From Acidobacteriota bacterium (GTDB taxonomy: Bacteria > Acidobacteriota > Terriglobia > Terriglobales > Acidobacteriaceae), in contig JABCZL010000004.1 of NCBI GenBank assembly GCA_013289685.1, forward strand, positions 124,001-188,000: DNA of 64,000 nucleotides, given 5' to 3'. The notes beneath the pieces were generated by a model. The model saw only the letters and a program-made list of their open reading frames with translations, had not been told where the DNA came from and ran no database searches. A program made the position numbers and the translations under genes. This document shows, piece by piece, positions 1 through 64,000 of this stretch (positions within the stretch are counted from its first letter, which is position 1; each line of letters opens with the position of its first letter).

Positions 1-948
1 GGCACAAATGCCTTTGGCGATCCCATCGAAGAGAATAAGTACAACACCAAATTGCCCGAGGTGCATGACGTGCTGCGCGGATTGCGCAAAGTGGCGGACG
101 AACACAATGCAGTGCTGATCGGAGAGACCTGGACTGCCGACATCGCGGAACTCAACAAGTATTACGGCGAGGGCAACAACGAGCTGCAGCTGCCCATGGA
201 TTTTCTTTTCACCACGGTGAACAAGCTTTCGCCCGCCGACTTCCGCAAGCAGATTGCTGCCGTCGATGCCGCTTCCGGCTGGCCAACATTCGTTATCAGC
301 AACCACGATATCGTCCGCTCCTATGACCGCTATGGTGACGGCGAGCATAACGATCAGATCGCGAAGCTTATGGCCGGGCTGTATCTGACTCTGCGCGGAA
401 CTCCCATCATGTATTACGGTGAAGAGATTGGGATGAAGACCACACCGCCCACGCGTAAGGAAGATGTCAAAGATCCGATCGGCCGCACGGGCTGGCCCAG
501 GGAGAAGGGGCGGGACGGTGAGCGTACACCCATGCAGTGGGATAACAGAGAGAACGCCGGGTTTTCCAAGGCTATACCGTGGCTTCCCGTGCCTCCGACG
601 GCCAAGACCCACAACGTCGCCGACGAGTCTAAAGATCCGGAGTCGGTGCTCAATTTCTACAAGAAGGTGCTCAAGCTGCGCCATACGAATAAGGCCCTGC
701 TGGATGGAACCTATACTGCGCTGAATGATAACGATCAAAACGTCCTGTCGTATATGCGTACGTACAAGGGCCAGGCGGTTCTGGTGGCCCTGAATATGTC
801 AGGAGCGGAGCGGAAGGTGAATTTTGAATTGAGTAAGGACGGGTTCTCGTCAGCGAAGAGTCTGGTGGCGACCGGAAAATCTTCGGCTACCGGAACTGTC
901 GTGACGCTGGAGCCTTACGGAGTTTTCATCGGCCAGCTTTCGAAGTGA
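1..948 (+). CDS. GH13 alpha-glucosidase, C-terminal part (5' cut by window edge)
   Basis: The reading frame is open from base 1 to the stop, so this is the last 315 residues of a longer gene. It is the C-terminal half of a family GH13 alpha-glucosidase/oligo-1,6-glucosidase, which hydrolyses alpha-linked malto- or isomalto-oligosaccharides. Two conserved GH13 regions are visible: LIGETW, holding the general acid Glu, and VISNHD, holding the transition-state Asp, followed by the usual RGTPIMYYGEEIGM. The nucleophile Asp and the N-terminal barrel lie outside the window. A beta-sandwich C-terminal domain ends the protein. Exact substrate cannot be set from this part. The next gene is convergent, with two hairpins in the gap. 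Confidence 0.9.
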   Translation, partial: GTNAFGDPIEENKYNTKLPEVHDVLRGLRKVADEHNAVLIGETWTADIAELNKYYGEGNNELQLPMDFLFTTVNKLSPADFRKQIAAVDAASGWPTFVISNHDIVRSYDRYGDGEHNDQIAKLMAGLYLTLRGTPIMYYGEEIGMKTTPPTRKEDVKDPIGRTGWPREKGRDGERTPMQWDNRENAGFSKAIPWLPVPPTAKTHNVADESKDPESVLNFYKKVLKLRHTNKALLDGTYTALNDNDQNVLSYMRTYKGQAVLVALNMSGAERKVNFELSKDGFSSAKSLVATGKSSATGTVVTLEPYGVFIGQLSK

Positions 949-1057
949 GGGGATGGAGGAGTATTGAACTTCCATTCGCAGCCACTGGCAGAGCAGAGAG
1001 CGGTGGTAAAGACGTAGAGCAAGCCATTTCACGACAAGGGCAATGCGCTGCTTGCGC

Positions 1058-1098
1058 CGTGGGCGAGACGCCCACGGGACAGCCGGCGAGTCGCCGGC
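1058..1098. terminator. Two tandem short-loop hairpins between convergent genes
   Basis: Bases 1058-1076 form a perfect 8-bp stem with a 3-base loop (CGTGGGCG aga CGCCCACG) and bases 1082-1098 a perfect 7-bp stem with a 3-base loop (GCCGGCG agt CGCCGGC). They lie between the ends of the GH13 gene and the convergent glycoside hydrolase, so they could end transcription both ways. There is no clear U-tract; they may instead be REP-like elements. Confidence 0.5.
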
Positions 1099-1102
1099 GC
1101 TA

Positions 1103-4100
1103 CTAGAAGCCGTACTTGGCTACGATCTTCTTTTCTTTTTTTCCAATCACGACAATTGCGGCGTGTTCCGCGGGCAATGTGAACGCAATCGGCACGCCGG
1201 TGGACTGGTCGTGCAGGCTGATATTGGTGTCGTTCGCAGAGTCTGAAACAAGGACGTAGAGCACGGAGTCCGCCAGGACGGTGGGAAATATCAGCACCCC
1301 GGGCGGCAGAGGCGTTTGCTGGCTGAACATCGGCGTGATGTTCAGCCTGGTTGCGACATAGGCATAGAGTTCGGATGCCCCGTGCAGGTCCTCGGCGAGT
1401 TCGACCGGGTAGGATGTCCAGAAGATCCGGCCTTTGCCGCGAGAGAGTTCTTTGAAGTTCGATCCATCGTCGAAGCGCAGGGAATCCAGCCAGTTTTGTT
1501 GGGGCTGACCAAAAGCCAGGGCTAGCGAACGGTCCGCGATGCGCACTGTGGCGTTGTGATAGGTCAGGGGTTCGACGTGCGCTGCGAGTCCAAGTTCGGC
1601 GGCTCGATGGACGATCTGCCAGTGCTCGTCGCGATCGACTGGACCCGAGACCAGGAGGTTGCCGCCGGCGTCCACATAATTCAGCAGAGCCCGCCATGCG
1701 GTTTCGGTCAACGCTTGCGGGGAGGGCAGAATGGCGAGCTTGGGTGAGCCGAGTTTCTCGATCTGATTTTCCGCGATCACATAAGCGGGCAGGTGGGCGT
1801 CATAAGCGAGGGCACGAACCGCGTTCTGTTGGGCTGCCACTTGGAAATCGGCGAGGACGGAGAACTGTGCGGCCTGCGATGTGACGATTGCGATGGAAGG
1901 CAGCTGCGGGTCACGAAGGTGCTCGTGCAACGACGGGGCGAATTCGGCGAAGGCGCGCAACAGCGTGGCCTCCGGCTTCTCGGTGTAGTCGGTCCGGACG
2001 GCGCCGATCGGGGTCTCGTTGCTCTCCGTCATAGCGGAATTTGTGTTCCAGAGCCATTCGATGGCGCCGGAACCTTGAATGAACGACGCGGCAATTTTTC
2101 GTTCGAGAAGAGCGGCCTCGCTCTCCGGCGTGCGGCGGGCGATCTCGTCGATGTTTAATTCGCGCTGCAGTCCTGTTTCCTGAATCAGCATCGCTTTACC
2201 GGGCTGCTTGGCTGCGAGCGAATCCCACAGGATGTGGTCATTGAGCCACCAGGAATGATTGGTGGTCAAGTCGACGGACTGGCCCCAGAAAGCGGGTGAG
2301 AGACGATCTTGAATACCGCCTTCATCCTGGCCAACGGTTACGAGTTGTTGAGAGCCCGTGGACCGGATCGTGTCGCGCATGGTGCTTGCCCAGTGGGCGA
2401 ATGATTCCTGAGCGAACAGAAAATAGTCATGCAGGCGCAACGAGTTCGTTCCGGTGTACATGCCGCGCGGGGAGAACTCGTCTTCGCGCGGTAGAGAGAT
2501 CATTCCCGCAACGGAGTCGGGAGGAGCATTCCATAGCGCGGCGAGTTTTGCGCGATTGGGATACCGTTGGCTCAGCCAGTTGTTCCAGGCCGCGAGCTCG
2601 ATGGCATCGCCGTTAGGGCGCGTCTTCCACAGATGCTGAGAAAAACTCGGCTCGTTGATGAGATCCCACGCGAGGAAGGGCACGTCGCGGAAGCGCGCGA
2701 CAACAGACGAAATCAGAGTCTGCTGACGGCGGACGGCCTCAGGGTCGAGGAAGGCGTTAACGCCTCCGAGAACGTCGGGGAGGAAGGCAAAGAAATTGAA
2801 CTGCACCGGCAGGCCGTACTTGCGGGCAGTCATTAAGTAAGCTTCGAGCGTGCGCAGAGTGCGTTCGTAAGGTTGGCCGTTTTCGTCGCAGAATTTGTCC
2901 CAGCCGGTCCACCATCCGGTGCGGATCATGTTGAGCCCGGCATCGTGAATCTGGCCGAGATCCTGGTTCCAGACATACACGTTGGGATGCTCGAAGAAGA
3001 GGCGCTGCACTTCGCTCGACATATACGTGGTACCGACGATGGCGAGAGGATGGCCATCGAGTTCGAAGTAATCGTGATTGACGCCGAGATGCGGGCCGGA
3101 GCGGAGGAAGGATTCGTCGCGGATCCAGAAGGCGGAATGATAGATGGCGCGAATCCGTGTTCCTTCCACCAGCTGCGCATTGATGATGTAGAGGCCCTTG
3201 CCTGACGGCGCAGGCATCACGACGGGATCGTTGGATGGAAGCGCAGCAGTGACGGTGGAGCGATTCGAAGGCTGGGCTTCGGGGAAGGAAGTAATCTTCA
3301 GGGAGACGGGAGCCTTGGGTGGTGCTGCCGCATGCCATTGCACTCGCAGTTCGACGGACTCGCCTTGCAGGTAGAGCGGCAACGCTGGGCGGACGGTGAA
3401 CTCCTCGGCGCCCTGCAATGCCCGCTCCGCAAGGGATTGCAGGAGCGTGGCGTTATCGAAGAACTCGCGCGAAAGTTCCGCATTGACGAAAATCCAGCGT
3501 CCGCCGTCGAAACCGTTTCGGTAGTGATCGACCTGGAGGACCGGCGCGGATAATTTGCGGCCCTGCTTGACGCCCCAGGCGATTGTGTCGAGGCGGGCGT
3601 CGATGGAGCCGGCGGCGCCGCCGCGCTGGTAAAGATCGACCGCGCTCAGACGAATCACTGGGCTGAAAGCGCGCTTCCATGCGAACGCGGGAAGCTGCCA
3701 GGGCAGTTCGGGATTGGGCTGGAACTGCAGACCGTCGGAGCCGGGGGTTTCCTGGTACTGGTCGATCATGAGCGGGCGAATGAAACGGACGCTGTAATCG
3801 CGCAGATGCCAGCCGCCGGAATCGCGGTAGGCGGCGCGAGTGAAGGGCATTCCACCGAGCACCAGAAGATTGCCTCCGCGGTCGAGAAACTGCTTGATCG
3901 CCGGCCAAGCTTCCTCAGGAAAGGACGAGCCGTAGGGGAGAACCAAGAGGCGGGTTGACGGTGTGGCCAGAGCGTCGCGAAGGTGGTTTGCGTCGGTCTG
4001 CTCTGCCCCCGGCGGCATTGCGGCCAGTTGCTCCGGGAACGGGGCGGCGGAGTCGGCTGCCGGAAATCCGGGTTCGCTGAACACGACCACGGTGGATGTG

Positions 4101-4177
4101 CCGGCTTGGGCAAAGAGTGCGGATTGGCAGACTAGAAAAGAGAAGGCGGCGACAGCGAAGAGCACAGGTTCGCGCAT
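1103..4177 (-). CDS. Secreted clan GH-A glycoside hydrolase (beta-galactosidase-like), 1024 aa
   Basis: An N-terminal signal peptide (about residues 1-23) suggests export. Residues about 360-680 form a TIM-barrel-type hydrolase: the motif WDLINEPSF gives a candidate acid/base Glu at about 509 and LIQETGL a candidate nucleophile Glu at about 667, as in clan GH-A families such as GH5 and GH42. Before it (about 27-260) and after it (about 740-900) lie Rossmann-like segments of the glutamine-amidotransferase/trimerisation type (LLVLGG, NLLVSGP) seen in GH42-like enzymes. The start is ATG with no strong ribosome site. It is divergent from the sugar permease, which fits a saccharide-use locus. Family number and substrate are uncertain. 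Confidence 0.75.
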   Translation of the reverse strand: MREPVLFAVAAFSFLVCQSALFAQAGTSTVVVFSEPGFPAADSAAPFPEQLAAMPPGAEQTDANHLRDALATPSTRLLVLPYGSSFPEEAWPAIKQFLDRGGNLLVLGGMPFTRAAYRDSGGWHLRDYSVRFIRPLMIDQYQETPGSDGLQFQPNPELPWQLPAFAWKRAFSPVIRLSAVDLYQRGGAAGSIDARLDTIAWGVKQGRKLSAPVLQVDHYRNGFDGGRWIFVNAELSREFFDNATLLQSLAERALQGAEEFTVRPALPLYLQGESVELRVQWHAAAPPKAPVSLKITSFPEAQPSNRSTVTAALPSNDPVVMPAPSGKGLYIINAQLVEGTRIRAIYHSAFWIRDESFLRSGPHLGVNHDYFELDGHPLAIVGTTYMSSEVQRLFFEHPNVYVWNQDLGQIHDAGLNMIRTGWWTGWDKFCDENGQPYERTLRTLEAYLMTARKYGLPVQFNFFAFLPDVLGGVNAFLDPEAVRRQQTLISSVVARFRDVPFLAWDLINEPSFSQHLWKTRPNGDAIELAAWNNWLSQRYPNRAKLAALWNAPPDSVAGMISLPREDEFSPRGMYTGTNSLRLHDYFLFAQESFAHWASTMRDTIRSTGSQQLVTVGQDEGGIQDRLSPAFWGQSVDLTTNHSWWLNDHILWDSLAAKQPGKAMLIQETGLQRELNIDEIARRTPESEAALLERKIAASFIQGSGAIEWLWNTNSAMTESNETPIGAVRTDYTEKPEATLLRAFAEFAPSLHEHLRDPQLPSIAIVTSQAAQFSVLADFQVAAQQNAVRALAYDAHLPAYVIAENQIEKLGSPKLAILPSPQALTETAWRALLNYVDAGGNLLVSGPVDRDEHWQIVHRAAELGLAAHVEPLTYHNATVRIADRSLALAFGQPQQNWLDSLRFDDGSNFKELSRGKGRIFWTSYPVELAEDLHGASELYAYVATRLNITPMFSQQTPLPPGVLIFPTVLADSVLYVLVSDSANDTNISLHDQSTGVPIAFTLPAEHAAIVVIGKKEKKIVAKYGF

Positions 4178-4251
4178 GAGTGTGGCCTGATGAGGAGAAT
4201 TCGACAGGCGGAGACGATTGCAGTCTCCGGTATGGGGCTTGGATTGTCAAG

Positions 4252-4269
4252 CTAGAGAAACGATTTTCT
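4252..4269. promoter_or_regulatory. Possible LacI-family operator
   Basis: The stretch AGAGAAACGATTTTCTAG is an imperfect palindrome centred on CG, the usual shape of LacI-family operators. It lies between the divergent glycoside hydrolase and sugar permease, and a LacI regulator is encoded 1.4 kb away. Arms match only partly, so this is a weak call. Confidence 0.25.
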
Positions 4270-4410
4270 AGAGTATCAATTCGATATCGAGTTAAGAAAA
4301 ATGCGTAAAAGCAAGCTCTGGCGATGCTATGATGGCCGCGTTCTTCGATTTGTGCAGCTGATTCGCGCAATTTGATTTGCGCAAAATTTGGAAGGGTGGA
4401 TACAGCACTC

Positions 4411-5715
4411 ATGGCAATCGCAGCCCCCAACACTTCTACTACGACCACGGCGCCGGGGGCGGGGCAGAGCTACGGCGCTCCGCTGGCGACAGTGACAACG
4501 CTATTCTTCATGTGGGGATTTCTTACCTGCCTGAATGACATTCTGGTTCCACATCTGAAATCGATTTTCGACCTGAATTACCGGCAGTCCCAGCTGATTC
4601 AGCTCGCATTTTTTGGCGCATATGCCGTCTTTTCCATCCCGTCGGCGAAGGTTATTGACTGGATCGGCTATCAACGGTCCATGGTGGTCGGCCTTCTCAC
4701 CATGGGTGTCGGTGCGTTCCTGTTCGTGCCCGCGGCCAGCGCTGCTTCGTACCGGTTGTTCTTGGGTGCACTCATCGTTTTAGCAGCTGGGATTACCTGC
4801 CTGCAGGTCGCAGCTAATCCGTACGTTTCCGTGCTGGGGAAGCCAGAGACCGCATCGAGCCGGCTGAATTTGACTCAGGCGTTTAATTCCCTCGGAACGT
4901 TCCTGGCGCCGTTTTTCGGCGGCCTGCTGATTCTGAGCGCCGCCCCTAAGACGATGGGTGACATACGAGCGATGGCGCCAGACGTCCTCCAGGCTTACCG
5001 CCTGCACGAAGCTGCGACGGTCAAGACGCCGTATGTCGGTCTTGGAATTGCTCTAGTCGTGCTGGCGGCTGCGATCGGCAGTTTCAAGTTGCCAAAGATC
5101 GAACATGCGCAGCATAAAGTCGGGGAGAAAGTGAACGATTCGATCTGGAAGCATCCAAGTCTAATCTTCGGTGCCATCGCGATCTTTGTGTATGTCGGTG
5201 CCGAGGTCTCCATCGGTAGCTTCCTGGTGAACTACTTCAGCCAACCCGATATCGGGGGATTGACGGAAAAAGCTGCCGCCAACCTCGTCGCCTTCTATTG
5301 GGGAGGCGCGATGGTAGGCCGTTTTATTGGCTCCGGACTCCTGCAAGAGATGAAAACCGGACAATTGCTCGGCATTTGCGCGGTGAGCGCCGCTGCCCTC
5401 GTCGGAATTTCTATGCTGGCTACGGGACACCTTGCGATGTACAGCATCATCCTGGTTGGATTCTTTAATTCAATCATGTTCCCCAGCATCTTTACTCTGG
5501 GTGTGGCCGAGCTCGGCCCGCTCACCGGCGACGGTTCGGGATTCATGATCATGGCGATCGTTGGCGGAGCAATCATTCCGTATGCGCAAGGCGCGATTGC
5601 CGATCGGATCGGCATTCATCACGCGTTCTTCCTGCCCGTCGTGTGTTACCTGTATATCCTCTTCTTTGCTTTGAGCGGATCGAAGCCGAATAGCCAACGC
5701 TATGCAAAAGCGTAA
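4411..5715 (+). CDS. Sugar:proton symporter, FucP/GluP type MFS permease
   Basis: The 434-aa protein is an inner-membrane major facilitator of the FHS (fucose-galactose-glucose) family. Family marks include LFFMWGFLTCLNDILVPHLK near the N-terminus, the AANPYVSVLG segment and RLNLTQAFNSLGTF, with about 12 hydrophobic segments. The ATG at 4411 is preferred over an upstream in-frame TTG at 4372, because a GGTGGA-like ribosome site precedes it and the family N-terminus starts there. It probably imports a hexose or fucose released by the neighbouring glycoside hydrolases; the sugar cannot be told from the sequence. The LacI regulator downstream is the likely controller. Confidence 0.85.
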   Translation: MAIAAPNTSTTTTAPGAGQSYGAPLATVTTLFFMWGFLTCLNDILVPHLKSIFDLNYRQSQLIQLAFFGAYAVFSIPSAKVIDWIGYQRSMVVGLLTMGVGAFLFVPAASAASYRLFLGALIVLAAGITCLQVAANPYVSVLGKPETASSRLNLTQAFNSLGTFLAPFFGGLLILSAAPKTMGDIRAMAPDVLQAYRLHEAATVKTPYVGLGIALVVLAAAIGSFKLPKIEHAQHKVGEKVNDSIWKHPSLIFGAIAIFVYVGAEVSIGSFLVNYFSQPDIGGLTEKAAANLVAFYWGGAMVGRFIGSGLLQEMKTGQLLGICAVSAAALVGISMLATGHLAMYSIILVGFFNSIMFPSIFTLGVAELGPLTGDGSGFMIMAIVGGAIIPYAQGAIADRIGIHHAFFLPVVCYLYILFFALSGSKPNSQRYAKA

Positions 5716-5720
5716 CCGGT

Positions 5721-5741
5721 GCGAAGAGCAGGATCGGCTCT
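5721..5741 (+). terminator. Possible weak terminator hairpin after the FucP-type permease gene
   Basis: AAGAGC and GCTCTT are separated by about 7 bases just after the permease stop. The stem is short and no U-run follows, so support is limited. Confidence 0.25.
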
Positions 5742-5858
5742 TAGCTTCGCTCGGAATGGACAGCTTGTGTATGTGGAATCGCTGACTGGGTACTGGGATT
5801 TGTTAGGATATTTGGCCCGGAGTTTGCGACGTCACTAATTGAGACGACTTAAAAGATC

Positions 5859-6902
5859 ATGGGGCAAATTAAGAAGCCTGGCCAAAAACCAGAGGTCATT
5901 ACCCTCAAAGCCGTCGCCCAGCATATTGGACTGACTCCCGGCACGGTCTCGGCAGTTCTCAACGATTCACCGTCGGCTCGATCCATTCCGCAGGAGACCA
6001 AGAACAGGATCCATGCGGCGGCCAAGGAACTCAACTACCGGCCCAATTTTTTTGCGCGCACGTTGCGCAATAAGCGTACCTATACCATCGGAGTGATTGC
6101 GGAAGAGATTGGCGACTCCTACAGTTCGCCCATCATCAGCGGCATTGAGCAGTACTTGAGGAAGCGCGAGTATTTCTTTCTGACGGTGGTGCACCGGCAC
6201 GATCCGGTGTTGCTGACTCGATATTCGCAATTGTTGTCTGAGCGCGGAGTCGAGGGCATCATCACCGTGGATACGACCGTACAGGAGGCGCCCGCGCTGC
6301 CGACGGTTGCCATCGCCGGCCACAAGAAGCTGAAGGGGGTTACCAACATTACTCTGGATCACGTACGGGCGGCGGTTTTGGCTCTGAACCACTTCAAGGA
6401 TCTATCGCACGAACGGGTTGCCTTCATGAAAGGGAATCCTTTGAGCTCGGATGCGAAGGACCGCTGGGACGCGATCTGCCAGGTGGCTGGGGAGATTGGG
6501 ATGAAGATCGATCCCGAGTTGACGGTGCAGATTGACACCGACGATCCGACGCCGATGTTGGGTTATCCCTTCGCCAAGCAACTGCTGGCCGGCAAGAAAC
6601 CGTTTACCGCGCTTTTTGCCTATAACGACATTTCTGCGATCGGAGCGATTCGAGCCATACAGGAGCAAGGACTGCGGGTTCCGCAGGATATTTCGGTGAT
6701 GGGCTTCGATGATATTCCGGGCGCGGCGTTTTACACTCCGAGTCTGACCACGGTGCAACAGCCGTTGAATCGCATGGGAGAGGTGGCGGCCCAGGTCCTG
6801 CTGGAACGGATTGAGGGGAAGAAAGAATATCCCACAGACATCGCGATTGAGCCTGAGTTGGTCGTGCGAGAATCGACGGCGAAGGCTTCGGGGGCCTCTT
6901 AG
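5859..6902 (+). CDS. LacI-family transcriptional regulator
   Basis: A 347-aa regulator. Residues about 14-60 are the LacI helix-turn-helix and hinge (TLKAVAQHIGLTPGTVSAVL, then RPNFFARTLR), followed by a periplasmic-binding-protein-like effector domain with the usual GVIAEEIGDSYSSPII, FAYNDISAIGAIRA and VMGFDDIPGAAFYTPSLTTV. It should bind a sugar or sugar metabolite and repress or activate the nearby permeases and hydrolases; that link comes from position only. It is followed 45 bp later by an MFS gene, probably in the same transcript. Confidence 0.9.
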   Translation: MGQIKKPGQKPEVITLKAVAQHIGLTPGTVSAVLNDSPSARSIPQETKNRIHAAAKELNYRPNFFARTLRNKRTYTIGVIAEEIGDSYSSPIISGIEQYLRKREYFFLTVVHRHDPVLLTRYSQLLSERGVEGIITVDTTVQEAPALPTVAIAGHKKLKGVTNITLDHVRAAVLALNHFKDLSHERVAFMKGNPLSSDAKDRWDAICQVAGEIGMKIDPELTVQIDTDDPTPMLGYPFAKQLLAGKKPFTALFAYNDISAIGAIRAIQEQGLRVPQDISVMGFDDIPGAAFYTPSLTTVQQPLNRMGEVAAQVLLERIEGKKEYPTDIAIEPELVVRESTAKASGAS

Positions 6903-6947
6903 CATCGCGGTTCCGATATAGTAGCGGCAGAGCGTGTCTCGCCATTG

Positions 6948-8141
6948 ATGCCCCCCGCTGACTCACCAAACGCCTTTACTTCAATATCCGCCAAAGCGCT
7001 TACCTTCGCTGCGTATGCTTCGTTCGTGCCGATCGGGATCGCGACCGTGCTTCTCGGTCCGATGCTGCCGATACTGTCGGCGCGATGGTCGATGAACTAT
7101 TCCCAGGCAGGTCGTCTGTTTCCGGTCCAGTATGTGGCTTCGACCTTGGCCGTCGCTCTCTCGGGGGTGGTTGTTTCCCGCTGGGGATTTCGGTTCGCGA
7201 TCAAGGCTGGACTCGTGCTAATGAGTGCGGGGGTGGGTCTGCTGCTGGCTGGTCCGAAGGTGCTGGGGATCGTTTGCATCGGAGCATACGGAGCCGGCTT
7301 GGGCCTGGCAGTTCCAGCAGCGAATTTGCTGGTGGCGGAGGTGAATCCGGAGGGTCGCAGTTCAAAGCTGAATCTGCTGAACTTCTGCTGGAGCGCGGGT
7401 GCGGTGGCATGCCCCATTCTTGTGGCAGCGGCGGCGAAGAGCCACAAGTTCCCGCTCTTCCTGGCGGCGGTGGCGGGGTTCGCGCTGCTGGTGGCGATTG
7501 GGATCGCGGTCATGCCTTCCTCCATTGTCGAGCCCACGGCGACCCGGGATGGAGGCCGGGCGCCAGCGATTCCATGGAAGCACGGGGTTATGTGGATTTT
7601 GGGAGCGCTGTTTTTTCTGTATGTCGGAGTCGAAAACGGCTTCGGGGGATGGGTCGCATCGTTTGCCAAGAGCCTCGAACTGCCACCCGCTCTGGCGTTG
7701 ATGACTCCTTCGTTCTTTCATGCCGCGCTCATGCTGGGGAGATGGCTGGCGCCCTTGCTGCTGCGAGCGATCGACGAAATTCGACTGGCGCAAGCGGCGT
7801 TACTGGTTGCGTGCACGGGGATGGCCGGGCTGGTTTTATCGCATGGGCTGCGGGGTGTGGTGTTGAGCGCTTGTCTGGCGGGGCTGGGACTTTCTTGCGT
7901 TTATCCCATAACGATCTCGCTGCTGTCGCGGGAATTTGGGCCGGCGTCATCGCGGATCGGGTCGGTCATGTTCTTTCTGTCGAACATCGGAGGAGGACTG
8001 ATGCCGTGGATGGTCGGAGTTTCGTCGAATCATTTCGGCACGCTCAAGGCCGGACTGGCGGTGCCATTGATTGGATGTGCGGCGATGTATGGGCTGTATC
8101 TGCGAGAGTGGAAGGCGGCGGAACCGGAATTGGCGGGCTGA
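6948..8141 (+). CDS. MFS transporter, probably sugar
   Basis: A 397-aa membrane protein with about 12 hydrophobic segments and MFS loop motifs (for example VVSRWGFRFAIKAG). The arrangement resembles FucP/GlcP-like permeases more than drug pumps, but no diagnostic substrate motif is visible. ATG at 6948 is taken over the in-frame TTG just before it. It directly follows the LacI regulator and is the last plus-strand gene of the carbohydrate block; three hairpins separate it from the convergent nucleotidyltransferase gene. Confidence 0.75.
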   Translation: MPPADSPNAFTSISAKALTFAAYASFVPIGIATVLLGPMLPILSARWSMNYSQAGRLFPVQYVASTLAVALSGVVVSRWGFRFAIKAGLVLMSAGVGLLLAGPKVLGIVCIGAYGAGLGLAVPAANLLVAEVNPEGRSSKLNLLNFCWSAGAVACPILVAAAAKSHKFPLFLAAVAGFALLVAIGIAVMPSSIVEPTATRDGGRAPAIPWKHGVMWILGALFFLYVGVENGFGGWVASFAKSLELPPALALMTPSFFHAALMLGRWLAPLLLRAIDEIRLAQAALLVACTGMAGLVLSHGLRGVVLSACLAGLGLSCVYPITISLLSREFGPASSRIGSVMFFLSNIGGGLMPWMVGVSSNHFGTLKAGLAVPLIGCAAMYGLYLREWKAAEPELAG

Positions 8142-8150
8142 GCTGGTGCC

Positions 8151-8229
8151 GTCCCTTCGGGACTCACATCTTGCACGGAGTTCACCCGGCACTTCCGTGC
8201 CTGGCTTTCACATGCCGCCGCTTCGCGGC
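8151..8229. repeat. Three consecutive hairpins, REP-like or bidirectional terminator
   Basis: Three small stem-loops follow each other: 8151-8163 (GTCCC ttc GGGAC), 8188-8201 (GGCAC ttcc GTGCC) and 8214-8229 (GCCGC, 6-base loop, GCGGC). They fill the gap between two convergent genes. Serial short stems with TTC-rich loops look like an interspersed repeat; whether they stop transcription is inferred from position. Confidence 0.45.
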
Positions 8230-8266
8230 TGAACGTTCGCTTGTTCTCGATATCCGAATCAGCGAA

Positions 8267-9430
8267 TTAGGAGCGGACAAATCTTGCTGCCAGGCGGGAG
8301 AGCCGGATTAGCCGGTACAAGGGGAACAGTTGTGCGGGGAGACGCACGGCTTGCCATTCGCCGGGGCCGGGAGTGAAGACCAGGCGTCGGAGGAATCGCA
8401 GGCGATCCGATGGCCGCTCGCGCAGACGCATCATGAGGCGAAAGTAGGCCAGCGACTCCACGTTGTATTCGGCCCCGCTCGCGATTTGCATTTGAATCTC
8501 TTCCACTAACGAGAGCGTCGCGGCATCTTCGGAGAGATTCGCCTGCGCCGCTGGCGGGATCGCGACGTCTAAGAGCCGGTTCGCCAGCAGCATGGTGACG
8601 CGCAGGATGCGCACAATGCCTAGCTCCCCCGCCTGAGAACCGATCCAGTCCCAGTCCAGACTCGCGAGGCTCATGATTCGCGCGATGTCGCAGAGCCAGA
8701 TCAGGCGTCCCCAGACGTGTTTGGCGGCATGCGCCGACAGGACCAGCAGCAAGTCCTCCGACGAAGGCGTCTTCACGGCGTGACCGGCGACAGTGATCGT
8801 GGCTGCCCGCTGGAACAGGCCGCCCATCTCGAAGTCCATGGCATAAAAGCGAGGCTGAATCGCCCACTGCAGTTCAAGAAGGTTCGGGCCGGCCGCGCCA
8901 TCGAAGGCACATTCGTATCCCGATTTCAGATAGGCCCGTTCCTCCATCTTGGAAAAGACCAGGTGGGGCGTGTAGCCGAGTTCGCGTACGGCAGCGCGGG
9001 CACGCGGCAAATCCTGGGGGCGGATCAGCATGTCAATATCGCCGACTTGCCGCAGCGCGATGTCTCCGTAAGCCAGCTCCGCCAGAGCCAGGCCTTTGTA
9101 GGGCATGACCTCAATGCCGAGAACGGACAAGCGATCCGCGATTCGAATCAATTCGCGTGAAAGAAATAAGGCTTTGTGCAGGTTGGTCTGATACAGGTGC
9201 TTCAGCGCCGACATCTCAGCGGGAGGAACGGCATCCGCAATTCCAACCAGAGCCTGGTAGAGAAGGGGCTGTGTGCGGTGATGGTCGGCGAGGTCGAAGA
9301 GAAGCTTCCACCGGACCGGTGCGCGTGACAACGCGTGAAGACGGGCGGTCTTTTCCTCGCGGGAACGCTCCGAACACGCAGTTAGTACAAAGGACCACTC
9401 GGCATCGAGTGTGGTGCTAGTCCCGGGCAT
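8267..9430 (-). CDS. Nucleotidyltransferase-fold protein of the RiPP-like operon
   Basis: A 387-aa protein of the nucleotidyltransferase family often called NTP_transf_5. The core motif is visible at about residues 108-145: MPYKGLALAELAYGD, then RQVGDIDMLI, where the two Asp would bind metal. Members of this family sit in lasso-peptide and exopolysaccharide clusters, and some are reported to act on phosphorylated peptides together with an HPr-kinase-like partner. It is the last gene of the minus-strand operon, 48 bp after the radical SAM gene. A role in decorating the encoded peptide is inference from the gene set. Confidence 0.75.
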   Translation of the reverse strand: MPGTSTTLDAEWSFVLTACSERSREEKTARLHALSRAPVRWKLLFDLADHHRTQPLLYQALVGIADAVPPAEMSALKHLYQTNLHKALFLSRELIRIADRLSVLGIEVMPYKGLALAELAYGDIALRQVGDIDMLIRPQDLPRARAAVRELGYTPHLVFSKMEERAYLKSGYECAFDGAAGPNLLELQWAIQPRFYAMDFEMGGLFQRAATITVAGHAVKTPSSEDLLLVLSAHAAKHVWGRLIWLCDIARIMSLASLDWDWIGSQAGELGIVRILRVTMLLANRLLDVAIPPAAQANLSEDAATLSLVEEIQMQIASGAEYNVESLAYFRLMMRLRERPSDRLRFLRRLVFTPGPGEWQAVRLPAQLFPLYRLIRLSRLAARFVRS

Positions 9431-9478
9431 GTCTTCGGTCGGTAAGTCTTACGATGGGCCGGTAGAAGCGCGTCCAGA

Positions 9479-10642
9479 TCACGCAGTAGCGCTGGTCGCA
9501 GAAGTTTCCACGTTGGCCGGGAGTACTCGAATCTGCACCAGATCCGCTCGACCCAGATTTGTCTGACCCAGATTCTGTCCCGCCCCGGCGCGTTTCTTCG
9601 CCAGCATATTGGCCGATGGAACTCCGGTTCGAGCGTACGACCGCTCGCAATCCTGCGACGACGGCCCGCGCATATTCCCTTCCAGAAACGCAAGGCCGGG
9701 ACAGCGGGAGCAGCTTGAAACGTGGCTGCACGAAGTGCAGGTCGTCAGGTCCTTCACACGGATCGAGCGCACATCGTTCATCGCATCGGAATGCCGCCAG
9801 ATGTCGATGAAGCGCTGCTTCCTCACGTTTCCTGTCGGCAGAGGAAACTGGACGCAGGGAAAGACGTCGCCATACGGCGAAACATAGCAGCTGGTGTGGC
9901 CCGCGCTGCAAGGAAGATTTTCCAGTGCGTCCTCGTCGGGGTTGGTTGAGATCGCACAGAATTCCTCGACATCGCCAACCAGCGACGCGTCGCGGAAGAC
10001 CTGCTGCAGGGCAGTCTGATCGACGCCCAGGCTCAACACCGACCGGTCGCCGTCCATCATGGGCGTAATGGTCGGATCGAGCGTGCAGTCGACACCCAGT
10101 TCCGCCGCGAGAGCGCGCACGGCAGGATAGTCCTGCATGTTCTGGGTCATCAGAACGTTGGCGATGACGACCCTCAAACCCTGGGACTTGAGAAAACGAA
10201 CCGCATCGAGCGAGCGCTTGAGCGAGCCGGGCACGAGAGTGATGGCGTCGTGCACCTCCGGTCGATGCGAATAAATGCTGATCTGGACCGACTCAACGCC
10301 GAGATCGCGGATGCGGGCGGCCTCGCGTTCGCGAATCAACATGGCATTGGTTTTGAGCTTTACGCAAAACATCAACGTGCGGCGGGCATATTCCAGGAGC
10401 TCGAAGAAATCCTTGCGCAGAAAAATCTCGCCGCCGCTGAGAGTCAGAATGAAGACACCGGCGTCCGCCATCTCTTTGAGCAAGTGCTTGATTTCCGCCG
10501 TGGTCATCTCGCCGTGGTCGTCATGATCGAGATAACAGTGTACACAGCGCTCGTTGCAGCGATAGGTCAGGTCAAGTTGGACGCTGAGCGGAACATTCAA
10601 CTTCAGCGCCTTCTCGGTCATCTGCTCCAGCAGGCCGTTCAT
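9479..10642 (-). CDS. Radical SAM/SPASM peptide-modifying enzyme
   Basis: A 387-aa radical SAM protein. The cluster-binding motif CNERCVHC (Cys29, Cys33, Cys36) and the GGE motif (TLSGGEIF) are intact. The C-terminal third carries SPASM-type cysteines (CSAGHTSCYVSPYGDVFPC, then CTSCSHVSSCSRC) for extra iron-sulfur clusters, as in PqqE and other RiPP maturases. Its ATG overlaps the stop of the PqqD gene (ATGA), so the two are translationally coupled. It probably makes a carbon-carbon or carbon-sulfur link in the 55-aa peptide of the same operon; the chemistry cannot be read from sequence. The tail beyond about 340 is low complexity. Confidence 0.85.
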   Translation of the reverse strand: MNGLLEQMTEKALKLNVPLSVQLDLTYRCNERCVHCYLDHDDHGEMTTAEIKHLLKEMADAGVFILTLSGGEIFLRKDFFELLEYARRTLMFCVKLKTNAMLIREREAARIRDLGVESVQISIYSHRPEVHDAITLVPGSLKRSLDAVRFLKSQGLRVVIANVLMTQNMQDYPAVRALAAELGVDCTLDPTITPMMDGDRSVLSLGVDQTALQQVFRDASLVGDVEEFCAISTNPDEDALENLPCSAGHTSCYVSPYGDVFPCVQFPLPTGNVRKQRFIDIWRHSDAMNDVRSIRVKDLTTCTSCSHVSSCSRCPGLAFLEGNMRGPSSQDCERSYARTGVPSANMLAKKRAGAGQNLGQTNLGRADLVQIRVLPANVETSATSATA

Positions 10643-10956
10643 CGGGATTCTCCCGCCGCTGGATTGGGCTGGGGAATCGGCTCTTCCGAGATTTGGATGA
10701 TTTCGTGGCTAGCCAGTTCACGGGCCAGGGTTTCAGCGTCGTGCAAGGCCTCGGCCGGCTCAACTTCGAACTCCTGGCAGATGCGATGCTCAACGATTTC
10801 GTCGAGGGGAGTGGTGCCGTCCGCTGACTGCCACAGGATTGTCGCCGTCTTATTGAGGGTAAAGAGGGTGGAGTCGCGGCCGGACATGATCATCATTTCG
10901 CCGTCGAGACTGCGCGCCGCGACCCGCGGATTGCGTGCAACGTAAAGCCTGCTCAT
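10639..10956 (-). CDS. PqqD-family peptide chaperone (RRE)
   Basis: A 105-aa PqqD-like protein: it opens with RNPRVAARSLDGEMMIM, has TLFTLNKTATILWQSADG and a helical C-terminus with a conserved acidic stretch. PqqD proteins are RiPP recognition elements that hold the leader peptide and hand it to a radical SAM enzyme. Its start overlaps the kinase stop (ATGA) and its own stop overlaps the radical SAM start (ATGA), so the three should be made together. Its presence is a main reason to read the operon as RiPP biosynthesis. Confidence 0.85.
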   Translation of the reverse strand: MSRLYVARNPRVAARSLDGEMMIMSGRDSTLFTLNKTATILWQSADGTTPLDEIVEHRICQEFEVEPAEALHDAETLARELASHEIIQISEEPIPQPNPAAGESR

Positions 10957-11780
10957 CCAATCAGCTCCCAGACCCGGGAATCGGGCACAAAGGTCAGCCG
11001 GGAAACGGGCACACGGCTGACGAATTCAAAGGCGGAATGAAACATCGATTGCACCAGTTCCTCATCCTCCGCGAAAAAGAGAAGATTGGCAAGAAGAGAT
11101 CGCGCCGCTTCGCCGGGCGGGATCGGATCGATGCGATTCTCCGAACCCTGGGCGAGGAGGTAGAGCGCGGCGAGAGGCGCCGAAACATTTTCGCCCAGCT
11201 TGGCCAGTTCTCCGGTAAACGGAGTGCCGTAGGCGATGTAGCCGGAATCCTGCTTGCGCACGTATGAAATCTCGTCGGTCAACAGAGTGACGTCGGGAGG
11301 AGCCAGCCGGGAAATGGTCGTCTTGCCCGCGCCAGAAACTCCCGCGAACAGGAAAGCCTTGCCATTGCGGATGGCGCTGGCGGAATGCGCCAGGAAGCCT
11401 CCCTGCTGCGCCAGCACGAGCGTGTGCACGATGCGAAGCACGGCATCGATGGAATAAGGATTGGCTGTCTGGCGAATCCGGCCAGTGCGCGACGCGGGTT
11501 CCCACTCGGCGAGAAAATCTCCAGCCTGCAGGGACCAACGGCCGAGGCGCTGGGTGACACGAACGCCGATGTCGGGAACTGGGTAGACGGGCACAGTGAC
11601 GTCGACGTCAAACTCAATCTCGGCTCGCTCTGCCGAGCCCAAGAACCCAGAATAGCGGTCCTGCAATATGTCGAGGAAAGCCGGGTCGGTCGTGTTGACG
11701 CGCACGGGCATTCCCCCGATTGCGATGATCAGATTCAGGCGTTCGACTTCTGCTGCCAATTCCGGCAAGGGATGTCCCAA
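10953..11780 (-). CDS. HPr-kinase-like P-loop kinase of the RiPP-like operon
   Basis: A 275-aa protein with the Walker A motif GVSGAGKTT at residues 147-155, preceded by FLAHSASA at about 129-136, the arrangement of HPr kinase/phosphorylase relatives. The N-terminal 120 residues are a beta-rich region common to such kinases in peptide clusters. Lasso-peptide kinases of this kind phosphorylate a C-terminal serine of the peptide; the candidate precursor here ends in four serines, so the same reaction is a reasonable inference. The start is TTG, 3 nt after the S26 peptidase stop; an in-frame TAG two codons upstream rules out a longer form. Confidence 0.75.
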   Translation of the reverse strand: MGHPLPELAAEVERLNLIIAIGGMPVRVNTTDPAFLDILQDRYSGFLGSAERAEIEFDVDVTVPVYPVPDIGVRVTQRLGRWSLQAGDFLAEWEPASRTGRIRQTANPYSIDAVLRIVHTLVLAQQGGFLAHSASAIRNGKAFLFAGVSGAGKTTISRLAPPDVTLLTDEISYVRKQDSGYIAYGTPFTGELAKLGENVSAPLAALYLLAQGSENRIDPIPPGEAARSLLANLLFFAEDEELVQSMFHSAFEFVSRVPVSRLTFVPDSRVWELIG

Positions 11781-11783
11781 TTC

Positions 11784-12263
11784 CTATGAACTTTGATGAA
11801 TTCCGTAAACGCCCACAACGACACGGGCGGCGATTTCCGAGCTCCGAACCAAAGCGGCGACGGCGCGTTCCGAAAATCGGAGACTCCGGCTGGGCGCGAT
11901 ACATCTTCCGTTACGCACGATCAGGGAAACTTTTCCCAGCAGTTCATCCTTCGCCAGGGGAGAATCTGCGGCCGGCATGGCATCCCCCCTGGTTACAACC
12001 AGCGAATCTTCGGGCTGGCCGCCCTTTGTGACCACGCGATGAGCAAAGAGGCGGCGATCGCGGCCGAACAGCACGATGTCTCCCTCTGTAACTCCGTCAC
12101 GGTGGATGTGCTCAATCACCATCGTGTCTCCGGGCATCACCGTGGGCAGCATGCTCCAACCGGTCACACGCAAGCGCAATGTTCCTGACGAGCGCAATAC
12201 CTCGCCCGCCAGCTCACATTTGAGGGCGTGTGTTTCGTCCGATGGCTGGGGCAAAGGCGTCAT
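11784..12263 (-). CDS. S26-family signal-peptidase-like protease, Ser-His type
   Basis: A 159-aa member of the S24/S26 peptidases. The motif GWSMLPT gives the catalytic Ser37 and VMPGD follows. In bacterial signal peptidase I the second catalytic residue is Lys in a KRV context; here the matching position is His75 (FAHRVV), as in SipW and archaeal/ER-type signal peptidases. No clear membrane anchor is visible, unlike normal LepB. Its ATG overlaps the stop of the small precursor-like ORF (ATGA), so it is a good candidate for cutting the leader from that peptide or from the exported protein upstream. That role is inferred. Confidence 0.75.
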   Translation of the reverse strand: MTPLPQPSDETHALKCELAGEVLRSSGTLRLRVTGWSMLPTVMPGDTMVIEHIHRDGVTEGDIVLFGRDRRLFAHRVVTKGGQPEDSLVVTRGDAMPAADSPLAKDELLGKVSLIVRNGRCIAPSRSLRFSERAVAALVRSSEIAARVVVGVYGIHQSS

Positions 12264-12427
12264 GACGAACTAGAGTGAGCAATGCAATTGGCCGTGTTGG
12301 TCCCGACTTTCCCGCACGAAAGGGCGGTCGTCACAAATACCTGCTCGTAGCGGAAGGCCGGCTTTTCATAAGGCTTCTTGGTGCCGGCAGTACGCGGACT
12401 ATCGGAGGAGATGTTATTCATAGCCAT
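12260..12427 (-). CDS. Candidate RiPP precursor peptide, 55 aa
   Basis: A 55-aa ORF from ATG 12427 (a second ATG lies at 12421) to a TGA that overlaps the next gene's ATG. The N-terminal part is hydrophilic, followed by KKPYEKPAF at about 17-25; a YEKP motif is common in leader peptides of PqqD/radical-SAM-linked RiPPs. The C-terminal part has two cysteines (38 and 48) in a Gly/Thr/Asn-rich stretch and ends HSSSS. No good ribosome site is visible, so it may depend on coupling to the gene 22 nt upstream. It resembles no known product that I recognise; the assignment rests on size, motif, position and partners. Confidence 0.65.
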   Translation of the reverse strand: MAMNNISSDSPRTAGTKKPYEKPAFRYEQVFVTTALSCGKVGTNTANCIAHSSSS

Positions 12428-12449
12428 AAGAGGAAACCTGTCTATCTTT

Positions 12450-14591
12450 CTATTGTAATGCCGGCTGAGATGCTTGCACAGCGCATCCACCTGAGCCACC
12501 GGATGTTGGGCAAGTCTGATCGGCCAGAGTGGTGAAGTATATCTGAGAAGCACCCGTCAGGGTGCCGGCACCGACCGCATTGTCTGAAATGATGCCACTC
12601 GTGCCTCCCGCGCTTGCGAGCGCCAAGGTGCCGATCGGGCCGGCATTTGTCCAGACGACAGTTCCATCCGATGTGGTCAGCCCAGGGGTTGTCTTCCATA
12701 GGGGGGGTGGACCCACTGCCGTGGTGCCTGGAGTGGTCGATACCTCTACATTGTTGTTGGAGTCGATAATGCGGTTGTTCGAAAAGGCGTAGTGGTGATT
12801 AGCTTGCCGAATTGAGAGCGGGCCAGCCATAGTGACGCCTTGATCGATCCAGACGACAGCGCCATCTATTTTCGTGAGGCCCGCCTGACTGGTCCAGGTC
12901 GGTGCTGTTGCGTTTGACTTTCCCCCCGTGATCACGGTTTCGAAATGGAGCTTGCTGCTCAGGATCTGCTGGCCCACGGCATATGTCGTAGAGGCCTTCC
13001 AGGGAGCGGAAACGAAGTTCATGACGCATCCGCCGGGGCTGCAGGCGCTCGGCAAACCGTTGCTCTGTACACTCACAAACATCCGCTCCGACGGGCCGAA
13101 CGTGGTGTTGGGGTTGGGAACGTCGGTTACCGACGAGCATGCTGCCGTCGAAGTCCCCGAGGCGAGCGGCGTAATTGACAAGCTATTTCCTGACGCGGGA
13201 AGAGCCCCAGCCACAATGGGAACCTGATACAGGGTCGGGGTACCCCCGGTGTTGCCACAAACGTAAAGGCTCCCAGTTGCATTCACAGATTTGTAGTAGG
13301 CGCTGTCGAAGCCGCCGATGTAAAGCGGGTTGGGATTGGTCCCTGAAATCGTACTATTCCCTACAGTCACCTCGGCGCCTAGGACGCCTGCCGAGAACGT
13401 GACCGGAAATTGAAAGACGGCAGCGCAATCTGCTCCGAGCGTGCAGCTTCCGGTTCCGTCGCTGGAGGCAAAGACGTACACTGAGCCGTTTACGGTATCG
13501 ACAACCGGGCTCTCCAAGAGTCCGAGGCCGAAGTCCACCTGCGCCGATTGTGTAACCGCGCCGGACGTGGCGTTCACGCTATTCAAGAACCCGCCTTGAT
13601 CGCCCACGAAGACATTATTGGAAAGGCGATCGTAAACCGGGCTCGAGAGAGGTAGCGTACTGGCCACCTGCGCGGGAAACCCGCCGGTGGTGACCTCCGT
13701 CGGAGTACCATTAAACATACCTGTAATCTTGTGCAGCCAACCCCTGTCACCACCCACCCAGCCTATGTCGTTTGTATAGTCATAATAGACGGATGAGGTC
13801 GTATCGTTGGTGACGATGTGGCTGCTATCCCGCAGAGTAATCGTGGTCATACAAGGTACGGTACAAGTGGAGTACGCGCCGGGGAGCACCAGAGTCGGAG
13901 TCGCCGGAGAGCCGATGGTCCCAGTCGCGGCGGCCCATTTCAACAGGACCAGCGTCCCAGCCAGGCCGGCGTCAGTTTGCACAAACGCAACCTGCGTGCC
14001 ATCGAGAGAGGGCACCGGAGACGTGAGAACTTGGCCAGCCGTGTTGTACGCCCAATAAAGTGTAGGCACCCCAACGCCGCATCCGGAATACAGATTGTCG
14101 AACGCCACAATGTTGGCCTGAGTGGTGGTGCCCAACAAGCCCGTGCTGTAGACGACGTAATCCGGCTTGGTCGCACTGCCGCAGTTCGCTACCGCGCTGC
14201 TGAAAGAATATTTGGCTGGATAGACGCCCGCGAGTACCGGACCTACCGACACAAGGCTGCCTAGATCTTCTGACCAATCGCCCGTAAGCTTCTTGCCGTT
14301 CGCCTTGAGAACCGCAGGGGTAAACGCATCTGCGCCAACGCTCGCGGGCAGCGTGAGCGCCTGCTCGCGACGTTCGATCTGCTGCTGGTAGCGCGGGTCT
14401 TCGGTAACCCGAGCGAGCAGTTCCGCCGAACCCGGACGCGAGAAGATAAGATGACTGTGACTCCAGTCGGTGGGCAGAGGGATTCCGGGATTGGCACGTT
14501 TTGCCGCTTGTCCGGTTAACACCCAACCCAAAATCACTAATCCAGACAAGCTCACACCCAACCGGAGAAATCGTGCGGCGGTACCGTTCAT
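12450..14591 (-). CDS. Exported repeat protein of unknown function, 713 aa
   Basis: ATG 14591 is chosen because GGAG lies 8 nt upstream and it begins directly at a signal peptide (hydrophobic run VSLSGLVILGWVLTG). The mature part is Ser/Thr/Gly-rich with blade-like segments (for example LSSPVYDRLSNNVFVGDQGG, LESPVVDTVNGSVYVFAS) that suggest a PQQ/WD-like beta-propeller. Two copies of a segment with pattern P-W-...-DGxVVW follow near 570-690. Several paired cysteines fit an oxidising, extracytoplasmic location. It lies 22 nt upstream of the small precursor-like ORF and is probably the first gene of that operon. I do not recognise the family. Confidence 0.7.
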   Translation of the reverse strand: MNGTAARFLRLGVSLSGLVILGWVLTGQAAKRANPGIPLPTDWSHSHLIFSRPGSAELLARVTEDPRYQQQIERREQALTLPASVGADAFTPAVLKANGKKLTGDWSEDLGSLVSVGPVLAGVYPAKYSFSSAVANCGSATKPDYVVYSTGLLGTTTQANIVAFDNLYSGCGVGVPTLYWAYNTAGQVLTSPVPSLDGTQVAFVQTDAGLAGTLVLLKWAAATGTIGSPATPTLVLPGAYSTCTVPCMTTITLRDSSHIVTNDTTSSVYYDYTNDIGWVGGDRGWLHKITGMFNGTPTEVTTGGFPAQVASTLPLSSPVYDRLSNNVFVGDQGGFLNSVNATSGAVTQSAQVDFGLGLLESPVVDTVNGSVYVFASSDGTGSCTLGADCAAVFQFPVTFSAGVLGAEVTVGNSTISGTNPNPLYIGGFDSAYYKSVNATGSLYVCGNTGGTPTLYQVPIVAGALPASGNSLSITPLASGTSTAACSSVTDVPNPNTTFGPSERMFVSVQSNGLPSACSPGGCVMNFVSAPWKASTTYAVGQQILSSKLHFETVITGGKSNATAPTWTSQAGLTKIDGAVVWIDQGVTMAGPLSIRQANHHYAFSNNRIIDSNNNVEVSTTPGTTAVGPPPLWKTTPGLTTSDGTVVWTNAGPIGTLALASAGGTSGIISDNAVGAGTLTGASQIYFTTLADQTCPTSGGSGGCAVQASQPALQ

Positions 14592-15037
14592 TGTGCTGAC
14601 TCCATGGGTCGCGCGAGATGCAAAAGAATTTCGGGCGGTCCTCAAAACCCTTCGTCGTTAAGTCCGTCCCTGATTTTGGTGAAGCCGCGATCGGGATAAC
14701 TTCATCCCACCTTGCGTGCTTGAAAACGCCAACGGAAAGCGGACGTAGACCTCCCGTCGGTTGGCTGGATTGGCGCTGATTTTACTCTTTACTCAGGGCG
14801 CAACGCAAACAGGTTTTCCGCCTAAATCAGTGCGGCTGGAAGAAACAAACTGCGATTACGGCGCAACCCTTCGGCGCGAGTTCCCGGGCGAGAATCTTCT
14901 GCCTGAAAATCTGAGCCCTCGTTCACGATTTCATCCGCACCCCTTACAATAGATAAACCTTTGGCCGACGATGACATCATCCTGTAATTCAGCAGATTGA
15001 GGTCCAAGACGACCCCAACGGAGGCGGGCGAACTAGA
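14592..15037. promoter_or_regulatory. Divergent intergenic region with candidate promoter for the glucan phosphorylase gene
   Basis: This 446-bp gap separates the minus-strand RiPP-like operon from the plus-strand phosphorylase. A sigma70-like promoter for the plus strand is visible: TTCACG at 14922-14927, a 17-bp spacer, TACAAT at 14945-14950. I see no convincing gene in it. The promoter of the operon must lie in the left part but is not obvious. Confidence 0.45.
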
Positions 15038-17728
15038 TTGGACGGACACGAGAAGGTGGCAGAAGACATGGTGCAAGAAGTGCACACAAATGAGGGCAAG
15101 AACGTTCTGACCCTGGAAGAGATTGCGAACCTCGCAGCGGAGGGCGGACAGCCAGCGGAAACGCTGATGAACGTGGTCGCCCTGATCGCCAAGCGATTTC
15201 GGACGGATGTGTGTTCCGCATACTTGCTGGAGCCGGACCGCGCCAATCTGGTGCTGGCGGCGACGGTGGGACTGCGCCGCGAATGTATCGGTAGTCTGCG
15301 CATGGCGGTCAATGAAGGGCTCACCGGCCTGGTGGCCGAACTGGTGCGGCCGGTTTCCGTGGAACAGGTGAAGAACCATCCCCGGTTCAAGTATTTCCGT
15401 GACGCCGGCGAGGATGCTTACCAATCGTTCCTGGGAGTTCCTTTAATCGAGCGGGGCGTGCTGCAGGGTGTTTTGGTGGTGCAGACGATCGAAGCCCGCG
15501 TTTTCAGCGAGGATGAAATCCGGATGCTGACCGAGGCTGCCACCCAGGTCGCTCCGGTAGTGAGCGAAGCTCGTACGCTCGATCGTTTCATTGCTCCGCT
15601 GCAGGAGCGGTTGTGGGCCCTGGCGCGTAATTTGTGGTGGAGTTGGGACCACAACTCCTCCAGCCTGTTTCTCGATCTGGATCCGGCGCGGTGGAACGAA
15701 CTCAACCACAATCCCATCGCGCTGCTTGGGGAAATGCCTCTGGCCAAACTGGAAACTCGCGCCGCAGAGCTCATGCTGCACAGCCGAGTGAATTACGCGT
15801 ATCGCCGCATGCTGGAGTATCTGGAAGCCGATCGAACCTGGGGTACGAGGCACGCCGGCGTGCTGCGGCCTCACCCGGTGGCCTATTTCTCGGCGGAGTT
15901 TGGTCTGCATGAGTCGCTGCCGGTTTATTCCGGCGGCTTGGGCGTGCTGGCGGGGGATCACATCAAGAGCGCGTCGGACCTCGACATTCCTCTGGTGGGC
16001 ATTGGCTTGTTCTATGGTCAGGGCTATTTCCGGCAGAGGCTCGATGTGGGCGGATGGCAGCGGGAAGAATATTTGAAGACCAACGTCAATCAAATGCCGA
16101 TGGAAGTTGCGATCGGGAAGGACGGGCGACCGATTGTTGTGGAAATCGAGACGCGCAGCGGGAAGATTCGGGCGAAAGTTTGGCGCGTGGACGTTGGACG
16201 CCGCGACCTGCTGCTTCTGGATTCCGATGTGGAAGGAAATGCTCCCGAGGACCGCGAACTGACGTCGCGCCTGTACGGCGGAGATCTTCGTATTCGGATT
16301 CGTCAGGAGTTGCTGCTGGGTGTGGGCGGACTGCGCGCTCTCAAAGCGCTGGGGATTTCTCCCGGTGTTCTTCACTTGAATGAAGGGCACAGCGCGTTTG
16401 CTGTGCTGGAAGCGATTCGTATGCGGATGCAGGAAGAAGGCTTGGCGTTTGACGCGGCGGTTCCGCGCGTCTCGCGGGAAGTGGTGTTCACTACACACAC
16501 TCCTGTGCCTGCCGGGCACGACCGTTTCGATGCGGGTCTGGTTGAGGAGCACATTGGACCGCTCCGCGAGGCTCTGGGGCTCTCCAAGGAGAGTCTGATG
16601 GGGCTGGGGCGCGAAAATGCCAACAATTCGGACGAACTATTTTGTATGACAGTGCTGGCGCTGCGGCTCTCACGGCGCGCTAATGCGGTTTCGGCACTGC
16701 ATGCCGAAGTGTCGCGCGCCATGTGGACCGGGCTGTTCCGCGACAAACTGGAGGACGACGTTCCCATTGGGCACATCACCAACGGAGTGCACGTTCCCAC
16801 GTGGCTGGCGCCGCAAATGTTCCGCCTTTATGATCGCCACTTGGGTACGGACTGGCACCAGAGGAGCAGCGAAGCCAAAATCTGGCTGGGCATTGAGGAT
16901 GTGGACGACGGTGAGCTGTGGGAGACGCACCTCAATCTGAAGTCGCAGCTCATCGAGTTTGTGCGCCGGCGCGCAGTGGCGCAAGCGGAACATCGCGGAG
17001 AATCACGGGAAACCTTGCAGCGCCTGGAGCGCGTTCTCAGCCCGGATGCGCTCACCATCGGATTCGCCCGCCGGTTTGCGACTTATAAGCGGGCCAATCT
17101 GATCCTGACCGACATTGAGCGGCTGGCTTCGATGGTGAATGACCCGAACCGCCCGGTGCAGTTCGTGTTTGCCGGCAAGGCTCATCCGCTCGACGAACCC
17201 GGCAAGCGAGTGTTGCAGCAGATTGCGGAGTTGATGCGGGATTCCAAGTTCCGCGACAAGTTCGTGTTTGTGGAGGACTATGACATCAACGTCGGACGCC
17301 ATTTTGTGCAGGGCGTCGATGTGTGGCTCAACAATCCGCGCCGGCCTCTGGAGGCCTCAGGCACGAGCGGTCAGAAAGTGGTGCTGAACGGTGGCCTGAA
17401 TCTCTCCGTTCTCGACGGCTGGTGGGCGGAAGCCTACGACGGCATGAATGGCTTTGCGATTGGAACCGGCAGAACTCATTCAAACATGAGCGTCCACGAT
17501 ACTCGCGATGGCGAAGACTTGATGCGAACGCTGCGCGAAGAAGTGATTCCGCTGTATTACCAGCGCGATCGCGATGGGCTTCCGCGAGGCTGGATCAAGC
17601 GCATGAAGCGGACCATCCGCACCCTCGGCTGGCGCTTCAACGCGGATCGCATGGTGATGGATTACACCTTGAAGTGCTACGTTCCGGCAGCGGGGGGGAC
17701 ATCCAGCGACATGAGGGCCAGTTCGTAA
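15038..17728 (+). CDS. GAF-domain alpha-glucan phosphorylase (GT35), 896 aa
   Basis: Phosphorolyses glycogen or maltodextrin to glucose 1-phosphate. Residues about 25-165 form a GAF domain (QSFLGVPLIERGVLQGVLVV is typical), and residues about 190-880 are a phosphorylase of the short archaeal/bacterial type with the N-terminal DUF3417-like part (LWALARNLWWSWDH). The cofactor site is clear: EASGTSGQKVVLNGGL, with the PLP lysine at residue 780. The TTG at 15038 has GGAGG about 13 nt upstream; an in-frame ATG at 15068 with AAGGTGG upstream is an alternative. A GAF domain fused to a phosphorylase suggests ligand control of glycogen breakdown and is unusual. Confidence 0.88.
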   Translation: MDGHEKVAEDMVQEVHTNEGKNVLTLEEIANLAAEGGQPAETLMNVVALIAKRFRTDVCSAYLLEPDRANLVLAATVGLRRECIGSLRMAVNEGLTGLVAELVRPVSVEQVKNHPRFKYFRDAGEDAYQSFLGVPLIERGVLQGVLVVQTIEARVFSEDEIRMLTEAATQVAPVVSEARTLDRFIAPLQERLWALARNLWWSWDHNSSSLFLDLDPARWNELNHNPIALLGEMPLAKLETRAAELMLHSRVNYAYRRMLEYLEADRTWGTRHAGVLRPHPVAYFSAEFGLHESLPVYSGGLGVLAGDHIKSASDLDIPLVGIGLFYGQGYFRQRLDVGGWQREEYLKTNVNQMPMEVAIGKDGRPIVVEIETRSGKIRAKVWRVDVGRRDLLLLDSDVEGNAPEDRELTSRLYGGDLRIRIRQELLLGVGGLRALKALGISPGVLHLNEGHSAFAVLEAIRMRMQEEGLAFDAAVPRVSREVVFTTHTPVPAGHDRFDAGLVEEHIGPLREALGLSKESLMGLGRENANNSDELFCMTVLALRLSRRANAVSALHAEVSRAMWTGLFRDKLEDDVPIGHITNGVHVPTWLAPQMFRLYDRHLGTDWHQRSSEAKIWLGIEDVDDGELWETHLNLKSQLIEFVRRRAVAQAEHRGESRETLQRLERVLSPDALTIGFARRFATYKRANLILTDIERLASMVNDPNRPVQFVFAGKAHPLDEPGKRVLQQIAELMRDSKFRDKFVFVEDYDINVGRHFVQGVDVWLNNPRRPLEASGTSGQKVVLNGGLNLSVLDGWWAEAYDGMNGFAIGTGRTHSNMSVHDTRDGEDLMRTLREEVIPLYYQRDRDGLPRGWIKRMKRTIRTLGWRFNADRMVMDYTLKCYVPAAGGTSSDMRASS

Positions 17729-17804
17729 GGCTTTGCGCGAAAGCGTCGGTCAAGGCGAACGCGCTGCGACTTCGGGATGCAACTTGAACCGTGTAGTCAA
17801 GACC

Positions 17805-19541
17805 ATGCAGCGAAGAAGATTCGTCAAAGTCGCAGCCATGGCCGGCGGCGCGGTCGCCGTTCCAGCCGCGTGGTGGTTCAGCCCACGGTTGGCCGCGGCA
17901 GAAGCGACTGACGCCAGCCCCGTCGTATTCAATCAACTCGGATACCTTCCCAACGCAGCGAAGTTTGCAACCCTGCGTGGTCCTTCAGCGACGTTCACGG
18001 TGCGTGCCGTGGGCAGTGGCGCCGTTGTTCTGCAAGGCAAGCCCGGCCCAGTTCGCGACGACGCGGCCTCGGGCGATCGAGTTCAAATTTCTGATTTCTC
18101 GGCGGTGCGCCAGCCTGGCACCTACGTTCTCGAAACCGACGCGAGAAAGAGCGCGCCTTTTGAAATCGGCAACGATGTTTACCGCCACGCCCTGTGGCTC
18201 ACCATGCGCGGATATTACGGCCAGCGATGCGGCTGCATCGTAGATCTAGGAAGCGGCTATTCGCATCCAGCGTGTCACCTCACAGCCGAGTTTCACCAGT
18301 CATCCGGGAAGAGTGGCCCCTACAAGAACCGTGGCGGATGGCACGATGCCGGCGACTACGGCCGCTACATCGTGAATTCTGGAATATCGACTGGAACTCT
18401 GCTGTGGACGTGGGAAATGTTCAACGGCGCAGTGCGCAATCTGGATCTGAAGATTCCTGAATCTGGCGGAAAACTTCCAGACTTTCTCGCCGAGATTCGC
18501 TGGAATCTGGATTGGATGCTCAGTTTGCAGGACGCCGATGGCGGGGTATGGCACAAGCAGACGAGCGAGAATTTTTGCAGTTTCATCTTGCCCCAGGACG
18601 ATCACTTGACCAGCTATGTGATTGGCACCGGATCGGCGCCCTACAAGAGCACGTGCGCGACTGCGGACTTCGCGGCGGTCGCGGCGATCGCCGCCAGCTG
18701 CTATGGACCGTTCGACGACGCTTACGCCAAGAACTGCATGGACGCGGCGAAACGGGCGTACGGCTGGGCGAGCAAACATCCGGACGTGACCTTCCGAAAT
18801 CCCGGCGGCATTCGCACCGGCGAATATGGAGACGGCGACTGCCGCGATGAGATGCTCTGGGCCGCCGCAGAACTGTGGCGCACCACCGGCGAAGAACAAT
18901 ATCGCCAGGCATTCGAAAGCGGCGTCGCATATCTGCGGACCGGCAACGTGCTTCGCGTTAAAACGCCGGGATGGAATGACCTGTCGGCGTTTGCGCTCTG
19001 GACCTACGCAATGGCTGACAGGAAAGGTGGCTCAAGCGAGTTGTTGGCGCAGATTCGCGAATCGAGCATACGCGAGGCAGAGCGGCTGGTTCAGAACAGC
19101 CGGGAGAACGGCTACGGCAACACGCTGTCGCTCGCAGACTATGTTTGGGGCTCGAATGGAGTGGCGGGTAATCAATCCCTGCAGTTGATCGTCACCGATC
19201 GCTTGCAGAAAGGTGACGAATTCCGGCAAGCCGCCGCCGAAAACCTGCACTACCTGATCGGACGCAATTGCTGGGACTTGTCCTGGGTCACGCAGCTAGG
19301 GACGAGAGCGTTTCAACATCCCCATCATCGGCCAAGCGCAGCTGACAACATTGACGCTCCCTGGCCCGGGCTGCTTTCCGGCGGTCCCAATGCCCATCCC
19401 GCGGACCGGGTCGGCTGGCTGCTGCCAAAGCGCGCGCCCATGCAGATGTACAAGGACGACCAGGCGGCATATTCCATGAACGAAATCGCGATTAACTGGA
19501 ATGCTCCTCTAGTTTTCGTGCTGGCGGCCTTGAATTCGTAG
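17805..19541 (+). CDS. Tat-exported GH9 cellulase (endoglucanase), 578 aa
   Basis: The ATG at 17805 starts a twin-arginine signal (MQRRRFVKVAAMAGGAV), so the enzyme folds before export. An N-terminal Ig-like cellulase domain (about 45-135, beginning VVFNQLGYLP) is followed by the GH9 (alpha/alpha)6 barrel. Catalytic positions are visible: GGWHDAGDYGRY with Asp181 and Asp184, a His-rich loop AFQHPHHRP, and the general acid Glu560 in MNEIAINWNAP. It should cut beta-1,4-glucans. It follows the phosphorylase by 76 bp on the same strand and may share its transcript. Confidence 0.9.
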   Translation: MQRRRFVKVAAMAGGAVAVPAAWWFSPRLAAAEATDASPVVFNQLGYLPNAAKFATLRGPSATFTVRAVGSGAVVLQGKPGPVRDDAASGDRVQISDFSAVRQPGTYVLETDARKSAPFEIGNDVYRHALWLTMRGYYGQRCGCIVDLGSGYSHPACHLTAEFHQSSGKSGPYKNRGGWHDAGDYGRYIVNSGISTGTLLWTWEMFNGAVRNLDLKIPESGGKLPDFLAEIRWNLDWMLSLQDADGGVWHKQTSENFCSFILPQDDHLTSYVIGTGSAPYKSTCATADFAAVAAIAASCYGPFDDAYAKNCMDAAKRAYGWASKHPDVTFRNPGGIRTGEYGDGDCRDEMLWAAAELWRTTGEEQYRQAFESGVAYLRTGNVLRVKTPGWNDLSAFALWTYAMADRKGGSSELLAQIRESSIREAERLVQNSRENGYGNTLSLADYVWGSNGVAGNQSLQLIVTDRLQKGDEFRQAAAENLHYLIGRNCWDLSWVTQLGTRAFQHPHHRPSAADNIDAPWPGLLSGGPNAHPADRVGWLLPKRAPMQMYKDDQAAYSMNEIAINWNAPLVFVLAALNS

Positions 19542-19582
19542 TGAGGAGCGGAGTCTCAAGCCCGAAGATCCAGCTGATAAGC

Positions 19583-20143
19583 TCACTTCCTTTGCGACGT
19601 TGTCTGCGCTTGACCGAGCGAGATCGTCTGCTCTTCCAGCCCGCGGTCGCGAAAGCGGAACTCTCGTATTTCTTCCGGACTCTCCGACTCCGTCCAGAAG
19701 GCTTCGACTGGGCCGAATACAGTCCGCAACTCCGCGGTAACGCAGGTCGGCAAATAAACTCGCAATACGCGCGGATCGTAGTACCGGAAAACCAGACGAT
19801 TGCCGCTGGAATCCCGTACTACCAGGAACTCCCTCAGATGCCGCCGGAGGTTCTTGAGAGAGGTACCGCTTCGGAGAAAAACTCCCCAGCTGTTACCCCA
19901 GGCTTGGCGGATCAGGCGATGGGTGTCGCGATAGTCAGGCTCAAGCTGCACCAGATAGGGCGCTGCCATTTCCAGTTCGGGGGTCAGCGATCCGCTATAC
20001 AGGCACGAGTATTCGAGGTGGCATTCCAGAAGCATGCGGAATACTTCGACCGTGCGGGCGCCGTCGACGATCATCCAAATGTCGCGACTGGGGCAGTCGT
20101 GCCACAGGATCTCTTCAATCCGAGCTAGCTGTTGATCCGTCAT
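19583..20143 (-). CDS. DUF4123 domain protein (type VI secretion effector chaperone-like)
   Basis: A 186-aa protein that matches the DUF4123 pattern over its whole length: APYLVQL, WGNSWGVFLRSGTSLKNL, then RHLREFLVV and YYDPRVLRVYLPTC. DUF4123 proteins are adaptors that load effectors onto VgrG spikes of type VI secretion systems. No VgrG, Hcp, PAAR or effector gene lies in the window, so this copy is an orphan pair with the gene upstream. Function here is inferred from the family only. Confidence 0.8.
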   Translation of the reverse strand: MTDQQLARIEEILWHDCPSRDIWMIVDGARTVEVFRMLLECHLEYSCLYSGSLTPELEMAAPYLVQLEPDYRDTHRLIRQAWGNSWGVFLRSGTSLKNLRRHLREFLVVRDSSGNRLVFRYYDPRVLRVYLPTCVTAELRTVFGPVEAFWTESESPEEIREFRFRDRGLEEQTISLGQAQTTSQRK

Positions 20144-20174
20144 ACTCAGTTAAATCTAAAATACTCAGCGAAAG

Positions 20175-20678
20175 TTAAGTTGCTGCCTTCTGGCTCTTCT
20201 GACATTCCTGGCAAAACGGGGTTCCTGAGGCCGCCGCGGCAGCCAGAGCGGCCGCCTGCGCGGAAGGGTTGCCCTTGGGGGAAAAGGTTGGCGCATCGGC
20301 CACTGGGGGTGGAGGCGCCGTGTCACGGGATTGCCGCTCCGACAGCGGAAAGGCCACAGATTGGTCGGATGTCTCGGCGCCTCCAGCGGCGATGGTCTCC
20401 ATCTCTTTGGCGTGAATGTGCAACCGATCGGAATTCAACAAGTCAGCGATCTGCTCAATCACGGCGTCGTCGGCCACTCGCGAAGGCGGCATCAAGAGTT
20501 GGTTCGATAGCAAGTCGCGCAGAACGCGCATTTGATAAGGGTCACCCTTGAACTGCTGGAGCCACAGTCGAGTCCCCAATCGGCCCGGCAGATCGTCCAC
20601 CCGATCAGGTTCGGTGCAGATTAGCTCCTGGCAAAACCACCATTCGAATTGGGGCAGCGGAAGCAATGTCGGTCTCAA
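20175..20678 (-). CDS. Uncharacterised partner of the DUF4123 gene, 167 aa
   Basis: The N-terminal 100 residues look folded (PLPQFEWWFCQELICTEPD at the start); the rest is a Pro/Ala-rich linker ending in a CxxC tail (GTPFCQECQKSQKAAT). The start is TTG at 20678; an in-frame stop lies a few codons upstream, so it cannot be much longer. It is 31 bp upstream of the DUF4123 gene on the same strand. I do not recognise it; position suggests a type VI secretion accessory or small effector/immunity role. Confidence 0.55.
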   Translation of the reverse strand: MRPTLLPLPQFEWWFCQELICTEPDRVDDLPGRLGTRLWLQQFKGDPYQMRVLRDLLSNQLLMPPSRVADDAVIEQIADLLNSDRLHIHAKEMETIAAGGAETSDQSVAFPLSERQSRDTAPPPPVADAPTFSPKGNPSAQAAALAAAAASGTPFCQECQKSQKAAT

Positions 20679-21066
20679 TTCCAGGAAACGTGGCTACTTC
20701 TGGGGGGAAGGGCCCGGCACTCACTCAAGAAAACTAGCGTATTGTAGCGCATCATTCCATCAATATGGCGGTGGACTGTCAAGTCGATGTTGACCACACA
20801 TCCTCATTACGTCAGCGGCAATCCAGAGGAGCCTCCAACTCTAGCCGTAAATACGTTCTAGGACAGGTGAAGTCCCGTTTCTACAGAAAACGAACACCGT
20901 CGCGTCCGCGGCTGATTTCCGGCGGACGATCTTAGAGTAATCACCGTGATCGGTGCGGGGTAGCCGATTCGCACCCTCAGTCGAAGGTCTACAATCGTGT
21001 TCGTTACTTCAAGGCGTTGCAGCAGAACAGTCTTTGGCGCTCGCCGCAGGTTTCACGGGAGGCTCG
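20679..21066. other. Intergenic region without recognised gene
   Basis: A 388-bp gap between the divergent DUF4123 pair and the GH116 gene. It should carry both promoters, but I could not identify convincing -35/-10 pairs. A GGGAGG ribosome site sits at its right end, just before the GH116 ATG. Confidence 0.4.
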
Positions 21067-23814
21067 ATGTCGCCCTTCGATAAGTCCACTCGCCGAGAGT
21101 TTTTGGCGATCACTTCCTCTGCAGCATTGGGTGCAGCCGTGCCCTTGGCCGGCGCTCAAGAGGACGCAGCGGTCTCAGATCCTCCTTCGGTTCCGGTTTC
21201 TGACGAGATTCCTTATTCATCGGAGGAGCTTTTCGACCGCGGCCCCCAGCGCACGTTCAGCGGAGAAACCGCCACTCAAGTCGCAATGCCGTTGGGAGGG
21301 ATTGGAGCCGGTTGCATTTGTCTGAATGGCTACGGCGGGTTGCAGGATTTTTCTATCTGGAATCGTCCGTCGACAACCGCGCTACCCGAGCGCTACTCTT
21401 CGTCCCAGGCGGCTTTCGCAATCCTCCATATTAAGGGCGCATCTCCGGTCACGAAGTTGGTCGAGGGGCCGTTCCCCGTTCTCAAGATTTTCGATCAGGG
21501 GCTCCAGGGAGAAGGCTATTTTCGTGGCGGGTTCGAAGGCTTCCCGCGCTTTCAAAAGTGCGTCTTCCAGGGAGAGTATCCTTTCGGAGAAGCTACGATC
21601 AGCAATCCATCGTTTCCATTGCAGGTCTCACTCACTGCCTGGAATCCTTTTATCCCGCTCGATGACAAAAATTCGGGCATCCCCTGCGCCATCCTCGAGT
21701 ACACGCTGCATAACACTTCGTCCCGAACCGTGGAATACGAATTCTCCTATCATCTTTCTCACTTGGCGCCCGGATGCGGTGAGGATCGATCGGCAAGCCG
21801 CAATACCGTGATTGCAGAGCGGGGCGTGTTTCTGCACAGCGTGGAAAAGCCCAATGCCGAAGCTTATGGCAGCGCCTGCCTGATCGCTATCGGCAACCAG
21901 CCGCGTATCAAGGGAATGTGGCTGCGCAGCCCCGGATGGGAGTTCGACTCTCTGTCTGCACTCTGGCGCGAAGTTTCCACGGGGACGTTTACTGCCAACG
22001 AGGGATCGAACGACATCGATACTAGGGGGCGCAATGGCGGCTCGATTCTGTTTGCGGGGGCACTGGCTCCAGGGTTATCTCGAACCTACCCGATCCTGAT
22101 CGCGTGGCATTTTCCAAATTGCTATTTGCAAGTTGGCGGCGCTGCGCCTGCTGAGGCGCAAGGCGCTGACGGATGTCATTCCTTTCCTGAAGGGACGCCG
22201 CCGCGGTGGCGTCCCTACTACGCTTCGATTTGGAACGACGCCCGCGAAGTAGCTCTTTATGTCGATGAACATTACGCGTCATTACGAGCGCGGACGCTGG
22301 CATTTAAGGAAGCGCTGTTTTCCTCCACGCTGCCGGCGCATGTGCTGGATGCAGTCTCCGCAAACCTGGCCATCCTCAAGTCCCCCACCGTGCTGCGTCT
22401 GGAGAATGGTGACCTTTGGGGCTGGGAAGGTTGCTTTCCCGACGCTGGGTGCTGCCATGGTTCGTGTACGCACGTGTGGAACTATGCCCAGGCGTTTCCT
22501 CACCTTTACCCGCAACTGGAGCGGACTCTACGCGAACTGGAGTTGGGCCGCTCCATGGATGAAAACGGTCACGTCACTTTCCGCTCCGCACTTCCCGAGG
22601 GCCCGGTTAAGCACGACTTCCACGCTGCGTCGGATGGGCAGCTGGGCGGAATCATGAAAGTGTTTCGCGATTGGCAAATTTCCGGAGACACGGACTGGCT
22701 CCGGAAGATGTATCCGCTGGCCAAACGCAGCCTCGACTACTGCATTCGCACGTGGGACCCGGATCACCAGGGAGGCCTGTTTGAGCCTCATCACAATACC
22801 TATGACATTGAGTTCTGGGGACCAGACGGCATGTGCACCAGCATTTACCTGGGCGCGCTCTCGGCACTAGCCGAGATGGCCAAAGCGATTGGTCAAACTG
22901 GGGATGCCACGTTTTACGACGATCTGGCCCATCGTTGTGCACGCTTCATGGAAGAGCAGCTGTTCAACGGCGAGTACTTTCAGCAGAAGGTGCAATACCT
23001 CGGACTGCGCAACACGTCGTTTGCGTCTATGGTGGCCCAGGTCGACGAACATAGCAGCGAAATGCAGAGGCTTCTGAAGCGCGAAGGCCCCAAGTATCAA
23101 TATGGAAACGGATGCCTCTCGGATGGGGTGATTGGCGCGTGGATGGCCCGCATGTACGGAATCGAGACCCCGCTGGCCCGCGAGCATGTGCGCAAGACGC
23201 TGCAAGCAATCTTCCAGCACAATTTCAAGACTGACTTGAGCCAGCATGCCAATGCGCAACGTCCCGGATATGCCATGGGCCACGAGCCTGGCTTGCTGTT
23301 GTGCTCCTGGCCGCGGGGTGGCAAACCCACGTTGCCTTTTGTTTACTCCGACGAAGTCTGGACCGGCATTGAGTACCAAGTAGCCTCGCACCTCATCGCG
23401 GAGGGTTTCGTCCGGGAGGGGCTAACCATAGTTAAAGGCCTGCGCAGCCGCTACGACGGGCGGAGTCGTAATCCGTGGAACGAATATGAGTGCGGCAACT
23501 ATTACGCTCGTGCCATGGCCAGCTATGCATTGCTGGGTGCGCTGGCCGGGTTCCGTTATTCCGCTGTCGAGCGGACACTCTGGTTTAGTCCGCAGCTCAG
23601 TCTTCGGCCGTTCAAAACATTTTTCTCCACCGCTTCGGGATTTGGGACTATCGAACTCGAGAAGCGATCGGTGCACGTTCAATTGCTGGAAGGAGCGCTT
23701 CCGTTAGAGAAGCTAGTGCTCACCGATGGGGCGCAAACCCGGACCTTCGAGTGGAATACCACATTCAAGCCCGGCGTTCCCGCGATCAAGAATCTCGGTA
23801 GTGGTGCAGTTTGA
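21067..23814 (+). CDS. Tat-exported GH116 beta-glucosidase/glucosylceramidase-like enzyme
   Basis: ATG 21067 follows a GGGAGG site and opens a Tat-type signal (KSTRREFLAITSSAALG). The protein (915 aa) has the N-terminal beta-sandwich (MPLGGIGAGCICLNGYGGLQ is a family mark) and the C-terminal (alpha/alpha)6 barrel of GH116. Catalytic residues fit: nucleophile Glu582 in NTYDIEFWG and acid/base Asp686 in CLSDGVIGAW. It should release glucose from beta-glucosides. The last five residues (GSGAV) and the stop come from the terminal repeat of an inserted transposon; the pre-insertion sequence would have stopped right after Leu (AAG AAT CTC TGA). The enzyme is therefore essentially intact. Confidence 0.9.
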   Translation: MSPFDKSTRREFLAITSSAALGAAVPLAGAQEDAAVSDPPSVPVSDEIPYSSEELFDRGPQRTFSGETATQVAMPLGGIGAGCICLNGYGGLQDFSIWNRPSTTALPERYSSSQAAFAILHIKGASPVTKLVEGPFPVLKIFDQGLQGEGYFRGGFEGFPRFQKCVFQGEYPFGEATISNPSFPLQVSLTAWNPFIPLDDKNSGIPCAILEYTLHNTSSRTVEYEFSYHLSHLAPGCGEDRSASRNTVIAERGVFLHSVEKPNAEAYGSACLIAIGNQPRIKGMWLRSPGWEFDSLSALWREVSTGTFTANEGSNDIDTRGRNGGSILFAGALAPGLSRTYPILIAWHFPNCYLQVGGAAPAEAQGADGCHSFPEGTPPRWRPYYASIWNDAREVALYVDEHYASLRARTLAFKEALFSSTLPAHVLDAVSANLAILKSPTVLRLENGDLWGWEGCFPDAGCCHGSCTHVWNYAQAFPHLYPQLERTLRELELGRSMDENGHVTFRSALPEGPVKHDFHAASDGQLGGIMKVFRDWQISGDTDWLRKMYPLAKRSLDYCIRTWDPDHQGGLFEPHHNTYDIEFWGPDGMCTSIYLGALSALAEMAKAIGQTGDATFYDDLAHRCARFMEEQLFNGEYFQQKVQYLGLRNTSFASMVAQVDEHSSEMQRLLKREGPKYQYGNGCLSDGVIGAWMARMYGIETPLAREHVRKTLQAIFQHNFKTDLSQHANAQRPGYAMGHEPGLLLCSWPRGGKPTLPFVYSDEVWTGIEYQVASHLIAEGFVREGLTIVKGLRSRYDGRSRNPWNEYECGNYYARAMASYALLGALAGFRYSAVERTLWFSPQLSLRPFKTFFSTASGFGTIELEKRSVHVQLLEGALPLEKLVLTDGAQTRTFEWNTTFKPGVPAIKNLGSGAV

Positions 23815-23816
23815 AA
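23797..23816 (+). repeat. Left terminal inverted repeat, outer element
   Basis: Twenty bases, identical to the complement of 28219-28238. It supplies the last five codons and stop of the GH116 gene. Confidence 0.92.
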
Positions 23817-23819
23817 TCC

Positions 23820-23835
23820 GGTACTGGGTCAGTTT
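23820..23835 (+). repeat. Left terminal inverted repeat, inner element
   Basis: GGTACTGGGTCAGTTT; complement found at 27034-27049. It also resembles the outer element's end (GGTA, then TGG, then CAGTTT). Confidence 0.9.
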
Positions 23836-23856
23836 CAATTTCCACAGGGGTGACGT

Positions 23857-24867
23857 ATGATTAGCCCCCGCAAGCCGCCGATCTCTCTCCCCGCGCCAAA
23901 ACCTAGGCGGTTGCCATCGGTTAAATGCATGACGATCACGGTAGGATTCATTTGTTCCAATGGCATCGTGTTAGGCGCTGACAGCCAAGAGAGTTTCGAG
24001 GGAAGCACCCTGAAACGCTCCGTTTCAAAGTTAACCGCCTTCCCTCCGTTAGAAAGCGTTTCTGATGAAGGCCCAGACCGCCGGGCAGTTTTCACTGGCT
24101 CTGGCGATTCGCAACTCATCGACAAACTCATTGAAGAAATGTCGATAGAGGTGGCTTCAGCTGGGCCCTCTATCGAGGAAATGGCAGCCGCAATCGAGAA
24201 GCGAACAAAGCAAATATACCGCGAATATCGCAATTGTTATCACGCTGGCTACATGCCGTCAGCGGAGATTACATACGGTTTGTGGTGTGGCAACAGGTGT
24301 GCATTATTTTTCGCGCAAGGTCCGATTGTGAAAGAGATCGGAACTCTATTTCATCCCAAGGTCAAAAAGGGTCTCAAGCCCCTGCCACCCTTCCGCATCG
24401 GGTACAAAGCATCTGGAATGGGAAATGAAATCACTGACTACATCAATACCAGAGTCGGTATGCCCGCGATGAATGTGAGCGATGGCATTGTGTTAGCCCT
24501 GTACATGCTTGAACAGGCGGTGGCGCATGCTAGCGGTTGTGGTGGCGATATTCGCATAATATGGCTGGCGGAAGATGGTACGGCTGGCATGGTAGATACT
24601 GGGGCTTACACGTCTGCTCTTTTAAAGGGATTGGATAGAGAATTAAGTCGGCTTCTTTTTTCGACAGCCAACTCCACGTATCCGAATTCTAAAGTGGAAC
24701 GCGAATGGGACAATGCTAAGAAGATTCTTCTCCGGTTGCGAGAAGAATACAAAAATGGCGTCGAAAAGACTCAGAAAGACAAAGAACTGCTTTCAAACTT
24801 GCTGCAAGATTGGTTGGACGATCCCGAAGCTGCCCGCCAAAAATACCTCAAGAAATCTAGCGGCTGA
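23857..24867 (+). CDS. Proteasome/HslV-like Ntn hydrolase carried by the inner transposon
   Basis: A 336-aa protein (312 aa if translation starts at ATG 23929). Around residue 25 it reads MTITVGFICSNGIVLGADS. Taking the Thr after this Met as residue 1, Asp falls at 17 and Lys at 33, the three catalytic positions of 20S beta subunits and HslV. Removal of Met, or cleavage of a 25-aa propeptide, would expose Thr1. The body (about 200 aa) is the right size for the fold, followed by a helical, charged C-terminal tail of about 80 aa not found in HslV. AGGGGTG precedes ATG 23857. It is nearer to the Anbu/HslV side than to true 20S subunits by motif only. Cargo of an IS is an unusual place for such a gene. 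Confidence 0.75.
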   Translation: MISPRKPPISLPAPKPRRLPSVKCMTITVGFICSNGIVLGADSQESFEGSTLKRSVSKLTAFPPLESVSDEGPDRRAVFTGSGDSQLIDKLIEEMSIEVASAGPSIEEMAAAIEKRTKQIYREYRNCYHAGYMPSAEITYGLWCGNRCALFFAQGPIVKEIGTLFHPKVKKGLKPLPPFRIGYKASGMGNEITDYINTRVGMPAMNVSDGIVLALYMLEQAVAHASGCGGDIRIIWLAEDGTAGMVDTGAYTSALLKGLDRELSRLLFSTANSTYPNSKVEREWDNAKKILLRLREEYKNGVEKTQKDKELLSNLLQDWLDDPEAARQKYLKKSSG

Positions 24868-25741
24868 GTGCTTTTGTAACCAATTCAGACTCGATCTTCG
24901 ACGCTCTGACGGTGGGCTTCGGAAGCAGCGCGCATAACTCTTCGACTGTCCAAACGTGATCGGTTAAACCAGCTTCCATTGCAGGAGTGCAGCGCAATGT
25001 CTGATGCACGCGGACGAAGTTGTAATGCATATAATGCAGCGCAACCATGTGACGATGATTATCCACTTTCTTGCTGTGACCATTCGTGAGCCGCGTAAAG
25101 CGGCGCATCTGCATTCTCATCGTTAAATTCTGGCGCTCTACAAAACTAGTGCTCACATGCTTAGGGTCAGGATCGCCGCTCACGACTTTCATATCGCAGC
25201 CAATGCACTTCGCCGGAGAATAGCGTCGCGTCTCTTCGTCTGACGGAGCGCCGTAAATCTTTTGCAGCATCGCATAGTCAATATCGGCTCCGAAGGCGTT
25301 TTCTATTGCGTCCAAGTAGGCGCGATGTCCGTCAGTCGTGATCTGCACGCGATTCTTGATTCGACTGGCGCAATCTTCCATAAACTCGCCCGCCCATCCG
25401 CCGTCACGACCGCCGACCAAATAGGACATGACCAGCTTTGTATCCGCGTCGATTCCTACCCAAGTCCAAACATCGCCCCAGCCCTCTTGTTTCTTTGCTG
25501 CGCTAACGTTCTTCGCTTTCGCTCCCACGAATGACCAGATTTCATCACACTGCAAGCGGCGCACCTTGAGGCCGCGCACATTACGATTATGGTAGGCGGC
25601 GCACGCGCAACCGAGATCGGCCAGCAGTTTAACGACTGTATTCTTCGCCGCTCCGGTCATACGGACTGTGGCGCGAATCGAACATCCCTCAAGTAGGCAA
25701 TTAACCACTCTGGCGCGGGTCTCAGGATCAATACGATTCAT
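24857..25741 (-). CDS. IS1-family DDE transposase
   Basis: A 294-aa transposase. The N-terminus (about 1-55) is a helix-turn-helix that reads RATVRMTGAAKNTVVKLL, and the catalytic part has CDEIWSFVG, TWVGIDADT (Asp98), ITTDGHR (Asp137) and STSFVERQNLTMRM (Glu202), the usual IS1 DDE pattern with the HSTSFVER-like block. It is uninterrupted, so probably active. Its 3' end overlaps that of the proteasome-like gene by 11 bp tail to tail, so the pair forms one compact unit. It is the only transposase found and the likely motor of the inner element, perhaps acting on the other two in trans. Confidence 0.9.
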   Translation of the reverse strand: MNRIDPETRARVVNCLLEGCSIRATVRMTGAAKNTVVKLLADLGCACAAYHNRNVRGLKVRRLQCDEIWSFVGAKAKNVSAAKKQEGWGDVWTWVGIDADTKLVMSYLVGGRDGGWAGEFMEDCASRIKNRVQITTDGHRAYLDAIENAFGADIDYAMLQKIYGAPSDEETRRYSPAKCIGCDMKVVSGDPDPKHVSTSFVERQNLTMRMQMRRFTRLTNGHSKKVDNHRHMVALHYMHYNFVRVHQTLRCTPAMEAGLTDHVWTVEELCALLPKPTVRASKIESELVTKALSR

Positions 25742-25748
25742 ACTGACT

Positions 25749-25777
25749 CTTATACTATAGCCGCTTTAGGATGTCAA
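25749..25777 (-). promoter_or_regulatory. Strong sigma70-like promoter of the transposase, apparently leaderless
   Basis: On the minus strand TTGACA (25777-25772), a 17-bp spacer and TATAAG (25754-25749) form a near-consensus promoter. Transcription would begin about 25742, one base before the ATG at 25741, so the message should have no leader. Confidence 0.65.
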
Positions 25778-25964
25778 TAGCTAAAATGACCAGTTCGGGC
25801 TCGAATAGTCGCTACTCAATGTCTGCAACTTTCCCTTTCGTAACCCCATCTATTGGTAGTAGTTGCAAGTGACTACCAAGGCACTTGACAATTAGAGGTA
25901 CAATTGGCTAGTTCCAAAGTCCAATCCTTCCCCGCTCGATACTTTGGCCGATAGGAAACCCATC

Positions 25965-26420
25965 ATGCCTACCGAGACCGTCCAGAGCGCACCAGCCGAA
26001 ACTCGTGATCTCCGCAAAGTTCGCAATTGTGTTGGATGCGGGAGACCGCTAATTGTGGAGCCCGTTCTAACCTGTAGCAAATGCGGCCATCAGTTGAGGT
26101 TGCGTTGCTTTGCCTACCAGGCCGAACGCGAGCGGTACATCGCAGAATGTATCGATCTCGATATTCTGGCCGAGGGCAAGACGCGCCGTGAAGCAATTGG
26201 CGGTCTCCAAGAAGCCCTGTACGGATATTTCAATGCGGTTATTGACGGACAAGATACCGATGGGCTGATCCCACGGCCAGCTCCGCTGTCGCATCGTCTG
26301 CATTACCATTTTGAATCCCTCAAGGATAGAATTCGTGGCATGTTCGACGATAATCATCCGCGCAGCATTATTGCCTGTCGTTATGAAGTGCAAGAGGGCC
26401 ACCTACAGCATTGCCAATGA
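25965..26420 (+). CDS. HicB-like antitoxin with N-terminal zinc ribbon
   Basis: A 151-aa protein from ATG 25965 (AGGA site upstream; the in-frame TTG at 25944 is less likely). Residues about 20-50 hold two CxxC pairs (CVGCG and CSKCG), a zinc ribbon. Residues about 50-105 match the HicB partial RNase-H fold: ERYIAECIDLDILAEGKTRR then EAIGGLQEAL. HicB usually ends in a helix-turn-helix or ribbon-helix-helix DNA-binding domain; none is clear here, and the zinc ribbon may replace it. Its stop directly abuts the ATG of the HicA-like gene, as in toxin-antitoxin operons. Confidence 0.6.
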   Translation: MPTETVQSAPAETRDLRKVRNCVGCGRPLIVEPVLTCSKCGHQLRLRCFAYQAERERYIAECIDLDILAEGKTRREAIGGLQEALYGYFNAVIDGQDTDGLIPRPAPLSHRLHYHFESLKDRIRGMFDDNHPRSIIACRYEVQEGHLQHCQ

Positions 26421-26720
26421 ATGGGCAGAAAGTTCCCAGTTCTAAAGCCCAAGGACGTTGTTGCCAACCTCGAAGGTCTTGGCTTCAAGTTCAAGCGGCA
26501 GGACGGCTCTCATGCACAATACGAGAGATTGGCAGACGCGACTAAAAAACGAGCTGTTGTGACCGTCGATATGGCCATGAGTAGCGGATTCTCCAAGGAC
26601 TTGACGAAGAGCATGATTCGGCAGTCGTTGTTTGATAAGGAAGAATTCTATTCTGGGACTCCTAAGACGCAGAGTTTACCGAAACAACTTGATGCGAAGG
26701 CCGGGAAGTCGAGTGCCTAG
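26421..26720 (+). CDS. HicA-like mRNA interferase toxin
   Basis: A 99-aa protein with the small dsRBD-like fold of HicA: an opening KDVVANLEGLGFKFKRQDGS, then HAQYER with the catalytic-type His, VVTVDM, and FSKDLTKSMIRQSLFDKEEF. HicA toxins cut mRNA and are held by HicB. The order here is antitoxin then toxin. The toxin ATG follows the HicB stop without a gap. Carriage inside the inner transposon suggests addiction or cargo maintenance, which is inference. Confidence 0.7.
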   Translation: MGRKFPVLKPKDVVANLEGLGFKFKRQDGSHAQYERLADATKKRAVVTVDMAMSSGFSKDLTKSMIRQSLFDKEEFYSGTPKTQSLPKQLDAKAGKSSA

Positions 26721-26983
26721 CTTTTCTTCCATCGCGCCTTAGCAGCCTTTGCTGCGACTCTGCGGCGCTCGTCTTTCGTCATGGTCTTTAACCGTCGCTT
26801 TCCGCCGACCTGACCACCCTTGCGGCCTATTGCAGCCATGTACGCGGATAGATCAGGGGGAATCGCCGTGGGTGGTGCTGGTGGGCCTTGCGGTGGCTCT
26901 GGCGCATCCCCGGTAGATTGATCGACGATCCATTTGGCAAGCTGGTTCGGATCACGCGGACGTTTGCCCTTGCCGATAGTCAC
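26717..26983 (-). CDS. Small KGG-type basic protein, 88 aa
   Basis: Starts at GTG 26983. After a Pro-rich middle it carries IGRKGGQVGGKRRLKTMT followed by KDERRRVAAKAAKARW, a small basic motif widespread in soil bacteria and usually unannotated. A relative is encoded at 38133. Basic, Ala-rich helices suggest nucleic-acid binding, which is a guess. It overlaps the HicA stop by 4 bp tail to tail and is the last gene before the right end of the inner transposon. Confidence 0.6.
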   Translation of the reverse strand: MTIGKGKRPRDPNQLAKWIVDQSTGDAPEPPQGPPAPPTAIPPDLSAYMAAIGRKGGQVGGKRRLKTMTKDERRRVAAKAAKARWKKS

Positions 26984-27033
26984 GCCAACATCATGCCATA
27001 AGCAGGGATGCTAAAGCGAGGCTGTGAATATTC

Positions 27034-27049
27034 AAACTGACCCAGTACC
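27034..27049 (-). repeat. Right terminal inverted repeat, inner element
   Basis: AAACTGACCCAGTACC, the exact complement of 23820-23835, followed directly by the second TGAAATCC copy. Confidence 0.9.
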
Positions 27050-27099
27050 TGAAATCCACAGGGGTAGCGCCGGAATCCGACCTGTGGGAAACTACGGGT

Positions 27100-27282
27100 A
27101 TGGCTAATAAAGAAAGACTTCTGCGGGTTTCCCGCGATCCGAAGCTACCCGGCGAGTGTATTGCATGTGGGCATCAATTCACTGAGCCCAACATGCTCCA
27201 GAAATTCAGAGAGCACAATTGCAAAGAGGATGCCAGCCAAGCCGCTGCGCGGATCGTGAAAGAAGCTACCGAAGGTCACTGA
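27100..27282 (+). CDS. Small zinc-finger-like protein, 60 aa
   Basis: A cargo gene of the outer element. It has CIACG (CxxC) followed 14 residues on by FREHNC, giving a C-C-H-C zinc-binding pattern. The family is not one I can name. Small CxxC...H proteins are common in Acidobacteria genomes. Similar layout is seen in the 64-aa protein at 34493 in the third mobile element. Confidence 0.55.
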   Translation: MANKERLLRVSRDPKLPGECIACGHQFTEPNMLQKFREHNCKEDASQAAARIVKEATEGH

Positions 27283-27293
27283 AGCGGAGGGCG

Positions 27294-27620
27294 TTGGAGA
27301 TTCATTCCGCGCGGCGGTACGCGGACTCCAAGGCCACATTTTACAATTTCAACGTATACGGTGTCGGTTTGGTATACGAAGTTGGAGGAGTGTACGGTTT
27401 GGCCAGACCGATTTTCCCTGGGTCGAACCAATACACGATTCTATATGTGGGGCAATCCGGCAATCTGCGGGAACGACTTCAGAGCCACCTGAACGATCCA
27501 CCGACTGCCGGAATCACCCACTTCTTCGTAGAACGCATCGACAACTTGGCGGCTAGAACAACGCGAGAGAGACAGTTAATCGCAGAGTTCCAGCCCGTCG
27601 GCAACACGCTCCTGAAGTGA
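27294..27620 (+). CDS. GIY-YIG domain nuclease, 108 aa
   Basis: The core reads GGVYGLARP, YTILYVGQSGNLRERLQSHL, then a Glu-containing segment with TTRERQLIAEFQPVGN, which is the GIY-YIG fold in short form (GVY and YVG in place of GIY and YIG). TTG at 27294 is chosen because GGAGG lies just before it, right after the upstream stop; the ORF stays open to 27219. GIY-YIG nucleases occur in repair enzymes, restriction enzymes and homing elements. Here it is transposon cargo. Confidence 0.65.
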   Translation: MEIHSARRYADSKATFYNFNVYGVGLVYEVGGVYGLARPIFPGSNQYTILYVGQSGNLRERLQSHLNDPPTAGITHFFVERIDNLAARTTRERQLIAEFQPVGNTLLK

Positions 27621-27869
27621 CGTGCAGGTTCCATCGAACCTGCCTGTCGTTCGCTCGAAAAAGAACCGTTTATCTCCAACGTGGAGCACAGAATATCGTG
27701 CTCCCGTTGCGAGGAAGACGGTTTCGTTCGTTAAAGGATCAACGTATTCGAACTCTTTGATCTTTGCGGGCGCATGAAAAAACTCCAGGGCGGTTCCCCA
27801 TGCGTGTCGAATCCACTCGCGGACCATGGACGATGCTGCTCGATTTTCGGTTCCGATAGCTGTGTCCAT
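27576..27869 (-). CDS. Hypothetical protein, 97 aa
   Basis: Starts at ATG 27869 with TAGGAG upstream and runs opposite to the GIY-YIG gene, overlapping its end by 45 bp. The C-terminal half is beta-rich (NETVFLATGARYSVLHVGDK then RFFFERTTG), which looks like a small barrel. I do not recognise it. Codon pattern and a ribosome site support it as a gene. Confidence 0.5.
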   Translation of the reverse strand: MDTAIGTENRAASSMVREWIRHAWGTALEFFHAPAKIKEFEYVDPLTNETVFLATGARYSVLHVGDKRFFFERTTGRFDGTCTSLQERVADGLELCD

Positions 27870-28023
27870 ACCCTCAAGTCTCCTACGGCTGATCAGTCTA
27901 GTGTCATCCCGTGCTTCCTGTAAAGTCTGATCCCTTTTGCTCTAGTTCGTCGCCTGCTCTTGGTCCGTGTCCTTCAGCGTGTTACATAAGTAACGTAGCA
28001 TACTCGTGTAACATGTCAAGAGC

Positions 28024-28218
28024 TTGGATACCAAAGAACCAACTTGCTCCCTGCATCTGCGGAAGTTTCCGAAAGACGTTCGGAAGCGGTTGAACAAAAT
28101 CGCGCAGGATCTGGACGAGGACGTTCAAGAATTTGTTCCGCGTTGGCTGCAAGAACGGCTAGATCAGGAAGAAGCGAAGGCGCAAGGCAAGCCTATCGCC
28201 AAACGCAAGGGGCCTTAG
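28024..28218 (+). CDS. Possible ribbon-helix-helix-like small protein, 64 aa
   Basis: The segment LRKFPKDVRKRLNKIAQDLD then EDVQEFVPRWLQERL reads like the RHH/Arc fold found in antitoxins. The only start in frame is TTG 28024; an ATG ten bases upstream is out of frame. The stop TAG directly abuts the right terminal repeat of the outer element. Start and function are uncertain. Confidence 0.45.
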   Translation: MDTKEPTCSLHLRKFPKDVRKRLNKIAQDLDEDVQEFVPRWLQERLDQEEAKAQGKPIAKRKGP

Positions 28219-28238
28219 TTTCAAACTGCACCACTACC
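28219..28238 (-). repeat. Right terminal inverted repeat, outer element
   Basis: TTTCAAACTGCACCACTACC, exact complement of 23797-23816, followed directly by the second AGAATCTC copy. Confidence 0.92.
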
Positions 28239-28257
28239 AGAATCTCTGAAATCGAGT

Positions 28258-28285
28258 GCGAGGCGCCGATCTTACGACGCCTCGC
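28258..28285. terminator. Hairpin, probable original terminator of the GH116 gene
   Basis: GCGAGGCG (28258-28265) and CGCCTCGC (28278-28285) make a perfect 8-bp stem with a 12-base loop. Before the transposon landed this lay 15 bp after the GH116 stop codon. It also lies about 40 bp beyond the end of the convergent secreted-protein gene. Confidence 0.6.
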
Positions 28286-28327
28286 CTTCGACGGATCTCT
28301 CGAGCTTGGACCGAATCCCAATCCCTG

Positions 28328-31300
28328 CTACGAACCAGTTCCGGACAAAGTGACCTGTTGCGGACTGCCGGCAGCGCTGTCAGTGACCTTTAATATCGCG
28401 CTGCGAGCGCCCGTCGCGGTCGGCTTGAACGTCACGCTGATCGTGCAACTCGCGCTCGCCGCCAGCGAACTCCCGCAACTGTTGGTCTGCGCATAATCTC
28501 CCGGGTCGATTCCGGCGAGCGTGATGCTGGTGATCGTGATCGCTGTCGTGCCTACGTTCTTCAGCGTCACCGTCTTGGCGGAGCTGGTGGTGCCCACCTT
28601 CACCGAACCGAAGCTCAGACTGGTCGGAGTAAGTTCGGCCGTGGTGCCGGTTCCGCTCAGCGGCACCTGCTGCGGACTGCCTGCAGCATTGTCGGTGACC
28701 GTGAGGTTCGCGCTGCGAGCACCGGTCGTCGATGGCTTGAACGTCAGGCTGACCGTGCAACTCGCGGCCGCAGCCAGAGAACTTCCACAGGTCGTCGCCG
28801 TCTCCGGAAAATCTGCGGCTTCGGCCCCGGTGACCGCGATGCTGCTGATGGTCAGTGCCGTCGTTCCAACGTTGGTCAGCGTCACCTTATGAACCACACT
28901 GGTTAAGCCCACCGCCAGCGTACCAAAGCCCAGCGGTGTGGGAACAAGCTTGGCGGTCGTTCCGGTTCCGCTCAGCGGTACCTGCTGCGGACTGCCTGCA
29001 GCATTATCGGTGATGCTCACCGACGCGCTGCGCGCTCCCGTAGCCGATGGCTTGAACTGAACCTTAATGATGCAAGCTGCACCCGCCGCCAGCGAACTTC
29101 CGCAGGTACTCGTTTCCGGGAAGTCGCCGCTGTTAGTCCCGGTAATCGTAATCGCCGTGATCGTCAGCGTCGCTTTGCCGGAGTTCTTCAGGGTCACCGT
29201 TTTTATCGCGCTGGTCACGCCTGTGGCCACCGCGCCAAAGTTCAAGCTGGTAGGCGTCAGGGTCACCGCGGGACTGCTGCTCGAGTTGAACGTTGCAGTG
29301 ACGGCCTTGGCCGCAGACATGGTTACGCTGCAGGTGCCCGTTCCCGTGCAAGCTCCGCTCCAGCCGGTGAAAGTGGATCCCGCCGCCGCGATTGCGGTCA
29401 GAGTCACGACCGTACCGCTGTTGAAGTTCGCGCTACAGGTGCCCGGACAAGTGATGCCGCTCGGGCTGCTCTTGACTGTACCCGTGCCGGTGCCGGACAA
29501 GGTTACCGAAAGCGCGAAGGTCGTCACCGAGGTGTTAAAGGTGGCGGTGACAGCTTTCGCTGCGCTCATGGTCACGCTGCAAGTGCCGGTGCCAGAGCAA
29601 GCTCCGCTCCAGCCGGCGAAGGTGGATCCCGCCGCCGCGCTCGCGGTCAGAGTCACGGGAGTGCCGCTTGCGAAGTTAGCGCTGCAGGTGCCCGGACAGC
29701 TGATGCCCGCCGGGCTGCTGCTCACTGATCCTGAGCCGGTTCCGGCTTCTGTCACCGTCAATGCAAACGTCACCGCGTTGAATGTGGCCGTCACCGCTTT
29801 AGCAGCTGTCATGGTCACGCTACAGGTTCCCGTTCCAGAGCAAGCTCCGCTCCAGCCGGCGAAGGTAGATCCTGCAGCCGCGGTCGCGGTCAGAGTCACG
29901 GGCGTGCCGCTCGCGAAGTTAGCGCTGCAGGTGCTCGGACAGGTGATGCCCGCCGGGCTGCTGCTTACCGATCCTGAGCCGGTTCCGGCATCAGTCACGG
30001 TCAGCGCGAACGTTACCGCGTTGAATGTGGCCGTTACAGCTTTGGCCGCGCTCATGGTTACGCTGCAGGTTCCGGTCCCAGAGCAAGCTCCGCTCCAGCC
30101 GGCGAAGGTGGAGCCCGCCGTCGCAGTCGCGGTCAAGGTCACAGGGGTGCCACTGGCGAAGTTCGCGCTACAGGTACTCGGACAGGTGATACCGCTCGGG
30201 CTGCTGCTCACCGATCCTGAGCCGGTTCCGGTTTCTGTCACCGTCAGCGCGAACGTTACCGCGTTGAATGTGGCCGTCACGGCTTTGGCCGCGCTCATGG
30301 TTACGCTGCAAGTGCCAGTGCCAGAGCAAGCTCCGCTCCAGCCGGCGAAGGTGGAGCCCGCCGTCGCAGTCGCGGTCAAGGTGACGGGCGTGCCACTGGC
30401 GAAGTTCGCGCTACAGGTGCTCGGACAGGTGATGCCGCTCGGGCTGCTGCTCACGCTACCGCTGCCGCTCCCGGCTTCGGTCACGGTCAAAGTGAACCCA
30501 TTCGCGAGACTGAGTTTCCAGGCGCTGCGACCATGAGTGCCCGCAACCAAAGTGCGGGTGGCATGCTGGAAGTCCAGTGACATAACTCCGACATTGGGCA
30601 GTCCCGTACCGAGCACCAACCAGTTCGTGCCTCCATTACTGGTATAGAACGCACCCACGTCCGTACCGACATAATAGGTGTTGGCAACATCTGGATCGAT
30701 GGCAATGCTCGTAACTGGAATGTTTGGCAGGTCTCCGCTGATATCGGTCCACGTATTGCCGCCATTGGTTGTCTTAAACACGTGGCCGGCGGTATCGGAG
30801 TTAAAGCCGGAAAAACCGCCGCAGGTTGCGTAAGCCGTAGCGGAGGTCGTGGCGTCAACCTTAATATCCGTGACGGCTCGGGTGGTGAGAGTAAGGCCGA
30901 ACCAGTTAGAGGCCGTGCCGGAAAGGGCGTTGTTGGTGAACGTAAGTACCGAGTCGTTCGATCCGGCATAGATGGTATTGGAATCGCTGGGCGCCACCGC
31001 CACGATGGAGAGCGTGCCTCCGTTGGTGAGATCGGGAGAGATTGCGGTCCAGGTGGTTGCCCCGTCCGTGGACTGGTACAACTTATTAGCCCCCACATAG
31101 ACATTAGAAGGATTCGAAGGGTCGAGAACGACGGGTGGAATGAACCCAATTCGGTCGCCTGCAGCGATGGTCGGGGCAACGTTCGAGAATGTGTTGAGGC
31201 CGCCGCCCGTCGTCGATTTCTCAACGCAGGGGCCATGCCCGCTCACATAGACGGTGTTGGTACTGAGCGGATCGATGGCGGCGAATCCGCCGTCACCACA

Positions 31301-32827
31301 AGGAGCCACGCCGTTCCAAGTCAAAGAGTCAGTGGAGGCCTGAGGACCATTGTCCTGCGCTCCGCCGAACATACGATTTACATTCGTGGGATCGACCACG
31401 AGTGCGTTATAGAACTGCGTCAGCGCCAGCGTGCTGTTTTGACTAGTCCAGTTCACCGGGGATGTAGTGACATTGGTCGAACTCCAAACGCCCCCGTCGG
31501 TACCGACGAAAACCGTTCCAGCAGTAGCCGAGAAAGCCACGGCGTGACCATCCGTGTGCACATTCACTTTATTGGCGCCGGCGCCCAGCAGCGACCAGGT
31601 GGTGCCACCATCCGTCGTCCGGATCACTGTGGTCTGAGAGTTCGTAGAATATTGATATGCTCCTGTTCCGAAAACTACGTTGGCATTGTTGGGCGCGACT
31701 GCGAGCGCCATGTCGTACCAGCACTGTGGGTTGCAGTAATTTGGGGCAGTGGTGAGTTGGGTCCAGGTGGAGCCTGAGTTGGTGGTTTTGTACAGACCTA
31801 AGAGGCTTCCATCATTGGAGTTGGCAATGGCGGTATAAAGCGTGGCTGGGGCTGAAGGTGCCAGCGCGAGCGTGAAGCGGCCGGCCGGCGCCGTGTTGGC
31901 GACGAGCAACGGGGTCCATGTGACCCCACCATCCGTCGATCCGTAAATCCCGTTGGCTGAGTTCCCGCCTATGTAGCCAATTGCCGCGAAGGCGTTGTTG
32001 CCATTGGTCGGATCAAACACCACCCCGGTTGCGGGGAATCCGGAGCCGCCGAGGACATTCGTCCAGGTCGTGCCGCCATCGGTGGAGCGGAACACTCCGT
32101 CATTACCTGAAAGAGTTACTCCCGCTAGCAGAATCTGCCCGCTCGTAGGATGAACGGCCAGGGACCCGATCGAGCCGCCGCCGGTGATGGAGTCAAAGGG
32201 GCCAACAAAAGGTCCGGGCAGATTGGTCCAGGTCGTGCCACCGTCTGTAGACTTAAGAATTCCAGCCCCGGTGTAACCATCCAGATTATTGTTGTCCTCA
32301 CCCGTGCCGGCGTAGATGATGTTGTGGTTCGACGGATCAATGGCGATGGCGCCGATGGCAAGGCTAACCTCTCCATCGGTGAGTGGAGTCCAGTTGGTAC
32401 CGCCGTTTGTCGTCTTCCACACGCCGCCATCGGCCCCGCCAGCATAGATGACGTTGGCGTTCGTCGGATCGACAGCCAGTGCCGTCACTCTTCCAGAAAC
32501 GTTTGGCGAGCCAGTGAAAGGCTCGGCCAGCAGAGGAATAGTTGGCTCGGGACCTATCGGGGTCCAGGCAGACGTGACGGACGGCTGAATCGTCCCCTGT
32601 GCCAGGGCCTGCGCTTCCATCAACAGCCGCTTGCGAAGCGCCTTCACGCGCATGCCGGCTGGGATGTGCTTCAATGGATACGCCCGCTGTTGGCGATACC
32701 ACTCGTCACGCTGCTTGATTGACTCAGGTGACTCGAATTCCGATTCGGCCTCCTGAGCGGCTGGGACCACGACGAACAGTGCAGAGAGACAAACGACCAT
32801 CAGCGCAAGCAGGCGGAACGTCCTCAT
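28328..32827 (-). CDS. Giant secreted BNR/sortilin-like, InlB-like and choice-of-anchor D repeat protein, 1499 aa
   Basis: ATG 32827 follows GGAG and opens a signal peptide (residues 1-24). About 100-770 is a beta-propeller of BNR/VPS10 type with many STDGGTTWT-like turns, as in sialidases and sortilins but without an evident active site. Then come five near-identical 80-aa repeats (FALTVTETGTGSGSVSSSPS at the start of each, with CPSTC, WSGACSGTGTC). The end has three choice-of-anchor D/HYDIN-like modules of about 105 aa (LTPTSLNFG to SPQQVPLSGTG). No anchor motif is visible. It is probably released or attached to the cell surface; a carbohydrate or adhesion role is only a guess. Confidence 0.85.
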   Translation of the reverse strand: MRTFRLLALMVVCLSALFVVVPAAQEAESEFESPESIKQRDEWYRQQRAYPLKHIPAGMRVKALRKRLLMEAQALAQGTIQPSVTSAWTPIGPEPTIPLLAEPFTGSPNVSGRVTALAVDPTNANVIYAGGADGGVWKTTNGGTNWTPLTDGEVSLAIGAIAIDPSNHNIIYAGTGEDNNNLDGYTGAGILKSTDGGTTWTNLPGPFVGPFDSITGGGSIGSLAVHPTSGQILLAGVTLSGNDGVFRSTDGGTTWTNVLGGSGFPATGVVFDPTNGNNAFAAIGYIGGNSANGIYGSTDGGVTWTPLLVANTAPAGRFTLALAPSAPATLYTAIANSNDGSLLGLYKTTNSGSTWTQLTTAPNYCNPQCWYDMALAVAPNNANVVFGTGAYQYSTNSQTTVIRTTDGGTTWSLLGAGANKVNVHTDGHAVAFSATAGTVFVGTDGGVWSSTNVTTSPVNWTSQNSTLALTQFYNALVVDPTNVNRMFGGAQDNGPQASTDSLTWNGVAPCGDGGFAAIDPLSTNTVYVSGHGPCVEKSTTGGGLNTFSNVAPTIAAGDRIGFIPPVVLDPSNPSNVYVGANKLYQSTDGATTWTAISPDLTNGGTLSIVAVAPSDSNTIYAGSNDSVLTFTNNALSGTASNWFGLTLTTRAVTDIKVDATTSATAYATCGGFSGFNSDTAGHVFKTTNGGNTWTDISGDLPNIPVTSIAIDPDVANTYYVGTDVGAFYTSNGGTNWLVLGTGLPNVGVMSLDFQHATRTLVAGTHGRSAWKLSLANGFTLTVTEAGSGSGSVSSSPSGITCPSTCSANFASGTPVTLTATATAGSTFAGWSGACSGTGTCSVTMSAAKAVTATFNAVTFALTVTETGTGSGSVSSSPSGITCPSTCSANFASGTPVTLTATATAGSTFAGWSGACSGTGTCSVTMSAAKAVTATFNAVTFALTVTDAGTGSGSVSSSPAGITCPSTCSANFASGTPVTLTATAAAGSTFAGWSGACSGTGTCSVTMTAAKAVTATFNAVTFALTVTEAGTGSGSVSSSPAGISCPGTCSANFASGTPVTLTASAAAGSTFAGWSGACSGTGTCSVTMSAAKAVTATFNTSVTTFALSVTLSGTGTGTVKSSPSGITCPGTCSANFNSGTVVTLTAIAAAGSTFTGWSGACTGTGTCSVTMSAAKAVTATFNSSSSPAVTLTPTSLNFGAVATGVTSAIKTVTLKNSGKATLTITAITITGTNSGDFPETSTCGSSLAAGAACIIKVQFKPSATGARSASVSITDNAAGSPQQVPLSGTGTTAKLVPTPLGFGTLAVGLTSVVHKVTLTNVGTTALTISSIAVTGAEAADFPETATTCGSSLAAAASCTVSLTFKPSTTGARSANLTVTDNAAGSPQQVPLSGTGTTAELTPTSLSFGSVKVGTTSSAKTVTLKNVGTTAITITSITLAGIDPGDYAQTNSCGSSLAASASCTISVTFKPTATGARSAILKVTDSAAGSPQQVTLSGTGS
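29285..30505 (-). repeat. Five tandem repeats of about 240 bp inside the giant secreted-protein gene
   Basis: The units are highly alike at DNA level (for example CCAGAGCAAGCTCCGCTCCA recurs in each of the four downstream-lying copies), pointing to recent duplication or gene conversion. They encode the Cys-containing InlB-like repeats. Confidence 0.85.
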
Positions 32828-33254
32828 GGCGATCTCCGGTCGAAGTGTTTTTAATGTGTGCTGGATTACTGAGAGGGGGAGCCTAGTCTGCACAGACTAG
32901 GTATCGGGCTGACATCGTCTCGCGATCCGAAAGGCTTGTCAAGCAAAGAGTTGAAAGAAACCATGAGATGCGTGGCCGCTCGGTAGGGCGTCCGTTTTTC
33001 GTAGTTTTTCATTGCCGATACTCCTCAGAGATATTCCGACGCAAGGAATCTCTGAGCAATAGAGGATTCTGACCTTGCGCTCAACGTGACTGCGCCATCC
33101 AGTTCTGGGGCGATTCAAGCTGAGATATTGCAGCCTCCGCCTTCCGGTCCCTACAGAGAGGGTGACTTTCTTTTTCGGGATGTCCTAGATTGAGGCAGTC
33201 ATATTTTGCACAGTGGAGGAGCCGTGACAAAAGCAGTCGTTCGAAGGAGAATTG
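32828..33254. other. Intergenic region upstream of the giant secreted-protein gene
   Basis: About 430 bp that should carry the promoter of the giant gene. I see no gene, hairpin or mobile end in it. Confidence 0.35.
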
Positions 33255-33271
33255 CTACGAAGTGGACCGAT

Positions 33272-33503
33272 TACCACCAACTCTGAAACTCAGGCGGTGG
33301 TGGAGAATCCAGCGCAGTTGCTCGAAGATCGCCTCGCGCATAGCGATAATTCTTGCCGCAGTTCCCCACTCAAAGTCCCACCAACCCGGTCCTTCGGCGG
33401 GAAGAGTATAGATAGGTCGGCCATCGTGCACGCCGATGTAATGGGCAACGATTAAGCCGCAGTTTGGAGTCTTGCACGTCACGACCCAGTAGGCGTGTTT
33501 CAT
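33272..33503 (-). pseudogene. Frameshifted small zinc-ribbon protein
   Basis: From ATG 33503 the frame reads MKHAYWVVTCKTPNCGLIVA and on to GWWDFE, then loses sense near 33364-33370. In the next frame the DNA reads CGNCGKNYRYARGDLRATAL and stops at 33272. Joined with one inserted base it gives a 76-aa protein with two cysteine pairs (CKTPNC and CGNC), a zinc ribbon of a type common in Acidobacteria. A one-base deletion explains this; it may be real decay or an assembly error. Confidence 0.65.
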
Positions 33504-33557
33504 AGCGCCGCGAATTATACTCCTTCCTCGGGTTCGGGGAAGTCGAGGACCATGTTG

Positions 33558-33570
33558 GGTAGTGTCCTAA
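33558..33570 (+). repeat. Left terminal inverted repeat, third element
   Basis: GGTAGTGTCCTAA; complement at 34684-34696. Confidence 0.85.
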
Positions 33571-33623
33571 ACTTGCGTTATGACCTGTGCGATTACCTGA
33601 TTTATGCTTTTGAGTTGAGCCAA

Positions 33624-34083
33624 CTAGGACTCCAAAAAACCATACTCAACCGGGTAATTTGTCTGAATCGGATTGAGCGCAGCACTGTGAATAAGGAATC
33701 GAGCTGGCGAGGGGAGCGAGTAGCGATGTTTCCCGGCACAGTAAATAAGCATTGCGGCCGAGTCTATGTTGCCCGCGTTGAACGTCGTTATCTCGATTGG
33801 AAGACTTCTAAGAATGTTGTAGGCCGCAAAGGCGCTCGACGGATCGCCGCCGGGAGAAGCGAGGACGATGGTGATCTTTTTCGCATGATTTCGTATCTGC
33901 GCACTTACGACGGAAAGCAGGAGATTGGTCGTATCGGGGTTGATGGGCAAAATGAAGTTAATGATGACGTGTTCTGGCGGTTCTGGCGAAGGAGCTTGTT
34001 GTGCTGCCACCGATGACGCGGCAGTCAACACGGCCATCAGGTAGCACTACGGGAAAAATTCGCACGTTGAAGCGTATTGCCAT
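33624..34083 (-). pseudogene. Exported ClpP-like serine protease, frameshifted and truncated
   Basis: The body reads ITIVLASPGGDPSSAFAAYN, then GNIDSAAMLIYCAG with the ClpP-type Ser and ARFLIHS with the His, but it stops shortly after, so the last helices and the catalytic Asp are missing. ATG 34083 follows AAGGAGCGAGGAA and begins a signal peptide, yet one extra base near 34040 puts it out of frame with the rest; removing one C would give a smooth signal peptide ending before AQQAPS. An ATG at 34037 could start a 137-aa remnant. Both ends damaged suggests decay. Confidence 0.65.
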
Positions 34084-34492
34084 TTCCTCGCTCCTTGGGG
34101 GAAGCGTAGGTCTTTTGGCCCTTGTTCAATTGGACGCTTATTTTATCACCGGAGTCAACTAGCATTCCGCACCACGATTGTGCCACACGAAGGAATAGCG
34201 AAGAAGGTAACTTTCGGTCATTGCCCAGATCACTCGCCCATCAGCCATCAACGCATTCTTTAGGACTTGAAATTCCTAGCGGTTGGAGTAATGTGTGCCC
34301 CATGCGCCGGGCAGACATCCACCTCCCACAAAAGCCGCTTTTAAGAGATGCGGCCATTGTTGTCGCCTTGGGTGCGCTGCTCTACTTTCTCGTTTATCGT
34401 TGAGGCTCATCAACGCTCCCCACTTAACTCCCATCCGTGTAGCACAGGCGTGGGCTTCTAGCTGGAGCCCTTCGCTGCTAACCTTGCGGCCC

Positions 34493-34687
34493 ATGCAGAA
34501 GCCAGAGCTGGTGCTGAAGGCACGCGATGGGATAATCAGGGGCGAGTGTTCTTTATGTCCCGAATCCGTTTTCAGTGTTCATGTTGAGCCTTACGATCAA
34601 GCGTTTTACGAAGGAGCCTTCCGCCTTCATTTGGAACAAGTCCATGAGTGCGATGACCCCTCGAAGTCCGCATCAACGCAGTGTTAG
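34493..34687 (+). CDS. Small CxxC...H protein, 64 aa
   Basis: Starts at ATG 34493. It has ECSLCPES (CxxC) and later FRLHLEQVHE with two His, a C2H2-like zinc-binding pattern. The stop codon TAG lies inside the right terminal repeat of the third mobile element. Family unknown to me; many Acidobacteria genomes carry such short proteins. Confidence 0.55.
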   Translation: MQKPELVLKARDGIIRGECSLCPESVFSVHVEPYDQAFYEGAFRLHLEQVHECDDPSKSASTQC

Positions 34688-34696
34688 GACACTACC
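34684..34696 (-). repeat. Right terminal inverted repeat, third element
   Basis: TTAGGACACTACC, complement of 33558-33570, followed by the second CCATGTTG copy. Confidence 0.85.
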
Positions 34697-35098
34697 CCAT
34701 GTTGCTATTTAGCTTGGGGAATGCACGTTGCATGGAGCGGTAAAACTGGTCCCATGTGGACGCGGCACGCATGAATCCGATGGTCGCATAACTGTGCCAT
34801 GGCTTCAGCCAATGCTACTTCTCTGTTATCTAGGCATTCAAGTAAGTGTGTACGAACTGTCCCATGGGAAAATCCCCATTCTAATCGGCGCAATGCCAGT
34901 TGATCCCATTCCCCCGCTGAGGAGCAGGCCAAAGAACCGTTTATGACGCAGATGTATGTGTACATGAAAAAAATGCGGGCGCAGTTCGTCGCAGAGCAAT
35001 CCGAACAGACTTGGTCAGCAACACACAGTGTTTGGAATCTACCGCTGGGGTGGCGTATCCGACTTCGACAACCGTCTACTGCCCTTGACGTTCACCTC
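34697..35098. other. Region without convincing gene
   Basis: About 400 bp between the third mobile element and the HNH gene. Short open frames exist on both strands but none has a ribosome site, a family motif or good codon pattern. Confidence 0.35.
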
Positions 35099-35326
35099 TC
35101 ATCCAAGATGTATGACAGAATGACATGTATCGCAAAGTGTGATCAGATTCTCGTCAGAGTCGCTCCCCGAGTGGCTGCGAAATTCCTTGTGATGCACTTC
35201 CAGGTTCGACATGGTTCCGCACGACTGGCACCGCCACCCATCGCGGCGGAGGACCTGTTGACGAAGTTGTTCGTACGATTCCCGGTCGAGCCGCGGGCGA
35301 CCGTGTTTTGTCGAAACTCGATTCAC
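35099..35326 (-). CDS. HNH endonuclease, 75 aa
   Basis: The protein is a minimal HNH nuclease: RRDGWRCQSCGTMSNLEVHH, then DSDENLITLCDTCHSVIH, with two CxxC zinc pairs and the H-N-H core. GTG 35326 is chosen because it overlaps the upstream gene's stop (GTGA) and the longer open frame only overlaps that gene. It is the last gene of a five-gene minus-strand operon that looks like a recombination or phage-type module. Confidence 0.75.
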   Translation of the reverse strand: MNRVSTKHGRPRLDRESYEQLRQQVLRRDGWRCQSCGTMSNLEVHHKEFRSHSGSDSDENLITLCDTCHSVIHLG

Positions 35327-36021
35327 GAGCTCTTCGTGGTAGTGCCATGCAGAAATTCCTGCTTTTGTTCGCCGGACAGGAATTTGAAGAACCTCGTCAT
35401 CGAGAACAGCAGCGTCTCCGGATCTCCGTTGTCCAAATTGGCTCCGGCAAGGAAGTCCGCACAGATCATTTCCAGACAGTAGCCGCGGGAACGGTCGCTG
35501 CCCAGCATCAGTGCCGCCGTTTCGATCGCTTTCTCTATGACGGGCATCTGGCTCTGATACAGCTTGAAGTAGATAATCTCCCACGGTTCCGTTTCCCGCC
35601 CCGTCAGTTCCTTCTCAACCTCCTTCTTGAACTCTTCTTTCGGCATCTGACGGGCTTTGTGCAACCAGGTTGCACAATCGAACTGCTGCCTGTCCCGCCG
35701 GGCCAGCTTAGCCAGCTCGATCCCCTTCGCCCATCCCACTTCCTTCAGCTGTTTTCTCGCCTGCGGTGGCAGATGCTCGTGAATCGACATCAGGTAGTAC
35801 GCCTTCCGCCGCGATTCCGGGAAACGTCTCTCCAGAAATTCGTCGAAACACTTCAAGCTCTCCAGCCTCCAGTACTGTCCCGCCCGCACCTCGCATAGAT
35901 AACGCCCCAGTTCAACGAACTTGGTGTCGCGCTCGGTCTCCTTCCGCTGCTCCCAGGCCAGAATCTCGTCGATCTTGCCCAGTACAAACACGGCGCGGCG
36001 GCGGTTGAACTTCGGGGGCAT
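35323..36021 (-). CDS. Hypothetical helical protein of the recombination-like operon, 232 aa
   Basis: Starts at ATG 36021, 10 nt after the nuclease stop (ATG 36060 is an alternative that overlaps it). The sequence is mostly helical and charged: FDEFLERRFPESRRKAYYLM, then PPQARKQLKEVGWAKGIELA. This pattern resembles plasmid and phage proteins that take part in replication or partition, but I cannot name a family. Translational coupling to the HNH gene and to the nuclease gene points to a shared role. Confidence 0.55.
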   Translation of the reverse strand: MPPKFNRRRAVFVLGKIDEILAWEQRKETERDTKFVELGRYLCEVRAGQYWRLESLKCFDEFLERRFPESRRKAYYLMSIHEHLPPQARKQLKEVGWAKGIELAKLARRDRQQFDCATWLHKARQMPKEEFKKEVEKELTGRETEPWEIIYFKLYQSQMPVIEKAIETAALMLGSDRSRGYCLEMICADFLAGANLDNGDPETLLFSMTRFFKFLSGEQKQEFLHGTTTKSS

Positions 36022-36031
36022 AGGCGGATAC

Positions 36032-36835
36032 TCAGTAATTAAGCTCGTCAAGCCAATCAAGACTGTCGGCTCCTGGACGCCGCACCACCGCGGCGTCGAT
36101 CATTTCCTGCTTGCCAAGACAGAGGCCCACGTAGGGGCAGGTGCTGCATGGGTTCTGGGGAAAGCGGATGCCGCTGTGCGGCAGAAAGTCCGCGGACTCG
36201 ATCCGACGGATCGTGCCATCCACGAGACGGCCAAACTCCTGGCGTTGTTCATCGGTAATAGTAGTGCGCAGGTACTGAACCTCGACCAGGCTCTTGCGGA
36301 CGAACACGACCTGGGCGACATCCGCAATGCCCGTCATCCACGAATAACAGACCAGCTGCGGATCCAGAGACAGTAGTCCGTCGGGTTCTTCCGGGTATCG
36401 GCTGGAAGATGTTTTCCACTCCAGCAGGCAGCGGGTGCCGTCGAGTTTCCCAATGGCATCGATATAGGCGACGAAGTCATTCTTCTCGCCGATGGGCCGG
36501 GCGAACTTAATCTGCAGATTGCGTTGAGGCTGGCAGACCCGGACGCGATCATCCTGGCAGAACCGGGTTAGCAGCATGAGGCCTTGCCGGAGCATACGGT
36601 CCCAGGAGTCGCGGTTGGAGTAGTGCAGCTCTTGGCTTTGGCAGGCAGACCACTCAGAGAACAGCACCGCACCGGGATCTTCTCGGCGAAACAGCGCTGC
36701 TAGGGCGCGTTCGAAGGCACGGCCGAAGAGCATCGCGGCCCGGGTATCTTTCTTCTTCCAGCCATCGAGATAGCGATGCCGATACCGCCGCGGACAGGTG
36801 AGGTATTGGCTGATCTGGGTGTAGCTGTAGGTCAT
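36032..36835 (-). CDS. PD-(D/E)XK nuclease (RecB/Cas4-like), 267 aa
   Basis: The N-terminus SYTQISQYLTCPRRYRHRYL is the standard opening of RecB-like nucleases. The active site is visible as DAIGKLDG followed by CLLEWKTSS (Asp, Glu, Lys). Near the C-terminus CSTCPYVGLC, with the Cys of the N-terminal CPRRY, could bind an iron-sulfur cluster as in Cas4 and AddB. It would resect DNA ends. The gene starts right after the stop of the 142-aa gene. Confidence 0.8.
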   Translation of the reverse strand: MTYSYTQISQYLTCPRRYRHRYLDGWKKKDTRAAMLFGRAFERALAALFRREDPGAVLFSEWSACQSQELHYSNRDSWDRMLRQGLMLLTRFCQDDRVRVCQPQRNLQIKFARPIGEKNDFVAYIDAIGKLDGTRCLLEWKTSSSRYPEEPDGLLSLDPQLVCYSWMTGIADVAQVVFVRKSLVEVQYLRTTITDEQRQEFGRLVDGTIRRIESADFLPHSGIRFPQNPCSTCPYVGLCLGKQEMIDAAVVRRPGADSLDWLDELNY

Positions 36836-37264
36836 TCAGGCCACCTGCGGATTGTCCAGGTTTGCTGGGGAAAGTTCTTCCCAACGGCCGGCGGGAGCAA
36901 AGCCGTCGAGCCGGAGCAGGGAAGCGCCGTTGAAGTCGATGTGGCTGATCTTGACCACGCCCTTCAGACCGACGAGCTGCCTCTCATCGACTTCGTCGCG
37001 TCCGAGAAGTTCGACGTCGTAGCCAAAGTCGCGCAGGAACCAGTTCAGCTTCCAGAGGGCTTTAGGGCTGCAATAGAGCCGGCTCGAAAGGATGTGGCCG
37101 GAGAACCGGCTGGGCTCCAGAACGGCCAGACTGAGCGTGTAATAAGGCTTCTGTGCTTGCCGCTGAAACCGGACTCGTTGCACCCGGACGAGGAAGACCC
37201 CGTCGGGGATCTGGTCGGAGGCACAGCGATCGGCGGCGTGGAGGCCGGAGATCTGGCGTTTCAT
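36836..37264 (-). CDS. Uncharacterised protein of the recombination-like operon, 142 aa
   Basis: ATG 37264 overlaps the stop of the upstream gene. The protein is beta-rich: GVFLVRVQRVRFQRQAQKPY then YYTLSLAVLEPSRFSGHILSS, with LVGLKGVVKISHIDFNG near the end. This resembles OB-fold or DUF669-like proteins that accompany phage recombinases and may bind single-stranded DNA; the similarity is by feel, not a firm match. Confidence 0.5.
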   Translation of the reverse strand: MKRQISGLHAADRCASDQIPDGVFLVRVQRVRFQRQAQKPYYTLSLAVLEPSRFSGHILSSRLYCSPKALWKLNWFLRDFGYDVELLGRDEVDERQLVGLKGVVKISHIDFNGASLLRLDGFAPAGRWEELSPANLDNPQVA

Positions 37265-38019
37265 GCGGCACCTTCCTTCTGGCCGAGGTAGCTGTTGAGC
37301 TGGCAGAGCAGGGCATTGCGGTCTTTCTCCGCCCAATCGGCCAGGTGCGTGACGAAGGTTTCGACCTGTTCACGGGTAGCATCGCGAAGGGCCTTCACAG
37401 CGCAGAAGTCGGTGGCATAGGACTTGACCAAGTTGGGATCGAGTTGATGCTGGCGAATGATCTGGCAAAGGCGATCGCGCACCTTCGGACTGCCGTGGCC
37501 ATTTCCGTTCGCAGGTTGCGGCGGGAGTTTCTTCGGCTCCGGAGATGCCTGGCGAGGTTCGGCGGCGGACCCAATCTCTTCGACCGAGCAGATACCGATT
37601 CCATAGGCCTTGCGCAGGGCGCGGTTGACCGCACGAGTTTCGGCCACCCGCATTTCTGCGCCGTGGACAAGGAACGAGACATTGGAGGGATCGGCGTCGC
37701 CGTAGCCGACAAAGCCGGAGGAGCCCTTGGAAGGGTATACGGTTGCCCGAAGGACAAACCGGCTCGCCGCGGAATCACAGAGTGAATCGACAGCCTCAAC
37801 ATGGATGCCGCTGCATCTCTTACGACGCGCAAGCCCAATCAGACCGGTGTGCGTAACGTACCAACCGTTGTGCAGGTAGATCAAATCACCGGCACCTACT
37901 GAAAAGTCGTGTTGGGTTGTAATCTCTTTGAGTCGAACCAATGCTTCGCGAGAAAGATCGTTCCAAATTCTTCGGGCCACGCGGATGCTTGTCTGACACG
38001 TAGTTTTTTTTCTCTTCAT
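37261..38019 (-). CDS. Possible single-strand annealing-type protein, 252 aa
   Basis: First gene of the operon, ATG 38019 with GGAGAAG upstream. Residues about 20-150 include a conserved-looking block ending GAEMRVAETRAVNRALRKAY then GIGICSVEEIG; blocks with AETRAxNRAL are found in phage and mobile-element proteins placed beside RecB-like nucleases, some related to Rad52/Sak annealing proteins. A Pro-rich linker (about 160-175) leads to a helical C-terminus. The function is suggested mainly by its neighbour nuclease, in the way RecT pairs with RecE. I am not certain of the family. Confidence 0.45.
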   Translation of the reverse strand: MKRKKTTCQTSIRVARRIWNDLSREALVRLKEITTQHDFSVGAGDLIYLHNGWYVTHTGLIGLARRKRCSGIHVEAVDSLCDSAASRFVLRATVYPSKGSSGFVGYGDADPSNVSFLVHGAEMRVAETRAVNRALRKAYGIGICSVEEIGSAAEPRQASPEPKKLPPQPANGNGHGSPKVRDRLCQIIRQHQLDPNLVKSYATDFCAVKALRDATREQVETFVTHLADWAEKDRNALLCQLNSYLGQKEGAA

Positions 38020-38034
38020 GAAGGTTCGCTTCTC

Positions 38035-38078
38035 CGTTCATACTCAGCGCTTAGTATACTAAGCGCTGAGTATGAACG
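38035..38078. promoter_or_regulatory. 44-bp perfect palindrome over a promoter: operator of the recombination-like operon
   Basis: Bases 38035-38078 equal their own reverse complement, centred on GTATAC. Each arm contains CTCAGCGCTTAG, itself almost palindromic, so two tandem operator sites are likely. On the minus strand TTGACG (38082-38077), an 18-bp spacer and TATACT (38058-38053) make a promoter whose -10 box is the centre of the palindrome. A bound dimer pair would block it. The regulator is not obvious in the window. Confidence 0.8.
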
Positions 38079-38132
38079 TCAATGCCGAATTTGCTTTTTT
38101 GATAGGACTAGGGCTAGGTTTGAATCTGCCTC

Positions 38133-38288
38133 ATGTCCGACAAGAAAGAGAAGAATCCTAATGCCGTAGCCTTGGGTCGCCTGGGTGCAAAAGCGCGACA
38201 GGAGAAGCTGACCCCGGAACAGCGGCGAAAAATCGCCCAGAATGCGATTCGTGCCCGTTGGGCAAAGACAAACAAGAAGAAGACGTAA
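38133..38288 (+). CDS. Small KGG-like basic protein, 51 aa
   Basis: Divergent from the recombination-like operon and 55 bp from the palindrome. It reads ALGRLGAKARQEKLTPEQRR followed by KIAQNAIRARW, the same type of motif as the C-terminal half of the 88-aa protein at 26717. It is too short for most gene finders. Very basic, so nucleic-acid binding is possible. Unknown function. Confidence 0.6.
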   Translation: MSDKKEKNPNAVALGRLGAKARQEKLTPEQRRKIAQNAIRARWAKTNKKKT

Positions 38289-38652
38289 GTCGGCTCGTTC
38301 GGGAGTGGAGTTCTAACCTTCCAGAGCGTGGATTACTGGCCCGGAATTAACTTCCGGGTTGCCTGTTTTCGGTGGAGGAGAGTTCTGGAGTAGCAGGTTG
38401 TTCAGGCACATTATTCCCACGCTAGCTTGGGGGTCATCCGTCAAACACCTGCTTGAGGGTCATTGCAGGCTCCAGTCCTTGTCCTTTCGTAACACACCTC
38501 GCGAGTTTCTCGAACGGCATTTTCCGCATCTTAAATGTGGAAGGCATATCACCGGCTGCGGGTGGTGTCTAAGGTTTAGATCTGGGGAAGCGACAGCTCT
38601 GGTACCGCAGACCTGATGTCAGGATGCGCTCCAGCATCGGGAGAACGTCCGC
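38289..38652. other. Intergenic region with one hairpin
   Basis: About 360 bp. CCCGGAA and TTCCGGG separated by 5 bases (about 38340-38358) could end the small gene's transcript, followed by a modest T-rich stretch. No convincing coding region seen. Confidence 0.35.
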
Positions 38653-39696
38653 ATGTCTCAAAAGGAACCCTCGAAAGATTTCTCCACACAACCGTCACCC
38701 GAGAGCTCCGGTCGCAAGCGGCCGGTCTCTGAACGCAGAATTCAGGCTAACCGGCGAAACGCTCGTCGGTCGACGGGGCCAACCACGGCGCGGGGAAAGC
38801 GCACCGTCGCCCGCAACGCGATTAAACATGGCTTCCTCGCGCGGGAAGTCGTGATTACGGCCGGGGATGGCAAGGAGGATTTGAGCGAGTTTCACAAGAT
38901 CGTCGAAAAACTCTGCAAACAATACAAACCGGTTGGCGTCGTCGAGGAATCGCTCGTACAAACCATTGCCACCTGTTTGTGGAGGAAAGCGCGTGTGATT
39001 CGTGCCGAGAACGGAGAAATACGCAAGCGCTTGGACTTGCTTGCAGTGGATCGGGCACTGCGAATTTCAGATGAGGGTAACCTTAACGTAGGTTTTGAGG
39101 GATTGAATTTAAGTCTCTTCAGGGCCGAAAACTCCGCTGACGACAAAGTGTCCTCGAGGGAACGCTGGTCTGCCCTGCAAGGCGCCCAGACCGGTTTGCG
39201 GGAACATCACTCAGGTCTGGGATACCTGAGTGCACTTCTGGCGGCTGCGAAATCCGATATCGCCAGCGAAGGTTACATTTCGGAAAGGATTCGTCAGAAG
39301 ATTGTTTCGGCGTTCTGTTTTTGGGACTGCTTATTCGCGCTTACTTGTGGCTACGCCGGTCCCCCAACAACGAAAGTGGAAAGTAGTCCATCTACAGATA
39401 TCGGAGGCGAAGAAGCTGATCGACGTGCTTCCCTGTTGGCATTTATCAACGACCGACTTCAAAGGATGAGTGACTTCAAGGGATTAGCGATAGAGCGTGA
39501 AGATCTCGCATTCGACGCGGAGGCCCGATGCTTCAGCTTGCCGCCCGCGGATGCAACCGACAAAATCCTCCGCTACGAAGCTCACCTGGACAGGCAACTG
39601 TTTCGGGCCATGGACCAGCTAGAGCGTCTGCAAAGGCAGCGTAGAGGCGAGAGCGTGCCACCTCCTCTTAACATCAATTTAAGTAAGAGGGGCTAG
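38653..39696 (+). CDS. Conserved hypothetical protein of Acidobacteria/Planctomycetes type, 347 aa
   Basis: The N-terminus reads RRIQANRRNARRSTGPTTAR then GKRTVARNAIKHGFLAREVV, a motif found at the start of a large, uncharacterised family in soil bacteria. The C-terminus ends with DKILRYEAHLDRQLFRAMDQ then LERLQRQRRGE, also typical. The middle is variable and helical. ATG 38653 is the start. The function is unknown; such genes often lie near mobile DNA, as here. Confidence 0.7.
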   Translation: MSQKEPSKDFSTQPSPESSGRKRPVSERRIQANRRNARRSTGPTTARGKRTVARNAIKHGFLAREVVITAGDGKEDLSEFHKIVEKLCKQYKPVGVVEESLVQTIATCLWRKARVIRAENGEIRKRLDLLAVDRALRISDEGNLNVGFEGLNLSLFRAENSADDKVSSRERWSALQGAQTGLREHHSGLGYLSALLAAAKSDIASEGYISERIRQKIVSAFCFWDCLFALTCGYAGPPTTKVESSPSTDIGGEEADRRASLLAFINDRLQRMSDFKGLAIEREDLAFDAEARCFSLPPADATDKILRYEAHLDRQLFRAMDQLERLQRQRRGESVPPPLNINLSKRG

Positions 39697-39857
39697 GCTT
39701 TTTGCGAAACAAAGCCAAGAAGTGCCTTGTTTTCAATAGCCGTTGTTTGAGCTAGCTTCGTAACCTGACGGACCCGGGGGCTCCGGCACAGAAGTGGGAC
39801 TTTGTGTGCTGCACAGCGGAGTATGACCGCCGCCCCAGAGCCTAGGCTGGCCTGGGA

Positions 39858-40018
39858 ATCAGCGAACAGCATTCAGCTTCATTGCCGTGTGTGCAGTCGC
39901 GCTGGGCGTTGGCAGAGAGTTCATCCCGAGAGAGGCCATCCGGCGGAGCCAGCCAGATCGAATTGCCGAATTCGCGCGCCGGTTCTTGGAGGCCGTCAGC
40001 AGCGCTCGCGACGTTTGA
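39858..40018 (+). pseudogene. Fragment of a second KDPG aldolase gene (3' end only)
   Basis: In one frame the DNA reads NQRTAFSFIA, then AVALGVGREFIPREAIRRSQ and PDRIAEFARRFLEAVSSARD before a TGA. This matches the last 55 residues of the intact aldolase at 41079-41726 (about 85% identical by eye) but lies on the opposite strand and has nothing upstream. It is a broken paralogue, giving an inverted duplication around 40.0-41.1 kb. Confidence 0.8.
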
Positions 40019-40162
40019 ACATGCCGGTAGAAAGACAGCCGGTGGAGCATGAGCCTCTTTCGAGGGAACATTGTGCTCCTCAAGTTCGGGGGAAAGAACC
40101 CTCCCGGTTGCGGTCCCTACTGAGACCGGGGCTCGCATCTTCGGAAGCCATCGGAAAGCGGT

Positions 40163-40348
40163 TTAACTACCTGCTTTCAGCAGTGTGGAAGCGACTGCTG
40201 ACACCTCCACTGCGACGAAGACGCTCGCCTGTTTGTCGCCAAAGTTGATTTCGGTTGTTCCGCTTCCGTAGTCGCTAACGTGGTTCACGCGGTCCGGGTT
40301 GACGAACGTTTCCCGGCCGTTTATATCCTCGAACCGAACCAGCTTCAT
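40163..40348 (-). CDS. Small conserved protein, 61 aa
   Basis: ATG 40348 has a strong GAGGAGG site 6-7 nt upstream. It reads MKLVRFEDINGRETFVNPDR then VNHVSDYGSGTTEINF, a short beta-rich protein of a type seen often in Acidobacteria, in which a residue pair FVNPDRV is conserved. The open frame extends upstream, but that part overlaps the transporter gene. Function unknown. Confidence 0.6.
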   Translation of the reverse strand: MKLVRFEDINGRETFVNPDRVNHVSDYGSGTTEINFGDKQASVFVAVEVSAVASTLLKAGS

Positions 40349-40433
40349 CTCAGCCTCCTCAGTCACACGCGCGTGTGTCTTACGCTCTGCCATCCTCATC
40401 CTTGAGTCGTGGAACTGCCGCTCGCCCCACATT

Positions 40434-41051
40434 TCACGAACCCAGGACATAAATCCCCAGCCCGACGAACACCAATGGCACGGCCCAGTGACCCAATCGA
40501 TCCACGGAACGCAGAATAAGCGAGTGGTTGCCGAGCCACCGGCCGACGAAACACCAAAGTGCAATCAGCGCGGCATAGGCGATCAGAATCAGCCACAGTT
40601 GCGCTCGGCCGATGACAAAGAACGGCACGTATACGCTGATGTTGTCCGCCCCGTTCGATAAAGTCAGCAGAGCGATTGATGCGACGCTCTCCGTGCTTAT
40701 GTCACGTTCCTTCGTATCGGATCGACGCGCTTGCAACAGCCGCTTGATTCCGATCGCGAGCGGCAGCACGCCGAGAAAATGAATCCACCGATGCGGCATG
40801 GCTAAAGCGCCCCACACGCCGATCAGGCTGAGGCCAACGATGGCTGCAAAACCAACGTATTGACCCGCCACAATGCGTCGCGCCGGAATCCGCCGGGCAA
40901 AGAACAGTGTCAGGAGAAAGGCGTCGTCAATATTCGTAGCAGCGAAGGTCGTGACGCTCGCAGTCAGCACTGCCAGATATGGATTCACAAAGGACTCTAA
41001 CTTTCCATGCTGCAAGCCGGACCGGAAGAATGACGTTCCGAACGCGCGCAT
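40434..41051 (-). CDS. CadD-like cadmium resistance family transporter
   Basis: A 205-aa membrane protein with five to six hydrophobic segments. Residues about 38-70 give the family signature TFAATNIDDAFLLTLFFARR followed by VAGQYVGF, and LLTLSNGADNISVYVPFF marks the second half. CadD-like proteins export Cd2+ or related cations. A heavy-metal RND pump is encoded 0.8 kb away, which fits metal resistance, although the KDPG aldolase gene lies between. Confidence 0.8.
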   Translation of the reverse strand: MRAFGTSFFRSGLQHGKLESFVNPYLAVLTASVTTFAATNIDDAFLLTLFFARRIPARRIVAGQYVGFAAIVGLSLIGVWGALAMPHRWIHFLGVLPLAIGIKRLLQARRSDTKERDISTESVASIALLTLSNGADNISVYVPFFVIGRAQLWLILIAYAALIALWCFVGRWLGNHSLILRSVDRLGHWAVPLVFVGLGIYVLGS

Positions 41052-41078
41052 GCTCCCGACAGCTTTCCTTACACCTGC

Positions 41079-41726
41079 TCAACGGTCGCGAGCGTTACTA
41101 ACAGACTCCAGGAATCTACGTGCGAGTTCGGCGATTCGATCAGGCTGCCGCCGCCGGATGGCTTCTCGCGGAATCAACTCTCCGCCCACGCCCAGCGCGA
41201 CTGCCCCGGCCGCAATGAAGCTGAAAGCGGTGCGCTGATTCACGCCGCCGGCGGCGATCATCGGGACGTTGGGGAACATCGCCTTGAGATCTTTGATGTA
41301 ACTGTCGCCGCCGATGTGCCCGCACGGCACAATCTTGACGAAATCCGGACCCAGCTTCCACGCGGTGACGACGCCCGTCGGCGTAAGTGTTCCTGGAATC
41401 ACGACAACGTTCTGCTGCACGGCGAACTTCACGGTCTCGGGATCAAGGCCGTCACTGGAAAGGAACTCAGCCCCGGCATCGAGACAGCGGCGGGCGGTCT
41501 CGACATCGTGCACGCTCCCGGCGCCAACAATCACCTCGGGAGTGTGTTGCACTATTTGCGTGATTACTTTGATCGCCTCAGGCACAGTCAACGTGACTTC
41601 GAGGATGGGTATCCCGCCGCGGGCGATCGCCTCTGCTGCGAAAAGCGCGTCCTCCGTCGTCGACACGCGGATGGAGGGAATGATCCCGAGTTCTTCGATC
41701 CGGCTGCGTACGTCTTGCTTGTTCAA
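41079..41726 (-). CDS. eda: KDPG/KHG aldolase
   Basis: A 215-aa aldolase that splits 2-keto-3-deoxy-6-phosphogluconate into pyruvate and glyceraldehyde 3-phosphate. The active-site motifs are present: ILEVTLTVPEAI with Glu43, VGAGSVHD, and the Schiff-base lysine Lys131 in FVKIVPCG, then AAGGVNQRT for phosphate binding. The canonical second-motif residue order differs slightly from E. coli (VKIVPCGHIGG for FKFFPAEANGG), so a related keto-acid substrate such as a galactonate form is possible. TTG at 41726 is the start, with GGAG 8 nt upstream. Confidence 0.85.
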   Translation of the reverse strand: MNKQDVRSRIEELGIIPSIRVSTTEDALFAAEAIARGGIPILEVTLTVPEAIKVITQIVQHTPEVIVGAGSVHDVETARRCLDAGAEFLSSDGLDPETVKFAVQQNVVVIPGTLTPTGVVTAWKLGPDFVKIVPCGHIGGDSYIKDLKAMFPNVPMIAAGGVNQRTAFSFIAAGAVALGVGGELIPREAIRRRQPDRIAELARRFLESVSNARDR

Positions 41727-41807
41727 CGATCCGGCTCCTTGGGCAACCCGTGCAATGGTCGCCGCTGGACTTTAAATGAAAGCGAACGCACAAACCTTAC
41801 TCTCGAA

Positions 41808-43124
41808 TCAGGGCAGGGCCCTCGTACCCACCGCCTGGCGCAACTGCTCCAAAGCGAGCAAGTATGCAGCCAGCGCCTGACGATAGGCAAGCTGAGTCGC
41901 GCGATAGTTGCGCTCGGCGTCCAGAAAATTGAGCAGGCTGAGGCCTCCGTGGCGGTAAGCGTATTCGCTGATATCGCGTGACCGCGTGGCCACGTCCAGA
42001 TACGTGGAAATATACAGCGACACCACTTTGTCGTTGGTGCGAAGGCCCTGATAAGCGTCGTAAACGTCGGTGAGGGCCTGACCGTTTGTGGCTTTCTCTA
42101 TTTCCTGCGCCTGGGTGATGGCGATTCGCGCCTTTGCGATTTCGCCCTGGTTGCGGTTAAAAATCGGCAGCGGAATGCTGCCGTAAAGCGTGGCGGCGTT
42201 GATTCCGTTGACGTGCGAATAGTTACCTTGAACGGTCACATCTTGTTTGCCATTCGCCTTTTGCAACACCAATTGGCTGTTCGCAGCGATCACACCTTGC
42301 TGTGCTGCGCGCAGGTCTGGGCGATACTGCAGCGCTTTCAGTTGCAAGTCCTCAAGATTGCCCTTCACTGGTTGGTATTCGAAGGGGCCGGCAACGTCGT
42401 AATTCTGAGCCACGGATTCGTATCCCAGCAGCTGTCGCAGGTCCGACAGCGCCTGGACCCGGGCCAGCTGCGCCTGCTCGAGGTCGCTTTCGAATTGCAG
42501 CAACTGCAGCTTGATCATCAGGTAGTCGTTCTCACTGAGGCCGCCGGCCTTGTATTGGTGCTCGCTGATGTCGACCGTCTCCTGAAAACTCTTCAGGTCC
42601 TTCTGGGCGAGCTCGAGCGTCGATTCCGCGAGCTGCACGTTGTAAAACAAGGCCGCAACCTGAAAGGTAAGACCGCGCCCGTTATCGGCCACCAGCGAAC
42701 GCGTCTGGGCAGTGATGTCTCTCTGGGCCTGCAGGCGGGCATGGCGCTTTCCGCCACGTTCGATCAGGTAGCTAAGGCCGATGTCCCCTTCGGTGTTGTT
42801 CTTCAGATAATCGTTGGTAGACTGTCCGCCGTAGATGCCAGGATTTTGCTTGGCAGGCGAACCGAGAGGCAGATACTCCCAGTCCGCAAAGAGCGAGGGG
42901 TTGGGTCGCAGGCCTTGCGTGATTTCTTCGGCTTGGCTCTGCTGGATCGTCGTTACCATCGCCAGCATGTTGTGGTTGTGCTGGAGCGCCATTTGGACGG
43001 CTTCGTCGAGCGTGATCATGGTCGGCCCGTTGCTTTGGGCGAACGCCGGACCAGTCAGCGCGCACGCCAGAATTGCGGTCACGACATGGGCGCCGATCTT
43101 CCGGAGCAGGGCAGAACTATTCAA
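41808..43124 (-). CDS. TolC-family outer-membrane efflux protein (CzcC/CusC-like)
   Basis: A 438-aa protein from TTG 43124, which overlaps the pump's stop and has GGAGG 6 nt upstream; this start gives a clean signal peptide ending AFAQS. Two outer-membrane-efflux repeats are visible (TLDEAVQMALQHNHNMLAMV and LQLKALQYRPDLRAAQQGV), each followed by a long helical stretch. It forms the outer channel of the RND pump encoded just upstream. A longer frame to 43196 only overlaps the pump gene. Confidence 0.85.
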   Translation of the reverse strand: MNSSALLRKIGAHVVTAILACALTGPAFAQSNGPTMITLDEAVQMALQHNHNMLAMVTTIQQSQAEEITQGLRPNPSLFADWEYLPLGSPAKQNPGIYGGQSTNDYLKNNTEGDIGLSYLIERGGKRHARLQAQRDITAQTRSLVADNGRGLTFQVAALFYNVQLAESTLELAQKDLKSFQETVDISEHQYKAGGLSENDYLMIKLQLLQFESDLEQAQLARVQALSDLRQLLGYESVAQNYDVAGPFEYQPVKGNLEDLQLKALQYRPDLRAAQQGVIAANSQLVLQKANGKQDVTVQGNYSHVNGINAATLYGSIPLPIFNRNQGEIAKARIAITQAQEIEKATNGQALTDVYDAYQGLRTNDKVVSLYISTYLDVATRSRDISEYAYRHGGLSLLNFLDAERNYRATQLAYRQALAAYLLALEQLRQAVGTRALP

Positions 43125-46100
43125 GGGCGGCCTCCGGTTCCGGAAGTTGATCGCCGTCTCGCGCGATCCAGACATAAAACGTGGGGAGAAGAACAATGCT
43201 TAGTAGAAGGTCGGAAATCAGTCCGCCCACAATCACAATCGCGAAAGGCCGTTGCGAATCCGATCCAATGTCATGCGACAGGGCCGCAGGCAGGAGTCCA
43301 AGAGTCGCCACCAGCATGGTCATCATGATGGGCCGAAGCCTCAGGACTGCGCCTTCGACTGCGGCATCCGGGATCGAATAACCCCGGGCGCGCAACTGGT
43401 TGATGTATTCCAGCATGATGACGCCGGTTTGCACCGACACACCGAACAGCGCGAGCATGCCTACGCCCGAGGACACGCTGAGGTAAGTTCCAGTGATCAC
43501 CAGTGCCAGGAAGCCTCCGACGCGAGCGAGGCCGACGTTCAACAGAATGAGCAGCGCCCATTTGTACGAGCGAAACATGGTGTAGAGAATGATGAAGATG
43601 ACCAGGATCGTCAGCGGAACAATGAGCGCCAGCCGGGCCTCCGCGCGTTTCTCGCTCTCGTATTCGCCGGACCAGCCAAGGCTGTAGCCCGGCGGCAGCT
43701 TCACTTTTTTGCCGATCTGTTTAATCGCGTCTTCGACGGTGGTGCCCAGGTCGCGGCCTCTCACATTGAACGTCACCGCAACGTACCGCGTGTTGCCTTC
43801 GCGGAAGATGTCATACGCGCCGTCCTTGACTTCTACGCTGGTTAGCTGCGCCAGAGACACGCGCTCGCCTGTGGGAGAGAGCAGACGAACCCTCTCAATA
43901 GCCTGCTGCGTATTGCGGTACGGGGCCTGGTAGCGAACCACCACGTCGTAGCGCTGCTCGCCGATCAGCACCTGACTCACCGCGTTACCTCCAACGGCGG
44001 TCTGGACGGCATCTTGTATATCGGCCACATTGATTCCAAAACGAGCGGCCAGACGGCGGTCGATCGTCAAGTCGAGATTGGGCTGGCCGAAATCGCGCAG
44101 GAGCTTGACGTCATGCATGCCCGAGATGTTGGACATGACGGCGGTGACTTCTTCGCCCTTTTGCTCCAGAAGTTTCAGGTCGTCCCCGAAAATCTTGAGC
44201 GCGAGTGAGCCCTTGGTACCGGTCATGGTTTCACCGACGTTGTCTTCGATGGGCTGGGAGAAGTTCCAGATCGCGCCGGGATATTTTTCCAGCGCGCGGT
44301 TCATGGCGGCGATCAGCTCCTCTTTGTTTTTGTGAAATACAGGGCGCCATTGGTCGTGCGGCTTCAAGTCGACGAAATATTCGGTATTGCCGAATCCGCC
44401 AGTGTCGGTTCCGTCGTCGGGGCGGCCGGTCTGCGACACGACTGTTTTCACCTCCGGGAACGATGCGAAAACATAGCGCGCGTTGGTGGTGAACTTTTCG
44501 CCTTCCGAAAGACTTGTGCTGTTGGCCAGAGTGCCGCGCGCCCAGATGGCGCCCTCGTCGAGGTGAGGCAAGAACTCCGCGCCAATGACGCCGCCAAACC
44601 CCAGGTAAAGCGTTCCGGCCAAGGCGGCGATGCCAATTCCCGCCACGACCTTGCGATGCTGAACCGCCCAGCGCAGTCGCTCGCGATAGCGCTCAGTCAG
44701 ATAATCCATTACCCGGTTGCGCCGCTCGTGCACGCCTTTGCGAAAAAATATTCCAGCAAGCACGGGTGCGACCAGAACCGAAAACGTCATCGCGCCCAGA
44801 AGAGCGAGCGCAACGGTCCAGGCCATGGGCCGGAAGAGCCGGCCCTCCACACGTTGCAGAGTGAAGATCGGCATGTAGGCGGTGATGATGATGGCGATCG
44901 CATAAAAGACCGGCCGCTGTACCTCATGCGCAGCTTCGCGGATCGCCTCCGCCGGTGTTTTCTTACTTCCCGATCCATGCCCGTTGTTCAAGCGGCTCAT
45001 ATGTCGAACGATGTTCTCAACCATGACCACCGCACCATCCACCACCATGCCGAAATCAAGCGCGCCCAGGGAGAGGAGATTCGCGGGAATGTGGCTTAAG
45101 TCAAGCCAGATCGAGGCAAAGAGCAGAGAGAACGGGATGGTAAGCGCGACGATGAGAGCGGCACGAACGTTCAACAAAAAAAGAAAGAGAATGATGCTGA
45201 CCAAAATCATGCCCTCGGCCAGGTTGTGCATCACCGTGTGAAGCGTGAAATGGAGCAAGTCGCTGCGATCGAGCATGGGCACGACCTTCACGCCGGGAGG
45301 CAGAAGTCCGTTGTTGAGTTCGTCCACTTTGTTGTGAATCGCATCGAGCGTGGGCTGTTCCTCTGCGCCCTTACGCATCAGCACGGCGCCCTGAATTACG
45401 TCGGGCTCGTCGATGATGCGCCCGTCCTCCATGTGATTGGCGCGGGCCATGTGGCCCAGCCGGATTTTCGGACCTTGCGTTACTTCTGCGATGTCTTTCA
45501 CGCGCAGGGCCGTCCCGGTTTGAGTTTTGAGGACGGTCTCCTGAATGTCGCGAACGCTGGAGAATAGGCCGAGCGCACGGACGTTCATCTGCTGCATGCC
45601 GACTTCAACGAAGCTGCCACCGGCATTGATGTTGTTGTTGGCGAGCTGCTGCTCCACCTGGCCGATGCTTAATCCGTAGGAGACCAGCTTGCCGGGATCG
45701 ACGCGCACCTGGTATTCGCGCACCGTGCCACCGAAGTCGGACACATCCACGACATTGGGAACGGACTTGAACTGCTTGAGCAGAACCCAGTCTTCGAGCG
45801 ACCTGAGTTCCATCAAGTCATAGCGCGGATTCGTGCTGCGCAGCGTGTACCAGTAAATCTGCCCGGTGGTGCTCCAGTCGGTGCCAATTTGCGGCTGCAG
45901 GTTCTGCCCCGGCGGGAGGTTAACCTGGGTTAACCGTTCGAGCACTTTCTGCCGGTTCCAGTCGTTGACCGACGTGTCGTCGAAGATCATGATCACGTAC
46001 GACAGACCGAAAATCGATTCGGACCGCAGAAAGGTCATGTGCGGCATGCCCGACATTTGTATCTCGATCGGGATCGTGACCTGCTGTTCGACCTCCTCGG

Positions 46101-46272
46101 CGGAGCGCCCCGGCCACTGCGTAATCACGGTGACATAGTTGTCGGCAATATCGGGATAGGCTTCGACCGGGAGATTGTGGAACGAAATCGCGCCCCAACC
46201 GGCCAGCAGGACCGCAATGGCCAGCACAACGAATTTGTTGTTCAGCGCAAAATCTACGAGGGCCCGAATCAT
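43117..46272 (-). CDS. Heavy-metal efflux RND pump (CzcA/CusA family), 1051 aa
   Basis: The inner-membrane proton-driven pump of a tripartite metal exporter. It opens with MIRALVDFALNNKFVVLAIA and PVEAYPDIADNYVTVITQWP, and TM4 carries SLGALDFGMVVDGAVVMVEN, the CzcA-type motif with acidic residues for proton transfer. Two large periplasmic loops and 12 membrane segments are present. The metal is not clear; the CusA methionine relay is not obvious, so divalent cations (Co/Zn/Cd or Ni) are as likely as Cu. It lies between the adaptor gene and the TolC gene. Confidence 0.88.
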   Translation of the reverse strand: MIRALVDFALNNKFVVLAIAVLLAGWGAISFHNLPVEAYPDIADNYVTVITQWPGRSAEEVEQQVTIPIEIQMSGMPHMTFLRSESIFGLSYVIMIFDDTSVNDWNRQKVLERLTQVNLPPGQNLQPQIGTDWSTTGQIYWYTLRSTNPRYDLMELRSLEDWVLLKQFKSVPNVVDVSDFGGTVREYQVRVDPGKLVSYGLSIGQVEQQLANNNINAGGSFVEVGMQQMNVRALGLFSSVRDIQETVLKTQTGTALRVKDIAEVTQGPKIRLGHMARANHMEDGRIIDEPDVIQGAVLMRKGAEEQPTLDAIHNKVDELNNGLLPPGVKVVPMLDRSDLLHFTLHTVMHNLAEGMILVSIILFLFLLNVRAALIVALTIPFSLLFASIWLDLSHIPANLLSLGALDFGMVVDGAVVMVENIVRHMSRLNNGHGSGSKKTPAEAIREAAHEVQRPVFYAIAIIITAYMPIFTLQRVEGRLFRPMAWTVALALLGAMTFSVLVAPVLAGIFFRKGVHERRNRVMDYLTERYRERLRWAVQHRKVVAGIGIAALAGTLYLGFGGVIGAEFLPHLDEGAIWARGTLANSTSLSEGEKFTTNARYVFASFPEVKTVVSQTGRPDDGTDTGGFGNTEYFVDLKPHDQWRPVFHKNKEELIAAMNRALEKYPGAIWNFSQPIEDNVGETMTGTKGSLALKIFGDDLKLLEQKGEEVTAVMSNISGMHDVKLLRDFGQPNLDLTIDRRLAARFGINVADIQDAVQTAVGGNAVSQVLIGEQRYDVVVRYQAPYRNTQQAIERVRLLSPTGERVSLAQLTSVEVKDGAYDIFREGNTRYVAVTFNVRGRDLGTTVEDAIKQIGKKVKLPPGYSLGWSGEYESEKRAEARLALIVPLTILVIFIILYTMFRSYKWALLILLNVGLARVGGFLALVITGTYLSVSSGVGMLALFGVSVQTGVIMLEYINQLRARGYSIPDAAVEGAVLRLRPIMMTMLVATLGLLPAALSHDIGSDSQRPFAIVIVGGLISDLLLSIVLLPTFYVWIARDGDQLPEPEAALE

Positions 46273-46386
46273 TCCTTGTTCTGTCCTCTTTGCCGATGCG
46301 CCGGCTCAACCGCTCCTGACGGCCGCTGCTCTGGGATGTCACTCGTAAGCCGTACTCGCGAGGCCGGATGCGATTGCTTCATCCGT

Positions 46387-47565
46387 TTATTGAGCGAGCA
46401 CGTGGTCCAAAACCAGCGCGTTCGTAACCACTTGCTGCCCTGGTTTGAGTCCTGATTTGATTTCCTGCAAGTTCGTGTTTTCGCTCAGCACGTCTCCGCT
46501 GACGACTTCCACACGGCGAAACTTTTTGTCGGGGGCGGGAACGAAGACAAAATCGCGGTCGTGCATGCGCAGCACCGCAGACGCTGGGACAATCGTATGC
46601 ATCTCTGTGGTTTGACCGCGGAATGTAGCTCTCGCGAACATGCCGAGCCTCATCATTCCCGGATTCTCCACTTCAATGCGAACCTTGGCCGTACGAATGC
46701 TTGGGTCGAGGACGGCTCCAATGTTGCTGACCTTCCCCTTGAACGGCCGGCCGGGATACGCGTTCAGAATGATCTCCGCAGCGTCGCCGAGCCGGACATT
46801 CGGCAGGTCGTTCTCGTAGACGTCACAGACGATCCAGACCGTCGAGATATCAGAAATCGTAAACGGGCTCGGCGATGAGTAGGCCTGCACGGCCGCGGCG
46901 TTGGTTACTTCCTGGTCGGTGATCACCCCCGAGGTGGGCGCAACGATGTCCACGATGCCCATGGGCTTGTCGGGATCGTTGCCCAGCAGACGCAGATGCT
47001 CGGTCGTAGTCGCGAGAGTGATCTTGGCGTCCTCCGCGGCGTCTTGCGCGACCTCAAGGTCTTGCTGTGCGATTGCGCCGTGGGCATACAGGTCCACAGC
47101 TCGATTCAACTGCTTGCGCGCGAGAAGTTCATCGGCGACGGCTTTGCGATAGGCGTCGAAGCCGCCGGCCACATCGTCGCTGCGAATGGTAAGCAACAGC
47201 TGACCTTTTTTCACGGTGTCGCCGAGTCGCGCGTGAATGGCCACGACGCGCCCAGAAGCAAGCGAGACCACCGGGACATTGCGCGCGACATCAGGCGTGA
47301 CCGTCCCCGTGACCACCAACTCAGAAGTTGTGGAACGCTCTGCTGCGGCCGCGAGTGGAAACTGCTCGGGATGGTCCACCGTGAACAGGCTGGGGTCTGC
47401 TCCAGGCACGATGTTCGCGGGCGGCGGCGCTTCTGCTGCTGGGTCGGCTTTCGCAGTACAACCCACCAGTGCCAGCAGGCCCGATAAACCGAGAACAAAG
47501 AAAAAACGGAGCAGTCCCGCAGCTGGTCCCAACTGTCGAGCGCTGCTCCGATTCATGTCACGCAT
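46387..47565 (-). CDS. RND periplasmic adaptor lipoprotein (CzcB/CusB-like)
   Basis: A 392-aa membrane-fusion protein. The N-terminus has a hydrophobic run ending LLALVGC, a lipobox, so Cys is probably lipidated. The lipoyl/hairpin/barrel order is visible: ASGRVVAIHARLGDTVKKGQ, a helical hairpin (about 145-195), then VDIVAPTSGVITDQEVTNAA. It links the pump to TolC. AAGGAG lies 14 nt before ATG 47565; GTG 47577 and ATG 47556 are other possible starts. The gene sits 114 bp upstream of the pump gene. Confidence 0.85.
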   Translation of the reverse strand: MRDMNRSSARQLGPAAGLLRFFFVLGLSGLLALVGCTAKADPAAEAPPPANIVPGADPSLFTVDHPEQFPLAAAAERSTTSELVVTGTVTPDVARNVPVVSLASGRVVAIHARLGDTVKKGQLLLTIRSDDVAGGFDAYRKAVADELLARKQLNRAVDLYAHGAIAQQDLEVAQDAAEDAKITLATTTEHLRLLGNDPDKPMGIVDIVAPTSGVITDQEVTNAAAVQAYSSPSPFTISDISTVWIVCDVYENDLPNVRLGDAAEIILNAYPGRPFKGKVSNIGAVLDPSIRTAKVRIEVENPGMMRLGMFARATFRGQTTEMHTIVPASAVLRMHDRDFVFVPAPDKKFRRVEVVSGDVLSENTNLQEIKSGLKPGQQVVTNALVLDHVLAQ

Positions 47566-47596
47566 GGCCGTCGTCACATCTCCTTCGTCGCGTCGA

Positions 47597-49489
47597 CTAG
47601 AACTTCACCATAATGGCCATTCGGAGGCTGGGCTCATCCTTGCGCAGATCCGGGGTCCAAAGTCCACCGTGTGTGGTGGTCGTCGCGCTGCAAGCCGCTT
47701 GCGCAGCACCTAGATTTGCGCCTACTGGGTCGAAGGGATTGCTGGGGTTTGGCGCCCACCCGATCCCGGTCGAGCTTCCGTCGTTGCAAGCATAGAACTG
47801 TGGAGCTCCATTGTTGCCGCCCGGAGGAGTGATCCCACCTCGACCGGTGTAATACGGCTGCTTGGCGGTCCGATAACCGAACTCCCAGAGGAAACTGATG
47901 TACTGCTTGGGCATCCACATGAACGTCGCCGAAGTATCCCACGCTTTGAACGGCAACCCCGGAGATCCCGGGAAGTAGGCTGATCCGGAGATCGCATCCG
48001 CTCCATTGATTGGCTGAAGCAGGGTCAAGTAGCGGCCTGGATTGTCCAACACACCACCACCGAGTGTGATTGCGTACAGATCCTTTTTGAACCACGTTCG
48101 GTCGTACAACATCCACCCCGCGAAGCTCTGCTTTGGCCCGCCCTTTGGCGAACCAGACGGGTTGGTAGTGAGTGGCTCATTCTTATGGCAACTCACACCG
48201 CCGCCATATTCGCAGCCCAGATCGCCGGTGAGCGAAAAGGCCATCTTGTCCACGAACTTGGTCGGGTTGTCGTAATACTTAATCTCGATGCTGTCGTCGG
48301 TGTGGATGCGGGATCGGCCCAGCGGAACATTTCCGGTCCACAGCGTGTCCTCGCCCATGCCGTAGTTGTTGAAGACCATGGAAACCCACGGCTTCGGACG
48401 CCATAGAATCTGCCCTCCGAGCCCAGGCTTCGTGCCGTATCTGCCGTACGACTGCCACCCGTTGATGATCCAGGGCTCAATCTTCAGTTTGTCGGTGGGG
48501 AACCACTGAATGCGCAGTCCGTTGAAGAACCACGGAGTGTTGGACGAAACATAGGACGGCTGGTAGGCCCAGTTATCGAAGTTGTAGTAGCTGAAAAGTC
48601 CAATGTAAGAAACAAAAATTCCCGCATCGACGTTGAGCCCGTGATTCACATTGAAGTGATACCCGCCGTACGCTTCAGCAAAATATTTGTAAGCACCACG
48701 CAGGTCCCATTGGCCGCGTCCTGGACTGGCGTCGTTTCTTGGCGTGGTGACTCCAAACATGCCTCCCAGGGTCAAGACCCGGCCACGAACGTTCTGCCAG
48801 TGGAAGTCGCCGCCGAAACTGATCTGCTCGACCTGGATTTCGTTCGACCGGAAGATTTCGGTCGAGCCGCCCAGAGTGTCATCCTTGGGATGGTTGAAGC
48901 TGAATATGTAGTCAGTATCAAATCTGATTTCCGGCGTGAAGAACTTCGAGTCCCACACCGCGTCTTTGTTGCGCGGATTACCGTTCAGCCAGGTCCAGTC
49001 GGCATAGGCAAAGGGAACAGAGGGCTCCGGCTTTTCGGGTGGGTGTGGAAGCCCCGTACGCGCTTCCTGCTCCACCGGGACGACCGGAGTCGCGGCGGCA
49101 CTGATGGCGGGTGTAGGCTCCGGTGCTTTCGCCGCTGGTGCTATCGCGGGTGCAGGCGCCGCGCCGGGTGTCACATGATTCATTAGTGCTGCTTTGAGTT
49201 CTTCGATTTCCGCCTGCATGGCGGCGAGTTGCTTCGCAACCGCAGGAGACATTTCCGGATCTGGCACGGCCGTTGGCCCGCTGGACGCTGGTTTGCTGGT
49301 CGTGCCGGCGTCGCTGGCCGCCCCACTGGCGGGCAGTTCATGCAGCGCGGCCACCGTGGTCTGAGGACGCGGCTGGGGCTGAGTCTGAGCGTCACAGCGC
49401 GGTGCTGGAACAAAGACAGAAACAATCCCCAGAGCGAAAGGTAGACTTGCGGCGGCGAACGTCTTGTGCGAATGAATTCTCATAGTCAT
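47597..49489 (-). CDS. Outer-membrane beta-barrel protein (BBP2/porin-like), 630 aa
   Basis: A signal peptide (about 1-35) is followed by a Pro/Ala-rich region with a short coiled coil (AVAKQLAAMQAEIEELKAAL), as in other porins that bind peptidoglycan or trimerise, then a long beta-barrel with alternating strands and a C-terminal Phe (AIMVKF). It resembles the OmpL-like BBP2 group. It is the first gene of the RND operon and ends 20-30 bp before the adaptor gene, so it may supply a metal- or solute-specific pore. Start ATG 49489 has AGGAG upstream. Confidence 0.75.
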   Translation of the reverse strand: MTMRIHSHKTFAAASLPFALGIVSVFVPAPRCDAQTQPQPRPQTTVAALHELPASGAASDAGTTSKPASSGPTAVPDPEMSPAVAKQLAAMQAEIEELKAALMNHVTPGAAPAPAIAPAAKAPEPTPAISAAATPVVPVEQEARTGLPHPPEKPEPSVPFAYADWTWLNGNPRNKDAVWDSKFFTPEIRFDTDYIFSFNHPKDDTLGGSTEIFRSNEIQVEQISFGGDFHWQNVRGRVLTLGGMFGVTTPRNDASPGRGQWDLRGAYKYFAEAYGGYHFNVNHGLNVDAGIFVSYIGLFSYYNFDNWAYQPSYVSSNTPWFFNGLRIQWFPTDKLKIEPWIINGWQSYGRYGTKPGLGGQILWRPKPWVSMVFNNYGMGEDTLWTGNVPLGRSRIHTDDSIEIKYYDNPTKFVDKMAFSLTGDLGCEYGGGVSCHKNEPLTTNPSGSPKGGPKQSFAGWMLYDRTWFKKDLYAITLGGGVLDNPGRYLTLLQPINGADAISGSAYFPGSPGLPFKAWDTSATFMWMPKQYISFLWEFGYRTAKQPYYTGRGGITPPGGNNGAPQFYACNDGSSTGIGWAPNPSNPFDPVGANLGAAQAACSATTTTHGGLWTPDLRKDEPSLRMAIMVKF

Positions 49490-49979
49490 CACGCCCGATC
49501 TCCTGCTGATTTAAAGTTTGTTTGCATTTCGCAGAACCGAAGATCTCAAGTCCGCGAAATAGCATTCGTTGTTCCCCACTGCATTCGCCTCTGGGGTAAA
49601 GGCAATTACATCGAGAAAGCCGTAAAGATCGCGTAAAGCAATCGTATAGAGTGCATAAAGCTCCGCAAGGCAATGCCCGCTCGATGCGACGTTGCTGACC
49701 TGATGTTGCTGAACGACCGATCTGCTAGTTGGAGAACGATACAGGGCAGGGCGTGAAGAATCCGTGAAGACGAGCATTCATAATTTGGTTGGGTTGGATA
49801 AGCGTTTCCTATGGCCGTCGAGGAAATTGTTTGATGACTTCCCCGCACCCGTTTAAGGCTGTATAGCTTACTCTGGCTGCGTCGGTCGCCCAGGATTCAT
49901 AGATTCAAGCGATCTCGCCACTTGTGGGGAGCGGTGGTTAGCGGAGGGGCTCGTTGGGGTAAATATTTTGTTCCGCGCC
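49490..49979. other. Intergenic region upstream of the RND operon
   Basis: About 490 bp. It should hold the promoter of the minus-strand efflux operon and the end of the GloVer-repeat gene. No gene or clear operator seen; several short open frames lack ribosome sites and motifs. Confidence 0.35.
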
Positions 49980-51755
49980 TCACTGCACCTGCAGCGTTGC
50001 GCTCGTGGAACGCACGAGCGAACCCGTCGCTGCGCTCGACGTCCCGGTTACCGTGATGGTGTATGCACCGGCGGGCGTGCCTCGGTTGCCGCTACTGGTG
50101 CTACCCCCGCCGCAAGCCGCCAGGGACGCTACGCCCATGTATAGCGCGCAGCCGAGCAAGATCGTTTTGATCCTTCGCTGCTTCGAGCCGAGGCTTCCGA
50201 TGCCCACCAGCCCCAGGACCGGCAGCCACAGGGCACAAGAGAGCTCCTTACCTGAAAGGGAAGTCGCGCGTGCGCTCGTACCCGAGGTGGTGACCGTGAC
50301 CGTGGCTGGGGTGCCGGGTGTCGCGTTGACCGAGCATTGTGGCGCTTGCGCTGGCGTCGGCGACACCGCGCACGCGAACCTCACGGTGTCGTTGAATCCG
50401 CTGACCGCAATGAGATCTACCGACGCAGATGCCGATCCGCCCGCTGGCATGCTCGCCGGCGTCAGCGTGAAGGCGCCCACGGCGAAATCCGGCGGTGTCG
50501 TCAGCTTGAACACGGTGCCTTTGCCGTTGGCGCCATAGTAGGTCGTGCCGTACAGGTTGCCGGCTGCATCTTGCACCAGGTCTCCGCTCGCTTGGATGTC
50601 GAGACCCGTGAAGGTATACAAAACGGACTCCTTGCCCGTGGAATCCAGCTTGAGGACCAGGCCAGTAACCATGCCATAGAAATTTCCGGCGGCATCCCGT
50701 ACAAGACCGGAAATGGGGAACCCTGCGTCACCAGCTCCACCGAAAGAGTGGATCACGGTTTCTTTCCCGGCAGGGGTCAGTTGAAAGAATGTGCCGCAAG
50801 TAATTCCCGGGAGGACTTGCGGGGCACACACGACAGTACCCCCGGCGTTGGTGGTCCCATAGAGATTGCCTGCCGGATCCAGGATCAGGCTGGACTCCGG
50901 AATGTCGCCGTCGGGCCCGCCGTCTCCACCCTTGAACGAGTAGAACGTGCTGACCTGGCCGGTCGTATCCACCTTGAAAACGGTGCCACATTCGCCGAAC
51001 CAATCGGATGGACAGTCCATCAGGCCACCGGTTTTGGTGGCTCCGTATAGATTACCGGCCTGGTCTTGCACGACGCCGCCGAGCGGCCAGGCGCCATCCA
51101 CTTTTTCGAAGTTGTGCACGACACTTTCGATGCCACTCGCGTCCACCTTGAACACGGTGCCGCAACCGACGTCGACCAGCTGTCCATTGGGTGGCATGGG
51201 GATCTTGCACCCCTGCCTGCCGCCCTCTTGGGTGCTGCCCCAAAGAGAGCCAGAGCTGTCCAAGGCCAGCGGTCCTGCGGGATAAAAGCCATCGGGGCCA
51301 TTCGAACCAAAGCGGTGCAGCACTGTCTCCCCTCCGCTCGGGTCCAGCTTGAACACGATGCCACAACCCGAGCCTGGTTGGTCGCTCCAGCAGAGGGTGC
51401 TGGTACCACCGAGGTCGGTTGCCCCATACAGATTCCCGGCCGCGTCCCGTATTACCCCACTGAGGGGTTCGCTTCCGTCCGGCGGGCCCGCGAAGCTGTG
51501 GAACACGGATTCGTTGCCGCTAGCATCCACCTTGAACACGGACCCGTAGCCGTTGGTTCCGCCGATGGTGGTCGTGCCATAGAGGATGCCCGCCGGGTCG
51601 AGCAGCAGCCTCCCATACGGCCTCTCGCCGTCGGGTACTCCGGTAAACGTGTGGAGGACGGTGAGAGTTTGCGTCTGCGCCGGCAGAGTGGAGGCCAGCG
51701 CCAGCACGGTGATCAGCAGCATGCCAGCGCCGGATGTACGTTTTGCGAGCTTCAT
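49980..51755 (-). CDS. Secreted GloVer-repeat (choice-of-anchor tandem repeat) protein, 591 aa
   Basis: A signal peptide (about 1-27) is followed by about ten repeats of 40-60 residues with the core DAAGNLYGATxxGG and GTVFKL, the Gloeo/Verruco repeat that folds as a beta-propeller-like structure. Near the C-terminus a hydrophobic stretch (ALWLPVLGLVGIG) and a second one ending SLAACGGG lie before a Ser/Thr-rich tail. This is a surface or secreted protein of unknown role; many Acidobacteria have dozens. AGGAC precedes the ATG. Confidence 0.8.
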   Translation of the reverse strand: MKLAKRTSGAGMLLITVLALASTLPAQTQTLTVLHTFTGVPDGERPYGRLLLDPAGILYGTTTIGGTNGYGSVFKVDASGNESVFHSFAGPPDGSEPLSGVIRDAAGNLYGATDLGGTSTLCWSDQPGSGCGIVFKLDPSGGETVLHRFGSNGPDGFYPAGPLALDSSGSLWGSTQEGGRQGCKIPMPPNGQLVDVGCGTVFKVDASGIESVVHNFEKVDGAWPLGGVVQDQAGNLYGATKTGGLMDCPSDWFGECGTVFKVDTTGQVSTFYSFKGGDGGPDGDIPESSLILDPAGNLYGTTNAGGTVVCAPQVLPGITCGTFFQLTPAGKETVIHSFGGAGDAGFPISGLVRDAAGNFYGMVTGLVLKLDSTGKESVLYTFTGLDIQASGDLVQDAAGNLYGTTYYGANGKGTVFKLTTPPDFAVGAFTLTPASMPAGGSASASVDLIAVSGFNDTVRFACAVSPTPAQAPQCSVNATPGTPATVTVTTSGTSARATSLSGKELSCALWLPVLGLVGIGSLGSKQRRIKTILLGCALYMGVASLAACGGGSTSSGNRGTPAGAYTITVTGTSSAATGSLVRSTSATLQVQ

Positions 51756-51863
51756 CGTCTCGTCCTTTGTTGCTCTCTACCGTTTCTTCAACCTATCGGC
51801 TCGATGATTGTCGGCCGTGCATGCTCGACCGATTCCACCGTCTTCTGCGTTTGCCGGTCGCGA

Positions 51864-53321
51864 CTACCTGCTCGGCGATTGCGCGCCAGGGATGCGATTC
51901 CGATAGCTCCACCGCGACTGTGGCGAGCGCCTCGCTTCGCTGGAAGCATGGCGAGGTGCGGGGCTGGGTGTGGATGCCGTGCGGACGGCGTTGTCATCGT
52001 CATCGTCGTCAACCGGGATCAGCAGTACGGCATGCATGTCGCCGTTGGAGAGCACGCCGGTGCAAACGATCTCTCCCCGGTCGTTGATCAATCTCGCGTC
52101 CTGCAGGTGTAGGCCAGAACCGGGCAGCGCCAGATCGTTCAAGTCAAGCATGGGTCCGCCGTTGTCCGATAACCAGGCGCGGCCCCCTACGAAACATATC
52201 CCCGCATCACCCACGATGACCCCAGAAGAATTGACTGCATACGCGGTGCTGCAAGCATCACCACCGATCACACCCAGATCGGTCATCACTCCGTGTTTCC
52301 AAATAAACCCGTGGTGAGTCAGGCTGCCGGGCACGTCGGCCCTGCCAACCACCAGGCCGGAGTCGTTAATCCAATTCGCGTCCGAGTTATCGCCTCCCAA
52401 GGTGCCGAGGTCGGTGAGCGCCCCTTGATCCCAAACGAATGCGTGGTGGGTTGCGTCCCCGGCGAGGGTAGAATTGCCGGCGATCTGGCCTCGATCGTTG
52501 ATGAACCAGGGGCCGCAAGTGGAGCAGTTGGCGTTGGTTCCACCGAGCGAACCGACGTCCACCGCGTTGCCGTCCTCGTCCCAAAAGATCGTATCTATAT
52601 TCGTCGTTCCTTGTACGTAGAACTGCCCCATAATTTGCCCGCGCTTGTTCATCATGAACGCCACGCCGTTGGTACCGCCCAGCGTGTCCAGGTCTCGCAT
52701 GACGCCGTCCTTCCAAAGGAAGGGCCGGGTCTGAGTTGCAAAGCCAAACATGGAAGCCGGATCGGGCACGGCGTTGGCCGAAAATCCAACGACTTGCCCG
52801 CGGTCGTTGACATCGAAGGCAAGACTCTCATTGCCGCCCAAGGTTCCGAGGTTCGTGATCTGGCCGTGGTGCCAGAGAACTGCCTCAAACTCCGCTATCC
52901 CCAGGATGGGATCGGTGACGCCATTTTCTGCTGACCCGACCACCGTTCCGTGCGCATTGATGGCTTGGGAAAAACTGTTGTAGCCACCGGGCAGTGCCCC
53001 CAGGTCTGTCAGCGTGCCATCCCGCCACTTGAACGCTTGATTGACGTTGCAGTCGGAAAATCCCAAGGGGCCGTTAAAGCACCCCGGATTCGGGTTGGCC
53101 GCAGAAGTGTCAGCGCTGCCCACGACGGCCCCACGAGCGTTAATTTGGTGCGCGCAGCAGTTCACTGTGCTGCCGGGACCACCGAATGTTCCCAGGTCAA
53201 CGACCTTGTAGCGATGGTGCTTCGCGACGGCCGACTGACCATTCTGCGCAGTTGTTCCCACCGTTAGGGCTAGAGTTGACAGCAATGCCATGGCAAGACA
53301 CACGTACCCCTTGGATTTCAT
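51864..53321 (-). CDS. Secreted HAF-repeat protein, 485 aa
   Basis: After a signal peptide (about 1-26) the protein has about eight repeats with the pattern LGTLGGxxSxAxxIND then RGQVVGxS and HAFVWxxGxMTDLG, the extracellular HAF repeat. These make a beta-propeller-like fold of unknown function. GGAG lies 7-9 nt before the ATG. It is 108 bp upstream of the GloVer-repeat gene on the same strand; they may be cotranscribed. Confidence 0.8.
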   Translation of the reverse strand: MKSKGYVCLAMALLSTLALTVGTTAQNGQSAVAKHHRYKVVDLGTFGGPGSTVNCCAHQINARGAVVGSADTSAANPNPGCFNGPLGFSDCNVNQAFKWRDGTLTDLGALPGGYNSFSQAINAHGTVVGSAENGVTDPILGIAEFEAVLWHHGQITNLGTLGGNESLAFDVNDRGQVVGFSANAVPDPASMFGFATQTRPFLWKDGVMRDLDTLGGTNGVAFMMNKRGQIMGQFYVQGTTNIDTIFWDEDGNAVDVGSLGGTNANCSTCGPWFINDRGQIAGNSTLAGDATHHAFVWDQGALTDLGTLGGDNSDANWINDSGLVVGRADVPGSLTHHGFIWKHGVMTDLGVIGGDACSTAYAVNSSGVIVGDAGICFVGGRAWLSDNGGPMLDLNDLALPGSGLHLQDARLINDRGEIVCTGVLSNGDMHAVLLIPVDDDDDDNAVRTASTPSPAPRHASSEARRSPQSRWSYRNRIPGAQSPSR

Positions 53322-53620
53322 TTTGCTTTTCTCCAGTCGTTTTTCGCTGCTTTCGGTACGACCTCACCCAATGAGGAGGGAAGTCAGCTGGCCAGTCCGC
53401 ACACCGATCTGGCCGGGGCATCAAATGGTGAGTACCGCCCCCAGTTCGCGGGCATGATGGTCCTTTCGTTCGGGAAGGTCAACCGGAGTTCCGCTGGAGT
53501 TTAGCTGAACTTGCAACCTTCCTGCTTACAGCCACTTACGCAGTCTTCTGAAGAAATACGAGGGGCAATCGGGGGCCCGATCAGTGATACACTTCTCCGC
53601 ACCTGTGGGGGACCGTGCAG

Positions 53621-55750
53621 ATGAAAGCGTCTTCCAAGCGCAGTTCCGGACTGCGCTTTGGGCAATTCGAGTTGGATCTTTCCGAGTCGAGGCTTCTCAA
53701 AAAAGGCTTCCCGCTTCGCCTGGAGAACCAGCCGTTTCAGATTCTCTCCGCCCTCCTGGACCATCCTGGGGAAATGGTCAGTCGTGAAGATCTGTGCGCC
53801 ATTCTGTGGCCCGACGGAACTTATGTCGACTTCGACGAGGGCCTGAACACTGCCATCAAGAAGCTCCGCTATGCTTTGGGCGATTCCGCCGAAAATCCTA
53901 TTTTCATTGAGACCGTTCCCCGCCGCGGCTATCGCTTCATCGCGCCAGTGCAGATCGCCGACGATAGTGAGCACGGGACGCTGGTGTCGCCGATAGTCGG
54001 CAGGGATAAGACCGCCGATTCCGTTGTAGGCCAGCCTGCGGCCAAGTTGCTTTCCTCACGTCGATTCCTGCTACCTCTCGGAGTTGTGCTGGGGGCGGCA
54101 TGTCTGCTTGCCGCGGGACTGTGGATCCGCCATCGCATTGCGCGGTCACCTGAACCGGTGTTTCAGCGGCTCAGCTTCGGCAGGGGGACGATTCTATCGG
54201 CGCGCTTCGCTGTTGATGGACAAAGTGTCGTCTACGGCGCGGCTTGGAATGGAAAACCGTTCCAACTTTTCTGGACGAAGACCGGCAGTAGCGAGTCCCG
54301 TGCACTCGGCGTGGACGCCGATATTCTCGCTATCTCTCCTTCAGGAGAAATGGCTGTCCTGGTGAATCCAAGTTTTCGCGAGGTGAGCCGTCGAGGAACG
54401 CTGGCACTCATGTCTCTCACCAGCAGTGCACCCCGCAAGGTGCTCGACAACGTCCAGGATGCCGACTGGTCCCCGGATGGTTCGAAACTTGCGGTTACCC
54501 ACTATGCCAACGGCGGTTGCGCCCTAGAGTTTCCGCTGGGCAAGGTCTTATATCAGACGACCGGCGAGGCGTGGCTGAGTCACCCCCGCGTTTCTCCCCG
54601 CGGGGACCAGATTGCTTTTTTGGAGCATCCGCTGGCAGGAGGAGATGATGATGCCGGCTGGCTGGCGGTGATCGACCTGGCTGGACGCCGGAAGACTGTG
54701 TCGCGGCAGTTCGGAAGTATTGCAGGACTGGCTTGGAGCCCTGACGGCGAGGCCATCTGGTTTTCTGGCAGCGAAGTAGGATCCTATCCGCGCGCACTGT
54801 TCAAAGTCACGACCACCGGGCAGCAACTCCTGGTCCGACAAGAATCCAGCAACACGGTTCTGCATGACGTCTCGAGAGACGGCCATCTGCTTCTGACCCG
54901 CGACACCATTCGCGGTGAGGTGTTCGGGCGTATCTTTCCAGAAAATACGGAGCGCGAACTCGGATGGGGCGACAATTCGTTTGCTACCGACCTCAGCCCG
55001 GACGGCGCCATGGTCGCGCTCTCCGTGCAGGGAGAGGCGTCCGATCGAGGTTACGACGTGTATGTTCGCAAGACAGACGGATCATCCGCGGTCCGCTTGG
55101 GCGAAGGTATCCCGATTCAGTTTTCGCCTGATGGCAAGTGGGTGCTGACGTCCTATCCCTCGGGTTTAAAACCGGCATCGGTACCGCAGTTGGTCCTTTT
55201 GCCCACCGGCGCAGGGCAGGCTGTGACCTTGACTCACGATTCCATCGAGCACGGGTTTGCAACACTCCTTCCGGATGGGAAAAGGTTTCTGTTCGATGGC
55301 ATTGAACCGGGACATGCGCCACGGAGCTGGGTCCAAGATGGTAGCGACGGAAAACCGCAGCCAATCACGCCGGAAGGTGTGATGGCACAGGGCTTTTCGC
55401 CGGATGGCAAACTCTTGGTGGCGGTTGACCGGGAACGGAAATTCTGGCTTTACCCGGTGGAGGGCGGCCAGCCGAGAGCGCTTTCTGGCATTGAGCCTGG
55501 AGAGGCTCCAATCCGGTGGAGTATTGACGGCAAATATCTGTTTGTTGCAGCGGTTGCGGCAATCCCTGTCAGGATCTATCGCACCGAAATCAGCTCAGGT
55601 CGACGGCAGTTCGTAAGCAAGGTGGCACCGAGCGATCTCGCCGGACTATGGGGCTTGTTGACAGTTCACATTACACCCGACGGTAAATCCTATGTGTATT
55701 CCGACTACCGGATTCTTTCTGACCTGTATGTCGCGAGCGGACTGAGATAG
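53621..55750 (+). CDS. Membrane-bound winged-helix regulator with TolB-like propeller
   Basis: A CadC-like architecture frequent in Acidobacteria. Residues about 12-108 form an OmpR-type winged helix (FELDLSESRLLKKGFPLRLE, then VPRRGYRFIAPV), a single membrane helix follows at about 148-168 (RFLLPLGVVLGAACLLAAGL), and the rest is a periplasmic PD40/TolB-like beta-propeller with ADWSPDGSKLAV-type blades. The DNA-binding part lies in the cytoplasm and the propeller would sense something outside. ATG 53621 follows GGGGGA; GTG 53615 is possible. It is divergent from the HAF-repeat gene, a possible target. Confidence 0.85.
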   Translation: MKASSKRSSGLRFGQFELDLSESRLLKKGFPLRLENQPFQILSALLDHPGEMVSREDLCAILWPDGTYVDFDEGLNTAIKKLRYALGDSAENPIFIETVPRRGYRFIAPVQIADDSEHGTLVSPIVGRDKTADSVVGQPAAKLLSSRRFLLPLGVVLGAACLLAAGLWIRHRIARSPEPVFQRLSFGRGTILSARFAVDGQSVVYGAAWNGKPFQLFWTKTGSSESRALGVDADILAISPSGEMAVLVNPSFREVSRRGTLALMSLTSSAPRKVLDNVQDADWSPDGSKLAVTHYANGGCALEFPLGKVLYQTTGEAWLSHPRVSPRGDQIAFLEHPLAGGDDDAGWLAVIDLAGRRKTVSRQFGSIAGLAWSPDGEAIWFSGSEVGSYPRALFKVTTTGQQLLVRQESSNTVLHDVSRDGHLLLTRDTIRGEVFGRIFPENTERELGWGDNSFATDLSPDGAMVALSVQGEASDRGYDVYVRKTDGSSAVRLGEGIPIQFSPDGKWVLTSYPSGLKPASVPQLVLLPTGAGQAVTLTHDSIEHGFATLLPDGKRFLFDGIEPGHAPRSWVQDGSDGKPQPITPEGVMAQGFSPDGKLLVAVDRERKFWLYPVEGGQPRALSGIEPGEAPIRWSIDGKYLFVAAVAAIPVRIYRTEISSGRRQFVSKVAPSDLAGLWGLLTVHITPDGKSYVYSDYRILSDLYVASGLR

Positions 55751-55836
55751 AAAGCGGGACGTTCCAAACTCTTCACTCCTCCCCCCATGCCCTGGCACTC
55801 AAGTGCCGATAAATCCATAATGCGCCGTTCTTGATG

Positions 55837-55851
55837 CCGGGGAAACCCCGG
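55837..55851. terminator. Possible terminator hairpin after the regulator gene
   Basis: CCGGGG aaa CCCCGG is a perfect 6-bp stem with a 3-base loop between the regulator's stop and the next plus-strand gene. No U-run follows. Confidence 0.4.
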
Positions 55852-55927
55852 ATTTCGCCGTTGCCAGATAGCTGACCGTGAGCGGTTATGGTGATAAAAT
55901 TTCTGCCCACCGCGAGGTCTCATTGAA

Positions 55928-58795
55928 ATGTCAACCAACATCACACCGTGCAACCCGTCGTTTTGGGCATATACATATAGTTCAGTTCGCAGGTGGCACT
56001 TGTTTGGTCTCACTGTCTGCCTGCTAATCGCGTCAGTCGCCCAGGCCAGCACTTCCTTATTTCAAACGTCGTTTGAGAAGGGGCATGGCGACTGGACAGT
56101 CATTCGTGGTACAGCGACGCCGGATTCCCGAATCTTGCACGACAAGAATACTTCCCTCCGTATCGAACGGGATGCAGTCTCGCACGATGCGTGCGTTCGC
56201 CTCAGGTCTGTGACGCTCACCCTGGGCAAGCGCTACGAATTGAGTGGTTGGGTCCGCACCGAGGCGCTCCAGGTACGCGACCTCGACCGCTCGCCGATTG
56301 CCTCCGGCGCGGCGCTCACCATGGCATCGATGCCCTTCGATGTCCATTCGGAATCGGTAGGTGAAACGCAACCGTGGACGCACCTGACGCTCCGATTTAT
56401 TGCGAGCCGCGCGCGCGACGAGATATTGCTTACGGTCGGCAGTGGTGGAACGTTTAGTGGCAAGGCCTGGTTCGAGGGCATACATCTGGACACAATCGCC
56501 TCCGACGACGAGTGGCCGGTTCGGGAAGCCGTTCAGACCTTTGGGCCCGCCTATCGGTATCCTGCAGCCGGTTGGATCTATTTGCACATCGAAGGCAAGC
56601 CCTTCGAGCGCGGATACCAACACGGCCATTTGATGGCCCGCGAGATTCCTGAATATCTCGAGCGCTGCGCGTCTTTGCTGGGCTCCAAAGAACATTGGGA
56701 CGACTACCGCAAGCTGGCGAATTCTCTCTTCCTCCGCGGCTTCGATCAGGAACTCCTGGAGGAGATGCGCGGCATCGCGGATGGCGCCTCTGACGCCGGG
56801 GCCCGATGGCAGGATCGCCGCATCGACCTCATCGATATCGTCGTCGCGAACACGACCATCGAAATGGGCGAACTAGGTGGCGCCCTTTCCACAACTCCTA
56901 CAGGGCTCGAAGGCTTGAGCTTGGAAGCGCCCCCATACGCGAACGGCAAACATGATTCTGTCATGGACCATTGCAGCGCTTTTGCCGCCACCGGGCCGGC
57001 CACGCGGGACGGGAAGATGGTCATCGGACACGTCACATGGTGGCCGCTGACGCTGGCTGAGCAAACCAATGTCTTACTCGATATCAAGCCTGCTTCCGGG
57101 CATCACATGCTTATTCAAAGTTATCCCGGCGGCATCGAGAGCGGCACAGACTGGTACCAGAATGACGCCGGAATTGTATTGACCGAAACCACCATCGATC
57201 AGACCCCATTCAACGTCGGGGGAACATCCGTGGCATTCCGTGCCCGTTCTGCGATCCAGTACAGTGGCAACATCGACGAGGTGGTCCAACACCTCGGTTC
57301 CCGCAACAACGGGCTCTACACCAACGAGTGGATTATCGGCGATGCCAAGACGAATGAAATCGCGATCTACGATCTGGGCACGAACCATACCCGGCTGTGG
57401 CGCAGTTCGAAGAACGAATGGTTTGGCGATACGCCGGGCTTCTACTGGGGTGACAACAACGCCAAGGATCTGACGGTTCGCCTCGAGGATTATCCTGATC
57501 CCGAAGCAAATGGGGAATACATTCCGTACGTGCCCGCGCCTCGCGATCTGGCCTGGCAGGATCTCTATCGCAAGTATCGTGGCCAGATCGACGAGCAGTT
57601 TGGATTTCTCGCGTTTCGTACGGCGCCATTGGTTAGCGCCTCCACGATGGACGCGAAGGTCTTAACTTCAGACATGGCGTCTCACCTCATGGTATGGGCG
57701 GCCATCGGCAAGCCTAATCAGCGCGAGTGGCTGCCGCAGAAGTGGGACTCTACCAAGGACGACGGGCTCTATCCGTCGGGCTACTATCTTTTTCAGCAAG
57801 AACCTTCTGATGCCCTGCGTGCTGCGCTTCAGGAAAACGAAAAGGCACGGCTGGCAGTGGCGGGCTCGCCCAAGTCTTCGGATTCCGCAGTTGCAGATCC
57901 ACCTTCTTTCGAGGGCCGGCTCTGGAAAGGTTGGGTGCTGCCTGCTAGTGACTCAGATATGTGGTTTGTTGCTGGTTCGGCGGCCTACAGGAATGTGCTT
58001 GAGTCGAAAAATGTGGAAGAGGCTCTGGATGCTCAACGCGCCACCTGGCGAGGTCTGGAACTGATCGCGGATACACCCGCGAATCACTTTCGGAGGGAAA
58101 CGGCTAAAGGCGTTCTTTTTCTCGATTCCCTCCGCCGCAAAATGGGCGATGCCGCATTCCTTAAGCTTATGAGTGACTATTTCGCGGTCAATACCACCAA
58201 GACCGTGATTGCGCAGGCATTTCTCGATCGAGCCGGCGCCAACATCGATGTCATCGATCCGCCCGACGGCCCTGCCTACCTTACTCGCGACATTTGGAGA
58301 AAGCTTGCGTGGTCCGTCATTGTTTACGGCACTGTGCGTGACGCGGGATCGAATCGTTACGCCGCTGAACAGCTGCAGAATCGTTTTCTCGATCGCTATG
58401 AGAGTCAAGTACCGATCTATAAAGACTTCGAGGTCACCGACGACTTGCTTCGACATCACGACGTCGTTTTCGTCGGCCGCCCTGAGTCTAATTCCGCCTT
58501 GGCACGCTGGTCCGAGAAACTCGGATTGGACTACCAGGGCGCTGCTTTTAGGATTAATGGTACAGTGCACGCCTCGGAACGAGAGGGATTGATTCTCGCT
58601 GCAGGGAATCCTCTTGATGCCACCCGCATGGTTCTAGTCGTAGCCGGCAACGACGCTCTGAGCACCGTAAAGGCGCAAAAAGCAGATCTATCCGCCGATG
58701 AGTATGTGATCTTCAGGGACGGAGATCAGCCAATGAAAGGCTTCGTGCAACAGAATCGGCCCAGCGGACAGAGATCGGAGCATGCTCATCGTTAG
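55928..58795 (+). CDS. Exported C45/phospholipase B-like Ntn hydrolase fusion, 955 aa
   Basis: A signal-type hydrophobic run (about 24-42) leads to a beta-sandwich resembling a carbohydrate-binding module (about 45-190). Residues about 205-560 look like the C45 / phospholipase B-like autoproteolytic hydrolases: DHCSAFAATGPATRDGKMVI places the candidate N-terminal nucleophile at Cys349, followed by GTDWYQNDAGIVLTETT. The C-terminal third (about 640-940) includes an M1-peptidase-like helical part (KGVLFLDSLRRKMGDAAFLK) and an alpha/beta end. Family substrates are amides or lipids; this one is unknown. The three-part fusion is unusual. Confidence 0.65.
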   Translation: MSTNITPCNPSFWAYTYSSVRRWHLFGLTVCLLIASVAQASTSLFQTSFEKGHGDWTVIRGTATPDSRILHDKNTSLRIERDAVSHDACVRLRSVTLTLGKRYELSGWVRTEALQVRDLDRSPIASGAALTMASMPFDVHSESVGETQPWTHLTLRFIASRARDEILLTVGSGGTFSGKAWFEGIHLDTIASDDEWPVREAVQTFGPAYRYPAAGWIYLHIEGKPFERGYQHGHLMAREIPEYLERCASLLGSKEHWDDYRKLANSLFLRGFDQELLEEMRGIADGASDAGARWQDRRIDLIDIVVANTTIEMGELGGALSTTPTGLEGLSLEAPPYANGKHDSVMDHCSAFAATGPATRDGKMVIGHVTWWPLTLAEQTNVLLDIKPASGHHMLIQSYPGGIESGTDWYQNDAGIVLTETTIDQTPFNVGGTSVAFRARSAIQYSGNIDEVVQHLGSRNNGLYTNEWIIGDAKTNEIAIYDLGTNHTRLWRSSKNEWFGDTPGFYWGDNNAKDLTVRLEDYPDPEANGEYIPYVPAPRDLAWQDLYRKYRGQIDEQFGFLAFRTAPLVSASTMDAKVLTSDMASHLMVWAAIGKPNQREWLPQKWDSTKDDGLYPSGYYLFQQEPSDALRAALQENEKARLAVAGSPKSSDSAVADPPSFEGRLWKGWVLPASDSDMWFVAGSAAYRNVLESKNVEEALDAQRATWRGLELIADTPANHFRRETAKGVLFLDSLRRKMGDAAFLKLMSDYFAVNTTKTVIAQAFLDRAGANIDVIDPPDGPAYLTRDIWRKLAWSVIVYGTVRDAGSNRYAAEQLQNRFLDRYESQVPIYKDFEVTDDLLRHHDVVFVGRPESNSALARWSEKLGLDYQGAAFRINGTVHASEREGLILAAGNPLDATRMVLVVAGNDALSTVKAQKADLSADEYVIFRDGDQPMKGFVQQNRPSGQRSEHAHR

Positions 58796-58807
58796 GGCAG
58801 TGCCTCG

Positions 58808-61282
58808 CTATTCAGCCCGCAGCGTGTTAACGGGGTCAACAGAGGCCGCACGGCGTGACGGGAGGTAGCATGCGAGCCACGACACAGCAATAAGGCATGT
58901 GATCGTGCCGACATAGGTCCACGGATCTCTGGAACTCACGCCGAACAGGAGTGACGACATTAGACGCATCGCCAAAAATGCGATGACCACGCCGCACGCG
59001 ATGCCGATGCCGGTCAGCCACAATCCCTGCCTGACAAACATCGCCGTTAGTTCCTTCCGCTGCGCGCCCAGAGCCATCCGAATGCCGATTTCACGCTTCC
59101 GTTGAGTCACGCCATAGGAGATGACACCGTAAAGGCCGACTATGCCGAGCATCAGGGACATGCTTCCGGCTACGCAGAGCATGACCAGCGTGAACGAAGT
59201 GCGTGCCATCGATTTCGTGTAGAACTCACCCACCGTTGCGGGATCCGATAAGGGCATTTCGGAATCGATCGACCACACCGCGCGCTGAATCTCTTTCACC
59301 AATGACGCCGATCCGGCTCGCGGAGAACGAACGACAAACGCGACGTTACGCTGGAGGTATTCCCGTTCACCATCAAAACGATCCTGAATGAGAGGCCAAT
59401 ACACCGCGCTCGGTTCGGGCTTATCAACCCCATCTTCGTGAACGTTCCCAACAACACCGATGATCTCTCGCCAGTCATCGGCGGCGGTTGCGCGGATTTG
59501 CTTGCCTAGAGCGCTGGCCGGGTCGTGCCAGTACTCTCTGGCTAAGTTCTCTGAAACGATGGCAACCGGTCTCCTCTCGTAGTTGTCGCTCCAGGTCAGA
59601 TCTCGGCCCGCCATCAGCGGCATTCTCATCGTGACAAAGAATCCTGGTGAAACCAGTTTGAAACGCCTCACCGGCGGTATCTCATCTTCCTTGTAGGTTC
59701 GGTCGCGAGCAAAGACCGGATCGATGTACTTGTTTTCGTCCATCGGGACGGAGTTGGTCACAGCAACGGACGAGACGCTGGGGATGGATGCCAGCTTCTC
59801 CAAGATTTCTTCTTCCACGCGGACCACGCGCTCATACTGCGTGTTCGGGATCTGGGTTTCGGGAAAGTAAACGCGGAATGTCTGCACCGCCTCTGGCTGG
59901 GCGAAACCGGGATTCACTTCAGCTAACGCGCGGAACGTGCGAATCATGAGGCCGGCGCAGATGAGCAGCACCAGCGACAAGGCTACTTGCAGCGTAACCA
60001 GCACTTTGCGCGTACGTTGGCGGTCGCGGCTTTGACTCGCCCCACGTCCGGACTCCATCACAACCGCTCGCAAACCGCCGCGAGAGCACCGGATAGCCGG
60101 GATCATGCCAATGACGAGGCTGACCGATAGGGCGACACCTAGCGTGAAAACCAGCACGGGAATATCAATTGCGATCTCATGTAAGCGCGGCAGTCCCGTT
60201 GGCGCCATGGCAACCAGAACTCGCAATGCTCCAAAGGCGATGGCCAACCCGATGATGCTCCCCGCCAACCCCAGAATGAAGCTCTCGGTGAGGATGGCCA
60301 CAGTAATGTGTGCCCGTCCGGCACCGAGCGCATACCGGATGCCCAATTCCTGCCACCGGGCTTCCACCCGCACCAGCAGAAGGTTGGCGACGTTTGCACA
60401 GGCTACGACTAGAACCAGGACTATCGATCCCATTAACACCCAGAGCACATTGCTGACATTGCCGATTACATCTTCCTTCAGTGGGCGCAGGTCGGGCTGA
60501 AGTTGAGCCTTGTCAAAAATGTTGGGACTGTATCCCGCCGGTGCGGGGAAGCTGCGAATGGCAATCGGAAGCAGGCGGGCCTGATCGGCGTTCGCTTGCG
60601 CAAGCGTCATACCCGGTTTCAAGCGGGCAATTGCTTTGTAACTGAAGTCCCCCAGCTTCGTCTTGCTCCGATCCCATTGCATCGGGAGGATCAACGCCGC
60701 ATCGGTCTCGTCGAGAAAATGAAAACCTCTCGGCAGAACCCCGATGATCTCTCGCGGCTTGCCGCTCACCGTAATCGACCTACCAATGGCGGACGCGCTC
60801 CCACCCAATTTCTGCCGCCAGTATGCATACGAGAGCAAGACCGTTTCCGCCGCGCCTGCCATATCGTCGTGGCGGGTGAACAGGCGCCCCAACACTGGAC
60901 GCACACCCAGGATAGGGAGCGTCCCATCGCTTACATCGAGGCCCCTCACATGCTCCGGATTGCCCATGCCGGTCACGCTGAGCGAGTCGCTTGCATACGC
61001 TCCTATGTCCTGAAGGGTCGTACTCTGCTCCCGATCGATGAAGTAGATGAACTGCGCCATCCCTAGTTTCTGAACCCCGACTCCTGGCGCGTTCAGCCAT
61101 ACGCCAACCAACTGGTCGGAGCGGGGATAGTCGAGAGGTTTCAGTACGACGCCCTCAAGCACACTGAATGTGGCAGTATTGGCGCCCACGCCAAGGGCCA
61201 AGGTAACCAAGGTCACTCCGGCAAAGACCGGCGCTCTGGCGAGCCTTCTCAGAACCTGCTTAAACTGAACAAGGCAGAACAT
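58808..61282 (-). CDS. ABC transporter permease of the acidobacterial orphan type (MacB/FtsX-like)
   Basis: An 824-aa permease with two MacB_PCD/FtsX units. The N-terminus VFAGVTLVTLALGVGANTAT is a hallmark of these proteins, which Acidobacteria carry in many copies without a linked ATPase. Four membrane segments are spaced in two FtsX blocks (VLWVLMGSIVLVLVVACANV and, near the end, REIGIRMALGAQRKELTAMF). ATG 61282 with GAGGAGA upstream is used; a GTG at 61315 is open too. It is convergent with the C45 fusion gene, only 12 bp apart. Probably involved in export or envelope stress, substrate unknown. Confidence 0.85.
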   Translation of the reverse strand: MFCLVQFKQVLRRLARAPVFAGVTLVTLALGVGANTATFSVLEGVVLKPLDYPRSDQLVGVWLNAPGVGVQKLGMAQFIYFIDREQSTTLQDIGAYASDSLSVTGMGNPEHVRGLDVSDGTLPILGVRPVLGRLFTRHDDMAGAAETVLLSYAYWRQKLGGSASAIGRSITVSGKPREIIGVLPRGFHFLDETDAALILPMQWDRSKTKLGDFSYKAIARLKPGMTLAQANADQARLLPIAIRSFPAPAGYSPNIFDKAQLQPDLRPLKEDVIGNVSNVLWVLMGSIVLVLVVACANVANLLLVRVEARWQELGIRYALGAGRAHITVAILTESFILGLAGSIIGLAIAFGALRVLVAMAPTGLPRLHEIAIDIPVLVFTLGVALSVSLVIGMIPAIRCSRGGLRAVVMESGRGASQSRDRQRTRKVLVTLQVALSLVLLICAGLMIRTFRALAEVNPGFAQPEAVQTFRVYFPETQIPNTQYERVVRVEEEILEKLASIPSVSSVAVTNSVPMDENKYIDPVFARDRTYKEDEIPPVRRFKLVSPGFFVTMRMPLMAGRDLTWSDNYERRPVAIVSENLAREYWHDPASALGKQIRATAADDWREIIGVVGNVHEDGVDKPEPSAVYWPLIQDRFDGEREYLQRNVAFVVRSPRAGSASLVKEIQRAVWSIDSEMPLSDPATVGEFYTKSMARTSFTLVMLCVAGSMSLMLGIVGLYGVISYGVTQRKREIGIRMALGAQRKELTAMFVRQGLWLTGIGIACGVVIAFLAMRLMSSLLFGVSSRDPWTYVGTITCLIAVSWLACYLPSRRAASVDPVNTLRAE

Positions 61283-61620
61283 GATTCGATTGGTCTCCTC
61301 GCGCCGAATCTGCACTTAGCGGGAAACACGCTTCAGCTGGGGTCAGCCCTCCATCCCACCAATAGCAATTGGCACGCCTCAGCCTCAGCCCACAGTGGAC
61401 GAAATGGTAGCACCGTTAAGGTCGCGACATCATTTTTTTGACTGATATGAGAAGCCAGAGGCCGATTGACTAACGTTGCGGCTCGCCCCCTAGACTTAGG
61501 TCCGGGGCCAGTCCATACGGCTAAGGGCCCTTGTGATCACAAATCAAGCCAGTTCGTGGATGGTCGGCAATGCGGAAGTAATCGGAGCTACGAGAACTGC
61601 GCCTGAACAGAAACGGCACC
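61283..61620. other. Intergenic region upstream of the ABC permease
   Basis: About 340 bp with no recognised gene. The permease promoter must be here, but I cannot point to a good -35/-10 pair. Confidence 0.35.
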
Positions 61621-62013
61621 CTAATTGGTCGATGACTGCGGCACGAACTCAGTCGTGGTATCCCTGGATTTCGCGCCTCCGAGATCCTTCGCATACTTAA
61701 GCTCCCACGCCGTGTTGTACTTATCCAGGTAGGCACGATCAATCGCGTCTCTGAGAGTTTCGCCCTTGATGGGTATGGCGCGGACGGCGATCTTGCGGTC
61801 TTTCACTTGGATGGTACCGCGAGGTTCGTCCAGAAACGTTCGGTACCAACCGTTCGGCTTCACGCTCCATGACCTGACGAAGACGCGGTCTCGCACCACC
61901 ACAACCCAGATGCCGATGAAGCGGTGCTGGCCGGTGCCAGCCCGAATGCGCAGACCTTTGCTCTTCCGGAGGGCAGCCAAGGTGTCATCGCGGAATTGTG
62001 GCTTCGCCGTCAT
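61621..62013 (-). CDS. DUF2255 family protein, 130 aa
   Basis: The order of motifs fits DUF2255: DDTLAALRKSKGLRIRAG, then IWVVVVRDRVFVRSW, GWYRTFLDEPRGTI, VRAIPIKG and a C-terminal helix with AIDRAYLDKYN. It is a small split beta-barrel of unknown function, similar in shape to nitroreductase/F420-type folds. ATG 62013 matches the family N-terminus; the frame is open to 62178. Confidence 0.7.
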   Translation of the reverse strand: MTAKPQFRDDTLAALRKSKGLRIRAGTGQHRFIGIWVVVVRDRVFVRSWSVKPNGWYRTFLDEPRGTIQVKDRKIAVRAIPIKGETLRDAIDRAYLDKYNTAWELKYAKDLGGAKSRDTTTEFVPQSSTN

Positions 62014-62143
62014 GCGCGCAAGCGCAATCTTCGCAGTTGGATCGCCTGCTCTGACCGGCCAAGCGCCTTGCTCGGCGTGCGACATGTCGGCCGATCCTTC
62101 GCGGTGATTCGCCGTTTTCGGCTGGGACCAGAGTGTAAGTCTC

Positions 62144-62600
62144 TTAGCTAAGCCACGACCGTCTTTTCTTAGGGACAAGCCTTTTCAGATCCTCCTCCGC
62201 CTGCGTTGCCCAGGACGAGCCTGGAGCCGATCTAATTAGTTCGCGATACTCCGCGATTGCACTGCTCACGTCGCCCTTCTTCTCAAGTGCGGCCGCAAGA
62301 CCATAGCGAGACGAGGGATAGTGCGTCGAGGCACTATCCGGATTCAAGCGGATCGCTTCTCGATACGCTGCGATAGCACCGTCCGCATCATCTTTCTTGT
62401 GCGTCGCCGAGGCAGCTGTGGGTCATCTCATCGTCCGGACTCAAAAGGCTTGCTTGTCTATACGCGGCGACGGCACCGTCCGCGTCGTCTTTGTTGAAGA
62501 GTATGACGCCGAGGAATTTGTGCGCCTGAGCATCGTTCGGATTCAAGCGGACTGCTCGTTTATATTCTGCAAGTGCGCCGTTAAGTCGTCTTTCTCAAAG
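62144..62600 (-). pseudogene. TPR-repeat protein, frameshifted
   Basis: One frame reads GALAEYKRAVRLNPNDAQAH then FNKDDADGAVAAYRQASLLS and stops at a TGA near 62400; a neighbouring frame goes on as KKDDADGAIAAYREAIRLNP, YGLAAALEKKGDVSSAIAEY to the end at 62144. Together these are at least three tetratricopeptide repeats of one ancestral gene broken by a frameshift. The last part alone (62144-62347) remains open. Upstream of about 62600 the pattern fades. Confidence 0.65.
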
Positions 62601-62695
62601 CGCAGCGTGCCCAGAGAGAAGCCTCACGTACATTATTCAAGATTCAAGTCTATTTTCCGGCGTGAGGGAGTCATTGATGGCTCTGGGGACTCGCT

Positions 62696-63115
62696 TTAGA
62701 AGATGTTGGAGTCACTGAACGGTGACGGCCTGAGTCCTTTTCTCGGCTCAGGCTTCGACATTATGTAGGCAATCGCCGCCAGCACTTTCCCACGTGTCCC
62801 GTATTCCCGCGTCAGCACTTCGATTAAGTCAATGGTCCGCCCCGGCAATTTGTACGTCTTGCCTGTAAGCGGTGAGTCCAAGATGCGGCTCATGTCCGCG
62901 TCCGGGACGTACTCTTCCACGCTCCGCCAGAGAAGCTCCGCTCCGATCTGAATAGCTCTGCTCTGCTGACCATGAATGACGCCCGCCTTGCTGATAATGT
63001 CTACGGCTGCCTCTGGCAGTTTGTACCTCTTCGCAGTGTTTACGCTTGGGTGCTCGTCAGCCTCCCGCTTCAGGTTAGAGAGGCGCTTCTTTTCCTTGGT
63101 CTTGCGCAGGGACAT
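62696..63115 (-). CDS. Hypothetical protein with internal duplication, 139 aa
   Basis: ATG 63115 starts a basic stretch (MSLRKTKEKKRLSNLKREAD). Two similar blocks follow: KRYKLPEAAVDIISKAGVIH with SRAIQIGAELL, and KTYKLPGRTIDLIEVLTREY with RGKVLAAIAYI. Each looks like a beta strand followed by two helices, a ribbon-helix-helix-like unit, so the protein may bind DNA as a fused dimer. That is inference; I do not recognise a family. Confidence 0.5.
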   Translation of the reverse strand: MSLRKTKEKKRLSNLKREADEHPSVNTAKRYKLPEAAVDIISKAGVIHGQQSRAIQIGAELLWRSVEEYVPDADMSRILDSPLTGKTYKLPGRTIDLIEVLTREYGTRGKVLAAIAYIMSKPEPRKGLRPSPFSDSNIF

Positions 63116-63392
63116 TGTGTTCTTGACCGCACCGGGCCGTGACCGGGATTCTATCACCGGGCGGTGTGCCCTTGCCGAGACGATCAAATGCGGTGTAGAA
63201 ATGTCGCATGTGATAGTCGGCCATGTACGAACCGATCCCAATGGCATTTCAGGCAAAGCTATACTGCCCGTTTCATCTGGAGGGAAATAAGCTGCTAGTC
63301 TGCAAACCGTCCGGCCATGGTCTGGGATTCTTACAGGCGCACTACACATTGCAGACTGGCAGCGCAGGACAGGACGGAAATGGAAAGAGAAC

Positions 63393-63770
63393 TTGCCGCC
63401 ATGGGTTTATGAGGCGTGGCATTTCATCCTCTCGCCGGAACTCGGCCTTCCACATCGGCCACCAGTGTGGTTCAAGCAGCCAGCCGTGATGACGGTCCCA
63501 ATTACAACACCTCAGGTGCTTTCACGACTCGGCGCGTTCAAAGACGATCTTCGCCCATTCACCGTGATGACGGTCCCATTCCCCAAGAAAGAAGTAGATC
63601 TGCTCTGGACGGGATATTTCATCATGCCGCATACAGAAAAGCTCAGCGATCTGCACGGGCGTACGATGGTGAAACATTGTCAGCGGCGAGAGCTTCCACA
63701 TTTACGACAAGAATTCATCGAGATTGCCAAAGCCTCCGAGTTGGCTTTCCCTGCGGACGATGAAAGGTGA
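63393..63770 (+). CDS. Hypothetical protein, start uncertain
   Basis: An open frame from TTG 63393. The same frame is open back to about 63290 and reads sensibly (ADWQRRTGRKWKENLPPWVY), but has no usable start codon there, so the true beginning may be frameshifted or use a rare start. The segment VMTVP occurs twice in similar surroundings. No family recognised. Confidence 0.3.
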   Translation: MPPWVYEAWHFILSPELGLPHRPPVWFKQPAVMTVPITTPQVLSRLGAFKDDLRPFTVMTVPFPKKEVDLLWTGYFIMPHTEKLSDLHGRTMVKHCQRRELPHLRQEFIEIAKASELAFPADDER

Positions 63771-63870
63771 AATCAATCACATCCTGTTAGGGCCAAATCG
63801 GTTCGTTTTGCAGTGGTCAAGCAAAAGCGGTCCGTGATCACCACGCCAAGAATGATGATCCGTATCCCGG

Positions 63871-64000
63871 CTATCGGGCTTCAATAGCCGCCACGGTCTT
63901 ATCGATGTTCATGGCCCCATAATCGAACGTGTGCTTGCTGCCATCTGTGAGGGTCAGAATACATTTCTTGCTCAGCAGCTTTTTCTGAACCTCGACGGCT
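63871..64000 (-). CDS. 3' end of a hypothetical gene (cut by window edge)
   Basis: The minus-strand frame is open from the right edge to TAG at 63871-63873, giving at least 43 codons that end with KLLSKKCILTLTDGSKHTFD then YGAMNIDKTVAAIEAR. The beta-turn-beta pattern looks like real coding sequence, but too little is present to name it. Confidence 0.45.
   Translation of the reverse strand, partial: AVEVQKKLLSKKCILTLTDGSKHTFDYGAMNIDKTVAAIEAR

Follow-up and report, generated by a model that had tools for sequence, protein, structure and literature searches.

The 64,000-nucleotide stretch of DNA analysed here (the window) carries two IS1-type insertions, one inside the other, and only the inner one contains a transposase gene. 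The ends, the target duplications and the order of insertion can be read directly in the window, and elsewhere a left end of the outer type occurs unbroken in an element that has a transposase. The outer insertion has no transposase and is, as far as its sequence tells, a cassette from a sister lineage that differs in its end type (GTG versus GGT at positions 8-10) and has a zinc-ribbon first gene. We consider it very likely that nested IS1-type insertions, an outer cassette moved in trans, transposases that would read their ends through a helix-turn-helix and a small gene acting as helper together account for this locus.

Table 1. Features of the nested insertions, numbered by position in the window.
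Feature	Position	Strand	Description
Outer target duplication, left copy	23789..23796		AGAATCTC, read letter for letter
Outer element including the inner one	23797..28238		without transposase
Outer left end	23797..23816	+	GGTAGTGGTGCAGTTTGAAA; GTG at positions 8-10
Inner target duplication, left copy	23812..23819		TGAAATCC, within outer left end
Inner element, autonomous	23820..27049		3230 bp
Inner left end	23820..23835	+	GGTACTGGGTCAGTTT; GGT at positions 8-10; transposase side
Weakly proteasome-like gene, inner cargo	23857..24867	+	TIGR03634, 8.7e-05, below cut-off
IS1-type transposase, 294 aa, R23 K33 N34	24857..25741	-	Pfam DDE_Tnp_IS1 (PF03400), 30.7 bits, cut-off 24.1
Gene immediately upstream of hicA, Cys pairs	25944..26420	+	antitoxin by position only; all family matches below cut-off
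HicA-type toxin gene, inner cargo	26421..26720	+	PF07927, 32.3 bits, cut-off 27
Small basic gene, 88 aa, KGG form	26717..26983	-	near inner right end; transposase downstream on same strand
Inner right end	27034..27049	-	GGTACTGGGTCAGTTT; small-gene side
Inner target duplication, right copy	27050..27057		TGAAATCC
Outer first gene, zinc-ribbon form of small end gene, 60 aa	27100..27282	+	similarity to L099/L220
GIY-YIG-like gene, outer cargo	27219..27620	+	PF20815, 22.3 bits, cut-off 22.4; start uncertain, probably ~27297
ORF of unassigned kind, outer cargo	27576..27869	-	open reading frame
Short ORF adjoining outer right end	28024..28218	+	faint BrnA-like match, NF047399, 0.0051, below cut-off
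Outer right end	28219..28238	-	reverse complement of GGTAGTGGTGCAGTTTGAAA, 20 bp identical
Outer target duplication, right copy	28239..28246		AGAATCTC

The terminal repeats (20 bp outer, 16 bp inner) and the flanking duplications given in the preliminary description proved exact when the letters were re-read at every coordinate. Without the inner element and a single TGAAATCC copy, the outer element measures 1204 bp. Inner and outer ends have GGTA.TGG..CAGTTT in common; the match over about 35 bp described for the two left ends is found only with a one-base gap before TCCACAGGGGT and is lost in an ungapped comparison. The proposed order, outer first and inner second, 23 bp inside the outer tip, is borne out by the ends, the duplications and the empty site alike, and an outer-type element of another genome (L099) has the outer left end unbroken over the same stretch. 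The gene interrupted at its stop codon is a GH116 gene (Pfam DUF608, 1.1e-50; Glyco_hydr_116N, 7.7e-41), whose reading frame now extends into the tip of the outer element, where the TGA of GTTTGA ends it. A search of 45 genomes of the genus found GH116 homologues in seven other genomes. Five of these align to the 3′ end, where the gene continues straight to its own stop (it reads ATCAAGAACATCTGAATCGA in L174, L175 and L176, and L177 and L178 are likewise uninterrupted), and in two (L179, L180) the alignment stops short of the gene end. As homology to the right flank extends only about 10 bases beyond the junction, the evidence for the empty site comes mostly from the 3′ end of the gene.

The two insertions had been described as nested IS1-type transposons, which holds for their IS1-type nature, complete ends and 8-bp duplications but not for the outer one as a complete transposon, which was ruled out since no transposase was found within it. 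The outer element has instead the features of a mobile insertion cassette, namely paired ends, a target duplication, cargo and no transposase. A genome search returned a single full-length IS1-type transposase, the one inside the inner element, plus a 43-residue fragment with a stop; with an assembly of 48 contigs and 98.9% completeness, a further copy could be absent from the assembly. The outer zinc-ribbon gene shares 79% identity with its counterpart, the first gene in L099/L220, where a transposase is present, and both L099 and L101 combine the end type and first gene of the outer element with a transposase. Among loci with a zinc-ribbon gene, a GTG-type tip lies on the upstream side of that gene in 15 of 17. 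Three small cassettes of this lineage (L221, L223, L229) lack a transposase and have exact 8-bp duplications, so that transposase-less jumping is usual in it. In this reading, a GTG-ended zinc-ribbon cassette without a transposase first entered the GH116 stop codon, and either a GTG-lineage transposase supplied in trans must have moved it or it lost its own later; an autonomous element with the KGG gene and GGT ends then inserted into its left tip. That the outer element began as an autonomous one and had its transposase removed during or after the inner insertion is somewhat unlikely: this is favoured by three transposase-bearing elements with the same end and first gene (L099, L101, L241), but the match to the L099 left end runs on without a break across the two 8-bp copies around the inner element, with no detectable loss, and the three cassettes with exact duplications also speak against it.

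The window transposase scored 54.2 bits against NCBIfam transpos_IS1, under the cut-off of 100, and did not pass this equivalog model. Its predicted helices span residues 6-17, 22-29 and 33-54. The structure model (mean pLDDT 76.9, with values as low as 40.6 among the four other models) found its best PDB match in the ISCth4 transposase 6xg8 with a TM of 0.41 by query length; the predicted fold is a DDE fold, and 6xg8 is no close relative by this comparison. Among the cargo, the proteasome-like gene has relatives in four other elements (a cluster of five elements). In three further genomes of the family, homologues of the GIY-YIG gene (29-54% identity) lie at other loci whose 1.5-kb flanks contain no such ends, so this gene occurs outside such elements too, and none was seen inside similar elements. 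The window cargo was also considered as defence genes, but this found no support; across nine proteins, PADLOC gave one faint match only (the GIY-YIG protein, 9.2e-04).

In a set of 80 named loci with related transposases, paired ends with 8-bp duplications are present at 62 (median 3.2 kb), the duplication being exact in 61 and having a mismatch in one. As a chance control the sequence was reversed without complementing it, and 0 of 40 loci of relatives then gave a pair at the score applied. The ends of the relatives start with GGT and their cargo is often defence-like; across many phyla these elements are compact vehicles for toxin-antitoxin and defence-like genes. The genome itself contains GTG-ended MITE-like copies of about 200 bp.

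The nearest IS1 group is presumably that of the single-ORF members, the ISMhu11-type group of ISfinder. IS1-family elements make target duplications of 8-9 bp, and some single-ORF members in ISfinder reach about 4.6 kb. The elements described here share with the family an IS1-type DDE transposase, GGT-starting ends and 8-bp duplications, and plasmid relatives of the window transposase are named 'IS1 family transposase' in RefSeq. IS1 itself has an InsA/InsB′ frameshift pair and an N-terminal zinc finger, whereas here a single 294-aa ORF is present, and the part of it that matches the model (at model positions 40-169) contains no zinc finger; compared with single-ORF IS1 members, the elements here, at their median of 3.2 kb, have cargo and a conserved second gene. 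Transporter IS (tIS), described for IS1595, are IS with passenger genes; they likewise have an IS-like core carrying unrelated passenger genes, but their transposase is of another family, and here a second conserved gene lies near the opposite end. Mobile insertion cassettes and MITEs resemble the outer element, L203, L221, L223, L229 and the MITE-like copies in having both ends without a transposase, but the ends here are IS1-type and the cassettes often retain the small first gene. Defence-carrying Tn7-like transposons, described in PMC8649781 as bounded elements with varied defence cargo, share these two properties but are unrelated, and the machinery here is far smaller, one transposase and one small gene. 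A literature search, with most subscription papers outside its reach, found no mention of ISMhu11, papers on other subjects for IS1 with passenger genes, papers in which IS1595, IS1 and passenger genes occur together, nothing relevant on an accessory gene of such elements in Acidobacteria, and no prior work on covariation of ends with a helix-turn-helix.

Nearly all examined elements have a small gene near the end opposite the transposase. It was matched in 69 of 75 elements versus once in 580 kb of flanking DNA, using a model trained largely on those elements, and in 27 of 28 elements outside the training set. Across 396 genomes, 36 of 42 full-length copies are located upstream of a transposase on the same strand. 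The protein falls in no family of Pfam or NCBIfam, the libraries searched, and had no other sequence match; its predicted fold consists of three helices (pTM 0.38), for which a PDB search gave no match below E 7.8. This conserved second gene probably belongs to the system permanently, as a helper or regulator that would bind DNA. That it is ordinary cargo outside the transposition system is unlikely, since its near absence from flanking DNA, its presence in elements outside the training set and its prevailing position and strand count against this, even though five of the 42 full-length copies have no transposase match within 6 kb and a few elements (L105, L086) lack it. The zinc-ribbon gene, GTG ends and K33-H34 co-occur at four separate places of the transposase tree. 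We tentatively propose a widespread two-gene IS1-type class in which the small gene may be an end-recognition partner, and ends, small-gene type and recognition helix may be swapped as one module; if so, the choice of end would be reprogrammable from three residues.

The bases at end positions 8-10 vary together with residues 23, 33 and 34 of the transposase. Among 17 x 294 position pairs from 89 elements (in 21 of which the ends are not a pair verified by a duplication), the nine strongest all connect one of these three end positions with a residue in the range 22-37 (top z 20.5, 16.0 and 14.1, scores that ignore the tree; highest permuted value 0.144 against 0.477). Residue 23 lies in helix 2, and residues 33-34 start the predicted recognition helix 33-54. 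On a tree built without residues 1-60, all seven independent pairs agree for position 8 and residue 33, and eight or seven of nine for position 10 and residue 34, with none opposed; for position 9 and residue 23 alone, about five of eight pairs with a median p of 0.06 are suggestive. The base at positions 8, 9 and 10 was correct for 35, 31 and 31 of 39 held-out elements, compared with 24, 13 and 25 for the commonest base. A TCC-end subgroup (L086, L267) with K/R33 and D34 contradicts the rule for position 8. Five rows with known ends lie outside the 89 (transposase not extracted); on visual reading, L078 agrees with the rule, position 9 fails in L063 and L085, position 8 fails in L086, and L079 is uncallable.

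This comparison of relatives across bacteria suggests which transposase amino acids may correspond to which end letters. The transposase would contact end positions 8-10 via its helix-turn-helix, using residues 33 and 34, which open the recognition helix, and residue 23 of helix 2. Because positions 8-10 would be read by residues 23, 33 and 34, the inner transposase is expected to leave the outer cassette and the genome's GTG-ended MITEs in place. A single mover for both elements and the MITEs, namely the inner transposase with a tolerance for differing bases at end positions 9-10, is improbable; this transposase is the only full-length one found in the genome, the ends share the motif given above, and in three of 72 paired elements the two ends differ from each other at positions 8-10, but all six GTG-end transposases of the 89-row set have H34, no other row has H34 or a G at position 10, and the inner transposase has R23, K33 and N34. 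Shared ancestry with no contact is a very improbable source of the covariation: close relatives do have ends and residues in common and the z-scores take no account of this, but the independent pairs, the held-out comparison, the at least three changes needed on the tree for the zinc-ribbon/GTG type (four with G073 on a 47-row tree) and the helix-turn-helix motif reported in PMC12428005 as required for IS1 to bind its ends all argue against it. Assigning an orphan cassette or MITE to its mover normally means guessing from how similar the ends are; with a three-residue rule, orphans could be matched to movers from sequence, and IS1-type end recognition would become testable by a few substitutions. 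For one element, G073, a GTG end and a zinc-ribbon gene were predicted before its DNA was seen, and both were found.

Both end pairs and both 8-bp duplications of the nested insertion at the GH116 stop were present letter for letter as in the preliminary description, and the GH116 identity of the interrupted gene was borne out by a Pfam match. The nested pair is genuine, and the order of the two insertions can be read clearly. The GH116 gene was found in seven genomes besides the window's own when 45 genomes of the genus were searched; the aligned gene reaches its own stop without insertion in five of them, and the alignment ends early in the other two. The empty site expected in relatives was recovered on the GH116 side, but its right side is weakly supported because the flank was comparable over only about 10 bases. 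The outer element had been taken for a full transposon, which did not hold: it carries four small ORFs and no transposase. As an insertion pair, the nested pair is ordinary; it is of interest for the class it represents, which has a conserved unnamed second gene and an experimentally testable residue-to-base rule.

The inner element encodes an IS1-type transposase in a single ORF, HicA (family match), a protein of no assigned family in the usual antitoxin place beside HicA, a weakly proteasome-like protein and, close to the right end, a small basic protein. The window genome contains one full-length match to this transposase and one fragment of 43 residues containing a stop. Its closest relatives among the matches listed are L089 (87% over compared columns) and L090, both from Acidobacteriaceae MAGs.

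Locations of the nested elements and of related units (G000, the window's own genome)
Feature	Location	Size (bp)	Observation
Outer element	window 23797-28238	4442	1204 bp minus inner element
Inner element	window 23820-27049	3230	
KGG-like stretch	window 38139-38270 (G000:C4:162139-162270)		short partial match to KGG part of small end gene, E 7.4e-12
psd cassette (L010, L022)	G000:C9:225561-227101	1541	IS1-type ends (GGTAGTGGGCCAGTTT and a near copy); transposase absent; phosphatidylserine decarboxylase gene inside (Pfam 1.8e-50); duplication imperfect, 7 shared bases
MITE-like copies (L007-L009, L014, L016)	G000: C9:67449, C6:339984, C8:149916, C5:166568, C5:281278, C15:105454	~200	outer-type end on at least 5
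L203 cassette	G055:C242, locus positions 1435-1976	542	both ends, duplication AAGAATAA; hardly anything besides small end gene

We surveyed the best 80 loci of the genome collection, with 427 of 590 candidate stretches confirmed. Paired ends with 8-bp duplications were found at 62 loci and at none of 40 reversed control loci; the duplications were exact in 61 of the 62 and the 18-bp ends identical in 38. These elements have a median size of 3174 bp (range 1085-6694), with a median of 2355 bp outside the transposase. The listed elements come mostly from MAGs of Acidobacteria, Alphaproteobacteria, Planctomycetes, Verrucomicrobia, Nitrospira, Chloroflexi and others, and the transposase was matched in 70 of 396 genomes of the phylum. 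ORFs were called by a simple longest-ORF rule. Of the 177 cargo ORFs that reach at least 95 aa, 150 were scanned, and a control sample of 150 was taken from the 566 flank ORFs. By homology only, and counting models rather than proteins, 289 PADLOC models were matched in cargo vs 54 in flanks, the commonest in cargo being PD-Lambda-2_B (12), RmrA (7) and capP (5); no model had more than 2 matches in the flanks. The leading Pfam families were HTH_3 (20), Peptidase_M78 (11) and P63C (8), with at most 2 per family in flanks.

The small end gene was detected in 69 of 75 elements (a set that counts both window elements and the psd cassette) by a profile built from the elements, which makes this figure partly circular; L101, L105, L085, L086, the outer element and the psd cassette gave no match. 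Across 579,580 bases of flanking DNA the same profile gave a single match, and in a non-circular test the gene was present in 27 of 28 viral-contig elements. Among 42 full-length copies in the 396 phylum genomes, 37 have a transposase match no more than 2.7 kb away, and 36 are upstream of the transposase on the same strand. Pfam and NCBIfam matched none of 59 aligned members, and no PDB sequence matched the profile. The predicted protein has three helices with a pLDDT of 83.6 but a pTM of 0.38. The zinc-ribbon form of the outer lineage and the KGG form probably share descent, though this is weakly shown because they have only a short common stretch with faint scores (10-16 bits). Large cargo proteins at L092, L093, L111, L135, L145, L148, L161 and L063 also open with the KGG-like motif of the small end gene.

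The end code was derived from 89 elements: paired ends were verified by their duplication in 68, and the ends of the other 21 were one-sided or without duplication. When mutual information was calculated between 17 end positions and 294 transposase residues, the nine strongest pairs joined positions 8-10 to residues 22-37. At position 8, T occurs with I33 (9/9), A with F33 (3/3), C with L, T, F or S (7/7) and G with K or R (70/70); at position 9, G occurs with K33 and R23 (49/49) and T with N23 (12/15); at position 10, G occurs with H34 (6/6), A with V34 (3/4) and T with N34 (62/70). Phylogenetically independent pairs, counted on a tree built without residues 1-60, agreed in 7/7 cases for position 8 (p 0.016), in 8 or 7 of 9 for position 10 (median p 0.008), in about 7/9 for C at 9 with non-K33 (p 0.016) and in about 5/8 for T at 9 with N23 (p 0.06), with none opposed in the last three. 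Helices were predicted at residues 6-17, 22-29 and 33-54, which would place residues 33-34 at the opening of the recognition helix. The principle is already known, as a passage of PMC12428005 citing Ohta 2004 reports that the zinc finger and helix-turn-helix of IS1 are both necessary for end binding; the specific residue-to-base rule was not found in the literature searched.

The rules fixed on these 89 elements were then applied to viral-contig elements. For 24 elements with duplications, after two near-copies and two without readable motif were dropped, 21, 20 and 20 were right at positions 8, 9 and 10, vs 13, 5 and 17 for the commonest base. Widening the set to 39 with 15 elements that have matching ends and no duplication gave 35, 31 and 31 vs 24, 13 and 25, and all three positions were right in 26; L250 and L294 in this test look like near-copies. 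Most cellular-genome elements differ from the 15 without duplication in bearing one. Mispredicted elements include some that combine TCC ends with K33-D34, GTA ends with R33-T34 or GGC ends with K33-K34. For genome G073, the transposase (N23 K33 H34) was known before the ends were seen; on the contig, a GTGCA end was then found and, about 70 bp in from it, a zinc-ribbon gene.

The outer-type ends also occur with a transposase. L101, a 6694-bp element bounded by perfect outer-type ends and the duplication GTATTTTC, encodes a transposase; L099, from a Terriglobia MAG and readable only in its left part as the right end lies beyond its contig, has an uninterrupted outer-type end and zinc-ribbon gene at its start, and a transposase. 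The zinc-ribbon gene was present in 17 of 398 family genomes, counting the window genome. Outside the window genome's own locus, an end that reads TGC at positions 9-11 lies upstream of the gene at 15 of 17 loci (within 100 bp in 12, about 250-300 bp in 3) and was not found at L222 and L236. Three bounded cassettes, L221 (709 bp), L223 (524 bp) and L229 (687 bp), are flanked by exact duplications and are too short for the transposase; by this likeness the outer element reads as a further transposase-less cassette of the zinc-ribbon lineage.

On the transposase tree, the zinc-ribbon/GTG/H34 type requires at least three changes, with the helix-turn-helix columns in or out, and four once G073 is added; a single-change history appeared in none of 200 bootstrap trees. 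This would reflect either a joint transfer of recognition helix, ends and small gene from one transposase body to another or repeated loss of the type; the change count does not separate gain from loss.

Transposase and zinc-ribbon gene face each other in GTGCC-end elements (L237, L238, L244) and run in one direction in GTGCA-end elements, where both are readable. At L229/L246 (G528:C104), two zinc-ribbon cassettes stand head to tail, and one 8-base sequence, GGAAAAGA, recurs before, between and after the first. More diverged MITE-like copies occur in other genomes of the genus, G652 and G719 being the richest.
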